A stretch of DNA of 44,994 nucleotides, from assembly GCA_023544565.1 (NCBI GenBank), contig JAMJFS010000014.1, positions 1 to 44,994 on the forward strand. Reading direction: 5' to 3'. Position 1 is the stretch's first letter; each line of letters starts with the position of its first letter. Under the pieces are notes generated by a model. The model had not been told where the DNA came from. It searched no databases and saw nothing but the letters and a program-made list of their open reading frames with translations. This stretch comes from Methanosarcinaceae archaeon (GTDB taxonomy: Archaea > Halobacteriota > Methanosarcinia > Methanosarcinales > Methanosarcinaceae). Both the position numbers and the translations under genes were made by a program. This document shows, one piece after another, positions 1 to 44,994 of this stretch.

Positions 1-8
1 ATCGTGAG

Positions 9-293
9 ATGGAACAATTCGGGAATTTGTTGGCTATTTTTTTAAACTTGGGGAATGATGTATATAGCAAAAAAATTTCAAATGGTATAAAGGGTCTGGG
101 GCAATCTTTGAACTTGTTTGTGGAAGACCTTTTTAGTCTCAGAAAAGAATATAGGGGAATTAGAAAAGGGGCCGCTATACCAATTGCTGATACGAAGCGA
201 ATGTGTGTTCTCGAAGATTTTATTAAAGTTTTGGAATCAGCGAGTCAATCCATAGAATTGATCTCTACGCTTCAGTCAATTTTAGGGGTGTAA
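9..293 (+). CDS. Hypothetical protein, possibly 5'-truncated by window edge
   Basis: I do not recognise this ORF. It reads 94 residues from the ATG at 9, but the frame is also open back to the window edge, so the true start may lie outside. The product has an amphipathic, helix-rich look with no metal-binding or nucleotide-binding motif, and its middle (residues about 35-55) is rich in charged residues. No ribosome binding site can be judged because only eight bases precede the ATG. It is followed by about 330 bases holding a decayed toxin gene, so it lies in a degrading accessory stretch and could itself be a fragment. Confidence 0.35.
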   Translation: MEQFGNLLAIFLNLGNDVYSKKISNGIKGLGQSLNLFVEDLFSLRKEYRGIRKGAAIPIADTKRMCVLEDFIKVLESASQSIELISTLQSILGV

Positions 294-408
294 ACGAGTG
301 CGGAAGCAGTTTGTTGATGTTTATAGATGAAATCCAAGCCAATCTTGACGCCATGGGGTTTATGTGCCTTCTAAAAAGTAAACTGTTTATAGGGTAACTG
401 AATAGTAA

Positions 409-594
409 CGAATATTTAATAAAATATTGGATACAAAAAATAATCCATTTCATTTTTTTGAAAAACTTAGTGGCAGACCAGAATTCAAATTAAGAGTTGG
501 TTCACATAGAGTCATTGCTGATATCAATCAAAACGATAAGGTTATACAGATACTTCACATAGGTCACAGAAGAAATGTATATAAAAAGTTGTAG
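409..594 (+). pseudogene. RelE/ParE-family toxin remnant (C-terminal half only)
   Basis: The frame is open from just after two adjacent stops (403-408) to the TAG at 592-594. It encodes the typical C-terminal half of a RelE/ParE toxin: a 'KLSGRPEFKLRVGSHRVIAD' stretch followed by 'HIGHRRNVYKKL', matching the family pattern L-x-G-x(3-6)-LRVGxxRVI and the closing H-x-R-x-x-Y. There is no start codon and the N-terminal helices are missing. No antitoxin precedes it. The rest of the 294-627 gap shows no other coding feature. I call it a toxin relic with fair certainty. Confidence 0.6.
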
Positions 595-606
595 TAATAT
601 ATAAGT
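594..606 (+). promoter_or_regulatory. TATA box for priS, probably a leaderless transcript
   Basis: The sequence TAATATATAAGTT lies with its TATA core about 25-28 bases upstream of the priS ATG at 628. No Shine-Dalgarno-like sequence precedes that ATG. In archaea transcription starts about 25 bases downstream of the TATA box, so the transcript probably begins at or next to the start codon. Confidence 0.45.
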
Positions 607-627
607 TACAAATCTTAAGTCGCAAAA

Positions 628-1809
628 ATGAACGATAAAACAAAACGATTCGTAAAATCAAAGTTCCAGGACTATTACCGCACCGCAGAGATTCATCTCC
701 CTCCAGATTTCACGTCACGTGAATGGGGATTCATATTATTTGACGAAATGCCGGAGTTTGTAATGCGCCGCCATAAAGCGTTTGGATCGAGCGGCGAGTT
801 GCATGATTATCTGTCAGGGATGGTACCGGCACATGCGTATTATTCTGTTGCGTACTACGAATACCCAAATGCACCAAATATGAAAGAGAAGAACTGGTTG
901 AGTGCTGACCTGATATTCGACCTTGATGCTGACCATCTGCCGGGTGCACCGAAGTCGTATGCCGATATGCTGGAACATGTGAAACAGGAATCACTTAAAT
1001 TATATGGGTTCCTGAACAACGATTTTGGTTTTGCTGAAGAAGACATACATATAGTATTCTCGGGTGGGCGTGGTTATCATTTTCATATCAGCACACCTGC
1101 TGTTCGCTCACTTGGAAGTGCAGAGCGGCGTGAGATCGTGGATTATGTGGGTAGCACAGGTCTTGAAGTTAACCGTTTCTTTGGCAAGAAAGGAGTAAGT
1201 GGTGATGCAGGGCGAGAGAGTGCAGAGGTTTTCGTACTGCCTTCTGAAGATGAGGGGGGCTGGGGTGGACGGATCAACCGATACATGGTATCATATCTCT
1301 CCGGGATCGCAAAACAGGAAGATTCGATCAAGATACTCACGGGTTTTAAGGGAATTGGAAAAAAGAAGGCCGAGCAATTGATTGAAATATTCAGGGATGA
1401 GCGTCAGATAAGTCTTTTAAAGAATGGGAAGATGGAGGCATTATCAAACATTCCAAAACCATTTTTAGAAGCTCTTGCAAATCAGGCTGTGTCCGAAATG
1501 TCGGCAAGTGTTGATGAACCTGTGACTTCGGATGTCAAACGGTTGATACGCCTGCCGGGTTCACTCCATGGGGGTTCGGGAATGCGTGTGACCGCACTTT
1601 CTATTTCAGAGCTGGAAACATTTGACCCGCTTAATGATGCGGTTGTGTTCAGTGATAAGTCGGTACAATTAAAAGTAATAAAGCCATTTTCGGTGCAAAT
1701 GAAAGGCAATGATTTTGTGGTAGAGCCGGGCGAGGGTACAATTGAGGTGCCCGAATATGCCGCTATGTATCTACTATGCAGGGGGGCAGCAGAATATGGA
1801 TCGAACTGA
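628..1809 (+). CDS. priS: DNA primase small (catalytic) subunit PriS
   Basis: This is the catalytic subunit of the archaeal/eukaryotic-type primase, which with PriL synthesises the primers for replication. The 393-residue length fits archaeal PriS. The catalytic aspartates are visible in 'DLIFDLDADHL' (D98 and D100), and the third in the 'DVKRLIRLPGSLHGG' block (D302). The nucleotide-binding loop 'SGGRGYHFHI' is at residues 145-154. The ATG at 628 has no upstream ribosome binding site and sits where a leaderless transcript would begin. The 3' end overlaps the start of the GINS gene by 14 bases, so the two replication proteins are translationally linked. The PriL gene is not in this window. 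Confidence 0.95.
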   Translation: MNDKTKRFVKSKFQDYYRTAEIHLPPDFTSREWGFILFDEMPEFVMRRHKAFGSSGELHDYLSGMVPAHAYYSVAYYEYPNAPNMKEKNWLSADLIFDLDADHLPGAPKSYADMLEHVKQESLKLYGFLNNDFGFAEEDIHIVFSGGRGYHFHISTPAVRSLGSAERREIVDYVGSTGLEVNRFFGKKGVSGDAGRESAEVFVLPSEDEGGWGGRINRYMVSYLSGIAKQEDSIKILTGFKGIGKKKAEQLIEIFRDERQISLLKNGKMEALSNIPKPFLEALANQAVSEMSASVDEPVTSDVKRLIRLPGSLHGGSGMRVTALSISELETFDPLNDAVVFSDKSVQLKVIKPFSVQMKGNDFVVEPGEGTIEVPEYAAMYLLCRGAAEYGSN

Positions 1810-2551
1810 ATTGAAATCTACATTGCGAGATGAGAGCAGTTCTTCATTAAAGTCGCTTCATCCTGATTTTTATGGTGAAGTGGATCAATACATACGCGAA
1901 TTGGAGGGTGAGATAAAAAAAATTAATAATCCCCGTTCTGCAGAATCGAAGATGCTGGAGGATGAATTACAAAGTGCGATTACGGATATAGAGGTGATCT
2001 TTATTCGACGTCTGCGTAAGATCACTACACGTGCAACATCGAATGCATTTTCGAACAGGTCTGCAAAGCCTGACATTGACAAATTACTTCCTGCTGAACG
2101 TAAGGTGTATGATGCTGTACTCTCTGCAATAAATGTCGCACGCAATGAATTGGTCGAGCCTATTATGGATCCGGATTCAGTACGAAATGTTGCAACTGCT
2201 CAAAAAAAGCCGGATGTAACTGCAAATCCAGATACAAAACCGGATGTAGAAAATGTTGCGAAAAGTAGGAAACACGAGGTAGAGGTTAAAACCAAAAAGC
2301 GATTGGATTCCCCCGCGCCGCAAGATTCTTTAGAACTCACAAACGATGCAGGCAAAAGCGATATAGCCAAAAGGAATATAAGTGAGGAATACCTTGTTGT
2401 GCGAATACTGAAAGACCTATCTACTTTCCAGGCTGTGGATAATCGTAAATACACGTTGCAAGAGCATGATATTGTTTCATTACCTGCTGTTAATGCAAAT
2501 GGACTTGTTAAGCGAAATATTGCACAGTTAATCCGAGAAAATCTTCGCTAA
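1796..2551 (+). CDS. GINS complex subunit Gins51 (Sld5/Psf1-like)
   Basis: The product is a subunit of the archaeal GINS complex, which bridges the MCM helicase, GAN/RecJ and primase at the replication fork. I start it at the ATG at 1796, after a purine-rich GGGGGGCAG (ribosome binding) run at 1780-1788, rather than at an earlier in-frame codon inside priS; this gives 251 residues. The N-terminal half is the helical A domain, ending in 'LLPAERKVYDAVL'. A low-complexity linker of about 80 residues rich in K, P, D and S follows. The C-terminal B domain reads 'VRILKDLSTFQAVDNRKYTL' and then 'DIVSLPAVNANGLVKR', the order A then B that defines Gins51. Its fusion-like overlap with priS is a conserved archaeal arrangement. 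Confidence 0.85.
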   Translation: MDRTELKSTLRDESSSSLKSLHPDFYGEVDQYIRELEGEIKKINNPRSAESKMLEDELQSAITDIEVIFIRRLRKITTRATSNAFSNRSAKPDIDKLLPAERKVYDAVLSAINVARNELVEPIMDPDSVRNVATAQKKPDVTANPDTKPDVENVAKSRKHEVEVKTKKRLDSPAPQDSLELTNDAGKSDIAKRNISEEYLVVRILKDLSTFQAVDNRKYTLQEHDIVSLPAVNANGLVKRNIAQLIRENLR

Positions 2552-2578
2552 CGCTCAGATTTACTCGCACCATATATT

Positions 2579-2592
2579 TAGAAAATATATAC
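2579..2592 (+). promoter_or_regulatory. BRE/TATA promoter for the ribosomal protein operon
   Basis: AGAAAATATATACT, a purine-rich BRE followed by a TATATA core, lies about 45 bases before the rpl44e start. It is the only clear TATA element between gins51 and rpl44e. An AAGGTG ribosome binding site follows at 2619-2624, so this message would carry a short leader. Confidence 0.45.
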
Positions 2593-2630
2593 TACAAGAT
2601 AATTAATTCACAATTAATAAGGTGTAAATT

Positions 2631-3091
<461 letters not shown>

Positions 3092-3116
3092 ACCTTTGTG
3101 TACAAAGTGATGCGTG

Positions 3117-3917
3117 ATGGAAAATAACGAAGTTTGGCCGGAAACAGGCGATTTTGTAGTCTGTACTGTCATCAATGTAACTGATTTTGGTGCTTACACC
3201 AAACTCGAGGAATTTGGTGGCAAAGAAGGTTTTATCCATATATCCGAAGTCAAGGCCGGATGGGTAAAATACGTAAGAGACCATGTCCGTGAAGGACAAA
3301 AGATCGTATGTAAGGTACTGAATGTTGATTCGTCACGTCGTCATATTGACCTTTCTTTAAAGGATGTCAACGATCACCAAAAGCGCGCAAAGATACAGGA
3401 TTGGAAGAACGAACAAAAAGGTGCAAAATGGTTGCAGTTCGTTGCTGAGGAAACAGGGACTGACAATAAGATCATGCAGACTGTATATGACACGATCAAT
3501 GATAAATTCGGAAGTATATATCTTGCGTTCGAAGATGCTGCAATTAACGGTGTTGACTCTTTTGCAGATACTGGCATCAGCGAGAAAGTTATTCAAAGCA
3601 TTGTAAACGTCGCGCAGGTAAATATAAAACTTCCATTTGTTGACATTGCAGGTTATGTTGATCTTACATCCGATGAGCCAAATGGTATTGATATCATTAA
3701 AAAAGCACTTAATGCTGCAGGCAAAGTGAAAAAAAATGAGGTAAAGGTCGATATAAGTTATGTTGGTGCACCAAGATATCGAATAAAGGTTATTGCACCT
3801 GATTATAAGACCGCTGAAGGTATTTTGAAAAAAGCAGCAATGGCTGCGATTGATGCAATTGAAAAAGCTAACGGAAAAGGCATATTCTACAGGCATATCG
3901 AATCTGTTAAGGCGTGA
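3117..3917 (+). CDS. eif2a: Translation initiation factor aIF2 subunit alpha
   Basis: The alpha subunit of the heterotrimeric aIF2 helps deliver initiator tRNA to the small subunit and binds mRNA 5' ends. The product has an N-terminal S1/OB domain ('DFVVCTVINVTDFGAYTKL' and then 'GFIHISEV', residues 11-75), a central helical domain, and a C-terminal alpha/beta domain that ends in a gamma-subunit contact region. The length of 266 residues is normal. The ATG at 3117 is preferred; a GTG immediately before it is possible. The stop codon lies eight bases before the TTG start of nop10, within the same translation cluster. Confidence 0.93.
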   Translation: MENNEVWPETGDFVVCTVINVTDFGAYTKLEEFGGKEGFIHISEVKAGWVKYVRDHVREGQKIVCKVLNVDSSRRHIDLSLKDVNDHQKRAKIQDWKNEQKGAKWLQFVAEETGTDNKIMQTVYDTINDKFGSIYLAFEDAAINGVDSFADTGISEKVIQSIVNVAQVNIKLPFVDIAGYVDLTSDEPNGIDIIKKALNAAGKVKKNEVKVDISYVGAPRYRIKVIAPDYKTAEGILKKAAMAAIDAIEKANGKGIFYRHIESVKA

Positions 3918-3924
3918 TGATTTT

Positions 3925-4089
3925 TTGGGACTTAAAATTCGTAGATGTGTGCAGTGTAAGCGATACACAATGGACGATATCTGTCCAAAATGCAGCGGCA
4001 TAGCTATAAGTCCACAGCCGGCTCGTTTTTCCCCACTTGATCCTTATGGAAAATATCGCCGAATGGCTAAAAAAGAGGATGCAACATGA
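3925..4089 (+). CDS. nop10: Box H/ACA sRNP protein Nop10
   Basis: Nop10 is a small core protein of the H/ACA pseudouridylation RNP; it binds the catalytic subunit Cbf5. The product is 54 residues with a zinc ribbon ('CVQCKRYTM' then 'CPKCSG') followed by the conserved tail 'RFSPLDPYGKYRR'. No ATG fits family length: the first in-frame ATG lies inside aIF2-alpha and would add 25 foreign residues. I therefore pick the TTG at 3925, preceded by GTGAT (3914-3918), a match to the archaeal anti-SD complement. It overlaps the next gene by four bases (ATGA). Confidence 0.88.
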   Translation: MGLKIRRCVQCKRYTMDDICPKCSGIAISPQPARFSPLDPYGKYRRMAKKEDAT

Positions 4090-4868
4090 AGGAAAATAAG
4101 ATTGTCCGATTGAAAGATGATATTAAACTAAATAATCCAATATTGTTAGTTGGACTTCCCGGAGTAGGTCACGTTGGGAAACTTGTTGCAGAGCATCTGA
4201 TCGAGGAACTGAATGCTGAAAAGATCATTGAGATATATTCACCTCATTTCCCGCCACAGGTATTGGTCAATGATGACAGTACCATAAAACTTGTGAATAA
4301 TGAAATATTTTCCTGCAAAGCGAATGATAAGGATATTCTTATTTTAACCGGTGACCACCAGAGTTCAAGCACTGAAGGTCACTATGAACTTGGTGACCTG
4401 TATCTTGATCTTGCTGAAGAGTTTGGAGTTTCAAGGATATACACACTTGGTGGTTTCCCGACAGGTCAGTTGACTCACACCGATGGGGTTATTGGTGCAG
4501 TTAATAATCATGATCTGATCGAGGAAATGGGACAATACGGTATCGAGTTCAAGGAGGGTGAACCCGGTGGTGGAATTGTTGGAGCATCAGGGTTGCTGCT
4601 GGGACTGAGTCAATTCAGGAAACTGGATGCGTTATGTGTAATGGGATTTACATCAGGTTATCTGGTTGACCCGAAAAGTGCCCAGTTCTTGCTTGGCATA
4701 TTAAGCAAGATACTTGGTGTTGAGATAGATATAACTCCTCTTGAAGAGCGGGCAAAAGAGATGGAAAAAATTGCGGCACAACTTGCTGAGATGGAACAAC
4801 AACAGCGGCAAGGGCAGCAGTTTTTGCCTGATACGTCAAGTGATGAGGATCTGCGATATATCGGATAA
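4086..4868 (+). CDS. PAC2-family protein, proteasome assembly chaperone-like
   Basis: The product belongs to the PAC2 fold family shared by eukaryotic PAC1/PAC2 proteasome chaperones and archaeal PbaB-type proteins. The N-terminal 'PILLVGLPGVGHVGKLVAEHLI' block (residues about 18-40) and 'IYTLGGFPTGQL' are family hallmarks. The 260-residue length is typical. The C-terminal 40 residues form a glutamine- and glutamate-rich helix ('MEQQQRQGQQF') probably used for oligomerisation. It overlaps nop10 by the four bases ATGA. A direct role in proteasome assembly here is inferred from family membership only. Confidence 0.82.
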   Translation: MKENKIVRLKDDIKLNNPILLVGLPGVGHVGKLVAEHLIEELNAEKIIEIYSPHFPPQVLVNDDSTIKLVNNEIFSCKANDKDILILTGDHQSSSTEGHYELGDLYLDLAEEFGVSRIYTLGGFPTGQLTHTDGVIGAVNNHDLIEEMGQYGIEFKEGEPGGGIVGASGLLLGLSQFRKLDALCVMGFTSGYLVDPKSAQFLLGILSKILGVEIDITPLEERAKEMEKIAAQLAEMEQQQRQGQQFLPDTSSDEDLRYIG

Positions 4869-4885
4869 GGAAGGATAGGGATCGC

Positions 4886-6052
4886 ATGCAAATTAATGCA
4901 GACCTGCATGTCCATTCCAAGTATTCTATAGCTTCATCTCCAAAGATGGAGTTGCCAACTATTGCAGTTGAGGCTGCAAAGAAAGGTATTGATCTTGTAG
5001 GGACGAGCGATTGCATTCATCCCAAATGGCTTCTGGAAATAAAGCAGGCGGCTGTTGATGACGAAACGATTCGGATAAACAATACTGATTTTGTACTGAC
5101 AACTGAGATCGAAGATAAGAACAGGGTCCATCACCTGTTGATCTTGCCTTCGATATCAAAGGCGGAGGAACTTGCAGAGGTCATGGGGAAGTATGGCAAT
5201 CTTGCAGCAGATGGTCGCCCAACCATTAAACTTGATGGGGTTGAGATCGCGGAGGCTGCAAAGGACATTGATGCGCTGGTGGGTCCATGTCATGCATTCA
5301 CACCATGGACTGCGCTTTATGCGGCACATGATTCTTTGAAGGATTGTTATGGGGACATGACGGATTATATTTCTTTTGTTGAACTCGGGCTCAGCGCGGA
5401 TAGCGATTATGCAGACCGCATTGAAGAATTACAAAGATTGACGTTCCTTACGAATTCTGATGCACATTCACCCTGGCCTGATAAACTTGCACGCGAGTTC
5501 ACACGGTTTGAAGTGCCGGAAGTTACTTTTGATGGACTTAAAAAATCAATCCAGCGTGAGGGTGGTTATAAGTCCACGCTCAATGTAGGTTTTTATCCGC
5601 AAGAAGGAAAGTACAACAATTCGGCATGTATCAAGTGTTTCACAAATTATACACTCAACGAATGCTTGGCAAGCAACTGGCGATGTTCCTGCGGTGGTCG
5701 CATCAAGAAAGGTGTGATCGACCGCATAAATGAACTTGCTGATTTCGATAAACCTGTGCACCCCGATTACCGTCCTGATTATGTGCACATTATCCCGCTT
5801 GCAGAAATTATCATGATGGCTGTGGGCCATTCGAGTACCAGTACGAAAGGTGTCCAGACTCCATGGAATGCACTTATTGAGCGATTCGGAAGTGAGGTCA
5901 CTGTGCTTCTTGAGGCTGACCCTGCTGAGCTGGGAATTGTGGATAAAAGGATCGTTGATGCGATACTCGCATTCCGGCGCAATGAGGTTATTCTCCATCC
6001 GGGCGGCGGAGGGCAATATGGCTGGATCGAACTGCCACAGGTGGCAAAGTGA
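4886..6052 (+). CDS. Endonuclease Q (EndoQ), PHP-type DNA repair nuclease
   Basis: EndoQ cuts the strand 5' to deaminated bases (uracil, hypoxanthine, xanthine) and abasic sites. The N-terminus 'DLHVHSKYSIASSP' carries the PHP metal ligands D6, H8 and H10, and 'NSDAHSPWP' supplies further ligands. A zinc finger with the pattern C-x2-C ... C-x-C ('ACIKC...CSCGG', residues about 246-272) is followed by 'RIKKGVIDRINEL', the block that separates EndoQ from other PHP proteins. The 388-residue length is close to the known enzymes. I see no obvious PCNA-binding motif at the C-terminus. It lies 17 bases after the PAC2 gene and ends the forward cluster. Confidence 0.85.
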   Translation: MQINADLHVHSKYSIASSPKMELPTIAVEAAKKGIDLVGTSDCIHPKWLLEIKQAAVDDETIRINNTDFVLTTEIEDKNRVHHLLILPSISKAEELAEVMGKYGNLAADGRPTIKLDGVEIAEAAKDIDALVGPCHAFTPWTALYAAHDSLKDCYGDMTDYISFVELGLSADSDYADRIEELQRLTFLTNSDAHSPWPDKLAREFTRFEVPEVTFDGLKKSIQREGGYKSTLNVGFYPQEGKYNNSACIKCFTNYTLNECLASNWRCSCGGRIKKGVIDRINELADFDKPVHPDYRPDYVHIIPLAEIIMMAVGHSSTSTKGVQTPWNALIERFGSEVTVLLEADPAELGIVDKRIVDAILAFRRNEVILHPGGGGQYGWIELPQVAK

Positions 6053-6120
6053 AATAGCCATATGCCAAAACGGATGTGCAAAAACAGAAGTCACGGACGG
6101 ATTTTTAGGTATTCTCGATA

Positions 6121-6132
6121 CCTATATAATAG
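6121..6132 (+). promoter_or_regulatory. TATA box for the tRNA-Ser gene
   Basis: CCTATATAATAG lies about 40-50 bases before the first tRNA base, which would give a 5' leader of roughly 20 bases to be trimmed by RNase P. It is the only TATA-like element between endoQ and the tRNA. The T-rich run at 6288-6300 just after the tRNA may end transcription. Confidence 0.5.
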
Positions 6133-6170
6133 ATTAAGACCTTCAAAAGCCAATTATTAGATCAACATTT

Positions 6171-6286
6171 GCCGAGGTGGCAGAGCGGACTAATCCAATG
6201 GTGACCTCACCTTGGAGTCTATACGCGGCAGGCTCGAGACTTGTTTTCCCTGACGGGATGCTTGGGTTCGAATCCCAACCTCGGCG
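6171..6286 (+). tRNA. tRNA-Ser(CGA) with a ~30-nt insertion (probable intron) in the D-arm
   Basis: Acceptor arms GCCGAGG (6171-6177) and CCTCGGC (6279-6285) pair perfectly, with discriminator G at 6286. The T-arm is TTGGG/TTCGAAT/CCCAA (6262-6278). The long variable arm has a TCCC-TGAC-GGGA stem (6247-6258), marking a type II tRNA. The anticodon arm is GCAGG-CTCGAGA-CTTGT (6228-6244), anticodon CGA at 6235-6237, loop intact. From acceptor to anticodon stem there are about 30 bases too many; removing 6195-6224 gives an 86-nt tRNA with a standard serine D-arm (TGGCAGAGCGGACTAAT joined to GCG). The extra piece can fold into a bulge-helix-bulge-like form: GACT (6188-6191) pairs with AGTC (6216-6219), CCAA (6195-6198) with TTGG (6212-6215), and bulges AAT and TATA flank the helix. 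Exact splice points are not settled; strict BHB cutting would remove about 28 bases. Confidence 0.85.
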
Positions 6287-6321
6287 CTTTTCATTTTTTT
6301 AAATAAAATTGACCAAATATC

Positions 6322-6984
6322 TCATTTTTTTCCCAGTATAATCTCAACCGGTAACCCCATATATGTCATAATCTCAGTATTCGCGATTGTAAAACCTGCA
6401 TCTTCCAACATGTTCTTGGCATAGATCGGACGGCAGTCGATATAGTTGGGTAGTTTTTCATGCCCCAATTCGTAAAGTTTCATCATTGTTCCGGTCTTTC
6501 CTTCTCTGGACATTGACACAACACCAATACGCCCGTTGTCTTTTAGCACACGTCTGCATTCCTGAAGGACAATTGGAATATCAGGAGTATCGAACAGTTC
6601 GAGTGTAAAGCTCATGAAGATCGCATCAAAGAAACCGTGAGTATATGGGAGGTTTGCAGCATCGCCGCATTGCAGGTTCACCCTGTGGGACAGTCCTTCC
6701 TCTTCGATCCGTGAAGCCGTAATGTTCAACATACCTTCCGATATGTCAAGACCGTGTACTTCCCCAGAATCGCCGACAGACCGGGCAAGAGCAAGGATCA
6801 CATGGCCGGTGCCAAATCCGATCTCAAGGACCTTCTCACCTTCCCTTGCATCAAGAACCGCAAGCCCGGATTCCCTAGATCTTTTCTCACCACGCCCGAT
6901 AAGAATGTCATACCATCGGCTCATTTTATCGTAGCTGATCTTTGCTTCTTTTTTGGAACGTGTTACCCTGCTGATATTTTCCAT
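6322..6984 (-). CDS. Class I SAM-dependent methyltransferase (UbiE/MenG-like)
   Basis: The product is a Rossmann-fold methyltransferase of the Methyltransf_11/25 group. SAM-binding motif I is 'VLEIGFGTGHVILALA' (residues about 50-65). The acidic residue that ends strand 2 is in 'VHGLDISEGML', and the motif resembling post-I/II, 'GDAANLPYTHGFFDAIFMSF', follows. The N-terminal 'AKISYDKMSRWYDIL' helix resembles that of menaquinone/ubiquinone-type C-methyltransferases, but substrate cannot be read from sequence. It faces the tRNA tail-to-tail and stands alone, with no partner gene on its strand nearby except the broken Mrr gene upstream. Confidence 0.8.
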   Translation of the reverse strand: MENISRVTRSKKEAKISYDKMSRWYDILIGRGEKRSRESGLAVLDAREGEKVLEIGFGTGHVILALARSVGDSGEVHGLDISEGMLNITASRIEEEGLSHRVNLQCGDAANLPYTHGFFDAIFMSFTLELFDTPDIPIVLQECRRVLKDNGRIGVVSMSREGKTGTMMKLYELGHEKLPNYIDCRPIYAKNMLEDAGFTIANTEIMTYMGLPVEIILGKK

Positions 6985-7085
6985 GAATTATAGCCTCATT
7001 TCATTTTGTTATAAAAATGCATGAAAACCAAGGATTGGCAAGCGGATACTAAAAGAAGTCGTTTATGTCTGAAAAATGTCATGTT

Positions 7086-7972
7086 TTATTCTTCTGGAAA
7101 AAAATCAGAATCAATTCTTTTAATCTCGTATGTCTTTTCTGTATCAACACCCAGATTATAATCGATCATTAATTGAACTAAATATTTTCCATCAACTAAT
7201 TTTATACTTTTATGACTTCTAGAAACGAGATCGACAGAATTTTGTGGGAATTTTGATGTCGTTATGAAGACTCCTTTATTCACACCATTTAAATCTAAGG
7301 CTCCAACGAAGTCACGTACCATGGAGGCAGAAACGGCATTATTTTCATCAAATCTCTTAGCCTGGAAAAATATTTTTTCCATACCTAATTTATCTTGATA
7401 TACAACACCATCAATACCTCCATTACCTGAATAGCCTGTAACTTTTCCCTCTCCATATCCAATAGACAATAATAGTTTAAGGACTACTTTCTCAAAAAAA
7501 AGGGAGAATTAATCAGTAATTTATCCAATAAATCCTGTTTTAAATTAGAATTAATCAACTCATACCCTCTTTCCATCAATTCATCGGGGGTTACATCTTC
7601 AATTTCGTCTGCTATATTGGTAACATTGCTTGAATCAGATTTATCTTGATTTTTCTGAATTGATATAAACTCGATGAATTCTGGAAAATCTTTTAGATAT
7701 TTAACATTGATTTGTTGTGGATTTTGGCTTAAAACATCGAGGCCCCTATCAGTTATTTTTGTATATCCCCTTCGTGGGTCTTCTAAAAGTCCAGCTTTTT
7801 TCAAATATGTTCTAGCCCACCCAATTCTATTATCGATAATACGTTGCTTACCACTTGGCAACAATTCTTGTTTTTCATCGTCAGACATGCCAAACATATC
7901 TGAGATTGGTTCTATTAAATCTCGTGCACGATATTCTTGTTGGTTGCTTAAATGCTTCAATATTGGTAGCAT
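7086..7972 (-). pseudogene. mrr: Mrr-type restriction endonuclease, frameshifted in an 8-T run
   Basis: Two consecutive reverse-strand reading frames make one Mrr protein. The upstream part (7972 to 7484, 162 residues) holds the N-terminal winged-helix DNA-binding domain and linker, up to 'LLDKLLINSPFF'. The downstream part (7469 to 7086) begins 'SIGYGEGKVTGYSGNGGIDG' and carries the Mrr_cat nuclease core: the aspartate in 'GGIDG' and the 'FQAKR' Q-x-K motif. The frames meet at eight T residues (read on the minus strand; A run at 7494-7501). One more T would give the expected continuous 'FFFEKVVLKLLLSIGYG' junction. Mrr enzymes cut methylated DNA. All catalytic residues remain, so the lesion is recent, a sequencing error, or a slippage-controlled site. 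Confidence 0.85.
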
Positions 7973-8078
7973 TATAGTTTGATAATCTGGAATAGCTATG
8001 TAAGCAATAAATCACCATGCCTATAAAAATTTTGTCAAATTATGTATGTAGCTTAGAATGTGTTTTCGATAGTGGTTT

Positions 8079-8107
8079 ACGCCGCTTGGCGGCGGTTTGC
8101 TGCGTTA
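8079..8107 (+). repeat. GC-rich palindromic element, copy 1
   Basis: An ACGCCGCTTGGCGGCGGTTT hairpin element in the gap between the Mrr gene and the MFS gene stands out in AT-rich surroundings. Related copies lie at 34489-34515 (same orientation) and 21809-21838 (opposite orientation). All three are in intergenic sequence. Confidence 0.5.
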
Positions 8108-8129
8108 TTTGTAGTATCTGAAAACAAAA

Positions 8130-9539
8130 CTATGTCCGTTCCTTCATCCCATCTCCATTTCCTCGCACCAGCGAGGCCACAACACCTATCACACAGACTC
8201 CTGCAGCAACCATGAATGCATCATGATATCCACTCAAAAATGCAGGAATGTATGATATTCCCAGTGCCTCGTTCAATTGAAGTCCTCTTGTGAATACGGC
8301 GCTGGATATGGCTATACCGGTAACCATGCCAAGATTGCGCATTATTGCAAGCAGGCTGCCGGCAATCCCCAGACGGTTCTTTGGAACAGAACCCATGACG
8401 ATGCTGTTGTTTGGTGACTGGAACATTCCCATGCCCAAGCCCACCATGCCCAGCCTTATGATTATGTCGAGGAAAGTGGATTCCTGGCCAAGATTGCCAA
8501 GGAGGTAGAGGGCGAGACATGTAATGGCCATTCCTATGCTGCTCAGCATGAAAGAACTTGTTTTATCTGATAAAACGCCGCTAACGGGTGCTACCACTGC
8601 CATGACAAGCGGAATTGCTATGAGAGCCATTCCAACATGGCTTGTGGTGTAGCCCAGAACCTCTTCCATGTAAAATGGCATCATAAGAATTACCACAAAC
8701 ATAGCCACAAAGCTCAAAAAACTGCTTGCATTTGATGCCGAGAATGGCCGGTTCTTGAACAGGGAAAGTTCCACCATCGGCTGGCTGGCTTTGTGCTCTA
8801 TGTTCAGGAATATTATTAGAGAGATTACAAACACGCTGAACAATCCAATTATCAGGGGCGAATTCCAGCCCATCCCCTGTCCCTGTGTGATTCCAAGCAT
8901 CAATGATGTCACACTTATGAACATGAAAAATGCACCCGGAATATCGAATTTCTGTCCTTTGTGAACTTCTTCGGATTCGAGTATTTTCAGGGAATATGCG
9001 GCTGCGAATATGCCGATCGGGATATTGATGTAGAATATGCTCTGCCATCCGATAAGATAGATAAGGAATCCTCCAAGGGCAGGACCTGCCATGGAACCTA
9101 CACTGACCACGGTGCCTATAATTCCCATTGCTTTACCACGCTCCGTATGCGGGAATGCGAATGTAACGATTGCAGTACTTGTAGCCATTATCATGGCAGC
9201 ACCGAAACCCTGCACAACCCTGAAGGCTATTAACTGACCTATTGATGTCGAAAGACTGCAAAGACCTGACCCGAAACTGAAAACTAATAGACCTGCTGCA
9301 AATACTTTTTTTCGGCCATACATATCTGAAAGCCGGCCAAGTGTCAGGAGTAATACTGTGATGGTAAGCAGGTAGGATAGTATGACCCATGATGCAGTGG
9401 GGATGTCGGTGTCGAATAATCTGGTTAGTGTTGGCAATGCAATGTTCACGATGCTGCCATCAAGGGTTGCCATGAATATGCCGATCGACACTGCAAGCAT
9501 GGCTTTCCATTTGTATTTTGGGTCAGGGTTGTTTTCCAT
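8130..9539 (-). CDS. MFS multidrug efflux transporter, DHA2 (EmrB/QacA) family, 14 TM
   Basis: This drug:proton antiporter of the 14-helix DHA2 group has the diagnostic motif 'LDGSIVNIALPTL' in helix 1 (residues about 25-37) and motif A 'LGRLSDMYGRKKVF' in the loop after helix 2. Motif C in helix 5 reads 'GSMAGPALGGFLIYLIGW'. I start at the ATG at 9539 ('MENNPDPKYKWK'), giving 469 residues; an upstream extension of 29 residues is basic and atypical for the family. It is divergent from the DUF2178/XRE operon, with 195 bases between them that could hold shared control sites. Substrate cannot be told. Confidence 0.85.
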   Translation of the reverse strand: MENNPDPKYKWKAMLAVSIGIFMATLDGSIVNIALPTLTRLFDTDIPTASWVILSYLLTITVLLLTLGRLSDMYGRKKVFAAGLLVFSFGSGLCSLSTSIGQLIAFRVVQGFGAAMIMATSTAIVTFAFPHTERGKAMGIIGTVVSVGSMAGPALGGFLIYLIGWQSIFYINIPIGIFAAAYSLKILESEEVHKGQKFDIPGAFFMFISVTSLMLGITQGQGMGWNSPLIIGLFSVFVISLIIFLNIEHKASQPMVELSLFKNRPFSASNASSFLSFVAMFVVILMMPFYMEEVLGYTTSHVGMALIAIPLVMAVVAPVSGVLSDKTSSFMLSSIGMAITCLALYLLGNLGQESTFLDIIIRLGMVGLGMGMFQSPNNSIVMGSVPKNRLGIAGSLLAIMRNLGMVTGIAISSAVFTRGLQLNEALGISYIPAFLSGYHDAFMVAAGVCVIGVVASLVRGNGDGMKERT

Positions 9540-9690
9540 TTGTATCGGGTGTGATTGATGATTCAATCTTATTTTATGCTGTCGATGTTGTAGAATGTGG
9601 CTGTTTCGTGTATTGTGACTGTGCATATACTCATTGTATGTGGTATATTTCTAACAAAAACAATCATTTTAAATCGTTTGGTGTTAGATA

Positions 9691-9707
9691 TAAGTAACAT
9701 ATACTTA
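9691..9707 (+). promoter_or_regulatory. Candidate operator overlapping TATA of the DUF2178/XRE operon
   Basis: TAAGTA-ACATA-TACTTA is a perfect 6-bp inverted repeat with a five-base spacer. It overlaps the TATA-like GATATAAGT (9687-9695) and lies 28 bases before the first gene of the operon. The operon ends with an XRE regulator, so autoregulation through this site is plausible but unproven. Confidence 0.45.
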
Positions 9708-9734
9708 GAGGGACTTAAACAAGGGAGATTAATA

Positions 9735-10121
9735 ATGAAGAAATATAATAAGATACATTTGATGTTGGGTTTGATTTTTGGAATTGCTACCTTTGCCTTA
9801 TATTCTTATGGTGATATGGTTGGGGGGAGTATGATGGCTGCTGCTGTAATTGGATTATCTATTAGTTACATTGTGCGAAAAGCAATATTAAAAGATAAAC
9901 TTAAAAAAGACGAAATGATCAAGAAAATTTCCGGCATGTCTTCGGATATTGCATTATATCTTTCCATCATATCAATTGGATTATTGACAATATTGTTGCA
10001 TTTTCTTCCAACCGTTTTTGATGTATTCGAAGTATTGGGTATTTTACTGGCTATCATGTTAGTATCAAAGATCGCACTTCAAATGTATTATATGAAAATG
10101 AAAGGCGAAATTGGTTTTTAA
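9735..10121 (+). CDS. Small membrane protein, DUF2178-like operon member 1
   Basis: The product is 128 residues with four predicted membrane segments (about residues 7-23, 31-46, 72-92 and 96-113) and a basic stretch 'RKAILKDKLKKDEMIKKI' between the second and third. I choose the ATG at 9735 behind GGGAG (9723-9727); earlier in-frame codons run into the divergent promoter. It resembles the following two small membrane proteins in layout: paired helices, an acidic/basic loop containing 'DEMIKKISG', and paired helices. This gives a family of related paralogues. No enzymatic motif is present. Function is unknown. Confidence 0.7.
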   Translation: MKKYNKIHLMLGLIFGIATFALYSYGDMVGGSMMAAAVIGLSISYIVRKAILKDKLKKDEMIKKISGMSSDIALYLSIISIGLLTILLHFLPTVFDVFEVLGILLAIMLVSKIALQMYYMKMKGEIGF

Positions 10122-10147
10122 CTAAAAAGGTGAGGAGGATTGACAAA

Positions 10148-10450
10148 ATGGTTGTGGATTTACATATATTACTTGGCGTGATTACCGGTCTTGCGATTGG
10201 TAGGTGTATTCACTTCATTTGGCGCAAAAGAACCAATGAACCGGAAAATGACGAAAGAACACAAAAAATTGCAGGAAAGGCTGCCCAAAATACAATTGTT
10301 GTGATTATGGGGACGCTTGCCGTTATTGGTTGGGGTGATATTCTTGACTTATTCAAATTAGAAACTCTTGCGGTGGTATCGGTGGTATTTTTTGCTTTAA
10401 TGATATCGATGATAGGTTTTTTAAGACATTATAATTCGAAAGATGTTTAG
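10148..10450 (+). CDS. DUF2178-family membrane protein, operon member 2
   Basis: The product is 100 residues from the ATG at 10148, behind a strong GAGGAGG site at 10132-10138. It has three membrane segments with the loop 'NDERTQKIAGKAAQNT', which matches the D-E-R-x-x-x-I-x-x-K-A signature of DUF2178 proteins. These proteins are found in archaea and Gram-positive bacteria next to small XRE regulators. It is separated by 26 bases from the previous gene and 17 from the next. Function is not known; a sensor or co-factor role for the XRE protein is an inference from context. Confidence 0.7.
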   Translation: MVVDLHILLGVITGLAIGRCIHFIWRKRTNEPENDERTQKIAGKAAQNTIVVIMGTLAVIGWGDILDLFKLETLAVVSVVFFALMISMIGFLRHYNSKDV

Positions 10451-10467
10451 GCATAGGCGTTGATAAA

Positions 10468-10875
10468 ATGAAATTCAGAAAAGACGGACGAATCTTGAAA
10501 TTTATGGGCATCAGTTTAGGAGTTATCCTGATTGGAATATTTATATTACAATTTATTAAGCCGATTGCTATTATCGGACTTATTTTGATTTCGAGTGGTT
10601 TGGTGGGACTTGTGGTTGGTTTGCGCATATCTTCAAAACCAGTTGACTATTTCCTGGAAGATGAGCGAAGTGTGAGGATCAAAGAAAAGGCGGGGTACAG
10701 TGCTTACGGAATGATGACGTCTGTAGCTACAATAATAATGTTTCTTAAGATCTTGAAGATATCTCCATCGTTGACTCCATCCAGCGATTTTTTTGATGGA
10801 GCTCTTGTGATGTGGGTTATCGGATTGTATACTTTTATAATCCTTAGATGGTACTACAGTAAGACGGGTGAGTAA
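10468..10875 (+). CDS. DUF2178-family membrane protein, operon member 3
   Basis: The product is 135 residues with two N-terminal membrane helices (residues 12-52), the signature loop '[18 protein letters not shown]' (residues 65-82) and two C-terminal helices. It is the clearest DUF2178 member of the three. The stop codon overlaps the GTG start of the XRE gene by eight bases, so the two are translationally coupled. I see no ribosome binding site close to its ATG; 'ggcataggcgttgata' is the only purine-containing stretch. Function unknown. Confidence 0.7.
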
Positions 10876-11071
10876 GCTGAGAACTGTAATTAAGGAGTTA
10901 AGGGCAAAGTTCGATCTGACTCAAAAGGATCTTGCAGATAAAGTAGGGGTGAGAAGGGAAACTATTGTCTTTTTGGAAAAGGGGAAATATAATCCATCAT
11001 TGAAACTTGCATATGACATCGCGAAAGTGTTCGAATCAACGATAGAAGAGGTCTTTTTCTTCGATGATTAA
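10868..11071 (+). CDS. XRE-family helix-turn-helix regulator
   Basis: This is a 67-residue single-domain DNA-binding protein. The helix-turn-helix reads '[20 protein letters not shown]' followed by '[19 protein letters not shown]', and the ending 'IEEVFFFDD' is typical of the short YozG-like regulators found with DUF2178 proteins. Start is GTG at 10868, inside the preceding gene. It probably controls its own operon and possibly the divergent exporter through the palindrome at 9691-9707; this is inferred from position. Confidence 0.85.
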
Positions 11072-11153
11072 ATTTAGGTTGTCTGCGGCGGGTTTAAGGT
11101 TATTATGGGTTTTGTTGGCGGGATTTATTGTTTTCCAGTACGCAAGGAAATAG
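11064..11153 (+). CDS. Possible 29-residue single-TM microprotein
   Basis: An ATG inside the last codons of the XRE gene (ATGATTAA overlap) opens a 29-residue frame with a basic start ('[13 protein letters not shown]'), one hydrophobic helix ('[15 protein letters not shown]') and a basic end. The overlap and the membrane character fit a coupled fifth member of this membrane-rich operon. Chance is not excluded at this length, so confidence is low. Confidence 0.3.
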
Positions 11154-11801
11154 AGGGAATTGGCATGGCAATAAATGTGGCGGAAACAGTACTGAAAGTT
11201 GGGAAATGGTTTATGGATGCAGATATAATCCAAGTCGTTAATATGGAAGTGTGACATTGACAGATATCAAAGACTATGCGTCTGGAAAGATATTTTCTTA
11301 CATGAAAAATATCGATTTATGCATAAAGCTCATTAAAATCCCTTTAATTAGCACTTTTATTAGAAAAAAACTCAAAAGCAAAGCAATGAACAAATGCGGA
11401 CAATTTGTTCTAGTATATGTTTTATAGACATATAGTCCGAGTCAATGCGAACAAAGTGAGCATTTTCTTGTTACATCTCCTGAAAGTATTACGAGTTTGA
11501 TATCTTCAGCAGAACTGGTTGCTGCCGGTCCAAGAATTTGTTATAACCTCTATAAAACAGATATAACCCATGCCGTTTTTCTTAACGAATTGGCAGAAGC
11601 AATGATTGTAGCGGGATTTGCCAACAAAGTCAAGGAGCAGAAAAAAAGCAAAGCACACATGCCCCCCTAAAATCACCGACTCCACGCCGGCTGAGGTGTA
11701 TCAGGTAAATTTGATTGCTGACCTGACAGAAGAAGAGTATCTTGAATTTGCGGGTATGTGCGGTGTCTAAACTTATGCTATATATTCAAGCTTACATTTA
11801 C
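11154..11801 (+). other. 650-base stretch of gene remnants, no intact gene
   Basis: I see several short open stretches but no complete gene. One of 29 codons begins at the ATG at 11165 behind GAGGG. One at 11257-11427 ends '...KSKAMNKCGQFVLVYVL'. One at about 11440-11670 lacks a start and reads '...ITSLISSAELVAAGPRICYN'. A fragment near 11685-11767 reads 'TPAEVYQVNLIADLTEEEY', and a similar piece ('TPDESDQVDLITDL') recurs at about 12830-12872. These look like decayed copies of unrecognised genes. Confidence 0.45.
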
Positions 11802-12698
11802 TCATGCTTTCATTCCTTCCAACCTTGTAAGCATCTCAATCGCTCCGATATCCATTTTCGAGAATGCAAACCATTTCTTACCGAGGTCTTTGAGGGAAGC
11901 GCCGAAATGATAGACTGTTTTGTTGTCGATAATGATAAATCGGTCATAGGAGTTTTTGAATTCTTTTATCTCGATTGGTGGATATTGTGCATTAAATTTC
12001 TTTATGTCCAAGGCCAGTTGTTTTGATATTGTTTTTGTGAAAATTGTAACTTTTACGCCATCATTTATTTTTGTGAGGTGGGTTAAAACAGTATCATCAA
12101 TATAATTGTCAATGATGGTAATCGAGTTTTTGGCTGTTCGAATAAGGTCTGCAACGAATTTGTAAGCATCAAATATCTGGCCATCAAAAAAAACACCCTG
12201 TTTGGGTTGAATTTCTTTGCTTTCCATGGCATTGAAAATCTTTTCAAAATTCTGATCAGTTTCTGCTTTATGCTCTATCTGCCTCTTTTCCACAGCATCA
12301 AGACGCTGAAAAATTCCTGCATTTGAAGCAATAACACGGCGCATTGCAACAAAAGCGCGCATAATCTAGATATTAATTTCAATCGCTCTTTCACTGGTAA
12401 GTACTGCGGAAATGGTCGCAACACTCTGTTCAGTAAAAACAAAAGAAAGTGAACCGCCCAGATGCTGCTTTGAAGGTATCGCATTTTGCGATACCATAAG
12501 ATCTACTTCCTCTTACGTGAGTTGAAACATGAAATCGGAGGGGAAACGTTTGATATTTCTTTTTACCTGTTCTCTTAGTCTGATTGGTTTCACACCATAA
12601 AAAATTGCTAAATCCTTATCCAGCATTACCTGAACATCGCGGATGGTATAAATCGTGTTCTAGATCTCTTCATATTTAATTAATTCACTTCCACTCAT
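11802..12698 (-). pseudogene. ORF6N-domain (KilA-N/RhuM-like) protein with three in-frame stops
   Basis: One continuous frame of 298 codons runs from the ATG at 12698 to 11802, broken by three stops and no frameshift. The stops are TAG at 12660-12662, TAA at 12513-12515 and TAG at 12366-12368. The N-terminal ORF6N domain reads 'IYTIRDVQVMLDKDLAIFYG' and 'EQVKRNIKRFPSDFMFQLT-stop-EE', then 'VFTEQSVATISAVLTSERA'. The last stop replaces a glutamine in the family pattern 'EINIQIMRAFVAMRR'. The C-terminal domain ('GQIFDAYKFVADLIRTAKNS', ending near 'FGASLKDLGKKWFAFSK') is PLD-like in character and intact for 186 residues. Such proteins are common in mobile elements. The mixed stop types argue for decay. 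Confidence 0.85.
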
Positions 12699-12883
12699 GC
12701 CAATTTCACCTTTTTATTGTCCGATCAAGTGTGTTTTGTATACGATTTAAACTTTTATTGCTGACGTGAATATATATTTATGTTGTTCTACACACTTATG
12801 TCCTAATCGCTCGGATACATTTATTAAATGCACGCCAGATGAAAGCGATCAGGTGGATTTGATTACCGACCTTATACAAACAT

Positions 12884-14275
12884 TCATTTCATTTTCTCTA
12901 ACAATTCCGCCAGATCCCATCCTTCGATGTTGTTTTCATTCATGAAATCTGTAGCACTCTTTGTAAATCCTGCTTTTGATATCATCAGGAAATGCTCATC
13001 TCGTTTATCGTTGTACCAGTCCACAAGAATACGCTTATCCAGTAATTTATTGACTTCATTTACTTCCAGAGGTCTGCTGTTCCATTTCACCTCGCCAAGA
13101 AGTACACTGTAAGGCTTTTCTCCGATGGCTGCAATATCTATCTCATCACCCCTGCGGTTCCACCACGCGCCCATTTTTACTGGTGAAAAGGGTAGGTTAT
13201 CAAATACAATATCTCTTGCAATTTGTTCAAAAATGGGGCCTATAAAAGATGAAAGTGATGTTTTTATTCTGTCAAGAACCATGTCATATTTGCCTGATTC
13301 AGCAAAAGACATATTCGGATTTATAAATCTGAACCAGAAATGTACCATCTGGTCTTTTATTACATATCGTCCCATTTTCGTTCCTTTTATAATGGGTGCT
13401 CTGCGCTGAATGATCTCATAAGTGTTCACAAGGTCATTCAAGTAACGGCTCAGGCTTTTCATTTCGAGACCTGTGGTATCAGATATCTCCTTTAATGTGC
13501 CCTTGCCAAACGATATTGCTTCGAGAATGGAAAAATATGTTGTGTAGTTGTTCCCGAATTCACTTATTAGTATTTGCTTCACTTCGTCTTTTAATATAGC
13601 ATTATCACTTAACAGGAGTGTTTTTATTACATCTTCATAGGTGGTTAGTCCGTAGTCCTCAATCAACTGATAGTATCTGGGTACGCCTCCGAAAGTTGCA
13701 TAGAGTGCGATAATTTCTTCTTCATCCTTAAATCCCAGATCATGGCAGATCTTTCTAATCCAACTGTATGAAAGGGGTTTAAGGTCAATGCGCGAAGTTG
13801 CCCTGCCGTAGAGCGGTTCTTTTGCATTTATGAATATCTTTTTCATAAGGCCAATATATGATCCTACAAAGACCAGTAATATTGGAGTATTAACATGATA
13901 CAGGTCCCAGTATTTCTGGAATATGGAAAATACAGCAGGGTCAACGTATGTGAAGTTCTGGAATTCATCAAATACAATCTTGAGATGATTTTCTTTTGAA
14001 TATTCGAATAGGAATCTTACAAAATCATCCCAGTTCGAGAATTCGGGTAAAAACCCGCTTAATTCGGTTTTTAATATATCGGAATATTCCCGAAGAAGCA
14101 GTGAACTTGTTTTCTTGTCTACAAAAAAGTATATGGAATCCATTGATTCAATTATAAGCCTGGTCTTACCCACGCGCCGTCTTCCGAACATCACAAGCAT
14201 GTGAGCATGCTTTTCGCTTAGTCGTTCGAGGTTTTTTATTGCGCTTAGTTCGTTTGTTCGGTTTTTGAAGTCCAT
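12884..14275 (-). CDS. Archaeal-type P-loop ATPase with C-terminal DUF234 nuclease-like domain
   Basis: The product is 463 residues. The N-terminal STAND-like ATPase (Pfam Arch_ATPase, AAA_35-type) has Walker A 'FGRRRVGKTRLI' at residues about 30-41 and Walker B 'LKIVFDEFQNF'. A winged-helix segment follows around residues 240-300 ('ISDTTGLEMKSLSRYLNDL'). The C-terminal DUF234 domain contains 'WWNRRGDEIDIAAIG...VLLGEVKW', a D-x(n)-E-x-K pattern like the PD-(D/E)xK nuclease fold. The family is widespread in archaea in genomic islands and its role is unsettled; an association with mobile or toxin-like functions has been suggested. An inverted repeat GTATTAT/ATAATAC (14279-14305) lies just upstream of the start. 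Confidence 0.85.
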   Translation of the reverse strand: MDFKNRTNELSAIKNLERLSEKHAHMLVMFGRRRVGKTRLIIESMDSIYFFVDKKTSSLLLREYSDILKTELSGFLPEFSNWDDFVRFLFEYSKENHLKIVFDEFQNFTYVDPAVFSIFQKYWDLYHVNTPILLVFVGSYIGLMKKIFINAKEPLYGRATSRIDLKPLSYSWIRKICHDLGFKDEEEIIALYATFGGVPRYYQLIEDYGLTTYEDVIKTLLLSDNAILKDEVKQILISEFGNNYTTYFSILEAISFGKGTLKEISDTTGLEMKSLSRYLNDLVNTYEIIQRRAPIIKGTKMGRYVIKDQMVHFWFRFINPNMSFAESGKYDMVLDRIKTSLSSFIGPIFEQIARDIVFDNLPFSPVKMGAWWNRRGDEIDIAAIGEKPYSVLLGEVKWNSRPLEVNEVNKLLDKRILVDWYNDKRDEHFLMISKAGFTKSATDFMNENNIEGWDLAELLEKMK

Positions 14276-14426
14276 AATGTATTATTCTATTTTATAGTAT
14301 AATACTGTTTTGTAGAATTAGTTTTTAGTGATGTGTAAATCATAGTCGGCGGTAGACGAAGTTTTGATTTAACAGGGAATGGGTTATGCAGAGGTAAAGT
14401 TGACATTTGTTTTAGCACGTAAAGAT

Positions 14427-14457
14427 TATAATTGATATAGTACTTATATCAATTATA
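14427..14457 (+). promoter_or_regulatory. 31-base perfect palindrome, probable toxin-antitoxin operator
   Basis: TATAATTGATATA (14427-14439), spacer GTACT, and its exact reverse complement TATATCAATTATA (14445-14457). The palindrome ends one base before the ribosome binding site of the antitoxin gene. Type II antitoxins usually bind such a site in their own promoter. The arms also contain TATA-like sequence, so binding would block transcription. Confidence 0.65.
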
Positions 14458-14468
14458 GGTGATTAACA

Positions 14469-14663
14469 GTGTCTGCTACAACAACAACAACAATAGCCGT
14501 ATCTTCGGAAACAAAGGAAATATTACGTCATTTTGGAGAAAAGGGCGAGAGTTATAATCTTATTATTCAAAAGCTTATCAAAGAAGTCGGCTGGAAAAGA
14601 TTGGATAATCAATGGAACAAAATACTTGCAAATGATGCGTTCATTTCGCTGGACGAATTGTAA
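14469..14663 (+). CDS. Type II antitoxin (small ribbon-helix-helix-like), partner of RelE toxin
   Basis: The product is 64 residues starting at GTG 14469, behind a GGTGAT ribosome binding site (14458-14463). The N-terminus 'SATTTTTIAVSSETKEILR' is a short beta strand followed by the 'S-x-E-T-K-x-x-L' helix typical of small archaeal antitoxins (DUF7557/VapB-like), and the C-terminal helix ends 'NDAFISLDEL', a toxin-binding type tail. The stop overlaps the toxin start as TAATG. The perfect palindrome upstream fits autoregulation. Confidence 0.75.
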   Translation: MSATTTTTIAVSSETKEILRHFGEKGESYNLIIQKLIKEVGWKRLDNQWNKILANDAFISLDEL

Positions 14664-14923
14664 TGTATTCTGTAATCGTTTCCCGTACTTTCCAAAAGCA
14701 ATTTCACTCCCTGCAAGAACAATTACAACAAAGGATTAGAAATGCGTTGAAAGAATTGGAAATAGATCCAGATAAATCAAGATCCGAAGCAGATATTAAA
14801 CTACTGAAAAGCACCAAACTACAAAAACACAGAATGAGGGTGGGAGATTACCGCATCATTTACATGATCGAAGAGAACACGGTGTATGTGATCGAAGTTT
14901 TTAAGCGAAGTCAGGGATACTGA
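14663..14923 (+). CDS. relE: RelE/ParE-superfamily toxin
   Basis: The product is 86 residues, a complete RelE-type toxin: 'MYSVIVSRTFQKQFHSLQEQ' N-terminal strand and helices, 'LKSTKLQKHRMRVGDYRIIY' and the last strand 'VYVIEVFKRSQGY'. RelE toxins cut mRNA at the ribosome. The conserved arginines of the RVGDYR block and the late K-R are present. The usual C-terminal 'H-R-x-x-Y' is replaced by 'KRSQGY', within family variation. It is coupled to the antitoxin by a one-base overlap. This is the only intact member of the three RelE/ParE sequences in the window. Confidence 0.88.
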   Translation: MYSVIVSRTFQKQFHSLQEQLQQRIRNALKELEIDPDKSRSEADIKLLKSTKLQKHRMRVGDYRIIYMIEENTVYVIEVFKRSQGY

Positions 14924-15044
14924 GGAATGGGCATGTATCTGGCGTGGAAGGGGGCAGATGAGAAGATGAGGGATGCTTTGCAGTATGCGTGAAGGTTATG
15001 AGACTACAGCAAAAATTATTAAATCCGTAAACGTTGTATGAATC

Positions 15045-15197
15045 ATGGAAAGCACGTTTACTGCAATATTTGAGAAAGACGATGATTGGTATGTCGGATA
15101 TGTAGAAGAATTGCCTGGAGCTAACTCTCAGGGGAGAACTCTCGAAGAAGCACGTGAAAATCTTTATGAGGCAATCAAATTGATCATTGTGGAATAA
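15045..15197 (+). CDS. hicB: HicB-like antitoxin, orphan
   Basis: This 50-residue ORF matches the short HicB-like partial RNase H fold: 'TAIFEKDDDWYVGYVEELPG' then 'SQGRTLEEARENLYEAI'. HicB normally neutralises the mRNA-cleaving HicA and often carries a DNA-binding tail; this one is the minimal form without a tail. No HicA gene (double-stranded RNA-binding-like, about 60-80 residues) is visible on either side, so it is an orphan antitoxin or a stand-alone HicB-like protein. Start is the ATG at 15045; no clear ribosome binding site. Confidence 0.75.
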   Translation: MESTFTAIFEKDDDWYVGYVEELPGANSQGRTLEEARENLYEAIKLIIVE

Positions 15198-15690
15198 TTT
15201 ATGCTTATGTTTTACTTAGTTTATTTTTGATGTTTTGGACATCAAATAATTGATAAATCCAGAACATACCACAATCATCAACTCCACGCTGCCCAACACA
15301 AATCAAAAAAACCTAATCCTCGCCTTGACAAAAAAAATAACATCTCGAACTCACAGCATGTGCAAAAAATACCCATTTTTTCCAATTAAACAAGAATATT
15401 AAAAATATGATATTTGCAAATGTTAAAATGCTTAAAAAATAAAAAATACCTTGAGAAGTATTAGGATAAAGTGATGTAAATATTGAATTTGAGGATAAAT
15501 ATGCTCTATTTCAGCGGAGTTAAGGTGTTATATGAAATCAACCGCAGAGCACGCGGAGGACGAAGAGTTGAAATAGTAAGATCCTCTGCGTACTCAGCGT
15601 CCTCTGCGGTGAAATTTTGTTACATATTCACTGGAATAACTTGATTTTAAAACTACGTCATACAAAAAAAGATCAAATTGACAGCAAATC
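15198..15690 (+). other. Gene-free AT-rich interval with an inverted repeat
   Basis: No coding feature is visible in these 490 bases. The left part is simple AT-rich sequence. The right part holds the GC-rich inverted repeat at 15541-15610 described separately. Confidence 0.5.
15541..15610 (+). repeat. Imperfect inverted repeat built on ACCGCAGAG/CTCTGCGGT
   Basis: ACCGCAGAG (15541-15549) pairs with CTCTGCGGT (15602-15610), and the inner GCGGAGGA (15553-15560) pairs nearly with TCCTCTGC (15582-15589). One arm of the same sequence recurs at 41470-41492. Its GC content contrasts sharply with the flanks. Similar CGCAGAG-type repeats are known from many environmental genomes. Confidence 0.6.
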
Positions 15691-16596
15691 TCATGCCATC
15701 AACTTAAGCATAAGTGCCTTCTGCGCATGCAGACGGTTCTCTGCCTGTTCGAATACAACTGAATGAGGACCATCCAAAACTTCCGCCGTGATCTCCTCGC
15801 CCCTGTGGGCAGGTAGGCAGTGCATCACAATAGCATCATGTTTTGCGAGAGCCACAAGTTCAGCATTTATCTGGTAGTTTTCCAGATCATGCATCCTTTT
15901 ATCACGCTCATCCTCATCACCCATCGAGATCCACACATCCGTGTAGAAAACATCAGCATCCTTTGCAGCCACTGCCGGATCATTGGTGATCGTAACGTTT
16001 CCGCCCATCGATCTTGCTTGAGCTACAATATCCTCATTGGGTTCATATCCTTCCGGGCATGCCACCACAATATCCATACCAACGATGGCACATCCCAGAA
16101 TTGCGGAATTGCATACATTGTTCCCATCCCCGATCCACGCATACTTCAGGCCACTGAGCCGGTTCTTGAACTCCCGGATCGTAAGCAGGTCTGCAAGTAT
16201 CTGGCACGGATGTTCCAGATCTGACAGCGCATTAATCACAGGAACAGTTGCATGTTCTGCAAGATCCACAACCGTATCATGGTTGTTCACTCTTGCAGTG
16301 ATACCATGTACATATCCTGACAGCACGCGTGCCGTATCTGCAACAGTCTCACCGCGCCCGATCTGGATATCCCTGTAATTCAAGTAAAGCGAATGACCAC
16401 CAAGGTCAGCCATACCAGCCTCAAAAGATACCCGCGTGCGGGTGGATGATTTTTCAAATATCATTGCAAGACTCTTGTTCTTCAGGAGGTCGGTCACTTT
16501 ACCGCGAAGACGCTTTTCCTTCAGGTCCACTGCCATATCGAGAAGATCAATTATCTCCTCATTTGAGATGTCAGCCATTGAGATCAGATGTTTCAT
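15691..16596 (-). CDS. argF: Ornithine carbamoyltransferase
   Basis: This enzyme converts carbamoyl phosphate plus ornithine to citrulline in arginine synthesis. The carbamoyl-phosphate site '[13 protein letters not shown]' is at residues about 50-62, and the ornithine/SMG-loop signature '[12 protein letters not shown]' lies near residue 260. Length from the ATG at 16596 is 301 residues, normal for the trimeric enzyme; a TTG three codons earlier is less likely. It is the last gene of a reverse-strand series carS-pyrE-purD-argF; a 5-base tandem repeat separates it from purD, so it may have its own promoter. Confidence 0.95.
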
Positions 16597-16615
16597 ATTA
16601 ATCAACTCAAATTGT

Positions 16616-16654
16616 ATTAAATTAGATTAGATTAGATTAGATTAGATTAGATTA
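16616..16654 (+). repeat. ATTAG pentanucleotide microsatellite
   Basis: Six perfect ATTAG units at 16621-16650, with degenerate units on both sides, lie between purD and argF, 20-50 bases upstream of the argF start. Such slippage-prone repeats in a 5' leader can alter promoter spacing. Confidence 0.85.
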
Positions 16655-16667
16655 TTGTAAATCAAGA

Positions 16668-17972
16668 TTAAAACCCACGAATCTCCTTCATATGGTCAAT
16701 CCTCTTCTGTACAACTGCCGCCGTACCGATATCACGTCTTGAATGCAAATTGCCTTTTATATTGTCCAGTGCATTCTGTGCGATCGCTTCCGCATCGGCA
16801 ATTGAATCAGCCATACCAACAACAGCCACCGCTCTTGAGCCGGTGGTGTAAACCTTTCCATCCTTTTCATACACACTTGAATAGAACAAAAGTGCATCCC
16901 CGATGTCGCCTGCGATCACTTCACTGTCCTTTGTAGGATTGTCAGGATAACCGGCAGGAACCGCGTACTTGCACACCGTAGCCTTTTCGCTGAATTTGAC
17001 ATCCAGATCTGCCAGAGTACCGTCTGCGATCGCGGAGATAACATCAACATAATCAGTTTCAAGAAGCGGCAACACATTCATAGCTTCAGGGTCACCAAAT
17101 CTTGCATTGAACTCGATAACTTTCGGTCCGTCCTTTGTCAGCATGAACTGACCGTACAGTGTTCCCTTGTATAATACACCGGTCTCATCGTACAACGCCT
17201 TGACCGTATCCTTCATGATCTGTTTTGCCTGTTCAACATCATCAGATACAAGGAACGGCAAAAGAGCACCCGTGTTTGTGTAAGAACCCATACCACCGGT
17301 ATTCGGACCAAGATCACCCTCAAACACTCGCTTGTGATCCTGAACAGTCGGTGCAAAGGCAAGCGACTTACCGTCAACGAATGCCTGAAGTGTAAACTCT
17401 TCACCAACAAGGTTCTCTTCAATAACTACGCTGTCGCCATCCAAAAGACTGGCAGCATACACTTTGGCAGCCTCGATGTCAGGAAGCTGGTCGCCCATGA
17501 CCTTGACACCCTTTCCGCCTGTCAGACCTGCAGGCTTTACTGCCACATTTCCAACCGTATCAATAAATGCATCCATTTCGCTCTTATCTGTAAAAACACC
17601 AAAAACAGGGCATCCGCCGATATTGTGCTTTTTCATGAAATTGCGAGCCCATGCCTTGTCGAACTCGATCTGTGCAACCACCCTTTTTGGACTGACAGTT
17701 CGAATGCCTGCATCTTCAAGAGCATCAGCAAGAGAAACTGCAAGCGGGGCTTCAGGTCCGACCACTGCGATCTCTATATTTTTTGATTTTGCATAATCCA
17801 CAACTTTTTTAACATCTGTCTCGCTCACAAGAAGAAAATCTTCGCACAATCGTGCTATGCCTGGATTCTTCTTTGCCATAACTGCGAACATGGTCGGGTT
17901 TCGATTGCTCCTTGCTATCGCTTCTGCAATTGCATGCTCTCTTCCTCCGCCGCCAACAACTAAAATATTCAT
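16668..17972 (-). CDS. purD: Phosphoribosylamine-glycine ligase
   Basis: This ATP-grasp enzyme performs the second step of purine synthesis. The N-terminal domain begins '[20 protein letters not shown]'. The ATP-grasp core contains '[17 protein letters not shown]' and '[13 protein letters not shown]', and the metal site '[12 protein letters not shown]' lies near residue 280. The 434-residue length is normal. I start at the ATG at 17972; five more residues upstream are possible but do not match the family start. The gene lies 138 bases downstream of pyrE on the same strand. Confidence 0.95.
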
Positions 17973-18109
17973 CGATTTAAACCTCATTAAAACTTAAAAA
18001 TTATTTTTTATTGGATCCCCGTTTAGAACGTAAAATCATAAAAATTAGAATAACATCTGAATTTGATGTTGTGCCATAAATATCTTACGATTTCAAATCA
18101 ACATCAATC

Positions 18110-18664
18110 TTAAACTAAAAGATCACTTGCCCTTACAAGGGGAATTAGATTTACACCGATCGAATCCAATCTCTCCCTCGCATTCTCCTCACGATCAACC
18201 ACAGTAATAACCGTATCAACAATCCCTCCGGCATCACGAACTGCAGATATTCCGTCCAGCACCGAGCCGCCACTTGTTGTGACGTCTTCCATCAGCACTA
18301 CACGTGCGCCTTCAGTCATTTCACCCACAAATCTCCCGCCTGTTCCGTAATCCTTTACATCTTTGCGTACAAGCAAAAGCGGAAGTCCCGTCTCAAGAGA
18401 AACAGCTGTCGCAATAGGAACACCGCCAAGTGCAACACCGCCCACAATGTCGAGGTCGATGTCACTTAATTTTTGAGCAGCCTGCTGTGCGATTATGCGA
18501 AGTGTAACGGGATCTGTACTCGCTTTTTTGATATCGATATAGTACTTGCTTTTCTTGCCGGATGCAAGTGTAAAATCCCCAAACTTGACAGCGCCACAAT
18601 TCTTTAGCGCTGCAATAAGTTCTTCCTTTTTGTTATCTTTAATATTACCATTATCATCTGACAT
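18110..18664 (-). CDS. pyrE: Orotate phosphoribosyltransferase
   Basis: This enzyme joins orotate and PRPP to give OMP in pyrimidine synthesis. The PRPP-binding loop 'VVLMEDVTTSGGSVLDGI' is at residues about 120-140, and the 'LVRKDVKDYGTGG' flexible-loop lysines precede it. The catalytic/structural 'GVALGGVPIATAVSL' is also present. Several ATG codons are clustered; I choose the one at 18664 ('MSDDNGN') because a TGTGGGAT sequence precedes it. It follows carS by 45 bases on the same strand. Confidence 0.93.
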   Translation of the reverse strand: MSDDNGNIKDNKKEELIAALKNCGAVKFGDFTLASGKKSKYYIDIKKASTDPVTLRIIAQQAAQKLSDIDLDIVGGVALGGVPIATAVSLETGLPLLLVRKDVKDYGTGGRFVGEMTEGARVVLMEDVTTSGGSVLDGISAVRDAGGIVDTVITVVDREENARERLDSIGVNLIPLVRASDLLV

Positions 18665-18709
18665 TGTCATATCCCACAATCATGCTATACATGTTTATAC
18701 TTACTTTGC

Positions 18710-19237
18710 TTACCATGGTTCCTTTTTGACACCAATTAAATATCCAATGATATTTGTTACCAGATGTAGCATAGGGGTAATTACCAGTACCGTTACTAAG
18801 ATCCAGAGAGTAAAAGTAGCAGTGAACCACTCAGGAGATATAAGGTAAGTAAATAACCATGCTCCTAAAACAAAATCTAGCTGGTCAATGACCGGCAGTG
18901 GAGCGCCCCTTTTCATACCCATCCTGCGTTTAAAGAAACTCATGAACATATCGCCGAAAAGTGAACCGCATGACATTGCGAGTATCACAGTAACCGAACC
19001 TGCGATGCTTATGCCAAATGCCGGTAGGGTTATACCAAAAACAGCAAATCCATTCGAGATAAGTATTATCTGCAAAAGCCCGATCAGCAAACCACAAAAA
19101 ATACCTACAAGCAGTCCGCGATACGTTTTACCATCACCCAATATCCTGCGGCCATCTCCCATCATACGCCCACCGTCTATAGGTTTTCCGCCACCGAATA
19201 TGGCTGCGAGAGGGTTTGGAATGTATGCAGGAAGCAT
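18710..19237 (-). CDS. carS: CDP-archaeol synthase CarS
   Basis: CarS transfers CTP to 2,3-digeranylgeranylglyceryl phosphate in archaeal membrane lipid synthesis. The product is an integral membrane protein with 'FGGGKPIDGGRMMGDGRRIL' near the N-terminus and 'GDGKTYRGLLVG', the conserved cytidylyltransferase-like core, followed by four more membrane helices. The annotated ATG at 19237 gives 175 residues, but the frame is open upstream and 'EYIIIAIWL' preceding that ATG resembles the first residues of other CarS helices. No ATG, GTG or TTG is available there, so the start is uncertain. The UbiA-type enzyme of the previous lipid step is at 24213-25052. Confidence 0.88.
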   Translation of the reverse strand: MLPAYIPNPLAAIFGGGKPIDGGRMMGDGRRILGDGKTYRGLLVGIFCGLLIGLLQIILISNGFAVFGITLPAFGISIAGSVTVILAMSCGSLFGDMFMSFFKRRMGMKRGAPLPVIDQLDFVLGAWLFTYLISPEWFTATFTLWILVTVLVITPMLHLVTNIIGYLIGVKKEPW

Positions 19238-19294
19238 TAACCAGATTGCAATTATTATATATTCGATCGTATTATCAACTCAAAACTTTTTAGT

Positions 19295-19354
19295 AGTATA
19301 TATTTTATAAATATATTATGTGAGTAAATCCGAGCATAGCGAGTATTTTCTCAT
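19295..19354 (+). repeat. 60-base dispersed repeat, copy A
   Basis: A 60-base segment beginning with AGTATATATTTTATAAATAT and ending TTTTCTCAT, in the divergent gap between carS and ccmF. Copy B is at 34397-34456. The first 20 bases are identical and about nine later positions differ. The end part, AGCATAGCGAG versus AGCACAGCGAG, suggests a structured element. Confidence 0.7.
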
Positions 19355-19512
19355 CCAACATGTGCAACATCCTTATTTTAATATATCGAAATAAAATGAT
19401 TGTTGATGCACATTCCGACAAAAACTATATATTATTATGGCATGAATACGGTTAGTGTATAATTAAATGTAAATGAATCTTCTGTTTTAGAATAAACATC
19501 ATAGGAATAATT

Positions 19513-20601
19513 ATGACGGATATTGATATAAAGAACATTGAAAAGATAATTACACCTAAAAATACAATGTTGGCAACCGTGCTTGCACTTGTTTTACTGA
19601 CGGTGTTGCTTACAATAGGAATGTTAACACCTCTTGTTGCAAAACTCACAACAGGTGTGGAAATGAGTCTGGATGCCCAATATTTTAATAATCGTTCGGC
19701 ACTCCCAACAGCAGCACTTGTAATACTTCTTACAATCTGCTTGTTGATAGGGTACTTTGACGCAAAGAAAACAGCCATAATTGCCGGTGCAGCCATTGCA
19801 GCATCAATTATTTTTGCGATCGTATCGCCTTTTAACAACCTCCCGATCGACATAACAGTTCCACTCGTAGCAGTTGCAATGGTTGCAACACTGCACAAGA
19901 TGTGGAAATCAATTGACAGGGAATCTAAATTTAAAACACTGCGCGGTGTAAGTGCACACATAATCCATTTCGGAATATTGATGATCCTTATTGGTATTGT
20001 GGTCAGTACGAACACGAAAGTTGAGGACTCTAACGTGCTTGGCATTAATACAATTGGCGAATTTGCAGGTCAGGATTACACCGTTAAAATCAACAGTATG
20101 ACATCCGGTTATGAAGGTTTGGCATTCCAAGAATACCCGGGTTCATCGTATGTGACGAAAGTTGATTTTGATATCTACAAGAACAATAAATTCTTTGACA
20201 GCGGCCAGATCAAGTATATCACTGATTTCAAATGGGGGCAGACATACACCAGTCACTACATCAAGCGAGGACCGTATGAAGAATTGTTCATAGCACCCCG
20301 TGCGATCGATGAGCAAAATAGCGTGATCAACCTATATGTCAGGACTGTACCTTTCATGACAGTATTGTGGGTTGGAATGTACCTGATGGCAATTGGCATT
20401 GTAATCTTAGGTGCTACTGAACACATAAAATCCGGCAGAAATCTTACAATGGAATCAGACCTGCCGAAGAAAAGTAAACCAAAACCATCAATGATAAAAG
20501 TACAAAAGGAAAATGTGCCGGTTTCAGATATCGAGAAGAAATACGAAGAGAGACTTGAGCGTGAACTGATGAAACGAAAAGATGAACGTGATGAGGACTA
20601 A
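19513..20601 (+). CDS. ccmF: CcmF C-terminal half (cytochrome c maturation, System I)
   Basis: The product is 362 residues. CcmF with CcmH ligates heme to apocytochrome c on the outer side of the membrane. This protein corresponds to the second half of bacterial CcmF (about 650 residues). It has helices at about 18-40, 53-74, 77-95 and 101-118, then the heme-ligand helix 'SAHIIHFGILMILIGIVVST' (residues about 138-157), a large external domain ('YPGSSYVTKVDFDIYKNN') and a final helix 'PFMTVLWVGMYLMAIGIVIL', followed by a charged cytoplasmic tail rich in K and E. The partner half follows after 15 bases. Because the C-terminal half comes first, the order is inverted relative to the single-chain protein. 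Confidence 0.85.
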   Translation: MTDIDIKNIEKIITPKNTMLATVLALVLLTVLLTIGMLTPLVAKLTTGVEMSLDAQYFNNRSALPTAALVILLTICLLIGYFDAKKTAIIAGAAIAASIIFAIVSPFNNLPIDITVPLVAVAMVATLHKMWKSIDRESKFKTLRGVSAHIIHFGILMILIGIVVSTNTKVEDSNVLGINTIGEFAGQDYTVKINSMTSGYEGLAFQEYPGSSYVTKVDFDIYKNNKFFDSGQIKYITDFKWGQTYTSHYIKRGPYEELFIAPRAIDEQNSVINLYVRTVPFMTVLWVGMYLMAIGIVILGATEHIKSGRNLTMESDLPKKSKPKPSMIKVQKENVPVSDIEKKYEERLERELMKRKDERDED

Positions 20602-20616
20602 GGAGAAGGTGATGAT

Positions 20617-21684
20617 ATGAGTGTAAATATAGGAATGATCTCGATCTGGTTATCCTTTGTTCTTGGACTTGGAGCCACAGTATATTCTATAATATCTTAC
20701 TTTAAAAATGATGAAACTGCAAAAGAAATATCCAATAAACTGGAGATCGCATGTGCAGGAGTGATTACATTTGCGATAGTATTGATGACATATTATCTGT
20801 TAAACATCAATGCAGCATTCAATTACGTTTACCAGCACTCAAGTGCTGAACTTACATGGTATTACAAAATATCTGCATTATGGGCAGGTCAGGAAGGTTC
20901 GTTCCTTCTCTGGACATGGTTCGTACTGTTGATGCTTCTCTTTATGCAGTACACAGGACACACAAAATATCTTGTAAATACAAAATTGATGGAATTTACA
21001 CGTTCCCTCTCGTTGCTGATCGCATCTGTGTTCCTGCTGCTTCTGGTGCTCAAAAATCCATTTGCAGCATACCACTCAATTCCGGGTGGAATGCTTGAAT
21101 TGGCCAACTGGGACGCTTTTGTAACGCTATACGAAATACCATACGGGCAGGGCATGAATCCATTGCTCAGGAATCCGTGGATGGCAATACACCCACCGGT
21201 CCTGTTCCTTGGTTATGCAGCATTCACCATCCCATTTGCAGCAGCGATCGGGAATTTGGTATTGGATGATAACAGATGGACAAAAATAGCAGCCGACTGG
21301 ATGAGGATCTCATGGCTGTTCCTCACCCTCGGAATTGGTCTTGGCGGATACTGGGCTTATGAGGTACTTGGATGGGGAGCATGGTATTGGACCTGGGACC
21401 CTGTTGAAACCTCATCGTTCATCCCATGGGTCGCAGCAACAGCATATTTACATGCACAAACACGTACAAAACATGGTGAATATAGATTCCTTGCACCAAT
21501 GCTTGCAGTGGCCTCATTCATACTTGTTGTATTTGCAACATTTGTAACAAGAAGTGGAATGTGGGCATCTGTACACTCGTGGCAGGATTTTACGTTTGAA
21601 GCCGGTGTTATCGCCGTATTCCTTGCAACACTGATATTGTCAAGCGCGATCCTGTTGACCAAAAGGTACCTTGCAGAAGAATAG
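20617..21684 (+). CDS. ccmF: CcmF N-terminal half with WWD heme-handling domain
   Basis: The product is 355 residues and belongs to the heme-handling protein superfamily. The WWD signature is 'WGAWYWTWDPVETSSFIPW' (residues about 249-267). The external histidine motif 'AIHPPVLFLGYAAFTIPFA' and 'YLHAQTRTKHGEYRFLAP' supply heme-contacting histidines. 'WAGQEGSFLLWTW' is another CcmF hallmark. About ten membrane helices are visible. GGAGAAGGTGAT precedes the ATG at 20617. The two halves are an operon closed by the terminator at 21703-21735. No ccmA, B, C or E gene is present here. The system implies c-type cytochromes in this organism. Confidence 0.9.
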   Translation: MSVNIGMISIWLSFVLGLGATVYSIISYFKNDETAKEISNKLEIACAGVITFAIVLMTYYLLNINAAFNYVYQHSSAELTWYYKISALWAGQEGSFLLWTWFVLLMLLFMQYTGHTKYLVNTKLMEFTRSLSLLIASVFLLLLVLKNPFAAYHSIPGGMLELANWDAFVTLYEIPYGQGMNPLLRNPWMAIHPPVLFLGYAAFTIPFAAAIGNLVLDDNRWTKIAADWMRISWLFLTLGIGLGGYWAYEVLGWGAWYWTWDPVETSSFIPWVAATAYLHAQTRTKHGEYRFLAPMLAVASFILVVFATFVTRSGMWASVHSWQDFTFEAGVIAVFLATLILSSAILLTKRYLAEE

Positions 21685-21702
21685 AACTGCGAAATGATTT
21701 CC

Positions 21703-21735
21703 GGACTTGCATACGTGCAAGTCCAACCTTTTTTT
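21703..21735 (+). terminator. Hairpin plus T-run terminator after the ccmF pair
   Basis: GGACTTGCA (21703-21711), loop TACG, and TGCAAGTCC (21716-21724) form a perfect nine-base-pair stem, followed after four bases by seven T residues. It lies 19 bases after the ccmF N-half stop. Archaeal termination mostly depends on the T-run; the strong hairpin is a bacterial-looking addition. Confidence 0.8.
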
Positions 21736-21808
21736 ATTTATTATTCTTCTTTTTATTCCAAATCCATCAATTCCCCCAATAGATACATTGTAATTTTTTG
21801 CAATTTTT

Positions 21809-21838
21809 GACGCCGAGACAATCCGCCGCAAGCGGCAC
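21809..21838 (-). repeat. GC-rich palindromic element, copy 2
   Basis: GCCGCAAGCGGC (21825-21836) is a perfect palindrome with a two-base centre. With its flank GAGACAATCC it matches the reverse complement of 34489-34515 at nearly every position. The third copy is at 8079-8107. Confidence 0.6.
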
Positions 21839-21968
21839 TTTCCTTCACCACCGACTATAAGACGAATGCACAAAATTAAATAATTTTGTTTTCTCTTTAA
21901 CATTGTGTGGGTAACATCTCTATTCAAGATATGTTTTCAAACATGGAAATCACATTGCCTGAATTAAT

Positions 21969-22031
21969 AGACAGGATTAACAGGATTGACAGAATATGAG
22001 TCGTCTACCCCATCCTGTAAATCCTGTTCAT
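21969..22031 (+). repeat. Inverted repeat built on ACAGGATT/AATCCTGT
   Basis: GACAGGATTAACAGGAT (from 21969) is mirrored by CATCCTGTAAATCCTGTTC (to about 22029), so the segment can fold into a long imperfect hairpin. Each arm contains the ACAGGAT unit twice. The same type of repeat (GGATTAACAGGAT) is known in many environmental prokaryote genomes. Confidence 0.6.
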
Positions 22032-22229
22032 CTCGTCGAATATTTACCCAATTAATGTTGTAGATATCCTAATTTTGTTTAGATAATCTTCGTGCATCAG
22101 AATGAGCATTATAACAATATGCTTTGTTTTTATGACGTTGTGTGAACGTGCGCGCTTCGCGCGGTGGTAGTACCGGCATTTTAATTATATTTTAAAAATA
22201 CGCCCAAACATACTATTTTTTTATGATTA

Positions 22230-23210
22230 TTGATTGATATGTCTATGCATTTGCTATACAAATACGATACATTTATTAGAAAAACCTTTGATAGAACGTT
22301 TATGCACCTTATTTTCAATTCTAATGTTGACTGCATTTGTGATTTTACTTATAATTTTATCTGGCAGCACAAAGGCGAAGAACTTGACCCGGATGCACTC
22401 ATCCCATCTCAGAAGGATTCAGAATATACCTACCGACAACTTGTGGAAACCTTCATTAATGGTGAAGATGTGCACATATCCGGTTCTGTTGGAAAGCGAT
22501 TTGCATCCAGTCTTGGAGTCAACCTGGTCTATTTTGGAGGACATGGTGAAACACTTGATGTAGGTTGTGTGTTTGTTGATGGCGATATGGGTACACGAGC
22601 CGGGATCAGCATGGTGAGTGGTGCCATATACGTAAGTGGTACAATTGCTGAACCTATGGGGAATATCGTTGAAGTTGTGTCAGATGAAGAAGGATACAGG
22701 AAATACGTATCCATAACCGATATTTTGCAAAACAGGCAGCACGATGTTGAGTTTGTAGATTCACGAAACGAATTTGATGGAAAGACCCTCACGCTTGGTG
22801 ATGGCATATTGCGAGATACCGTTGCTGCTCGTCTTGATGTGGATGCAACAGTTGTTGTATCAGGTGATGTTGACCTGAGTACAGGTATCCTGATGCGAAA
22901 AGGAAAGGTGATCGTTGAAGGGGATGGAGGTATGAACACAGGTGTTTTGCTAAACGGCGGACGTGTTGTCATAATGGGAAGTACGGGGGAATTCGCAGGC
23001 ACAGATATGCGAAAAGGCGAAATCGTCATTGGCGGTAAAGCGCAGGGATATCTTGGTGCAAATATGAAAGGCGGCAGTATCTACGTAAAAGGTGATGTAA
23101 AAGCAGTTCCTCCTGCAAAGGTTGGAGCGGTTGATGATATGAAGTTGTTGCAAAAAGAACTTGGTATCAACAGGATGGTCGTAATGATGTTCAAGAAAAT
23201 TAGTCTTTGA
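22230..23210 (+). CDS. GXGXG-motif beta-helix protein (FwdC / GltB C-terminal-like)
   Basis: From about residue 75 the product is a repeated right-handed beta-helix with G-x-x-x-G patterns, for example 'SGSVGKRFASSLG', 'GDGGMNTGVLLNGGRVVIMG', 'GEFAGTDMRKGEIVIGG' and 'AQGYLGANMKGGSIYVKG'. This is the fold of formylmethanofuran dehydrogenase subunit C and of the third domain of glutamate synthase. It lacks the neighbouring subunits of either enzyme, so it is a stand-alone member. The start is uncertain: the reading frame opens at TTG 22230, but ATG 22302 ('MHLIFNSNVDCICDFTYNF') is also possible, and neither has a ribosome binding site. The first 50 residues are cysteine-containing and unlike the rest. 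Confidence 0.75.
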   Translation: MIDMSMHLLYKYDTFIRKTFDRTFMHLIFNSNVDCICDFTYNFIWQHKGEELDPDALIPSQKDSEYTYRQLVETFINGEDVHISGSVGKRFASSLGVNLVYFGGHGETLDVGCVFVDGDMGTRAGISMVSGAIYVSGTIAEPMGNIVEVVSDEEGYRKYVSITDILQNRQHDVEFVDSRNEFDGKTLTLGDGILRDTVAARLDVDATVVVSGDVDLSTGILMRKGKVIVEGDGGMNTGVLLNGGRVVIMGSTGEFAGTDMRKGEIVIGGKAQGYLGANMKGGSIYVKGDVKAVPPAKVGAVDDMKLLQKELGINRMVVMMFKKISL

Positions 23211-23378
23211 TAGAAGATTTTGTAGAGATCATCGATAGAAATGTTCGATAACATATACCAAAACTACTTTAATATAAAAAGATAAACAATACTGCGTGGG
23301 TAAATTTGTGATCGTTTACTAAATCTTATACAAATAATCCATTTTTATCATTTAACATGTAGAACAGCGAGCAAAACC

Positions 23379-24095
23379 ATGTTGCGACAACGATTCATTA
23401 TTGATACTACTGCACTGACCGATACACAAGTACGAGAGTCGATAGGGGCTACTACATTATGTGATGGGATGCGCGGAGTCCTTGAATTGATAGCAGACGC
23501 TCGTCTACAACTTGGTATTAGTTGCTATGTGCCTTTCCCGTCTGTTTACGATGAACTACACGATTTTGCCAAGAACAATGGCTGTGACAGTGATGTACTC
23601 GCAAAGATCGATACATGGCTTGTAAAAAAGACACCCGATCGATATAATGTTATGATCTCATCGCGTATGTTCCACGAATACGTATCTCACATGCGTGAGC
23701 GTATCAACAAGGGAATGAACATAGCAGAAGAAGCAATATTGGAAGCAGCTAGAGAATGTCTTTTCCTGACATCAGAAGCAAAACATAAAAACGATATTGA
23801 AGAGCAGATCGAGCGTGAAGTTATCGGCAAGATCGTTGGTAAATTCAGGAACAAATACCGCAATGCACTCCGCTACGGTATTTTAGATAGCGCACCCGAT
23901 ATTGATGTACTGCTGCTTGCAAAGGAACTCGATGCGGCTGTTGTTGCAAGTGATTTTGGGATCCAGAAGTGGGCTGAACAGATGGGTGTCAGGTACGTAC
24001 CCGCAAATACATTTCCGATGATGCTTAAGGAATACCTTAAACATACATCAAATCTGGAATATAGGGGAGAGGGTGAATTGTTCGATAAATTGTAG
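23379..24095 (+). CDS. HARP: protein-only RNase P (UPF0278, 'RNA ligase partner' family)
   Basis: The product is 238 residues of the PIN_5 family, homologous to Aquifex RNA-free RNase P, which removes 5' leaders from pre-tRNAs. PIN acidic residues are seen in '[10 protein letters not shown]', '[10 protein letters not shown]', '[20 protein letters not shown]' and '[19 protein letters not shown]'. The inserted helical region (residues about 95-165) '[20 protein letters not shown]' is the oligomerisation/tRNA-binding segment of HARPs. The family was earlier annotated as an RNA ligase partner because of its genomic neighbours. In archaea it usually coexists with the RNA-based RNase P, so its in vivo role here may be secondary. 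Confidence 0.9.
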
Positions 24096-24212
24096 TCGCA
24101 CAACATCACATGTTTTTTTAAATGTTGTGCCGTGTGTTAAGTGATACACTCGCCTGACTCCATAATTATATCAAATGATGTGGTAGCATGCGCGCGCGAA
24201 AATATTTTGATT

Positions 24213-25052
24213 CTAAAATGCACCTGCAACAAAAGACATAAGAGCAAATAGCATCGCGATCTTAAACAATTTTGACGATTTTGTCGCATTGCCCTTAACA
24301 ATGATCTCGAACACTGCGACCGCAAAAAGAATATCTGCAAACACTACTACGTAGAGATATGCAGGACTCAACATCGATTGCAGATACGGGATCGGGCTTG
24401 CAAGCAACGCAAGAAAACCGACTGATGCTGCAACGTATGCAGATTTTTTTACACCGATCTTGATGGGAAATGTGTTCACACCATCTTTTTTGTCGCCTTC
24501 AATGTCTTCGATGTCTTTCACGATCTCGCGCGCAATGGTTGCGAATGTTGCAAGCAGGAAAAGAACTGATAAAGCCTTCAAACCTTCCATTCCAAATACT
24601 GCACCGCCAAACAAAAAAGTAGAACCTGTGAGATAACCCACACTGATGTTTCCAAGCAAGACCGTGCGCTTCAGTGTCCTTGCATAATAGATGAGAAGCA
24701 GGGAATTAAACAGTGCGATTACGCCGCACATCACGTTAATGAAAAATGCCAGTGCAGTACCGACTACAAAAAGGACGAGTGAAAAATAAAGTGCCTGTGA
24801 CAAGCCAATTCGTCCAGATGGGATGGGACGTGAGGGTTTGTTCATAGCATCGATATCAACGTCAAAATAATCATTAATTGAATTGCCTGCACCTGTTATT
24901 AAAAACACGGCAAGGAATATCAAGAGAGTGTCAAGGAGAGGGATCGTGACTGCAGAATCCAGCATACTGTATGCGATCAGTACACCTATAACGGCTGCAA
25001 ATGCACCCATCAGGCAGTTTCCGGACCGTATCAATTGGAAATATGCACGCAT
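24213..25052 (-). CDS. Digeranylgeranylglyceryl phosphate synthase (UbiA family)
   Basis: This membrane prenyltransferase makes the second ether bond of archaeal lipids, attaching a geranylgeranyl chain to GGGP. The first Asp-rich motif '[20 protein letters not shown]' is at residues about 57-76, and the second one, '[16 protein letters not shown]', near 180-195. The product is 279 residues with about nine membrane helices, the normal form. It lies 31 bases after nadA on the same strand, so it may be co-transcribed with nadX-nadA. CarS, the next step in the pathway, is elsewhere in the window. Confidence 0.9.
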
Positions 25053-25083
25053 GGATCACCATTCACAGCCAAAATATAAAATT

Positions 25084-26004
25084 TTACTTACTTCGTTTGA
25101 TTTCAAGCATCCGGTCAAGTGCTTGCTTTGCCTTGATTCTCACATCTTCCGGCACTGTTACAACATGCTCCATATTTTCAAGTGAATTCAAAACCGCAGC
25201 CAGAGTGGTCATTTTCATGTTAGGGCATATTGCATATTCTGATGCAGGATAAAACTCCTTGTCCGGATTTTCCAACATTAGTCTATGTAAAAGACCGTTT
25301 TCCGTACCAATGATGAATTCTTTACAATCGGATCCATTCACATACTTTGTCATACCTGTTGTACTGAAAACATGGTCTGCGATTTCCAGAACATCATTAC
25401 GGCATTCAGGGTGTGCTATAAATTCGGCATTGGGATGTTCATCTTTCATGAGCAATACATCGCCTGCAAGTATCTGGTGGTGGGTCGGGCAATATCCTTC
25501 CCATGGAATGATCGTTTTATCAGTTTGTTTTGCAACGTAATTTGCAAGATTCTTATCAGGAATGAACAGTATCTCATCCGCATCCAGTGAATTTACGACA
25601 TCTACAGCATTTGCAGATGTACAGCATATATCACACTCAGCCTTCACTGCGGCAGATGTGTTAACATAACATACAACAACCGCATTGGGGTGCTCTTTCT
25701 TTGCCTTTTTGAGAGATTCCACAGTAACCATTTCAGCCATAGGACAACCGGCATCGATCTCAGGTATCAAAACCGTTTTGTCAGGGCTGAGAATAGCAGC
25801 ACTTTCTGCCATGAAATCCACACCGCAAAAAACAATCACATCCGCGTCCTGTTCAACAGCCTGCTGGCTGAGTCCAAGTGAATCTCCTACAAAATCTGCA
25901 ATATCCTGAACCTCACTTCGCTGATAATTGTGAGCAAGGATCACAGCATTGCGTTCTTTTTTCAACGTGTTGATCTTATCTATAATAGTTTGGATATCCT
26001 GCAT
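25084..26004 (-). CDS. nadA: Quinolinate synthase
   Basis: NadA condenses iminoaspartate with dihydroxyacetone phosphate to quinolinate using a [4Fe-4S] cluster. '[20 protein letters not shown]' opens the protein, and the cluster cysteines are expected in '[11 protein letters not shown]', near '[20 protein letters not shown]' and in '[11 protein letters not shown]'. The length of 306 residues is the typical archaeal form. It is preceded by nadX on the same strand (146 bases apart), and together they form the aspartate route to NAD. Confidence 0.95.
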
Positions 26005-26150
26005 ATAATCACTGTGTCGATAATTAATCGTCCTAAATTACGGTACTAAACATACTATTTGAAATTTGCATTACAATAAGCACAATCGCATAAAACGTTT
26101 TCTTATTCTAGCACTTTTAACTTTTAACATATTCTTAAAAACGTATCAGT

Positions 26151-26966
26151 TCAAGTGCCAATCTGAACAGGATTCGCTATTTTCTTAATTGTGGCAATGG
26201 CAGATAGTGCTGCAAGGTAACTGGTTTTTGGATTCGTGGGTGACGGAACATTCTCAACCTTTGTGTTGAACTTGCCAAACTCCCCTTCCACTGATATCTC
26301 ATGAACGTTCGTAGTCAATACCGGATCTGCCACGATCCTGACTTTTGTTCTTTCAAATCCGATCCCTGCAATGCTCAAGGATGCTGCAACATTCACATTT
26401 GCCGGAAATGCTTTTACTGCTTCATTTGCAGTTCCTTCAAATATTACAGTCCTGCTTGTTATCTTATCAAGGTCAATGTTATTCTGAATGATATATGGAG
26501 CACCTGCAAGACCAAGCGGTGGTTTTTGCGTGGTCAACGTTATTGAATATACTTCTGCCGACATGGCAGATTTTAATCCATCAAGCCCAACAATTGCACC
26601 GGATGGGAGATACACCTTGCAAGCTTTCTCTTTTGCAAGACCAAAAATAGTATCGCGAAGTTTTTCGTCAGCAAATGCACCAATGCTCATGATCATAACA
26701 TCGCATCCGGCATTTAGAGCAGTTAAAGCAACTTCGGGCACTGCCATCTGTGATGCAGCCTCAACAATAAGATCAACGTGCTGTGCCATTTCTGCAATAT
26801 CAAGTATCTGCGGATTCATGTTCTTCAACTTTATTTTTACGGATGCTGTGTGTTCATCATTCCTGTCGTAAATCGCATACAGTTCGATATTCATTGAACC
26901 TTCATCAATCGCCTTGCATATTTCGGCACCGATCGCACCACATCCGACAACTCCTATCTTAAACAT
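26151..26966 (-). CDS. nadX: L-aspartate dehydrogenase
   Basis: NadX oxidises aspartate to iminoaspartate with NAD(P), replacing the oxygen-dependent NadB, which suits an anaerobe. The N-terminal Rossmann motif is 'KIGVVGCGAIGAEIC', followed by 'LYAIYDRNDEHTAS'. 'SGAIVGLDGLKSAMSAEVYS' and 'NVNVAASLSIAGIGFERTKV', including the catalytic-region histidine later in the chain ('VHEISVEG'), are family blocks. The 271-residue length is normal. A tandem 15-base direct repeat lies directly upstream of the start. Confidence 0.93.
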   Translation of the reverse strand: MFKIGVVGCGAIGAEICKAIDEGSMNIELYAIYDRNDEHTASVKIKLKNMNPQILDIAEMAQHVDLIVEAASQMAVPEVALTALNAGCDVMIMSIGAFADEKLRDTIFGLAKEKACKVYLPSGAIVGLDGLKSAMSAEVYSITLTTQKPPLGLAGAPYIIQNNIDLDKITSRTVIFEGTANEAVKAFPANVNVAASLSIAGIGFERTKVRIVADPVLTTNVHEISVEGEFGKFNTKVENVPSPTNPKTSYLAALSAIATIKKIANPVQIGT

Positions 26967-26971
26967 GTTAA

Positions 26972-27001
26972 TTACGCTCTTATTAGTTATGCTCTTATTA
27001 A
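26972..27001 (+). repeat. Tandem 15-base direct repeat in the nadX leader
   Basis: TTACGCTCTTATTAG (26972-26986) is followed head-to-tail by TTATGCTCTTATTAA (26987-27001), two mismatches. It ends six bases from the nadX start codon, in the divergent nadX-nadC region. It could be a regulator site; no regulator is identified. Confidence 0.6.
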
Positions 27002-27074
27002 TACAAAAGTATAGTAATAAATTGATAACGGTTCTATCATTTTATGGTTGATCCGTTAATACTTCAATACCAAT

Positions 27075-27088
27075 TGAAAGCATATAAA
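27075..27088 (+). promoter_or_regulatory. BRE/TATA promoter of nadC
   Basis: TGAAAGCATATAAA is a good archaeal BRE (GAAAG) plus TATA box. It lies about 35 bases before the nadC ATG, predicting a leader of roughly ten bases that could include the GGTGAATG just before the start. Confidence 0.55.
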
Positions 27089-27121
27089 TCTCTTGAGACA
27101 TAAAGTAGATGTGGTGAATGG

Positions 27122-27955
27122 ATGCTTATTCGTGAAATTGAACAATTTATTGATGAAGACCTCGGATATAATGATATCTCATGTATTGTAGTGCCGAATG
27201 AAACTATAGATGCAACAATCTTCACAAAAGAGGACTGTACGCTTGCAGGACTTGATGTAGCAGAATCATTTTTTGATTATTTTGATATATATGCACAAAC
27301 TGAATATTCAAACGGTGATGATATTCTCGCAGGTAAGGTGATATTCACCCTTCAAGGCAGCACGGTGTCAATACTTCGTGCAGAGAGACTTGTATTGAAT
27401 TTTCTCGGACATCTCATCGGCATAGCAACATTAACCCGCAGTTGTGTCAACAAAGTGAAACCACTTTCTCAAGTGCGTATTGCATGTACAAGAAAAACAA
27501 CCCCCGGCATCCGCAAATTTGAAAAAATGGCTGTGGTGGCAGGCGGCGGCGATGCGCACAGATTCAACCTTTCTGATTCCATCATGCTAAAAGACAACCA
27601 CATTAAGATGATGGGGATTGAAAACGCCATCAAATCCGCCAAAAAAATGGCAAGTTTCACACAAAAGATCGAAGTGGAGGTAGAATCCACAGATGATGCG
27701 ATCCTTGCTGCAAGTATGGGCATAGATATCATCATGCTGGACAATATGAATTCCGGCGAAGTTATTCAAACTGTAGAGATGTTAAAGCGAAAAGGACTTC
27801 GCGACTCCATCATAATTGAAGCATCCGGCGGCATCGATTCCGACAATGTTGTCGAGTATGCTAAAACAGGTGTCGATGTAATTTCGATGGGTTCGCTTAT
27901 CCATAAAGCGCATTGGATCGATGTAAGTCTTGAATTTTCGATGTCAGACGATTGA
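27122..27955 (+). CDS. nadC: Nicotinate-nucleotide pyrophosphorylase (quinolinate phosphoribosyltransferase)
   Basis: NadC converts quinolinate plus PRPP to nicotinate mononucleotide. Family blocks are 'ERLVLNFLGHLIGIATLTR', 'CTRKTTPGIRKFEKMAVVAG' with the substrate-binding arginines and lysines, 'LSDSIMLKDNHI', and 'IEVEVESTDDAI', with 'IIEASGGIDSDNV' near the end. The 277-residue length is normal. It is divergent from nadX-nadA, so the three genes of de novo NAD synthesis share one control region of about 155 bases. GGTGAATG precedes the start. Confidence 0.95.
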   Translation: MLIREIEQFIDEDLGYNDISCIVVPNETIDATIFTKEDCTLAGLDVAESFFDYFDIYAQTEYSNGDDILAGKVIFTLQGSTVSILRAERLVLNFLGHLIGIATLTRSCVNKVKPLSQVRIACTRKTTPGIRKFEKMAVVAGGGDAHRFNLSDSIMLKDNHIKMMGIENAIKSAKKMASFTQKIEVEVESTDDAILAASMGIDIIMLDNMNSGEVIQTVEMLKRKGLRDSIIIEASGGIDSDNVVEYAKTGVDVISMGSLIHKAHWIDVSLEFSMSDD

Positions 27956-28060
27956 GATGATAGTCATAAAGTTTATATTTAAACCTGTATATTATACATG
28001 CAATTATATGTAAAAACGATTGAATATTATGATAAATGATTTTTGGATTGTCGAGGGAAA

Positions 28061-29332
28061 ATGATCAAGTCAAAACGGATTTTTTTACTTGTTTTGTGTT
28101 CAGTGATACTTTTGATGACGCTGTCAGGAAGTGCATCTGCTAGATTTGAATATTACGAAGAAGAAATAAAAGTCGGTGATGGATATCAGATTAACAATTA
28201 TGTAATTGATGTCACGGATGTTTTTCTTTCTGATAAACTCGCGGTCTTTAAAGTTTATAAAAATGGTGCTGATAAACCAATATACGATGATATGATTGGC
28301 ATCAATGATACTTTAAATTTTGATCTTGAAAATGGTGAAGTGGATTTGAAACTTTTGTCTGTTGGTAGTGGCGTACTTAATAGAGTCAATGTTCTCATTA
28401 CAGTTAAAAATGTAGATATATACTTGACGGAGATTGTAAACGGTGGACATGAATATGCCACCTATTCGGGAACTCCTGTCATAGAATTGACAAAAACCGT
28501 TGATGAAAGTAACATAATGGTTGATGATATTATAACGGTGACTGTTACTGCAAAAAATACCGGTGATGACAAGGCAACAAATGTTATTTTTTCAGACCCA
28601 AAACAGGAACATTTCATATTGGATAAAAGTATACTTGAGCAGACTGGCCCTATGTCGCTGGATATTGGAGCCTCACAAACGGTCTTTGTGTACATGCTAA
28701 AGGCAACCGAGGCAGGAATATTCACACTTAAGTCAAGCACAGCCACATTTTCAAACCGCGCAAATCAGGCATTTCCACAGGCATTGTCAACTACACCAAC
28801 TGTGACAGTAACAGCACCTGAAATACCGGAAGTGCCAAAGAAAAATGCAGTGCTGGAACTTTCAACAGACGTTGACAGTATGAATGTTAAAAGAAATGAC
28901 CAGATCACTGCAACCATTAGCATCAAGAACACAGGCGATGCACCTGCAAGTGCAGTGTGGATCGAGATGGTCATTCCACAAGACCTTGAGTATGTGAGCG
29001 GTGACAGCACGATAGAAGTCATTGGTGGTGTGCCAAAGATATACATGGGATCATTTGGTGTACAGCAGGAGAAGGAATTTACCTATACTGTAAAAGCGAG
29101 TGAACTTGGAACATACACCCTTACAACAAAGTTGTCGTATGAATATGATAATGGAGTGGATGCTGAAAGTCAAAAGGTTAGCACTGAATCTGTAACAGGG
29201 AATGTTTACGTGCAGAAAGGAAAATATGACGCTCTGTTAGAGCAACCCATATATGTCTATGTTCTGCCGATAATTGCAATTATTGCGATTGGGGCATGGA
29301 TATTTCACAGACACAAACAATATAAGTTTTAA
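28061..29332 (+). CDS. Secreted, membrane-anchored surface protein with DUF11-like repeats
   Basis: The product is 423 residues from the ATG at 28061 (GAGGG at 28053-28057). An N-terminal signal sequence 'RIFLLVLCSVILLMTLSGSA' is followed by a beta-rich domain with 'YVIDVTDVFLSDKLAVFKVY', as in archaeal S-layer-related proteins. Two repeats of the DUF11/CARDB type follow: 'DIITVTVTAKNTGDDKATNV' (about residue 160) and 'DQITATISIKNTGDAPASAV' (about 285). A C-terminal helix 'YVLPIIAIIAIGAWIFH' and basic end give the membrane anchor. Cell-surface structural or adhesive role is inferred. Confidence 0.78.
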   Translation: MIKSKRIFLLVLCSVILLMTLSGSASARFEYYEEEIKVGDGYQINNYVIDVTDVFLSDKLAVFKVYKNGADKPIYDDMIGINDTLNFDLENGEVDLKLLSVGSGVLNRVNVLITVKNVDIYLTEIVNGGHEYATYSGTPVIELTKTVDESNIMVDDIITVTVTAKNTGDDKATNVIFSDPKQEHFILDKSILEQTGPMSLDIGASQTVFVYMLKATEAGIFTLKSSTATFSNRANQAFPQALSTTPTVTVTAPEIPEVPKKNAVLELSTDVDSMNVKRNDQITATISIKNTGDAPASAVWIEMVIPQDLEYVSGDSTIEVIGGVPKIYMGSFGVQQEKEFTYTVKASELGTYTLTTKLSYEYDNGVDAESQKVSTESVTGNVYVQKGKYDALLEQPIYVYVLPIIAIIAIGAWIFHRHKQYKF

Positions 29333-29396
29333 TCACATTACTATATGAGATTAAATTCATAATTATGATTATAATTATTAAATCCGGAGGAATTAT

Positions 29397-30503
29397 TTGC
29401 TTAACATATTGATGGTAGGAAACGGACAGTGTGGCAATCGTATTCTTGATGCCGTCAACAAGCAGGCATTCGGTGGAAAAACAAAATTTGCAAAATTTTA
29501 TTCCAACCAAAAATTCAAGAGCCGAGTGGAAACTATTGCAGTCAATACTGCGATCAATGACCTCAAGGAATTGAAGTTCACAAAAGGGAAGGATCGAATT
29601 CATATTCCCCACCTTCATGGTGTAGGAGCTAACAGGAATGTTGGAAAATCTGTTTTTAACGATAATAAAGACCTCATAATGCGCCAGATAGAAGACAGGG
29701 GCCGTTTTGATGTGGCTTTTGTGGTAACATCCGCATCAGGGGGCACGGGTTCATCATTTACTCCAATGTTAATAAAGGAACTCAAGGAAAGATACGATTT
29801 TCCGGTCTATGCAATTGTTGTACTTCCATTCAGGGAAGAGGGTTCATTGTATCTTCAAAATGCGGCATTTTGTCTCAAGGACATGCGTGATAGCGGTGCA
29901 GACGGCATAATCCTTGCAGATAACCAGTTCCTCAAACAACTTGGCGGTGATGTGGAATCTGCATATAACGGGATCAATGATATGATCGCTGATCGTATCT
30001 TGTTCTTACTTGATGCACTGGACAGTGAAATGATGATGGTTACTGATCTTGGTGATTTTAAGACCGTGATGGATGGAGGTGCAGGTCTTGCCACGATTGG
30101 ATTCTACAGGGCTGAAAAGGATGTTCCTGTAAAGACCGCAATCCAAAAAGCACTGTCTCCTTCAGGATTGTTATTCTCAACAAATGTCTATGATGAAGCG
30201 AGCAGGGCAATGGTCATAATAAGAGGTGACAAGAGTTATTTGAGCATTGATGATATATCAAACGAAGTTGAAAAATTATCATCTGCTGTTGGCCATGTAT
30301 TCAAAGGTATCATCGTAAGAAATGGCGAATACCCTCAGGTTCTTGCGGTACTCACATTGGAGTCGGCATTTGAACTTGAAAAATTGTATGCTATTGCAGT
30401 TGATGCAATCAATCAGGAACGGGAAAAGAAAGAAAGGGTTGATAGTAAAAAAGAAGTAAATAAAGCATTTTCACAACTTGATGGTCTTGAACCTAGTTAT
30501 TGA
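29397..30503 (+). CDS. FtsZ/tubulin-superfamily GTPase, divergent archaeal type (CetZ-like or unassigned)
   Basis: The product is 368 residues. The start is TTG at 29397, supported by GGAGG at 29386-29390. The N-terminal nucleotide-binding loop is 'LMVGNGQCGNRILDAV' (residues 5-20). The tubulin signature is changed from GGGTGTG/S to 'ASGGTGSS' (residues 113-120). The T7 loop, which completes the GTPase site of the next subunit, is 'VTDLGDFKTVMDGG' with both acidic residues (D217 and D220), although the usual leading asparagine is not conserved. 'VLPFREEGSLYLQNAAFCL' follows the tubulin helix layout. It is distinct from canonical FtsZ; it may act in cell shape or in an unrelated filament. The FtsZ-conserved C-terminal peptide is absent. 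Confidence 0.8.
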   Translation: MLNILMVGNGQCGNRILDAVNKQAFGGKTKFAKFYSNQKFKSRVETIAVNTAINDLKELKFTKGKDRIHIPHLHGVGANRNVGKSVFNDNKDLIMRQIEDRGRFDVAFVVTSASGGTGSSFTPMLIKELKERYDFPVYAIVVLPFREEGSLYLQNAAFCLKDMRDSGADGIILADNQFLKQLGGDVESAYNGINDMIADRILFLLDALDSEMMMVTDLGDFKTVMDGGAGLATIGFYRAEKDVPVKTAIQKALSPSGLLFSTNVYDEASRAMVIIRGDKSYLSIDDISNEVEKLSSAVGHVFKGIIVRNGEYPQVLAVLTLESAFELEKLYAIAVDAINQEREKKERVDSKKEVNKAFSQLDGLEPSY

Positions 30504-30571
30504 AATTCATATTTCTATGATCGTTATTTCGATATGAATATCGATCAAACATTCATTTTTTGACAAATTTA

Positions 30572-30649
30572 GCCTAAATTTAGCTTAAATTTAGCCTTAA
30601 TCAGCCTAAATTTAGCTTAAATTTAGCCTTAATCAGCCTAAATTTACCC
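30572..30649 (+). repeat. 32-base tandem repeat, 2.4 copies
   Basis: Units start at 30572, 30604 and 30636 with a period of 32. Each unit contains AGCCTAAATTT followed by AGCTTAAATTT, then AGCCTTAATC, so there is also an internal 11-base sub-period. It lies between the tubulin-like gene and the permease, about 50 bases before the permease start. No spacers, so not CRISPR. Confidence 0.85.
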
Positions 30650-30696
30650 AAAATATTTGAACCTATGAAATGTAATTGTAGATGGGGATATGATAA

Positions 30697-31971
30697 ATGA
30701 GTGAAAAACCTGCGCTAAAACGTGAACTTGGACTGTTTGAACTGGTACTGAGTGGCATTGGAACGATCTTAGGTGCGGGAATATATGTCTTGCTTGGCAA
30801 AGCCGCAGGGCTTGCAGGCGATGCTGTATGGCTATCCTTCCTGTTCGCATCAGTGGTTGCAGCACTTACAGGCATCAGTTATATGGAACTTTCATCAATG
30901 TTCCCAAAAGCCAGTGCAGAGTATATGTATGTAAAAAAAGCTTTTGGAAGCGGTTCTGCATTTATCACAGGACTGTTGGTAATACTCGGATTGATAATAG
31001 CGAATTCAACAGTTTCTCTTGGTTTTGCAGGATATTTTAGTGTGTTGTTCAACACACCAATAATAGCTACTGCTATTGTATTGGTTCTGATATTCTCAAT
31101 TGTACTATTTATTGGCATAAAACAGTCAGTTCAGATCGTTATACTTATGACAATAATTGAAGTAGCCGGATTGCTGCTAGTTGTTTTTGTTGGATTGCCC
31201 CACATTGGTTCTGTTAATTATTTTGACATCCAGAACATGTCCGGTATTTTTGAAGCATCGACCCTTATATTTTTTGCATTCCTTGGATTTGAGGATATTG
31301 TAAAACTTGCTCAGGAAACAAGATCACCGGAGAAGAACATACCAAAAGCCCTGATCCTTTCCATAATGATCACAGTTGTGTTGTATATCCTTGTTGCAAT
31401 ATCAGCCGTAAGTATACTTGGCTACGAGGCATTATCCACCTCATCTGCTCCATTGGCAGATGTCGCATCCGTAGCTCTTGGAAATGATGCGTTTTTTGTA
31501 ATGTCTATAGTAGCACTTTTTTCCACTGCAAACACCAGCCTGCTGATGATGCTTGGCGGTTCGAGGATCCTTTATGGTATGGCTGAATCAGGTTCATTGC
31601 CACAGGTGTTCTCACGAATACATCTAAAAAGACGAACACCGTGGGTTGCGATCTTGACAATAGCAGCAATTTCAATATTGTTCCTGTTTATTGAAGATAT
31701 TTCGATGGTTGCAAACATATCCAATTTCATGATTTTTGTTATTTTTTTCATGGTCAATGTATCTTTGATCTGGCTGCGATATCGTGAACCTGATGTAAAA
31801 CGACCATTCAAGTCCCCAATTAATATTGGCAGGTTTGCAGTATTGCCGGCACTTGGTGCTATCTCGACGGTATTTCTTTTTTCGCATTTGAGTTTCGAGG
31901 TAATGGTCTATGGTTCCATACTGCTGATCGCTGTAGTTATCATCTCACTGATCGCAAACCACAATACATGA
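30697..31971 (+). CDS. APC-family amino acid permease
   Basis: The product is 424 residues with 12 membrane helices of the amino acid-polyamine-organocation superfamily. Helix 1 has the substrate-site signature 'LSGIGTILGAGIYVLLGKAA' (residues about 15-34), and the consensus 'FFAFLGFEDIVKLAQETRSP' follows helix 6. 'EKNIPKALILSIMI' continues the family block. It is probably a proton- or sodium-coupled importer; substrate is not readable from sequence. GGGGAT precedes the ATG by eight bases. A 32-base tandem repeat lies upstream, which may affect expression. Confidence 0.85.
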   Translation: MSEKPALKRELGLFELVLSGIGTILGAGIYVLLGKAAGLAGDAVWLSFLFASVVAALTGISYMELSSMFPKASAEYMYVKKAFGSGSAFITGLLVILGLIIANSTVSLGFAGYFSVLFNTPIIATAIVLVLIFSIVLFIGIKQSVQIVILMTIIEVAGLLLVVFVGLPHIGSVNYFDIQNMSGIFEASTLIFFAFLGFEDIVKLAQETRSPEKNIPKALILSIMITVVLYILVAISAVSILGYEALSTSSAPLADVASVALGNDAFFVMSIVALFSTANTSLLMMLGGSRILYGMAESGSLPQVFSRIHLKRRTPWVAILTIAAISILFLFIEDISMVANISNFMIFVIFFMVNVSLIWLRYREPDVKRPFKSPINIGRFAVLPALGAISTVFLFSHLSFEVMVYGSILLIAVVIISLIANHNT

Positions 31972-32018
31972 AGTACATTTAAGTATTGGAAATGATTACA
32001 ATAGTTGAGGCCAGAATA

Positions 32019-32456
32019 ATGGAATATACAAAAGGAACGATTGGTAGGGTATTTACAGCAAGGGTAGATCACGGGGATGATTTGCTTGCTGAACTCGAAA
32101 AACTTGCAGAAATTGAAGATATAAGATCAGCGATGTTTATCTTACTGGGTGCGATCGGGGAAGCAAAACTTGTGACCGGACCAAAAGAAAAGTCCCTTCC
32201 ACCTGAAACCATGTGGACCGAATACAATGATGTGCATGAAGTTGTGGGTGTGGGGAATATCTTTTTTGAGAACGATAAACCAAAGATACATCTTCACACT
32301 GCTGCAGGGCGTGGTGAAAATGTAAAGGTTGGATGTATGCGCGGCGAAAGTGAGACCTTTATGGTACTTGAAGTGTTTATTTTAGAGATCAGTGGTATAT
32401 CTGCAAGCCGTGTTTTTGACAGTGTAAAAGGATTTGCAGCAATTCAATTTAAATAA
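32019..32456 (+). CDS. PPC-domain (DUF296) DNA-binding-like protein
   Basis: The product is 145 residues from the ATG at 32019, behind GAGG at 32007-32010; earlier in-frame codons are less likely. The whole chain is the PPC/DUF296 fold, found in plant AT-hook proteins and in prokaryotic stand-alone trimers: 'RVFTARVDHGDDLLAELEKL', 'MFILLGAIGEAKLVTGP', 'GVGNIFFENDKPKIHLHTA' and 'FMVLEVFILEISG'. The histidines of 'PKIHLHTAAG' can bind a metal. Bacterial and archaeal members lack AT-hooks, and so does this one. It follows the permease by 47 bases and may be in the same operon. Biochemical role unknown. Confidence 0.85.
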   Translation: MEYTKGTIGRVFTARVDHGDDLLAELEKLAEIEDIRSAMFILLGAIGEAKLVTGPKEKSLPPETMWTEYNDVHEVVGVGNIFFENDKPKIHLHTAAGRGENVKVGCMRGESETFMVLEVFILEISGISASRVFDSVKGFAAIQFK

Positions 32457-32566
32457 TAATGCGATTACAAGATTCATTTATGCTCTTGGCACAAAAAGGA
32501 GTATATACGAACTCGCACTAAAAACAGGCATGATTAAAAAAGAACTTGCATTCTAAACAATGCCAA

Positions 32567-32938
32567 CTATTTAAGTTCGCGAAGCTTATCAATGCTTTCC
32601 ATCATGTCTTTGTTCTTTTGTTGAATTTCTAATTCGAACATTTCTATAATGGTAATTAGTGGAACAGTGAGTTTATAGTATTTTGTGGGTCTACCTTTAC
32701 CATTCGATTTTTTCTCATTACGTTCATCAACCCATCCTCGTTCTCGAAGTGGGCGCATGGCTACACTAACTTCAGGTTGTCTTAAACCTGATGACCTTTC
32801 GATCGTCTGTGATGTTATCTCTTCGCCACATAGAAGACATGCAATGGAGATTGATTCAGTTCGGGGAACATTGAGACTCTGAAGTAGTTCAATGATTTCA
32901 TACTCCGGGTCACCTAGTAATCTAATATCATCAATCAT
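32567..32938 (-). CDS. Winged-helix transcriptional regulator
   Basis: The product is 123 residues, a single winged-helix domain. The recognition region reads 'EITSQTIERSSGLRQPEVSV' and 'AMRPLRERGWVDE', and the wing is 'GKGRPTKYYKL'. The end is a coiled-coil helix ('EMFELEIQQKNKDMMESIDK') for dimerisation. This is the small predicted-regulator group (COG4738-like) of euryarchaea. It is divergent from enolase, with about 160 AT-rich bases between. A short open remnant ('RFIYALGTKRSIYELALKTG') lies between it and the PPC gene at 32466-32556. Confidence 0.8.
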   Translation of the reverse strand: MIDDIRLLGDPEYEIIELLQSLNVPRTESISIACLLCGEEITSQTIERSSGLRQPEVSVAMRPLRERGWVDERNEKKSNGKGRPTKYYKLTVPLITIIEMFELEIQQKNKDMMESIDKLRELK

Positions 32939-33101
32939 ATTTATATATACTAATTACTTCTGTGTTTATATAATTTACGTAGATATAAAATTGATATTTA
33001 TGTTTTTCTTATGATCTCAACTTAATTCCGTATGACAAACGGTAACGATATATACGTTTGCAGTAATTTATATGTTATAATTTTCTAGAAGGTGAACTCA
33101 G

Positions 33102-34373
33102 ATGTATGCTGGAAACAATAATAAATATAAGATCAATAAGATATATGCACGGGAGATATTGGATTCCAGAGGAAATCCCACTGTTGAAGTCGATGTGTAT
33201 ACAGATAAAGGATTTGGAAGAGCAAGTGTACCATCTGGCGCATCTACCGGCACGAATGAAGCACTTGAACTTCGTGACAAAGAAGACCGATATGGTGGCA
33301 AAGGCGTATTGGACGCTATTGACAACGTAAATAAAGCGATTCAACCTGAAATTCTCGGAATGGATGTTCGTAGCCAGCGAGAAATAGATAATATGATGAT
33401 CGGGTTGGATGGTACGAGTAACAAAGGGAGTCTTGGTGCCAATGCTATACTCGGTGTTTCGATGGCTATTGCAAAAGCAGCAGCAAATTCACTTAACATA
33501 CCGTTATACCGTTATTTTGGAGGTTCTAATGCATACACGTTGCCAGTACCTACGATGAATGTATTGAACGGTGGGCAGCATGCCGGAAATGATCTTTCTA
33601 TCCAGGAATTCATGATCCAGCCAAAAGGTGCTGACACATTTTCAAAGGCCTTGCAGATGGGTACGGAAACATATCATGCACTTGGAAAGGTTTTGGAAGC
33701 AAAATATGGAGCATCTGCAACCAATGTAGGATATGAGGGTGGTTATGCACCTCCGCTTACCATGACAGCCGATGCGCTTGATGCGCTTGTGAGTGCTATT
33801 GATGAAGCAGGGTATTCCGAAACTGAAGTAACTATCGGTATGGATGCTGCGGCTTCGGAATTCTTTGATGGTACACATTATTTGATCGACGGGAAAATGT
33901 TGACTCCAGGTGAACTTATTGATTATTATATTGAACTTGTGGACACATATCCGATCATACTGATCGAGGACCCGTTCTATGAAGATTCATTTGAAGATTT
34001 TGCAGCACTTACCGGTGAACTCTGGGATACGATCATCGTAGGGGATGACCTGTTTGTGACCAATGTTGAGAGACTCGCAAAGGGCATTGAGATGAACGCT
34101 GGAAATGCGTTGCTGTTGAAAGTGAACCAGATCGGTACTATTTCCGAAGCATTTGATGCAGCAAATAGGGCATCCCGCAGTGGTTACAAGGTCGTGGTAA
34201 GCCATCGCTCGGCAGAGACCGAAGATGATACTATTGCCGACATTTCTGTTGCAATTGGTGCTGACCTCATTAAAACAGGTGCACCTGCAAGAAGTGAGCG
34301 CACTGCAAAATATAACCAGTTACTTAGAATTGAAGAAGATCTCGGAGACGCTGCACATTATATGCAGATCTGA
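33102..34373 (+). CDS. eno: Enolase
   Basis: Enolase interconverts 2-phosphoglycerate and phosphoenolpyruvate. The product is 423 residues with 'AREILDSRGNPTVEVDVYTD' at the start, 'VPSGASTGTNEALELRD', the metal-site aspartates in 'TIGMDAAASEF' and 'LIEDPFYEDSFEDFAALTG', 'VGDDLFVTN', the catalytic lysine in 'LLKVNQIGT', and 'VVSHRSAETEDDTIADISVA'. The end, 'GAPARSERTAKYNQLLRIEE', is complete. AAGGTGA precedes the ATG. The usual archaeal neighbours (rpoN, rpoK, rps2) are not next to it here. Confidence 0.96.
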   Translation: MYAGNNNKYKINKIYAREILDSRGNPTVEVDVYTDKGFGRASVPSGASTGTNEALELRDKEDRYGGKGVLDAIDNVNKAIQPEILGMDVRSQREIDNMMIGLDGTSNKGSLGANAILGVSMAIAKAAANSLNIPLYRYFGGSNAYTLPVPTMNVLNGGQHAGNDLSIQEFMIQPKGADTFSKALQMGTETYHALGKVLEAKYGASATNVGYEGGYAPPLTMTADALDALVSAIDEAGYSETEVTIGMDAAASEFFDGTHYLIDGKMLTPGELIDYYIELVDTYPIILIEDPFYEDSFEDFAALTGELWDTIIVGDDLFVTNVERLAKGIEMNAGNALLLKVNQIGTISEAFDAANRASRSGYKVVVSHRSAETEDDTIADISVAIGADLIKTGAPARSERTAKYNQLLRIEEDLGDAAHYMQI

Positions 34374-34396
34374 GATTTTCGCTTATTCTTTTTTAT

Positions 34397-34456
34397 AGTA
34401 TATATTTTATAAATATGTAATGCGAGTTGATCCTAGCACAGCGAGATTTTTCTCAT
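34397..34456 (+). repeat. 60-base dispersed repeat, copy B
   Basis: Partner of copy A (19295-19354), same length and same orientation, located in the convergent gap after enolase. The 5' 20 bases are identical; the remainder keeps the pattern ATG-x-GAGT-xx-ATCC-x-AGCA-x-AGCGAG-x-TTTTCTCAT. Confidence 0.7.
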
Positions 34457-34488
34457 TTATCTAGTTAAAACTAATACCAATGTGAAAA

Positions 34489-34515
34489 ACGCCGCTTGCG
34501 GCGGATTGCCTCGTC
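34489..34515 (+). repeat. GC-rich palindromic element, copy 3
   Basis: ACGCCGCTTGCGGCGGATTG contains the perfect stem GCCGC-TT-GCGGC. It is in the gap between enolase and thioredoxin reductase. Same orientation as 8079-8107 and opposite to 21809-21838. Confidence 0.6.
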
Positions 34516-34542
34516 ATCAAAAATCACAAAACAAATCCGACC

Positions 34543-35457
34543 TCATCCTCTGCTCACAAACTCATGCGCAGAAGCCGCCGCAATTGCACCATCACTTACC
34601 GCCGTCACAACCTGACGAAGTGGCGTTACCCTGCAATCCCCTGCGGCATAAATGCCTTCAACAGAAGTTTCCATTTTGTCATTTGTAATAATGAATCCTG
34701 CCTCTGTTTTGTCAACATTAACAAAATCAGTGTTCGGAACAATGCCAACATAAATGAAAACACCATCCACAGCCATTTCTTTTGAGTCACCGGACTTTAC
34801 GTTCTTGAGTACTACCTTTTTGACACTGCCATTTACATCATCACTGCCCACGATCTCTTCAAGAACAGTGTCAAAGATAAATTCGATGTTGTCTTTTGAA
34901 AAGGCCCTGTCCTGTAATATTTGTGAAGCTCGAAGTTTATCTCGCCTGTGTACGACATAGACCTTGCTCGCAATTTTTGATAGAATTAAAGCATCCGTTA
35001 TTGCAGTATCACCGCCTCCAATGACAACAATATTTTTACCTCTGAAAAAAGGTCCGTCACATGTCGCACAGTAGGAAACACCCCGCCCTGCAAACTCCTT
35101 CTCACCCGGTATACCGAGATGTCGGGGATTTGCACCGGTTGCAACGATTATTGTCTTTGTCTCAAATTCTCCTTCATCAGTGGAGATAATTTTCTTGTTA
35201 ACATCAGACTTGATGCTAAGAATTTCGCCATCCTTCGTAATAACTCCAACCTTTTCTGCATGTTCCTTGAACTTATCCATCAACTCCATGCCGCCAATGG
35301 ATGAAAAACCCGGATAATTCTCAACAATCTCAGTTGATGCGATCTGTCCACTGATAACATCCTTTTCCAAAACGAGTGTATCAAGTCCGTATCTCACGGC
35401 ATATATGCCTGCACTGATTCCGGCAGGTCCGTTGCCTATGATAACCAGATCGTACAT
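34543..35457 (-). CDS. trxB: Thioredoxin reductase (FAD, NADPH-type)
   Basis: The enzyme passes electrons from a pyridine nucleotide through FAD to thioredoxin. The product is 304 residues. The FAD-binding motif is 'LVIIGNGPAGISAGIYAVRY' at the N-terminus, the redox-active pair is in 'VSYCATCDGPFF', the NADPH motif is 'VVIGGGDTAITDALIL', and 'GIYAAGDCRVTPLRQVVTAV' closes the FAD site. The upstream gene on the same strand, eight bases away, encodes its likely thioredoxin partner. Confidence 0.93.
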   Translation of the reverse strand: MYDLVIIGNGPAGISAGIYAVRYGLDTLVLEKDVISGQIASTEIVENYPGFSSIGGMELMDKFKEHAEKVGVITKDGEILSIKSDVNKKIISTDEGEFETKTIIVATGANPRHLGIPGEKEFAGRGVSYCATCDGPFFRGKNIVVIGGGDTAITDALILSKIASKVYVVHRRDKLRASQILQDRAFSKDNIEFIFDTVLEEIVGSDDVNGSVKKVVLKNVKSGDSKEMAVDGVFIYVGIVPNTDFVNVDKTEAGFIITNDKMETSVEGIYAAGDCRVTPLRQVVTAVSDGAIAAASAHEFVSRG

Positions 35458-35465
35458 ACAACACC

Positions 35466-35711
35466 TTATTTTGATACGAATGCTGCGGCTTTGAGTTTTT
35501 GAGGAAGACCAATAAACTCTACCTTGCCATCGATTATTGTTGTAGGCACACTATGTATGGAATACTCTTTAACAAGTGCCATACCTTCCGGTGTTTCCAG
35601 ATCTAACTCTTCATACTCAAAATCATACTTGGATTTTAGGTCATTCCAGAGTTTCATAGCCGTTGGACATACGTTACACCATTTGGCATAAACAAGGGTT
35701 ACTTTCACCAT
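35466..35711 (-). CDS. Small thioredoxin/glutaredoxin-like protein
   Basis: The product is 81 residues starting at the ATG at 35711; a five-residue extension upstream is not needed. The active-site pair is 'KWCNVCP' (C12 and C15), an unusual CNVC rather than CGPC or CPYC, and the cis-proline motif is 'HSVPTTIIDG'. The short length fits the methanogen thioredoxin/glutaredoxin-like group. The pairing with trxB in one operon suggests a dedicated thiol-reduction system. Confidence 0.85.
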   Translation of the reverse strand: MVKVTLVYAKWCNVCPTAMKLWNDLKSKYDFEYEELDLETPEGMALVKEYSIHSVPTTIIDGKVEFIGLPQKLKAAAFVSK

Positions 35712-35810
35712 TTTAAACCACTCCATTGAATTTTAGTTACAGGATATAATTTCAATTGGTATTTAATTATCTTTAGAGTATATCAAATTTATGTCAATTT
35801 TTACAATCGA

Positions 35811-36524
35811 TCACGCCTTCGTAATACACTCATACCGCACATCTGCACGCGTGATCTCCGGTACATCGCCCCACATTCCCATATACTCCCCCTGGATCAC
35901 AACCGCGCCCTTTATCCCCGACACATCCTTTACCACATCGAATGCATTTTCAACAGACTCACGTCCGATCTGTACTGTATTTCCAAGGGCGGTAGCAGCA
36001 GAATCCGCAAGAGATACATTATTGGAGAATACAATAGCAGCATCTGCCATTCCGAAACTGATGGAAGGACCAACTGTTCCTGCTGAAGTACACACGCCTG
36101 TTATACTGTCCCCTGGTTCAATAGTGAATGCAAGGTCTTTGATCGGCGATTCTCCGGCATATATCCCCATCACGACAGGACGGTCATTGATGATTGCCAC
36201 ATCTCCGCCATTATCCACAATGGCATACGATGCTCCGGCATCAACCATCGCTTCAACGGCAAGTGCAGCAACCGTTCCTGCGACCGCGCTCATGGGTCCG
36301 ATATTCATGGTATTACCGGCATCTACAAGCCGTTTGACTATGTCTGGTGCACCGGGTGTACAGGTGTACGGTTCAAGTGTTATCTTAAAAAAAGGATTAT
36401 ATAAGATGTAGCGCTCAAGTTGTGCGCGGTGCAGTCGTATGGATTCTTTGGCAACTTCAATATGCGATTGTTCATCTGCTGTGATGGTTACAATCGTTTC
36501 TTTTAACTGAAAGTGTTCTTTCAT
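35811..36524 (-). CDS. UPF0280 (COG2122) ApbE-like protein of sulfide assimilation
   Basis: The product is 237 residues. Family blocks are '[20 protein letters not shown]', '[20 protein letters not shown]', '[20 protein letters not shown]' and '[20 protein letters not shown]'. The family is structurally related to ApbE flavin transferases, and the Methanosarcina member (MA1715) has been linked to efficient sulfide assimilation for homocysteine synthesis. That fits its place 100 bases after the NIL-ferredoxin gene and near the DUF39 gene on the same strand. The actual reaction is not established. Confidence 0.85.
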
Positions 36525-36624
36525 GCTGCTAACTTATGATCAAAAAAAGATAAATAGATGCTGATTCTCACCAGCATCCGAAATACAAACGATTTACTTT
36601 ACTATACTTACTGTTCTTACGATC

Positions 36625-37011
36625 TTATTGTTCAAGTGTAAGTGCACCATGGGGACACATTTCAATACATGTCCCGCACTGGATGCAGTTACCTTCATCA
36701 AGGTTTACGCTCCAATCTTCACCAAAAGTGAACACCTTAACTGGACAAACGGATACGCACGCGCCACATTCGACACACTCATCCTCATCTCTCGATATTG
36801 GTTTGTCCATTATAGTTATTTTCGCACCACGTGATGTCAGAGCACTCTTGATCTTGTCAAATTCATCTATTGGCACATCCGCTATGATCTCACCTTTTGT
36901 GGAATCAATATGCGCTTGTGAGATGTTTAAGAGCGTGCGGGTCTCAAGTATCACCTCTGCGATTATCGGTGTTACTACAATATCGGGTGCAACATTAATC
37001 CTGATCTTCAT
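36625..37011 (-). CDS. NIL domain / two-[4Fe-4S] ferredoxin subunit of homocysteine synthesis
   Basis: The product is 128 residues from the ATG at 37011, behind GGAGGTG. The N-terminal NIL domain is a ferredoxin-like fold ('IIADVPIDEFDKIKSAL'). Two cluster motifs follow: 'CVECGACVSVCP' and 'CIQCGTCIEMCP'. With the DUF39 protein it forms the sulfur-transfer system that converts aspartate semialdehyde to homocysteine (MA1822 type in Methanosarcina). The start lies two bases after the stop of the DUF39 gene, so the two are coupled. Confidence 0.9.
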   Translation of the reverse strand: MKIRINVAPDIVVTPIIAEVILETRTLLNISQAHIDSTKGEIIADVPIDEFDKIKSALTSRGAKITIMDKPISRDEDECVECGACVSVCPVKVFTFGEDWSVNLDEGNCIQCGTCIEMCPHGALTLEQ

Positions 37012-37013
37012 AT

Positions 37014-38516
37014 CTAGCACCTCCGTGCGAGTAGTTTGCTTATGTCATCACTCGTGATGATACCGATCACTTGATCGTTTTTATCTACAACCGGCATTGC
37101 AGATACGTTGTTCTGGTCAAGCCTGTATGCAGCAACGTCAATCGTTTCACTAGATATTGCTTTTACTGTATCTTTGGTCATTATATCTTCGACCAGATCA
37201 AATTTATCATCTGCAACTGCTTTTGATATGTCCCATGATGTAACGATTCCGGCAAGGGAATTGTTGTTTGATACCACCGGAAGATGGTTGAACGCACTTT
37301 CAATAATCTTCTTTGCAGCTTCATAAACACTTGCGTCCTGTTTTATCGTCACGACATTACCGGACATGATATCTCCGACCAATGGAGTTTCCTGTGTCTG
37401 TAACATTGGTTTGAACACACCTTGAGTTGACAGGCGGTCAACAGGCAGACTTACAATGAACTCACCACGTTTGATCCAGTCTTTCAATTCGCCTGCGATC
37501 TTTCGAGCGACCTTGAAACTTGACATTGAGGATGTTGTTACTTCCCTGCCGTTTATGTCGATAGTACCGGATTTGAGTTGCTCGTATGTTACCTGTCCGA
37601 GTTTTGGACGGGCACGGCTTGCAGTTGCATAATCCAGAATATTTGTTGAAATGTCTGCATCGGAAACCGCTGTTGCCAGTGCAACCCTTTCGTTTATAAT
37701 TGGTATAGGAATGCCTATTCCAAGATAGAGTGATGTGCCGTACCCTGGGAATGTTGCTGCTCGCACGTAATCAGGATTCATTTTCTTCAGGTCGCCCTGA
37801 ACCATGATCGTACCGAATTTATTGGTTGGATCATGTTGAGTACCGGCTCCTGTGATGTAACCCTGTGCACCACCAAGGAATATTCTTGTTCCGGTTCCTA
37901 TGGTTTCATAATTCGGATCATTTGACAATGGCGAGAGTACACCGGCTGCAGAGTATGTCGCATTGCCGTAATCTGGCAATAATGCACCCATATATGTGTG
38001 CAATGTGCGGTTCGAACTGTTAGTTGCAACGTTGTACTTCTGATAACAGTTTCTTGGATTCATCATCACTGCCTGATTAATGTCATCAAGGGTGATGGTT
38101 GTGTCAAGCTGCTTTCGTGGATAACAATCCGTGCCATAAGCTGTTGCATGTACATCAACTGACTTGCCACGGAGCAGGTCTTCGATAACGTGAGCACCGC
38201 CATATTCCATTCCGCGCGTCTCGGACAGTTGGGTTACACCGATGTATGCATCTACAGCCGCAAGTCCGGTATAGGCTTCTACATCATTGAACCATACTTT
38301 TTGCATCTTGATCGGTGGTTCGGAATGCCCAAGATTTACCCATACACCCGATGAACACATTGCACCGAATGTACCGGTTGTTACAACATCGACTTCCTTT
38401 GCAGCACCATCTGCGCCAAGTTCTGCTACAATACCGACCATTTCCTCGGCTGTGACAACATTAACGCTTCCGTCTTTTATCCTACGATTAATTTCATGAA
38501 TAGATTTTTCGACCAT
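37014..38516 (-). CDS. L-aspartate semialdehyde sulfurtransferase, DUF39 (COG1900) with two CBS domains
   Basis: The product is 500 residues. The N-terminal 370 residues form the DUF39/HcyBio domain, with a likely reactive cysteine in 'YGTDCYPRKQLDTTI' (about residue 130), a second in 'NPRNCYQKYNVATNSSNRTL', and 'ILDYATASRARPKLG' further on. The C-terminal CBS pair begins 'VGDIMSGNVVTIKQDASVYE' (about residue 378) and 'VEDIMTKDTVKAISSETIDV', a regulatory adenosyl-ligand sensor. In Methanosarcina MA1821 this protein makes homocysteine from aspartate semialdehyde and sulfide with the NIL-ferredoxin partner. The cluster starts here with an ATG at 38516. Confidence 0.92.
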   Translation of the reverse strand: MVEKSIHEINRRIKDGSVNVVTAEEMVGIVAELGADGAAKEVDVVTTGTFGAMCSSGVWVNLGHSEPPIKMQKVWFNDVEAYTGLAAVDAYIGVTQLSETRGMEYGGAHVIEDLLRGKSVDVHATAYGTDCYPRKQLDTTITLDDINQAVMMNPRNCYQKYNVATNSSNRTLHTYMGALLPDYGNATYSAAGVLSPLSNDPNYETIGTGTRIFLGGAQGYITGAGTQHDPTNKFGTIMVQGDLKKMNPDYVRAATFPGYGTSLYLGIGIPIPIINERVALATAVSDADISTNILDYATASRARPKLGQVTYEQLKSGTIDINGREVTTSSMSSFKVARKIAGELKDWIKRGEFIVSLPVDRLSTQGVFKPMLQTQETPLVGDIMSGNVVTIKQDASVYEAAKKIIESAFNHLPVVSNNNSLAGIVTSWDISKAVADDKFDLVEDIMTKDTVKAISSETIDVAAYRLDQNNVSAMPVVDKNDQVIGIITSDDISKLLARRC

Positions 38517-38702
38517 GTTATGTACCTCTCATAATCATATTGGTTATATTCATGCGATGTATATATTACTTATGGTTATTTGTTTATGTGTTGCTGCGTT
38601 TTGGAGCATATTTAACAATGTGTTATCCTGTCCAGTTCGAAAACCCGAACAGTGCATTAAAAGAAAAAAGCTATTTATGGATATGAATGGTTTTAGATCA
38701 TT

Positions 38703-39335
38703 ATGGATAAATCAACTAAAGAACACTGGAATGAGATCTATACGTACTTAGATGCTGATGAGCTAACATGGTATGAAGAAAATCCTGAGGCTTCCATATC
38801 GTTAATGTCTAAATGTGACATTAATAAAAATGAACCTGTATTGGATGTAGGAGCCGGAGAATCCACATTTATTGATCATCTTATCGATCAGGGATTTAAA
38901 GATATTATTGCTATCGATATAAGTGAAGTAGCTCTGAATAAATTAAAAGAACGATTGGGTGAAGAAAAAGCCTCTCTGGTAAGATGGATCGCAGATGATA
39001 TTACCCGGCCTGTTCAAACCCGAAATCTGAGTGATATTGCTTTGTGGCATGATAGAGCGGTATTACATTTCTTATTAGATGAAGAACAGCAGGATGCATA
39101 TTTATCAACCCTGAAGAAAGTGGTGAAAAAGGATGGTTATGTTATTATTGCTACATTTTCGCTAAAGGGTGCACAGAAATGTAGTGGTCTGGAAATAAAG
39201 AATTACGACCATAACATGCTTGCAAAATTCCTGGGAGACAATTTTAGCCTGCTTGAATTTTTTGATTATACACACCATATGCCTTCCGGTGAGCCAAGAC
39301 CGTACATTTATACATTATTTCAAAAAAATAAGTGA
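38703..39335 (+). CDS. Class I SAM-dependent methyltransferase
   Basis: The product is 210 residues. It begins 'HWNEIYTYLDADELTWYEEN' (residues 8-27), typical of a broadly distributed uncharacterised methyltransferase group. Motif I is 'VLDVGAGESTFIDHLI', slightly altered at its third glycine. 'IIAIDISEVALNKLKERLG' is motif II-like, and 'IALWHDRAVLHFLLDEEQQD' and 'YVIIATFSLKGAQKCSGLEI' complete the family pattern. Substrate is unknown; related proteins are often called thiopurine or tellurite methyltransferases. No partner gene is apparent. Confidence 0.82.
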   Translation: MDKSTKEHWNEIYTYLDADELTWYEENPEASISLMSKCDINKNEPVLDVGAGESTFIDHLIDQGFKDIIAIDISEVALNKLKERLGEEKASLVRWIADDITRPVQTRNLSDIALWHDRAVLHFLLDEEQQDAYLSTLKKVVKKDGYVIIATFSLKGAQKCSGLEIKNYDHNMLAKFLGDNFSLLEFFDYTHHMPSGEPRPYIYTLFQKNK

Positions 39336-39669
39336 TGGGCGTTTATCTGCGGTTAATGTTAATTAGCCTGCATCAGGCTCATCAAAGAGAAAAGTAATTT
39401 GGATATGTCCAATAATGTAGATTCCGGCTCTGATCAAAACTTCAGTACGTTGAATTTAAAAATGTAGTGCCCTGCCCAGTTCCAAAATGAAGCAGGAAGC
39501 CTTTTTCTCACTGCATAGCGACAGGGAGGGGGTAGTTCACTAAAAATGTAAGATTATCCGGATAAAGAAACTTGATATATCCTTAAACCAATGTTAACTC
39601 TGACAAACACAAATCTTCAATATACACATCCAATCGAAATATTTTGAGTCTGGAACAAGAACACATCAC
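39336..39669 (+). other. Gene-free interval with two repeat segments
   Basis: No gene is seen. It holds the truncated dispersed repeat copy at 39432-39489 and, directly after it, a segment 39501-39531 containing CTCACTGCATAGCGACAGGG that resembles 41351-41380 near dinB. Confidence 0.5.
39432..39489 (+). repeat. Dispersed repeat family R, copy 1 (5' part only)
   Basis: Contains GATCAAAACTTCAGTACGTT, then GAATTTAAAAATGT and GCCCTGCCCAGT. Matches the first ~58 bases of the longer copies at 41742 and 44680. Same orientation as all other copies. Confidence 0.8.
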
Positions 39670-39708
39670 ATGCACGAAACCAAAAATAAAGCAATATCAA
39701 TAATACCC

Positions 39709-40095
39709 ATGGTTAAAAAAATATATTACGAAATATTGGAAGTTGATAAGAAAGCATCCTTAAAAGATATTAAGTCCGCTCACCGCAGGCTGGTTATGTT
39801 ATATCATCCCGACAAAAACAAGTCACCAGAAGCCGAAGAAATTTTTAAAAAAATCGCTGAGGCTTATTCAGTAATGTCAGATCCAAGCAAGCGGAAACAA
39901 TATGATGTAGACAATGAACCAAGAAATGTCATGCTAAGAAGTGAACGGGAAAATATGTGGCAAATAATAAGAGAGCAAAAACAAAGAAATGCCAGAACAA
40001 ACCAGATTCTATGTGATTTCAATCCATACCAAGAACAAGAATACATTAAAGCTAAACAAAGAGAGAATGAAGCTATGAATATTATGTATGGGTAA
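39709..40095 (+). CDS. J-domain (DnaJ-like) protein
   Basis: The J-domain occupies residues 1-65: '[20 protein letters not shown]' and '[20 protein letters not shown]' with the HPD tripeptide that stimulates Hsp70 ATPase, then '[17 protein letters not shown]'. The remaining 60 residues are a charged, glutamine-rich helix without G/F or zinc-finger regions, so it is not a full DnaJ chaperone. I prefer the ATG at 39709, giving 128 residues; an in-frame ATG at 39670 would add 13 residues. No grpE or dnaK is nearby. Confidence 0.82.
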
Positions 40096-40182
40096 AAGCA
40101 CTTTCACCTCGCTTAGCTTTGATATATGTAGTGTATCGTTCGCAGTTGAATTGAATGATAGTCCATATACTATAAGATAATG

Positions 40183-41304
40183 TCACAAAAAGTCAGTGAT
40201 CAGCTTCTGTTTCCCATCTACCTTTTCAAAGTTCGACACACCTACACCAAGCAGCCGAAACTTCCCCTTCCCCATAAACTCACGCATTAGATCCTTTACT
40301 GTCACCTTGATAAGATCAATATCACTCCCATATACCCTGAGCGACCTTGCCCTTGTATATGTCGAAAAGTCCTCAAAGCGTACTTTAAGTGTAATTGTCT
40401 TGAACAAAAATTTATTTTTCATCAATGATACGTGCACACTTTTTGCCAATGAGTCGAGAACCTGACCTATAACAAATGGGTCTGCTGTATCCTCATCAAA
40501 CGTATCTTCGTTACTGATGGACTTGACATCCCCGCGCTCCTCCACCTCCGCCTTATCAATGCCTCTTGCCATTTGATGCATCTTAATGCCAAACTTGCCA
40601 AACCTCTCAAGCAACAATTGAACATCATACGCAGCCAGATCCCATATCGTCTCAACATCCATACTTTTCAGTATATCAGCAGTCTTCTTTCCAATGCCTG
40701 GAATTCTGGACACTGGCAAAGGAGTTAGAAAATCCACCACATCCTCTGGCTTCACAACAGTCAATCCATCCGGCTTTTGAAAATCAGATGCGATCTTTGC
40801 AACCAATTTATTCGGAGCAACCCCGATCGAACAAGTAATCCCCTCCCGTAATAATATCTCATCTTTTATGTTCTGGGCAAATTTGGATGCTGCAGCATGA
40901 TCACCCACCTGCATGCTAACATCCAGATACGCCTCATCCACACTCACCTGCTGGAACCGGTCTGTGAATTCCCGCAAGATTTCCATTATCTGCTTTGAGA
41001 CCTCTTTGTACAGACTCATGTTCACGGGAAGGAACACAGCATCCGGACACAGTTTGTATGCCTTGGAGACAGGCATTCCCGAACGTATGCCAAATTCTCT
41101 GGCTTCATAAGAACATGTACTAACAACACCCCTGCCCGCACCGTTCTTTGGGTCAGAACCAACCACAACAGGCTGCCCTTTTAACTGAGAATTGTCCCTG
41201 ACTTCAACTGATGAGTAGAAACTATCCATATCTACATGTAATATGATTCGAGTTTTAGATGGTACAGATTTTGCAGATGTTCCAAGTATTGTGAATGTAT
41301 TCAT
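40183..41304 (-). CDS. dinB: DNA polymerase IV (Y family, DinB)
   Basis: This is a translesion polymerase. The product is 373 residues. Catalytic carboxylates are in 'ILHVDMDSFYSSVEVRDN' (D25 and D27 region) and 'QVSVDEAYLDVS'. The 'GIGKKTADILKSMDVETIWD' helix-hairpin-helix of the thumb and a little-finger domain follow. The last eight residues, QKLITDFL, match a PIP-box pattern (Q-x-x-I-x-x-F), so the protein probably binds the PCNA clamp through its tail. The start at 41304 leaves about 18 residues before the polymerase core; a later start is possible. Confidence 0.93.
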   Translation of the reverse strand: MNTFTILGTSAKSVPSKTRIILHVDMDSFYSSVEVRDNSQLKGQPVVVGSDPKNGAGRGVVSTCSYEAREFGIRSGMPVSKAYKLCPDAVFLPVNMSLYKEVSKQIMEILREFTDRFQQVSVDEAYLDVSMQVGDHAAASKFAQNIKDEILLREGITCSIGVAPNKLVAKIASDFQKPDGLTVVKPEDVVDFLTPLPVSRIPGIGKKTADILKSMDVETIWDLAAYDVQLLLERFGKFGIKMHQMARGIDKAEVEERGDVKSISNEDTFDEDTADPFVIGQVLDSLAKSVHVSLMKNKFLFKTITLKVRFEDFSTYTRARSLRVYGSDIDLIKVTVKDLMREFMGKGKFRLLGVGVSNFEKVDGKQKLITDFL

Positions 41305-41469
41305 TGCTTGTTATTTCAATTCCTTCATTGAAATGATTAACCATTCAGCCCCTTCCTTACCGCATAGTGACAGGAAGGGACAGGGCGTTTTCCGCTTTGA
41401 GCGGGCGCGGTAATAGTTTAATTTTGTGGGGTGTGGGTTTGTGATCTGTGGGATGGGACAATTCAAAAA

Positions 41470-41492
41470 CCGCAGAGCACGCGGAGAACGCA
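41470..41492 (+). repeat. CCGCAGAG repeat, single arm
   Basis: CCGCAGAGCACGCGGAGAAC matches the left arm at 15542-15561 with one change. The right arm of the hairpin is missing here. Confidence 0.6.
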
Positions 41493-41533
41493 GATGCGAA
41501 ATCAGATAAGAAAATGTGATGTAAGTGATGACA

Positions 41534-41745
41534 TCAACACTGAAGATCATCCATCAATCTTGCCCCATGGGTTATGGCTGCAATCTCAACAACATCTGAT
41601 TTGATCCGATACACAATCCTGTAATTTTAAAAAATAATCTCACGTATATGATGCAAATTGTATTCCGGCACTACTCTGCCAGATCTCGAAAATAGTGTTA
41701 GGTTCTCGATGGCACGGATCACATTTTTTGCGAAAGCGCTATGAT
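41534..41745 (-). pseudogene. RelE/ParE-type toxin relic with in-frame stop
   Basis: Read on the minus strand, the frame gives 'FSRSGRVVPEYNLHHIREII', 'F-stop-NYRIVYRIKSDVVEIAAI' and 'THGARLMDD', an obvious ParE/RelE toxin of the 'SGRVVPE...IREII.GNYRIVYRI' type. A TAA at 41627-41629 sits in place of a glycine or similar residue, and the N-terminal third is missing, where the sequence runs into dispersed repeat copy 2. No antitoxin remains. Confidence 0.75.
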
Positions 41746-41836
41746 CAAAGCTTCAGTACGTTGAATTAAAAATGTGACGCCCTGCCCACTTCAATATCCC
41801 AAAACAGCGCATGATAAGTTTTACAATAGGCGCGGT
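41742..41836 (+). repeat. Dispersed repeat family R, copy 2
   Basis: Contains TGATCAAAGCTTCAGTACG, GCCCTGCCCACTT, CCCAAAACAGCGCATGATAA and GTTTTA followed by AGGCGCGG. It abuts the broken 5' end of the ParE relic. Confidence 0.85.
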
Positions 41837-41953
41837 TAAATGACAATCAAACTCACACATCAATGAATATTGGTATCAAAAATTTGTAAGTTACTTTTTA
41901 AACAGGTAACTTACAAATTAATAATTTTTTAAACTGCTACCGAAGTATAGTAA

Positions 41954-42067
41954 TCACTTTTTTCCCTTGGCCACTTCTAACTTCTTACCGCACTGGTCAC
42001 ACTTTCCTTCATCTGTAACACCTGGCTTTTTTGGTGCTTCTTCCCCACAAATACTGCATTTTACCAT
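41954..42067 (-). CDS. 37-residue zinc-ribbon protein
   Basis: A small gene with an excellent ribosome binding site, GGAGGTGA (42073-42080 on the plus-strand numbering), five bases before the ATG at 42067. The product begins 'MVKCSICGEEAPKKPGVTDE' and continues 'GKCDQCGKKLEVAKGKK'. The two CxxC pairs (C4/C7 and C23/C26) define a rubredoxin-like or ribosomal-type zinc ribbon of minimal size. Similar tiny ribbons are abundant in methanogen genomes and are often unannotated. Partner and role unknown. Confidence 0.8.
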   Translation of the reverse strand: MVKCSICGEEAPKKPGVTDEGKCDQCGKKLEVAKGKK

Positions 42068-42588
42068 CGACTTCACCTCCCTATTCACATTTATCAGAGT
42101 ATAGTCCCCAATTTTGTTCCTATCATTTTGGAACTATAAATATCCTTTAAACATTGACTGGATCATTGTTAAAATCATGTGAAACTAAGATTCTTATTTT
42201 AACTTCTAACGATTAAGCTGATCGGATGGTTCTATCATGAGGAGGTGAATGAAGGGAATACATTTGGCAAGCAGATCAAAACTCTCTGTAAAAAGTGTCA
42301 TGTAAAGATAACAGCAGAAACCTAGACTGGAGTGAAAATTTCACCTACGGACACAAAATAAAAATGTTCAAAATCTCAAAACAGCGCATGATAAGTTTTA
42401 GAAGGGGCGCGAGGGTGGGAGAGATGGAGGAAAGGGGCGCTGGGTTTTAAATATCGTGATGTAGGTTTCCGAGGGGGGGAATCTTCCCCTTCGTATTTTT
42501 TTAAAAAATATTGGTAGCATGGAAATGAACATACAAATTTTGTATCATATTATCCAATCATATAGTGAGAAAAAGTTCAAACTTGAGT
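42068..42588 (+). other. Gene-poor interval with a small CxxC remnant and repeat copy 3
   Basis: No intact gene is confirmed. A short open frame 42245-42325 (GTG start, 26 residues) ends 'QIKTLCKKCHVKITAET', with a CxxC pair that suggests the tail of another zinc-binding protein. Repeat copy 3 follows at 42371-42500. A T-rich stretch near 42497-42508 could terminate a transcript. Confidence 0.4.
42371..42500 (+). repeat. Dispersed repeat family R, copy 3 (left of the PIN-GNAT/ASCH unit)
   Basis: Contains CTCAAAACAGCGCATGATAA, GTTTTAGAAGGGGCGCGAGG and GGGCGCTGGGTTTTA. Compared with copy 4 it has lost about 14 bases of the GCCCTGCCCAG block. The tail, a TAGGTTTCC and then CTTCCCCTTCGTATTTTTTT stretch, also parallels the tail of copy 4. 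Confidence 0.85.
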
Positions 42589-43062
42589 TCAAATTGATTT
42601 GGACAGTGATTCCGAGGATTCAGCTAAAATCCCATGGGAATAATTTGTTTCAGTACTCTGGTAATTCCAATTCGGTTGTAGGAAATCCATTGGCACGTAA
42701 TAAAACGATTGAGGCGGTCGGAAACCTTCAATCATATCGTATGGGTCAATTGGAATGGAAAATTCGTGAACATCAGCAATCTTTATAGCATAACCAATGT
42801 CTGAATTTTTAAAGTAACTGAAAAAGTCACTTTCAGATATTCCGGCATATTCATGACATTGTTCCCATAAACTCTGAGGGCTAGCAGTAATGATGCCATC
42901 AATGTCAACAATTCCAATGATCTTCTTAACCGGGGAACTGGAATAAATATAGACTTTTTCGATATTTTCTCTTTTAAATATCAATTTTCTAAACTCGTAT
43001 TTTTTTCTTCCCGAGATAATTTCATTAGCATATTTCGGTTTAACTGACAGTAAAATGTTCAT
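42589..43062 (-). CDS. ASCH-domain (PUA-superfamily) protein
   Basis: The product is 157 residues. The ASCH signature is at the start: 'LLSVKPKYANEIISGRKKYE' followed by FRK, i.e. the G-x-K-x-x-E-x-R pattern, then 'VYIYSSSPVKKIIGIVDIDG'. ASCH domains are PUA-like folds, predicted to bind RNA or act as RNA-processing/N4-acetylcytidine amidohydrolase-type enzymes. 'FSYFKNSDIGYAIKI' is the usual second half. The ATG at 43062 has GGAGGG seven bases upstream and lies inside the end of the PIN-GNAT gene (23-base overlap), so the two are translationally linked. The C-terminal 30 residues are serine-rich and less conserved in appearance. Confidence 0.83.
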   Translation of the reverse strand: MNILLSVKPKYANEIISGRKKYEFRKLIFKRENIEKVYIYSSSPVKKIIGIVDIDGIITASPQSLWEQCHEYAGISESDFFSYFKNSDIGYAIKIADVHEFSIPIDPYDMIEGFRPPQSFYYVPMDFLQPNWNYQSTETNYSHGILAESSESLSKSI

Positions 43063-44530
43063 CCAGTTTCCCTCCTTTTTTTATCGTCATATATTGGTTA
43101 TGATCTAATTCTATAATAGATTGCGGAAAAGAAATGTCATGCTGACGGAGATAACTTAAATCTAATGGATTCGGAAGAAAGAGATGATGCCTGAACATAG
43201 TCACCAAAACTGGCTTTTGTGCCTTTTCTTTGATTTCATCGTAAAGATATACACTTCGTTTTCCAACAATCCTGACAACCTCATCTGCCTCTTTGGTATG
43301 TACAGGTTCCTGATCAACAACTCCAATAGATGTCACAGCTTTTTGATCATGGGATCGATAAAATACAAGAATATCCCCAGCCCGTATTTTTTTAATCGCA
43401 GAACCCGAAAGATAAGCCTTTCTAATCGCATTACCTGGGATATTGATTTCCGAATATTCAGTTATCTTCATCTGCCTTTGCCTAAAATCTGGGAAAAGCC
43501 TATCGTGGAATTCAGGCATAATAGGAACCAAGAATTTCTTAATATCTGGAGAATCCCTAAAGGATGGATAATATTTTTTAGATATTTCAAGTGGGGATAA
43601 CTTGTTTCCTGCATGTATGAGTTTTTTAATGAAAACTTCCTCATTATTCTTTCTCAAAAATCCTGCCGTTTCAAACCCATAGTTCTCAATGAGATTTATC
43701 AGCGCATCATCATCTTTTCGGAAATGGGTTAAATATGTCTCAAAAATCTGGTTGCGAATGCAGTATTGGAATGCCATTTTCAGAAACAGTTCACCTAATT
43801 TGAATCCAGATATATCAACCTTCAATGTAGCGATCTTTAGTCTCCTTACAGCCAGGATTGGAGGAGATATTTCAATTGGCTCATTCTCTTCTTTTAACAT
43901 TAATAATGCCTTAATCGCATTATCTTCGTGATAAACCCAGCATTTTCGACCTTCTATTGATTTTGCCTTGAACCATTTCCTAAAATCAGAATCACCATAA
44001 TCTTCTTTTAATGAATCGAAAAAAGGTTCATCAACATCAAGATTGCGAAGATAATCTTCTCTCAAAAGAGCATGTGTTGGCACATCTCTTGCATAGAGAT
44101 CTTCAAAATAACTAAGGGCTGAATCTATGGATAATACACGGTCTTCAAGATTTACTCGGTTTGCCTTCTTTTGAAGATCGATGTCTTCTGTGATTAAAAA
44201 ATCAGCAGCGTTTTTTTGAATTGCAAAAAGGATTTCATTATCATTGATTTCATTGCTAGTGGACAAAGTCCCCATCAGTGACAAAAAATCATCAGTGGGT
44301 TTAGGTGGCAACTCTATTAGTGGATAACCTTTTAATTTAGATAATATGACCGTTCTACGTTGAGCATTTTGATCATTTTTGATATCCTTCAATGACGCCG
44401 GATGAATGAAAATATGATGTCCATATCTACGGAATACATTAAGTAAACCTTGGAGATTTGAACTCAGTTCTTTTGGGTCTTCAATGTGAATAAGAATATT
44501 TGTATCCAATACAATTTTCATATTTTGCAT
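43040..44530 (-). CDS. PIN-GNAT-PUA/EVE-like three-domain fusion protein
   Basis: The product is 496 residues. Residues 4-135 are a PIN nuclease domain: 'IVLDTNILIHIED' (D9), 'EINDNEILFAI' (D97 and E99) and 'ADFLITEDIDLQKKA' (T114, D116), so the metal site looks complete. Residues about 180-305 resemble a GNAT acyltransferase: 'LKIATLKVDISGFKLGELFL' (motif A with a diverged P-loop) and 'LINLIENYGFETAGFLRKN'. Residues about 355-485 form a PUA/EVE-like domain: 'IKKIRAGDILVFYRSHDQKA' and 'SIGVVDQEPVHTKEADEVVR'. The combination predicts recognition, cutting or modification of RNA. It overlaps the ASCH gene. Starts at 44530 and 44521 are equally possible. No characterised homologue is known to me. 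Confidence 0.8.
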   Translation of the reverse strand: MQNMKIVLDTNILIHIEDPKELSSNLQGLLNVFRRYGHHIFIHPASLKDIKNDQNAQRRTVILSKLKGYPLIELPPKPTDDFLSLMGTLSTSNEINDNEILFAIQKNAADFLITEDIDLQKKANRVNLEDRVLSIDSALSYFEDLYARDVPTHALLREDYLRNLDVDEPFFDSLKEDYGDSDFRKWFKAKSIEGRKCWVYHEDNAIKALLMLKEENEPIEISPPILAVRRLKIATLKVDISGFKLGELFLKMAFQYCIRNQIFETYLTHFRKDDDALINLIENYGFETAGFLRKNNEEVFIKKLIHAGNKLSPLEISKKYYPSFRDSPDIKKFLVPIMPEFHDRLFPDFRQRQMKITEYSEINIPGNAIRKAYLSGSAIKKIRAGDILVFYRSHDQKAVTSIGVVDQEPVHTKEADEVVRIVGKRSVYLYDEIKEKAQKPVLVTMFRHHLFLPNPLDLSYLRQHDISFPQSIIELDHNQYMTIKKGGKLDEHFTVS

Positions 44531-44994
44531 CCATGTGAAAAAATCTTACGCTCTGATAGCATCATTGTTATTTACTGTATATATTCTTAAGGTAAGAGTC
44601 CGGTGAAAGTAATCTCATGCATACGCCCACATTTAAACCAAAGTTTACAATTTCGTGAACTTGGTCGGTAGCTTGTCTTATCAAATCTTCAGTACGTTGA
44701 ATTTAAAAATGTGGCGCCCTGCCCAGTCCAAAATCCCAAAACAGCGCATAATAAGTTTTAGAAGGGGCGCGAGGGTGGAAAAGATGGGGGTGAAGGGCGC
44801 TGGATTTGAGAGATAGGAGAGGAGGTTTTCGTGAGTTTCAATTCCTCCCTTCACACTTTTTTCAGGGTTTATATGTAACACTAAAAAACCAAACTCTCCT
44901 GATTAATTTAATTTTTGGAATAAATTAAATAAAATACTTAAATCTAAAAGTTAATCACATTAATATGAAACTTATCTTTTTATGTAAACTTGGC
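44531..44994 (+). other. Intergenic region with repeat copy 4 and a possible gene start at the edge
   Basis: No complete gene is visible. Repeat copy 4 occupies 44680-44870. After it the sequence is AT-rich, and an ATG at 44965 opens a frame ('MKLIFLCKLG') that continues past the window end; ten codons are too few to judge. Confidence 0.4.
44680..44870 (+). repeat. Dispersed repeat family R, copy 4 (right of the PIN-GNAT/ASCH unit)
   Basis: The most complete copy: ATCTTCAGTACGTTGAATTT, GGCGCCCTGCCCAGTCC, CCCAAAACAGCGCATAATAA, GTTTTAGAAGGGGCGCGAGG, AGGGCGCTGGATTTGA, and the tail AGGTTTTCG with CCTCCCTTCACACTTTTTTC. Same orientation as copy 3. Confidence 0.88.

Follow-up and report, generated by a model that had tools for sequence, protein, structure and literature searches.

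A serine tRNA gene with an interrupted D-arm

The window analysed here, 44,994 nt in length, comprises the entire contig C5 of an assembly of 1.78 Mb and 92.5% completeness. It carries a tRNA-Ser(CGA) gene of 116 nt (6171-6286), whose D-arm contains 30 extra bases (Table 1). Judged by the neighbouring aIF2-alpha protein, the closest named contigs are Methanosarcinaceae MAGs, one of them labelled ANME3. Every stem of the tRNA is intact: the acceptor stem pairs GCCGAGG with CCUCGGC and is followed by a discriminator G and, after the gene, by a T-run, the anticodon arm reads GCAGG-CUCGAGA-CUUGU with the anticodon CGA, the variable arm is formed by UCCC/GGGA, and the T-arm reads UUGGG-UUCGAAU-CCCAA. 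The tRNA gene lies downstream of genes for aIF2-alpha, a PAC2-family, and a PHP-family protein (TIGR00162, TIGR00375), and of 32 named intron-bearing contigs, 31 place it no more than 200 nt from the PHP gene (a 33rd, L132, lies outside this count). The contig L066 has a close aIF2-alpha and also the PHP gene, but no tRNA-Ser follows the latter (region 8935-9500), and the sequence downstream is different.

Table 1. Features of the tRNA-Ser(CGA) gene and its predicted bulge-helix-bulge element (window coordinates).
Feature	Position	Strand	Basis
Candidate promoter, A/T-rich, TATA-box-like, upstream	6119-6132	+	read from sequence only
5′ exon, ending at tRNA position 21	6171-6192	+	identical in intronless f3/f5 orthologues
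Central helix, 5′ strand GGAC, exonic	6187-6190	+	GGAC in 79/79 distinct sequences
5′ bulge UAA, cut UA^A	6191-6193	+	first base T/A/C without compensation at 6216
Intron, 30 nt, tRNA position 21/22	6193-6222 (equally 6194-6223)	+	lacking in intronless orthologues; cleavage follows base 2 of each bulge
Inner hairpin UCCAA/UUGGA, bulged U6199, GGUG/CACC, loop ACCU	6194-6216	+	RNAfold centroid; at least 3 inner pairs in 78/79
Central helix, 3′ strand GUCU, intronic	6217-6220	+	GTCT 39, GTCC 28, GTTC 12 of 79, all pairing with GGAC
3′ bulge AUA, cut AU^A	6221-6223	+	3-nt bulge with final A in 79/79
3′ exon: anticodon arm CGA, variable arm, T arm, acceptor, discriminator G	6223-6286	+	matches orthologues
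Candidate terminator, T-rich, just after gene	6288-6302	+	read from sequence only

Without introns, ARAGORN returned no match in the window. Rfam gave none there at the gathering score, its best weak match being tRNA-Sec (20.2 bits), and RF00005 reached 14 bits over part of the gene only. With introns allowed, ARAGORN called 6171-6287 a tRNA-Asn(GTT) with a 37-nt intron, a call that is a likely source of database errors. The gene scores 89.8 bits under a serine-tRNA covariance model that we built from spliced sequences, the window sequence among them. The original prediction, whose assignment as tRNA-Ser(CGA) with intact stems is borne out by the sequence, had also considered a pseudogene standing beside a second intact copy. 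A tRNA scan of the 92.5%-complete assembly found Ser(GGA), Ser(UGA), and Ser(GCU) as well, and no second Ser(CGA).

Intronless orthologues define the intron boundaries

In the families f3 and f5 (f1-f8 and f33 are family labels taken from the search tool), there is no insert and most genes read GGCAGAGCGGACTAACGCGGCAGG through the D-arm; one f5 genus has a diverged tRNA-Ser gene, which is likewise uninterrupted. Intronless orthologues measure 85-86 nt compared to 116 nt for the window gene. Those of f3/f5 correspond to 6171-6192 joined exactly to 6223-6286, through the D-arm and the anticodon loop, which defines the intron as 6193-6222; the alternative bounds 6194-6223 lead to the same product, both intron ends carrying A. 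Thus, the insertion of about 30 bases in the D-arm that had been predicted is confirmed as a 30-nt element absent from intronless orthologues, while its borders move from the proposed 6195-6224. If each bulge is cut behind its second base, the result is exactly the sequence of the intronless orthologues, whereas strict cleavage had been expected to miss the consensus.

Of 34 distinct spliced sequences, 33 come out at exactly 86 nt under the same rule, with introns of 17-38 nt, the 34th being a degenerate duplicate that carries a second insert. The predicted mature D-stem of the window tRNA contains an A12-C23 mismatch (6182 and 6224), which is shared by several intronless orthologues. Among 79 distinct intron-bearing sequences (see below), position 23 is C in 65, including the window, and T in 14. 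The consensus D-arm with A12-U23 that had been expected after intron removal is therefore natural in some lineages, but it is not that of the window gene. In the close relatives L062, L061, and L034, the gene differs from that of the window only at the bulged base and loop of the intron hairpin (6199-6207).

A conserved bulge-helix-bulge core surrounds the intron

Intron-bearing 5′ parts were captured by a pattern that demanded GCAGAG-GG upstream of the site and CTCGAGA downstream, but no helices. It gave 79 distinct sequences from 128 places, which belong to 84 genome handles and 33 named contigs, some of them representing the same genome; G063 contains the intron but lies outside this set owing to masked bases. 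In all 79 sequences, the central helix of the bulge-helix-bulge (BHB) element is complete (4/4 pairs), and position 6220 is always a pyrimidine (40 C, 39 T), as expected for pairing with G6187. The inner helix reaches three pairs or more in 78 sequences, compared to a mean of 68.8 and a maximum of 71 when 3′ partners are exchanged; the exception, L355, lacks the second inner pair. Intron length ranges from 17 to 47 nt. Position 6191 varies between T, A, and C while 6216 stays A (56 T-A, 15 A-A, 7 C-A, 1 A-G), which identifies 6191 as a bulge base, and the pair U6194-A6216 is T-A in 78 sequences and C-G in one. Between lineages, the first inner pair occurs as T-A or C-G, the second as C-G, T-G, or T-A, and the third as C-G, T-A, G-C, or T-G. 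As most helix positions hardly vary, we regard the covariation support for the predicted fold as modest.

When the window intron was shuffled, the helix set was reached in 79 of 100,000 trials, and shuffling the introns of all 79 distinct sequences produced the central helix plus three inner pairs in 19 of 39,500 trials. The 42-nt element has a folding z of -3.25. Its minimum-energy fold in RNAfold is devoid of the central helix, and the centroid contains three of its four pairs; the reason is that C6224 competes with U6220 for pairing with G6187. Among relatives, the minimum-energy fold lacks the central helix in L069 and L146 and displays it as proposed in L072 and L349; the piece of L305 that was folded with these did not contain the element. 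On the exon side, the outer helix is weak, with about two pairs (G6185-C6226 and C6186-G6225, with C6224 looped out), while the inner helix is strong.

The BHB-like fold of the original prediction is conserved in relatives, but its register is not borne out: GACU (6188-6191) was paired with AGUC (6216-6219), which left AAU and UAUA as bulges, so that an intron of 6195-6224 would be released by relaxed cleavage and a Watson-Crick A12-U23 D-stem would result. All four pairs of that helix can form in 56 of the 79 distinct sequences, a 3-bp outer helix GCG/CGC remains that folding programs favour, and U23 does occur in other lineages. However, 22 of the 79 sequences have A or C at 6191 while 6216 remains A, and the intronless orthologues read GGACUAACGCGG, which the 6195-6224 cut does not produce. 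We therefore consider this register very unlikely.

Two further explanations concern the insert itself. It might persist through maturation and enlarge the D-arm, yet its length varies over the range given above while BHB core and cut bases stay fixed, and it is cleanly absent in sister families, which makes retention highly improbable. A tRNA pseudogene or an assembly artefact with a random insertion would fit a gene that stems from one MAG contig and is missed by standard scanners. This is hardly conceivable for an insert that recurs at the same place in the 84 genome handles and 33 named contigs, single-contig genomes among them, with nearly unchanged exons, intact stems, and no replacement copy found in the 92.5%-complete assembly.

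A single-chain endonuclease and RtcB as a probable splicing pathway

The genome encodes one EndA, a single chain of 354 aa with two tRNA_int_endo domains, which matches the tRNA splicing endonuclease equivalog NF006795 over its full length (595 bits). Its best PDB match is 1r0v (residues 30-338), which we take to be the alpha'2 endonuclease of Archaeoglobus fulgidus. In the C-terminal half, Tyr lies near residue 290, His near 301, and Lys near 332, a spacing that presumably corresponds to that of the catalytic triad. The original prediction had looked to a broad-specificity endonuclease of the alpha-beta or epsilon type, but neither a beta subunit nor an epsilon-type EndA was found in the 92.5%-complete assembly, where both domain matches fall into the one 354-aa frame. 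RtcB is encoded as well (616.6 bits). Since the genome combines a single-chain alpha'2-type endonuclease with RtcB, a broad-specificity enzyme is unnecessary. An EndA-type match is present in 94 of 99 relatives. Of 17 further genomes, 16 gave two matches to the tRNA_int_endo domain and G335 a single one.

Taken together, the gene is very probably a tRNA-Ser(CGA) with a 30-nt BHB intron at position 21/22 that is removed by EndA and RtcB and has been passed on at the same site through much of the phylum. The pre-tRNA would fold into the BHB core, the alpha'2-type EndA would cleave both 3-nt bulges behind their second base, at 6192/6193 and 6222/6223, and RtcB would join the exons to an 86-nt tRNA-Ser. 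For the window gene, we infer that its RNA is transcribed, cut, and joined in this way.

Distribution and history of the intron

Similarity searches matched the Ser(CGA) gene, interrupted or not, in 72 of 99 relatives and, across the class, in 175 of 237 genomes. The intron is present in most Methanosarcinaceae examined (f1), in the sister families f2 and f4, and in the Methanotrichaceae-like genomes of f7, all in the same class; outside the class, it occurs in f8 and f33. We take f1 to include Methanococcoides burtonii and Methanohalophilus mahii, and f7 presumably comprises Methanothrix thermophila, harundinacea, and soehngenii. Uninterrupted orthologues are found in f3, f5, and several families outside the class. 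In f6 (L411 and L412), the D-arm of Ser(CGA) is uninterrupted and a short insert lies next to the anticodon. On an aEF-2 tree of 40 genomes, the intron label requires six changes compared to a mean of 13.7 for shuffled labels, and only two of the changes are forced by well-supported branches. A single origin followed by several losses is plausible, and we infer that absence of the intron in relatives reflects loss.

In the genera g2, g7, g9, g10, and g11 (Methanosarcina and sisters), Ser(CGA) is intronless and has a different body (L282, L309-L313, L315, L316, L318, L322, and L326, as well as the Methanosarcina-like contigs L088, L091, L093, L094, and L100). A blast search with the window gene gave no match in Methanosarcina-type genomes; the covariance model then found the different Ser(CGA) there. 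It lies downstream of the same PHP-family gene in all five Methanosarcina-like contigs examined and is consequently the positional counterpart of the window gene; we rejected the reading as an unrelated gene elsewhere on the same grounds. This suggests rewriting or replacement in place. The Methanosarcina-type gene is identical to Ser(UGA) in 58 of 87, to Ser(GGA) in 59 of 93, and to the spliced window gene in 57 of 89 aligned columns, by which no closest source can be distinguished. On the aEF-2 tree, the five sampled rewritten genomes form one clade within the intron bearers (support 100/100).

Further inserts in Ser(CGA) and other tRNAs

In 21 f7 genomes (L289-L305 and L352-L355), the T-loop of Ser(CGA) holds another intron-like insert, about 30-33 nt long, detected by pattern in 20 of them and by eye, over part of the gene, in the 21st (L355). 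Folded by eye, it displays a helix UUCA/UGAA or UUCA/GGAA, with bulges AAA or similar and AAU. Read as an intron at position 59/60 (our own numbering), it would leave UUCAAAU after strict cutting. Methanothrix thermophila, which we take to be one of these f7 genomes, has the same D-arm intron together with the T-loop insert. In f8 (L349 and L357), the D-arm intron is 17 nt long with a GUAA loop, and a long extra stretch in the variable arm may be another intron. Partial tRNA duplicates occur in f2 on the minus strand of L224 (about 2814-2690 and 691-508) and L223 (about 1233-1100); in their anticodon arm, these contain a further insert of about 62 nt, and they look degenerate, some with duplicated upstream flank. 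The window genome also has insert-bearing genes for tRNA-Tyr, tRNA-Ala(GGC), and elongator tRNA-Met, the last being our reading of a gene that ARAGORN calls Ser(AGA).

Relation to known introns and significance

With canonical archaeal BHB introns at 37/38, the element shares the 4-bp helix, the two 3-nt bulges, and the presence of EndA and RtcB; it differs in its D-arm location at 21/22 and in the weak exon-side helix, which results from the lack of a flanking anticodon stem at this site. A D-arm position links it to the noncanonical introns of Crenarchaeota/Thermoproteales and Thaumarchaeota (PMC3218864, PMC4090602, PMC8450103), whose reviewed sites include 20/21 and 22/23. In contrast to these, the window case combines a strict-looking core with an alpha'2 instead of an alpha2beta2 enzyme, and the intron resides at one position in one tRNA across many relatives.

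According to Chan 2011 (PMC3218864), noncanonical introns are almost exclusively crenarchaeal, and three thermophilic euryarchaeal methanogens are mentioned without names, which probably include Methanothrix thermophila. These three are likewise euryarchaeal, but the relatives of the window gene include mesophilic and cold-adapted genera. A 2014 review (PMC4090602) holds that in euryarchaea whose endonuclease is alpha4 or alpha2, one intron occurs, at the canonical site. PMC4033280 states that alpha4/alpha2 enzymes cut canonical BHB motifs only and names Methanopyrus kandleri and Methanothermobacter thermautotrophicus as two euryarchaea with multiple-intron tRNAs. The predicted noncanonical intron in a euryarchaeal host holds, in archaea for which introns of this type are reported to be rare. 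For tRNAscan-SE 2.0, PMC8450103 gives 673 noncanonical introns in 217 archaeal genomes, with Euryarchaeota included in the training. No mention of a Ser(CGA) 21/22 intron was found in the parts of the literature that we searched; these genes may already be listed in databases. The splicing mechanism is known, and the present instance of it is, by sequence comparison, widely conserved.

A more far-reaching history is possible, which we put forward tentatively. The 21/22 intron would descend from one ancestral insertion, kept in place across a large part of a euryarchaeal phylum and always served by a supposedly strict alpha'2 enzyme. Some families would have excised it cleanly. In the Methanosarcina clade, it would have disappeared when the whole tRNA was rewritten at its locus, either through gene conversion or because another serine tRNA took its place, and Methanotrichaceae would have gained a second intron at 59/60. 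If true, such prolonged maintenance in a single tRNA would hint at a selected role.

An intron at a noncanonical position with a strict-looking core is widespread in euryarchaea with alpha'2-type endonucleases, many of them culturable, which renders position and motif strictness experimentally separable. Moreover, the intron-bearing, intronless, and rewritten orthologues constitute a natural series for tRNA intron loss.

Follow-up and report, generated by a model that had tools for sequence, protein, structure and literature searches.

The gene pair and its surroundings

The 44,994-nucleotide stretch of Methanosarcinaceae contig JAMJFS010000014.1 that was analysed (the window) carries two overlapping genes at its right end. 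Both open reading frames are intact and lie on the minus strand, and they share 23 bases, as an earlier sequence-only reading had described (Table 1). For the larger gene, which encodes a PIN-GNAT-PUA/EVE fusion protein, a start at 44521 appears likelier than one at 44530 because most aligned homologues begin at the MKIVLDTN (MKI..) methionine.

Table 1. Positions of the gene pair, its predicted domains and the surrounding repeats in the window.
Feature	Position	Strand	Basis or remark
PIN-GNAT-PUA/EVE fusion (PDC-M11A)	43040..44530	-	496 aa ORF; PADLOC PDLC04422 E=6.2e-144
PIN nuclease domain, residues ~4-146 (D9, D53, D97, D116)	44093..44521	-	AF2 domain model, Foldseek, conservation
GNAT-like acyltransferase domain, residues ~156-303, loop G242-x-K244-x-G246-E247-L248	43622..44065	-	AF2, Foldseek, conservation
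PUA/EVE-like reader domain, residues ~321-493	43052..43570	-	Pfam EVE, homologues, Foldseek
ASCH protein (PDC-M11B)	42589..43062	-	157 aa; Pfam ASCH 7.7e-5; PADLOC PDLC04424 8.8e-51; ZmASCH 5gus E=5.8e-14
ASCH domain and variable tail	~42682-43062 (domain); 42589-42681 (tail)	-	within ASCH protein
Overlap of fusion gene and ASCH gene	43040..43062	-	23 bases; length kept across archaea and a bacterial phage homologue
Dispersed repeat copy upstream of pair	44676..44862	.	contig ends at 44994, just beyond
Dispersed repeat copy directly downstream of pair	42366..42502	.	
Dispersed repeat copy further downstream	41740..41834	.	

The two proteins matched the PADLOC candidate system PDC-M11 (PDC-M11A and PDC-M11B) as a pair and over nearly their full lengths, with PDLC04422 aligning fusion residues 4-495 to model positions 1-500/501. 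No feature compared set them apart from this system. The locus almost certainly belongs to this family, which can be written (PIN)-GNAT-EVE–ASCH. NCBIfam offered no name for the fusion protein and matched the ASCH protein only to a ribosomal L22-fusion model.

Relative to the nearest relative, dN/dS was about 0.1 for the fusion gene and 0.1-0.2 for the ASCH gene (NG86; dS was near saturation), and the gene pair is under purifying selection. DNA similarity to relatives was confined almost exactly to the two genes and ended at their borders.

Of 46 aligned rows, which count one genome twice, 43 had an overlap of exactly 23 bases. The same length occurred in the Methanothermobacter prophage psiM100, on a Halalkaliarchaeum plasmid and in the GevT/GevA genes of an E. 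coli phage. The sequence-only reading had taken the overlap to imply fixed stoichiometry; its conservation points instead to translational coupling. Being nearly invariant, it also provides a handy signature for finding family members. Pairing with ASCH, which the same reading had put forward as a feature to look for in homologues and whose absence from most genomes would have told against it, was found at 45 of the 46 fetched loci; at the exception (L086) a contig end truncates the fusion gene.

The genes neighbouring the pair in the window encode a Y-family DNA polymerase, a DnaJ-domain protein, a methyltransferase and a homocysteine biosynthesis enzyme. Neither an AAA_17 ATPase nor an HTH protein was seen adjoining the pair. 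A repeat family of about 60-190 bases is clustered around the two genes, with further copies at 39429-39488 and on another contig of the same genome (G000:C1:1457-1634). Two other small features were noted downstream of the pair, both on the minus strand. A ParE/RelE-type toxin gene remnant with an in-frame stop occupies 41577-41755 (Pfam ParE_toxin E=1.1e-10 with X at the stop), and a short open reading frame at about 41950-42070, read by eye, would encode a small cysteine-rich (zinc-ribbon-like) protein, MVKCSICGEEAPKKPG..

Domain composition of the fusion protein

An AF2 model of the fusion protein, built from 13 sequences, showed three modules with a mean pLDDT of 81.4 and a pTM of 0.63. 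AlphaFold and Foldseek supported PIN, GNAT and PUA/EVE folds in the three modules, in agreement with the proposed three-domain architecture, against which a missing GNAT or PUA fold would have counted.

Pfam PIN_3 fell below its cut-off on the window protein (E=0.047); among 20 homologues, PIN_3 was matched in 13 and PIN_12 in three. A separate AF2 model of the PIN domain reached a pLDDT of 90.8, and its Foldseek matches included VapC toxins, Utp24 and PAE0151. The acidic residues proved to be intact, as the sequence-only reading had stated: D9, D97 and D116 were invariant and D53 was 91% conserved across 43 homologues. The fusion protein is thus predicted to have a PIN fold and carries the acidic active-site residues expected of a VapC-type PIN RNase.

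Pfam did not match a GNAT domain in the window protein. The middle module of the AF2 model nevertheless adopts a GNAT fold when compared with the PDB by Foldseek, and the GNAT toxins TacT1 and AtaT2 were among the matches (TM about 0.5-0.6 by target). Its acetyl-CoA loop reads G-x-K-x-G-E-L, which is non-canonical yet strongly conserved in the family. The canonical motif of TacT/AtaT-type toxins, Q/R-x-x-G-x-G/A, is absent from this loop, and acyl transfer may therefore be altered or lost.

The Pfam EVE model gave a sub-threshold match to the window protein (E=0.0013) and was matched in 16 of 20 homologues. The top fold match of the C-terminal module was ZmASCH (Foldseek, TM 0.76-0.81 by target), and EVE-type proteins and Atu2648 were matched as well.

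The ASCH protein

The smaller protein scored above the Pfam ASCH cut-off. Its signature, G18-x-K20-x-x-E23-x-R25, was invariant in seven aligned ASCH proteins, which bears out the earlier assignment made from this motif. The closest solved structure was that of ZmASCH from Zymomonas mobilis (PDB 5gus/5guq), reported to be a ribonuclease that acts on single-stranded RNA and does not cut DNA (PMC5615036). Because this relative is itself reported as a ribonuclease, the ASCH protein may not simply be an antitoxin.

The variable tail was considered as the stump of a former fusion to HsdS. This was not supported, as the tail is partly common to relatives that have a separate HsdS.

Distribution and association with type I restriction-modification genes

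A sample of 394 genomes from the phylum contained 42 with PDC-M11A, and a set of 14 control genomes contained none. The distribution is patchy, and plasmid and prophage copies exist. An alignment-based search recovered nine loci on viral contigs, where a single-protein query had given none. PIN-less forms dominate the bacterial phage matches. Pairs with a PIN domain are present in the archaeal prophage psiM100 and on viral contigs as well.

The defence-type company that the sequence-only reading had suggested surveying was found in relatives, in the form of type I restriction-modification (R-M) genes. At 21 of the 46 loci the fetched flanks contained at least one hsd-like gene or fragment, in nearly every case in the same orientation. 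The clade closest to the window has the arrangement hsdR–fusion–ASCH–hsdS–hsdM (L077, L079 and L002, and L081 as far as its contig end). ASCH and HsdS form one protein in seven distinct genomes (L006, L072, L073, L074, L078, L080 and L082). At a Methanococcoides locus (L007; 81% in the best segment) the fusion gene is broken across two reading frames, and upstream of it hsdR is reduced to short pieces. As about half of the loci have no nearby hsd gene, R-M coupling cannot be required for function.

A further variant contains a second GNAT protein of about 420 aa, with an N-terminal GNAT and a C-terminal PUA-like domain that gave weak matches to M11A-EVE and M11B. It follows the ASCH or fusion gene at three loci (L002:5676-6935, L054:10853-12118 and L055:11127-12398) and is fused to ASCH at two (L076:7664-9361 and L085:3074-4774). 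The accessible part of Bell et al. 2020 (PMC7641849) contains no mention of it.

At several Methanosarcina-type loci a Schlafen/AlbA_2-type protein is encoded between hsdR and the fusion gene (L078:11005-12372, L072:10617-11960 and L006:5966-7621). The call is based on Pfam matches to SLFN_AlbA_2 and a RecG-like C-terminal domain for L078 and L005 (L005 and L072 are one contig), and on similarity only for L006.

The window copy as an orphan

Defence-type surroundings were seen in relatives; the flank in the window consists of housekeeping-type genes and repeats, with the contig ending upstream. No hsd or second-GNAT remnants were found in the window flanks by tblastn. In the host genome, an assembly estimated as 92.5% complete, there was no Methylase_S match indicating HsdS, and the N6_Mtase matches above the cut-off were limited to one frame-split stretch (C48:3321-4027). 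The window copy is an orphan without the R-M genes of its closest relatives, in a host assembly that is incomplete and on a contig that extends 464 bases upstream of the fusion ORF, to its end at 44994.

The closest homologue (L079, 79% identity) belongs to a genome (G065) that is related only at the level of phylum, and only one of six congeneric genomes has a copy, at 45%. On these grounds the pair appears to be mobile. The simplest reading is that the pair was acquired horizontally and that the R-M genes were either lost afterwards or absent from the start.

Proposed function and its alternatives

The pair has a toxin–antitoxin layout, with a candidate toxin and its partner encoded together in a compact operon. 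The candidate toxin and antitoxin roles are assigned because PIN-less phage homologues have been deposited as GevT toxin and GevA antitoxin. The effector chemistry is suggested by the conserved acidic residues of the PIN domain and by the likeness of the GNAT fold to TacT1 and AtaT2, and it is plausible that the pair targets RNA.

We see about an even chance that the pair is a toxin–antitoxin-like defence module that works through an RNA-attacking effector, silencing by ASCH and R-M-linked release. The fusion protein would be the effector. Its C-terminal PUA/EVE domain would recognise a nucleic acid, probably modified and most likely tRNA or rRNA, which the GNAT domain would acylate (or else a charged tRNA) and the PIN domain would cleave, so that translation would stop. 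The ASCH protein, presumably made by translational coupling through the overlap, would bind and silence the effector. In relatives the pair would operate from inside a type I R-M operon, often with ASCH fused to HsdS, and the effector would be set free when a virus disabled the R-M complex, in the manner of PrrC/EcoprrI. The window copy would persist as a stand-alone pair whose R-M genes have been lost or were never present. We infer in this scheme the toxicity of the fusion protein, its target, the order of the reactions, the antitoxin role of ASCH and the release by R-M failure.

The nesting within R-M operons and the ASCH–HsdS fusions suggest, by analogy with PrrC/EcoprrI, an RNA-attacking effector held silent by ASCH/HsdS. 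In a reading that we hold only tentatively, the pair would guard type I R-M much as PrrC does: ASCH, often physically part of HsdS, would silence the three-domain effector, and viral inhibition of restriction would free it. The further variant adds or fuses a second GNAT with its own PUA-like domain (L002, L054, L055, L076 and L085).

It is rather unlikely that the family instead restricts or marks modified invader DNA, with EVE and ASCH reading phage bases, GNAT acetylating them, and PIN or the linked R-M enzyme cutting. According to Bell et al. (PMC7641849), in other systems EVE domains serve as readers of modified DNA bases and ASCH occurs fused to HsdS and HTH domains, and base acetylation had been proposed in an earlier account credited to Iyer et al. 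2013. The HsdS fusions that we observed in relatives would fit this reading. However, R-M enzymes are lacking near the window copy and at about half of the loci, the VapC and Utp24 matches of the PIN domain are RNases, and the nearest solved ASCH protein cuts single-stranded RNA and not DNA (PMC5615036).

A selfish addiction module, kept by post-segregational killing and having no antiviral role, would account for the patchy distribution, the plasmid and prophage copies and the toxin–antitoxin-like layout. We regard it as improbable, as the HsdS fusions and R-M operon nesting suggest coupling to restriction. Least probable is the counter-toxin role that Bell et al. 2020 (PMC7641849) proposed from the split between PIN-GNAT-EVE in host defence loci and GNAT-EVE in prophages, whereby the PIN-containing fusion would degrade RNAs acetylated by the PIN-less phage protein and so protect the host: our bacterial phage matches are indeed mostly PIN-less, but PIN-containing pairs also occur in psiM100 and on viral contigs, and the ASCH partner and the overlap are common to both kinds, which suggests that they are controlled in the same way.

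Comparison with known systems

The sequence-only reading had presented the pair as an undescribed system. This did not hold, since the family is already listed as PDC-M11 in PADLOC, published by Bell et al. 2020 and deposited as GevT/GevA. Bell, Wolf & Koonin described (PIN)-GNAT-EVE and ASCH operons near type I R-M genes as predicted toxin–antitoxin or defence modules, mentioned an ASCH–HsdS fusion in Methanohalophilus, and credited Iyer et al. 2013 with an earlier account (PMC7641849). Proposals by earlier authors have included DNA-base acetylation and both RNA and modified-DNA readings. The domain order and the ASCH partner of the window pair agree with these operons, as do the R-M association and ASCH–HsdS fusions of its relatives; the window copy differs in having no R-M genes.

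Our literature search returned no published experiment on PDC-M11 or on the PIN-containing form. A survey of archaeal immunity covers other PDCs, and neither GNAT nor ASCH appears in its main text (PMC12988326). The PADLOC candidates PDC-M63AB and PDC-S04 were inactive when tested elsewhere (PMC12409345), a reminder that such predictions can fail. With the orphan locus, a defence family that is widespread but unproven gains one more member.

The names GevT and GevA come from a GenBank record only, that of Escherichia phage PhiR47_2 (PV340567), where the PIN-less pair is annotated as 'GevT toxin' and 'GevA antitoxin'. Literature searches found no paper that introduces the two names and none on PDC-M11. 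As in the window pair, GNAT-EVE is followed by ASCH with the same overlap. GevA is 40% identical to the window ASCH protein, and the GNAT-EVE part of GevT is 32% identical to the fusion protein. GevT differs in having no PIN domain, and the pair resides in a bacterial prophage, adjoining cI. Near-identical copies were present in 275 of 5,426 E. coli genomes. In PhiR47_2 the two genes come directly after cI and before kil/gam/bet (L111:3980-5408), a place that roughly corresponds to that of rexAB in lambda. From this position, GevT/GevA may be expressed in lysogeny and act in superinfection exclusion.

ZmASCH, the closest solved relative of the ASCH protein, differs in that ribonuclease activity on single-stranded RNA has been reported for it. 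The anticodon nuclease PrrC is linked to the type I R-M system EcoprrI (PMC2610378), and PrrC and RloC resemble the pair in relatives, by analogy, as RNA-attacking effectors genetically linked to type I R-M. They consist of ABC-ATPase and nuclease domains, with no PIN, GNAT, EVE or ASCH, and are not homologous to the pair. The fusion protein, being PIN-GNAT-EVE, has neither the ABC-ATPase nor the anticodon-nuclease domain of PrrC, and only the genetic setting is comparable. The hsdR/hsdS nesting and the seven ASCH–HsdS fusions lead to a testable idea, namely that this family may serve as a backup to type I restriction, the role that PrrC has in E. coli, while being built from quite different proteins.
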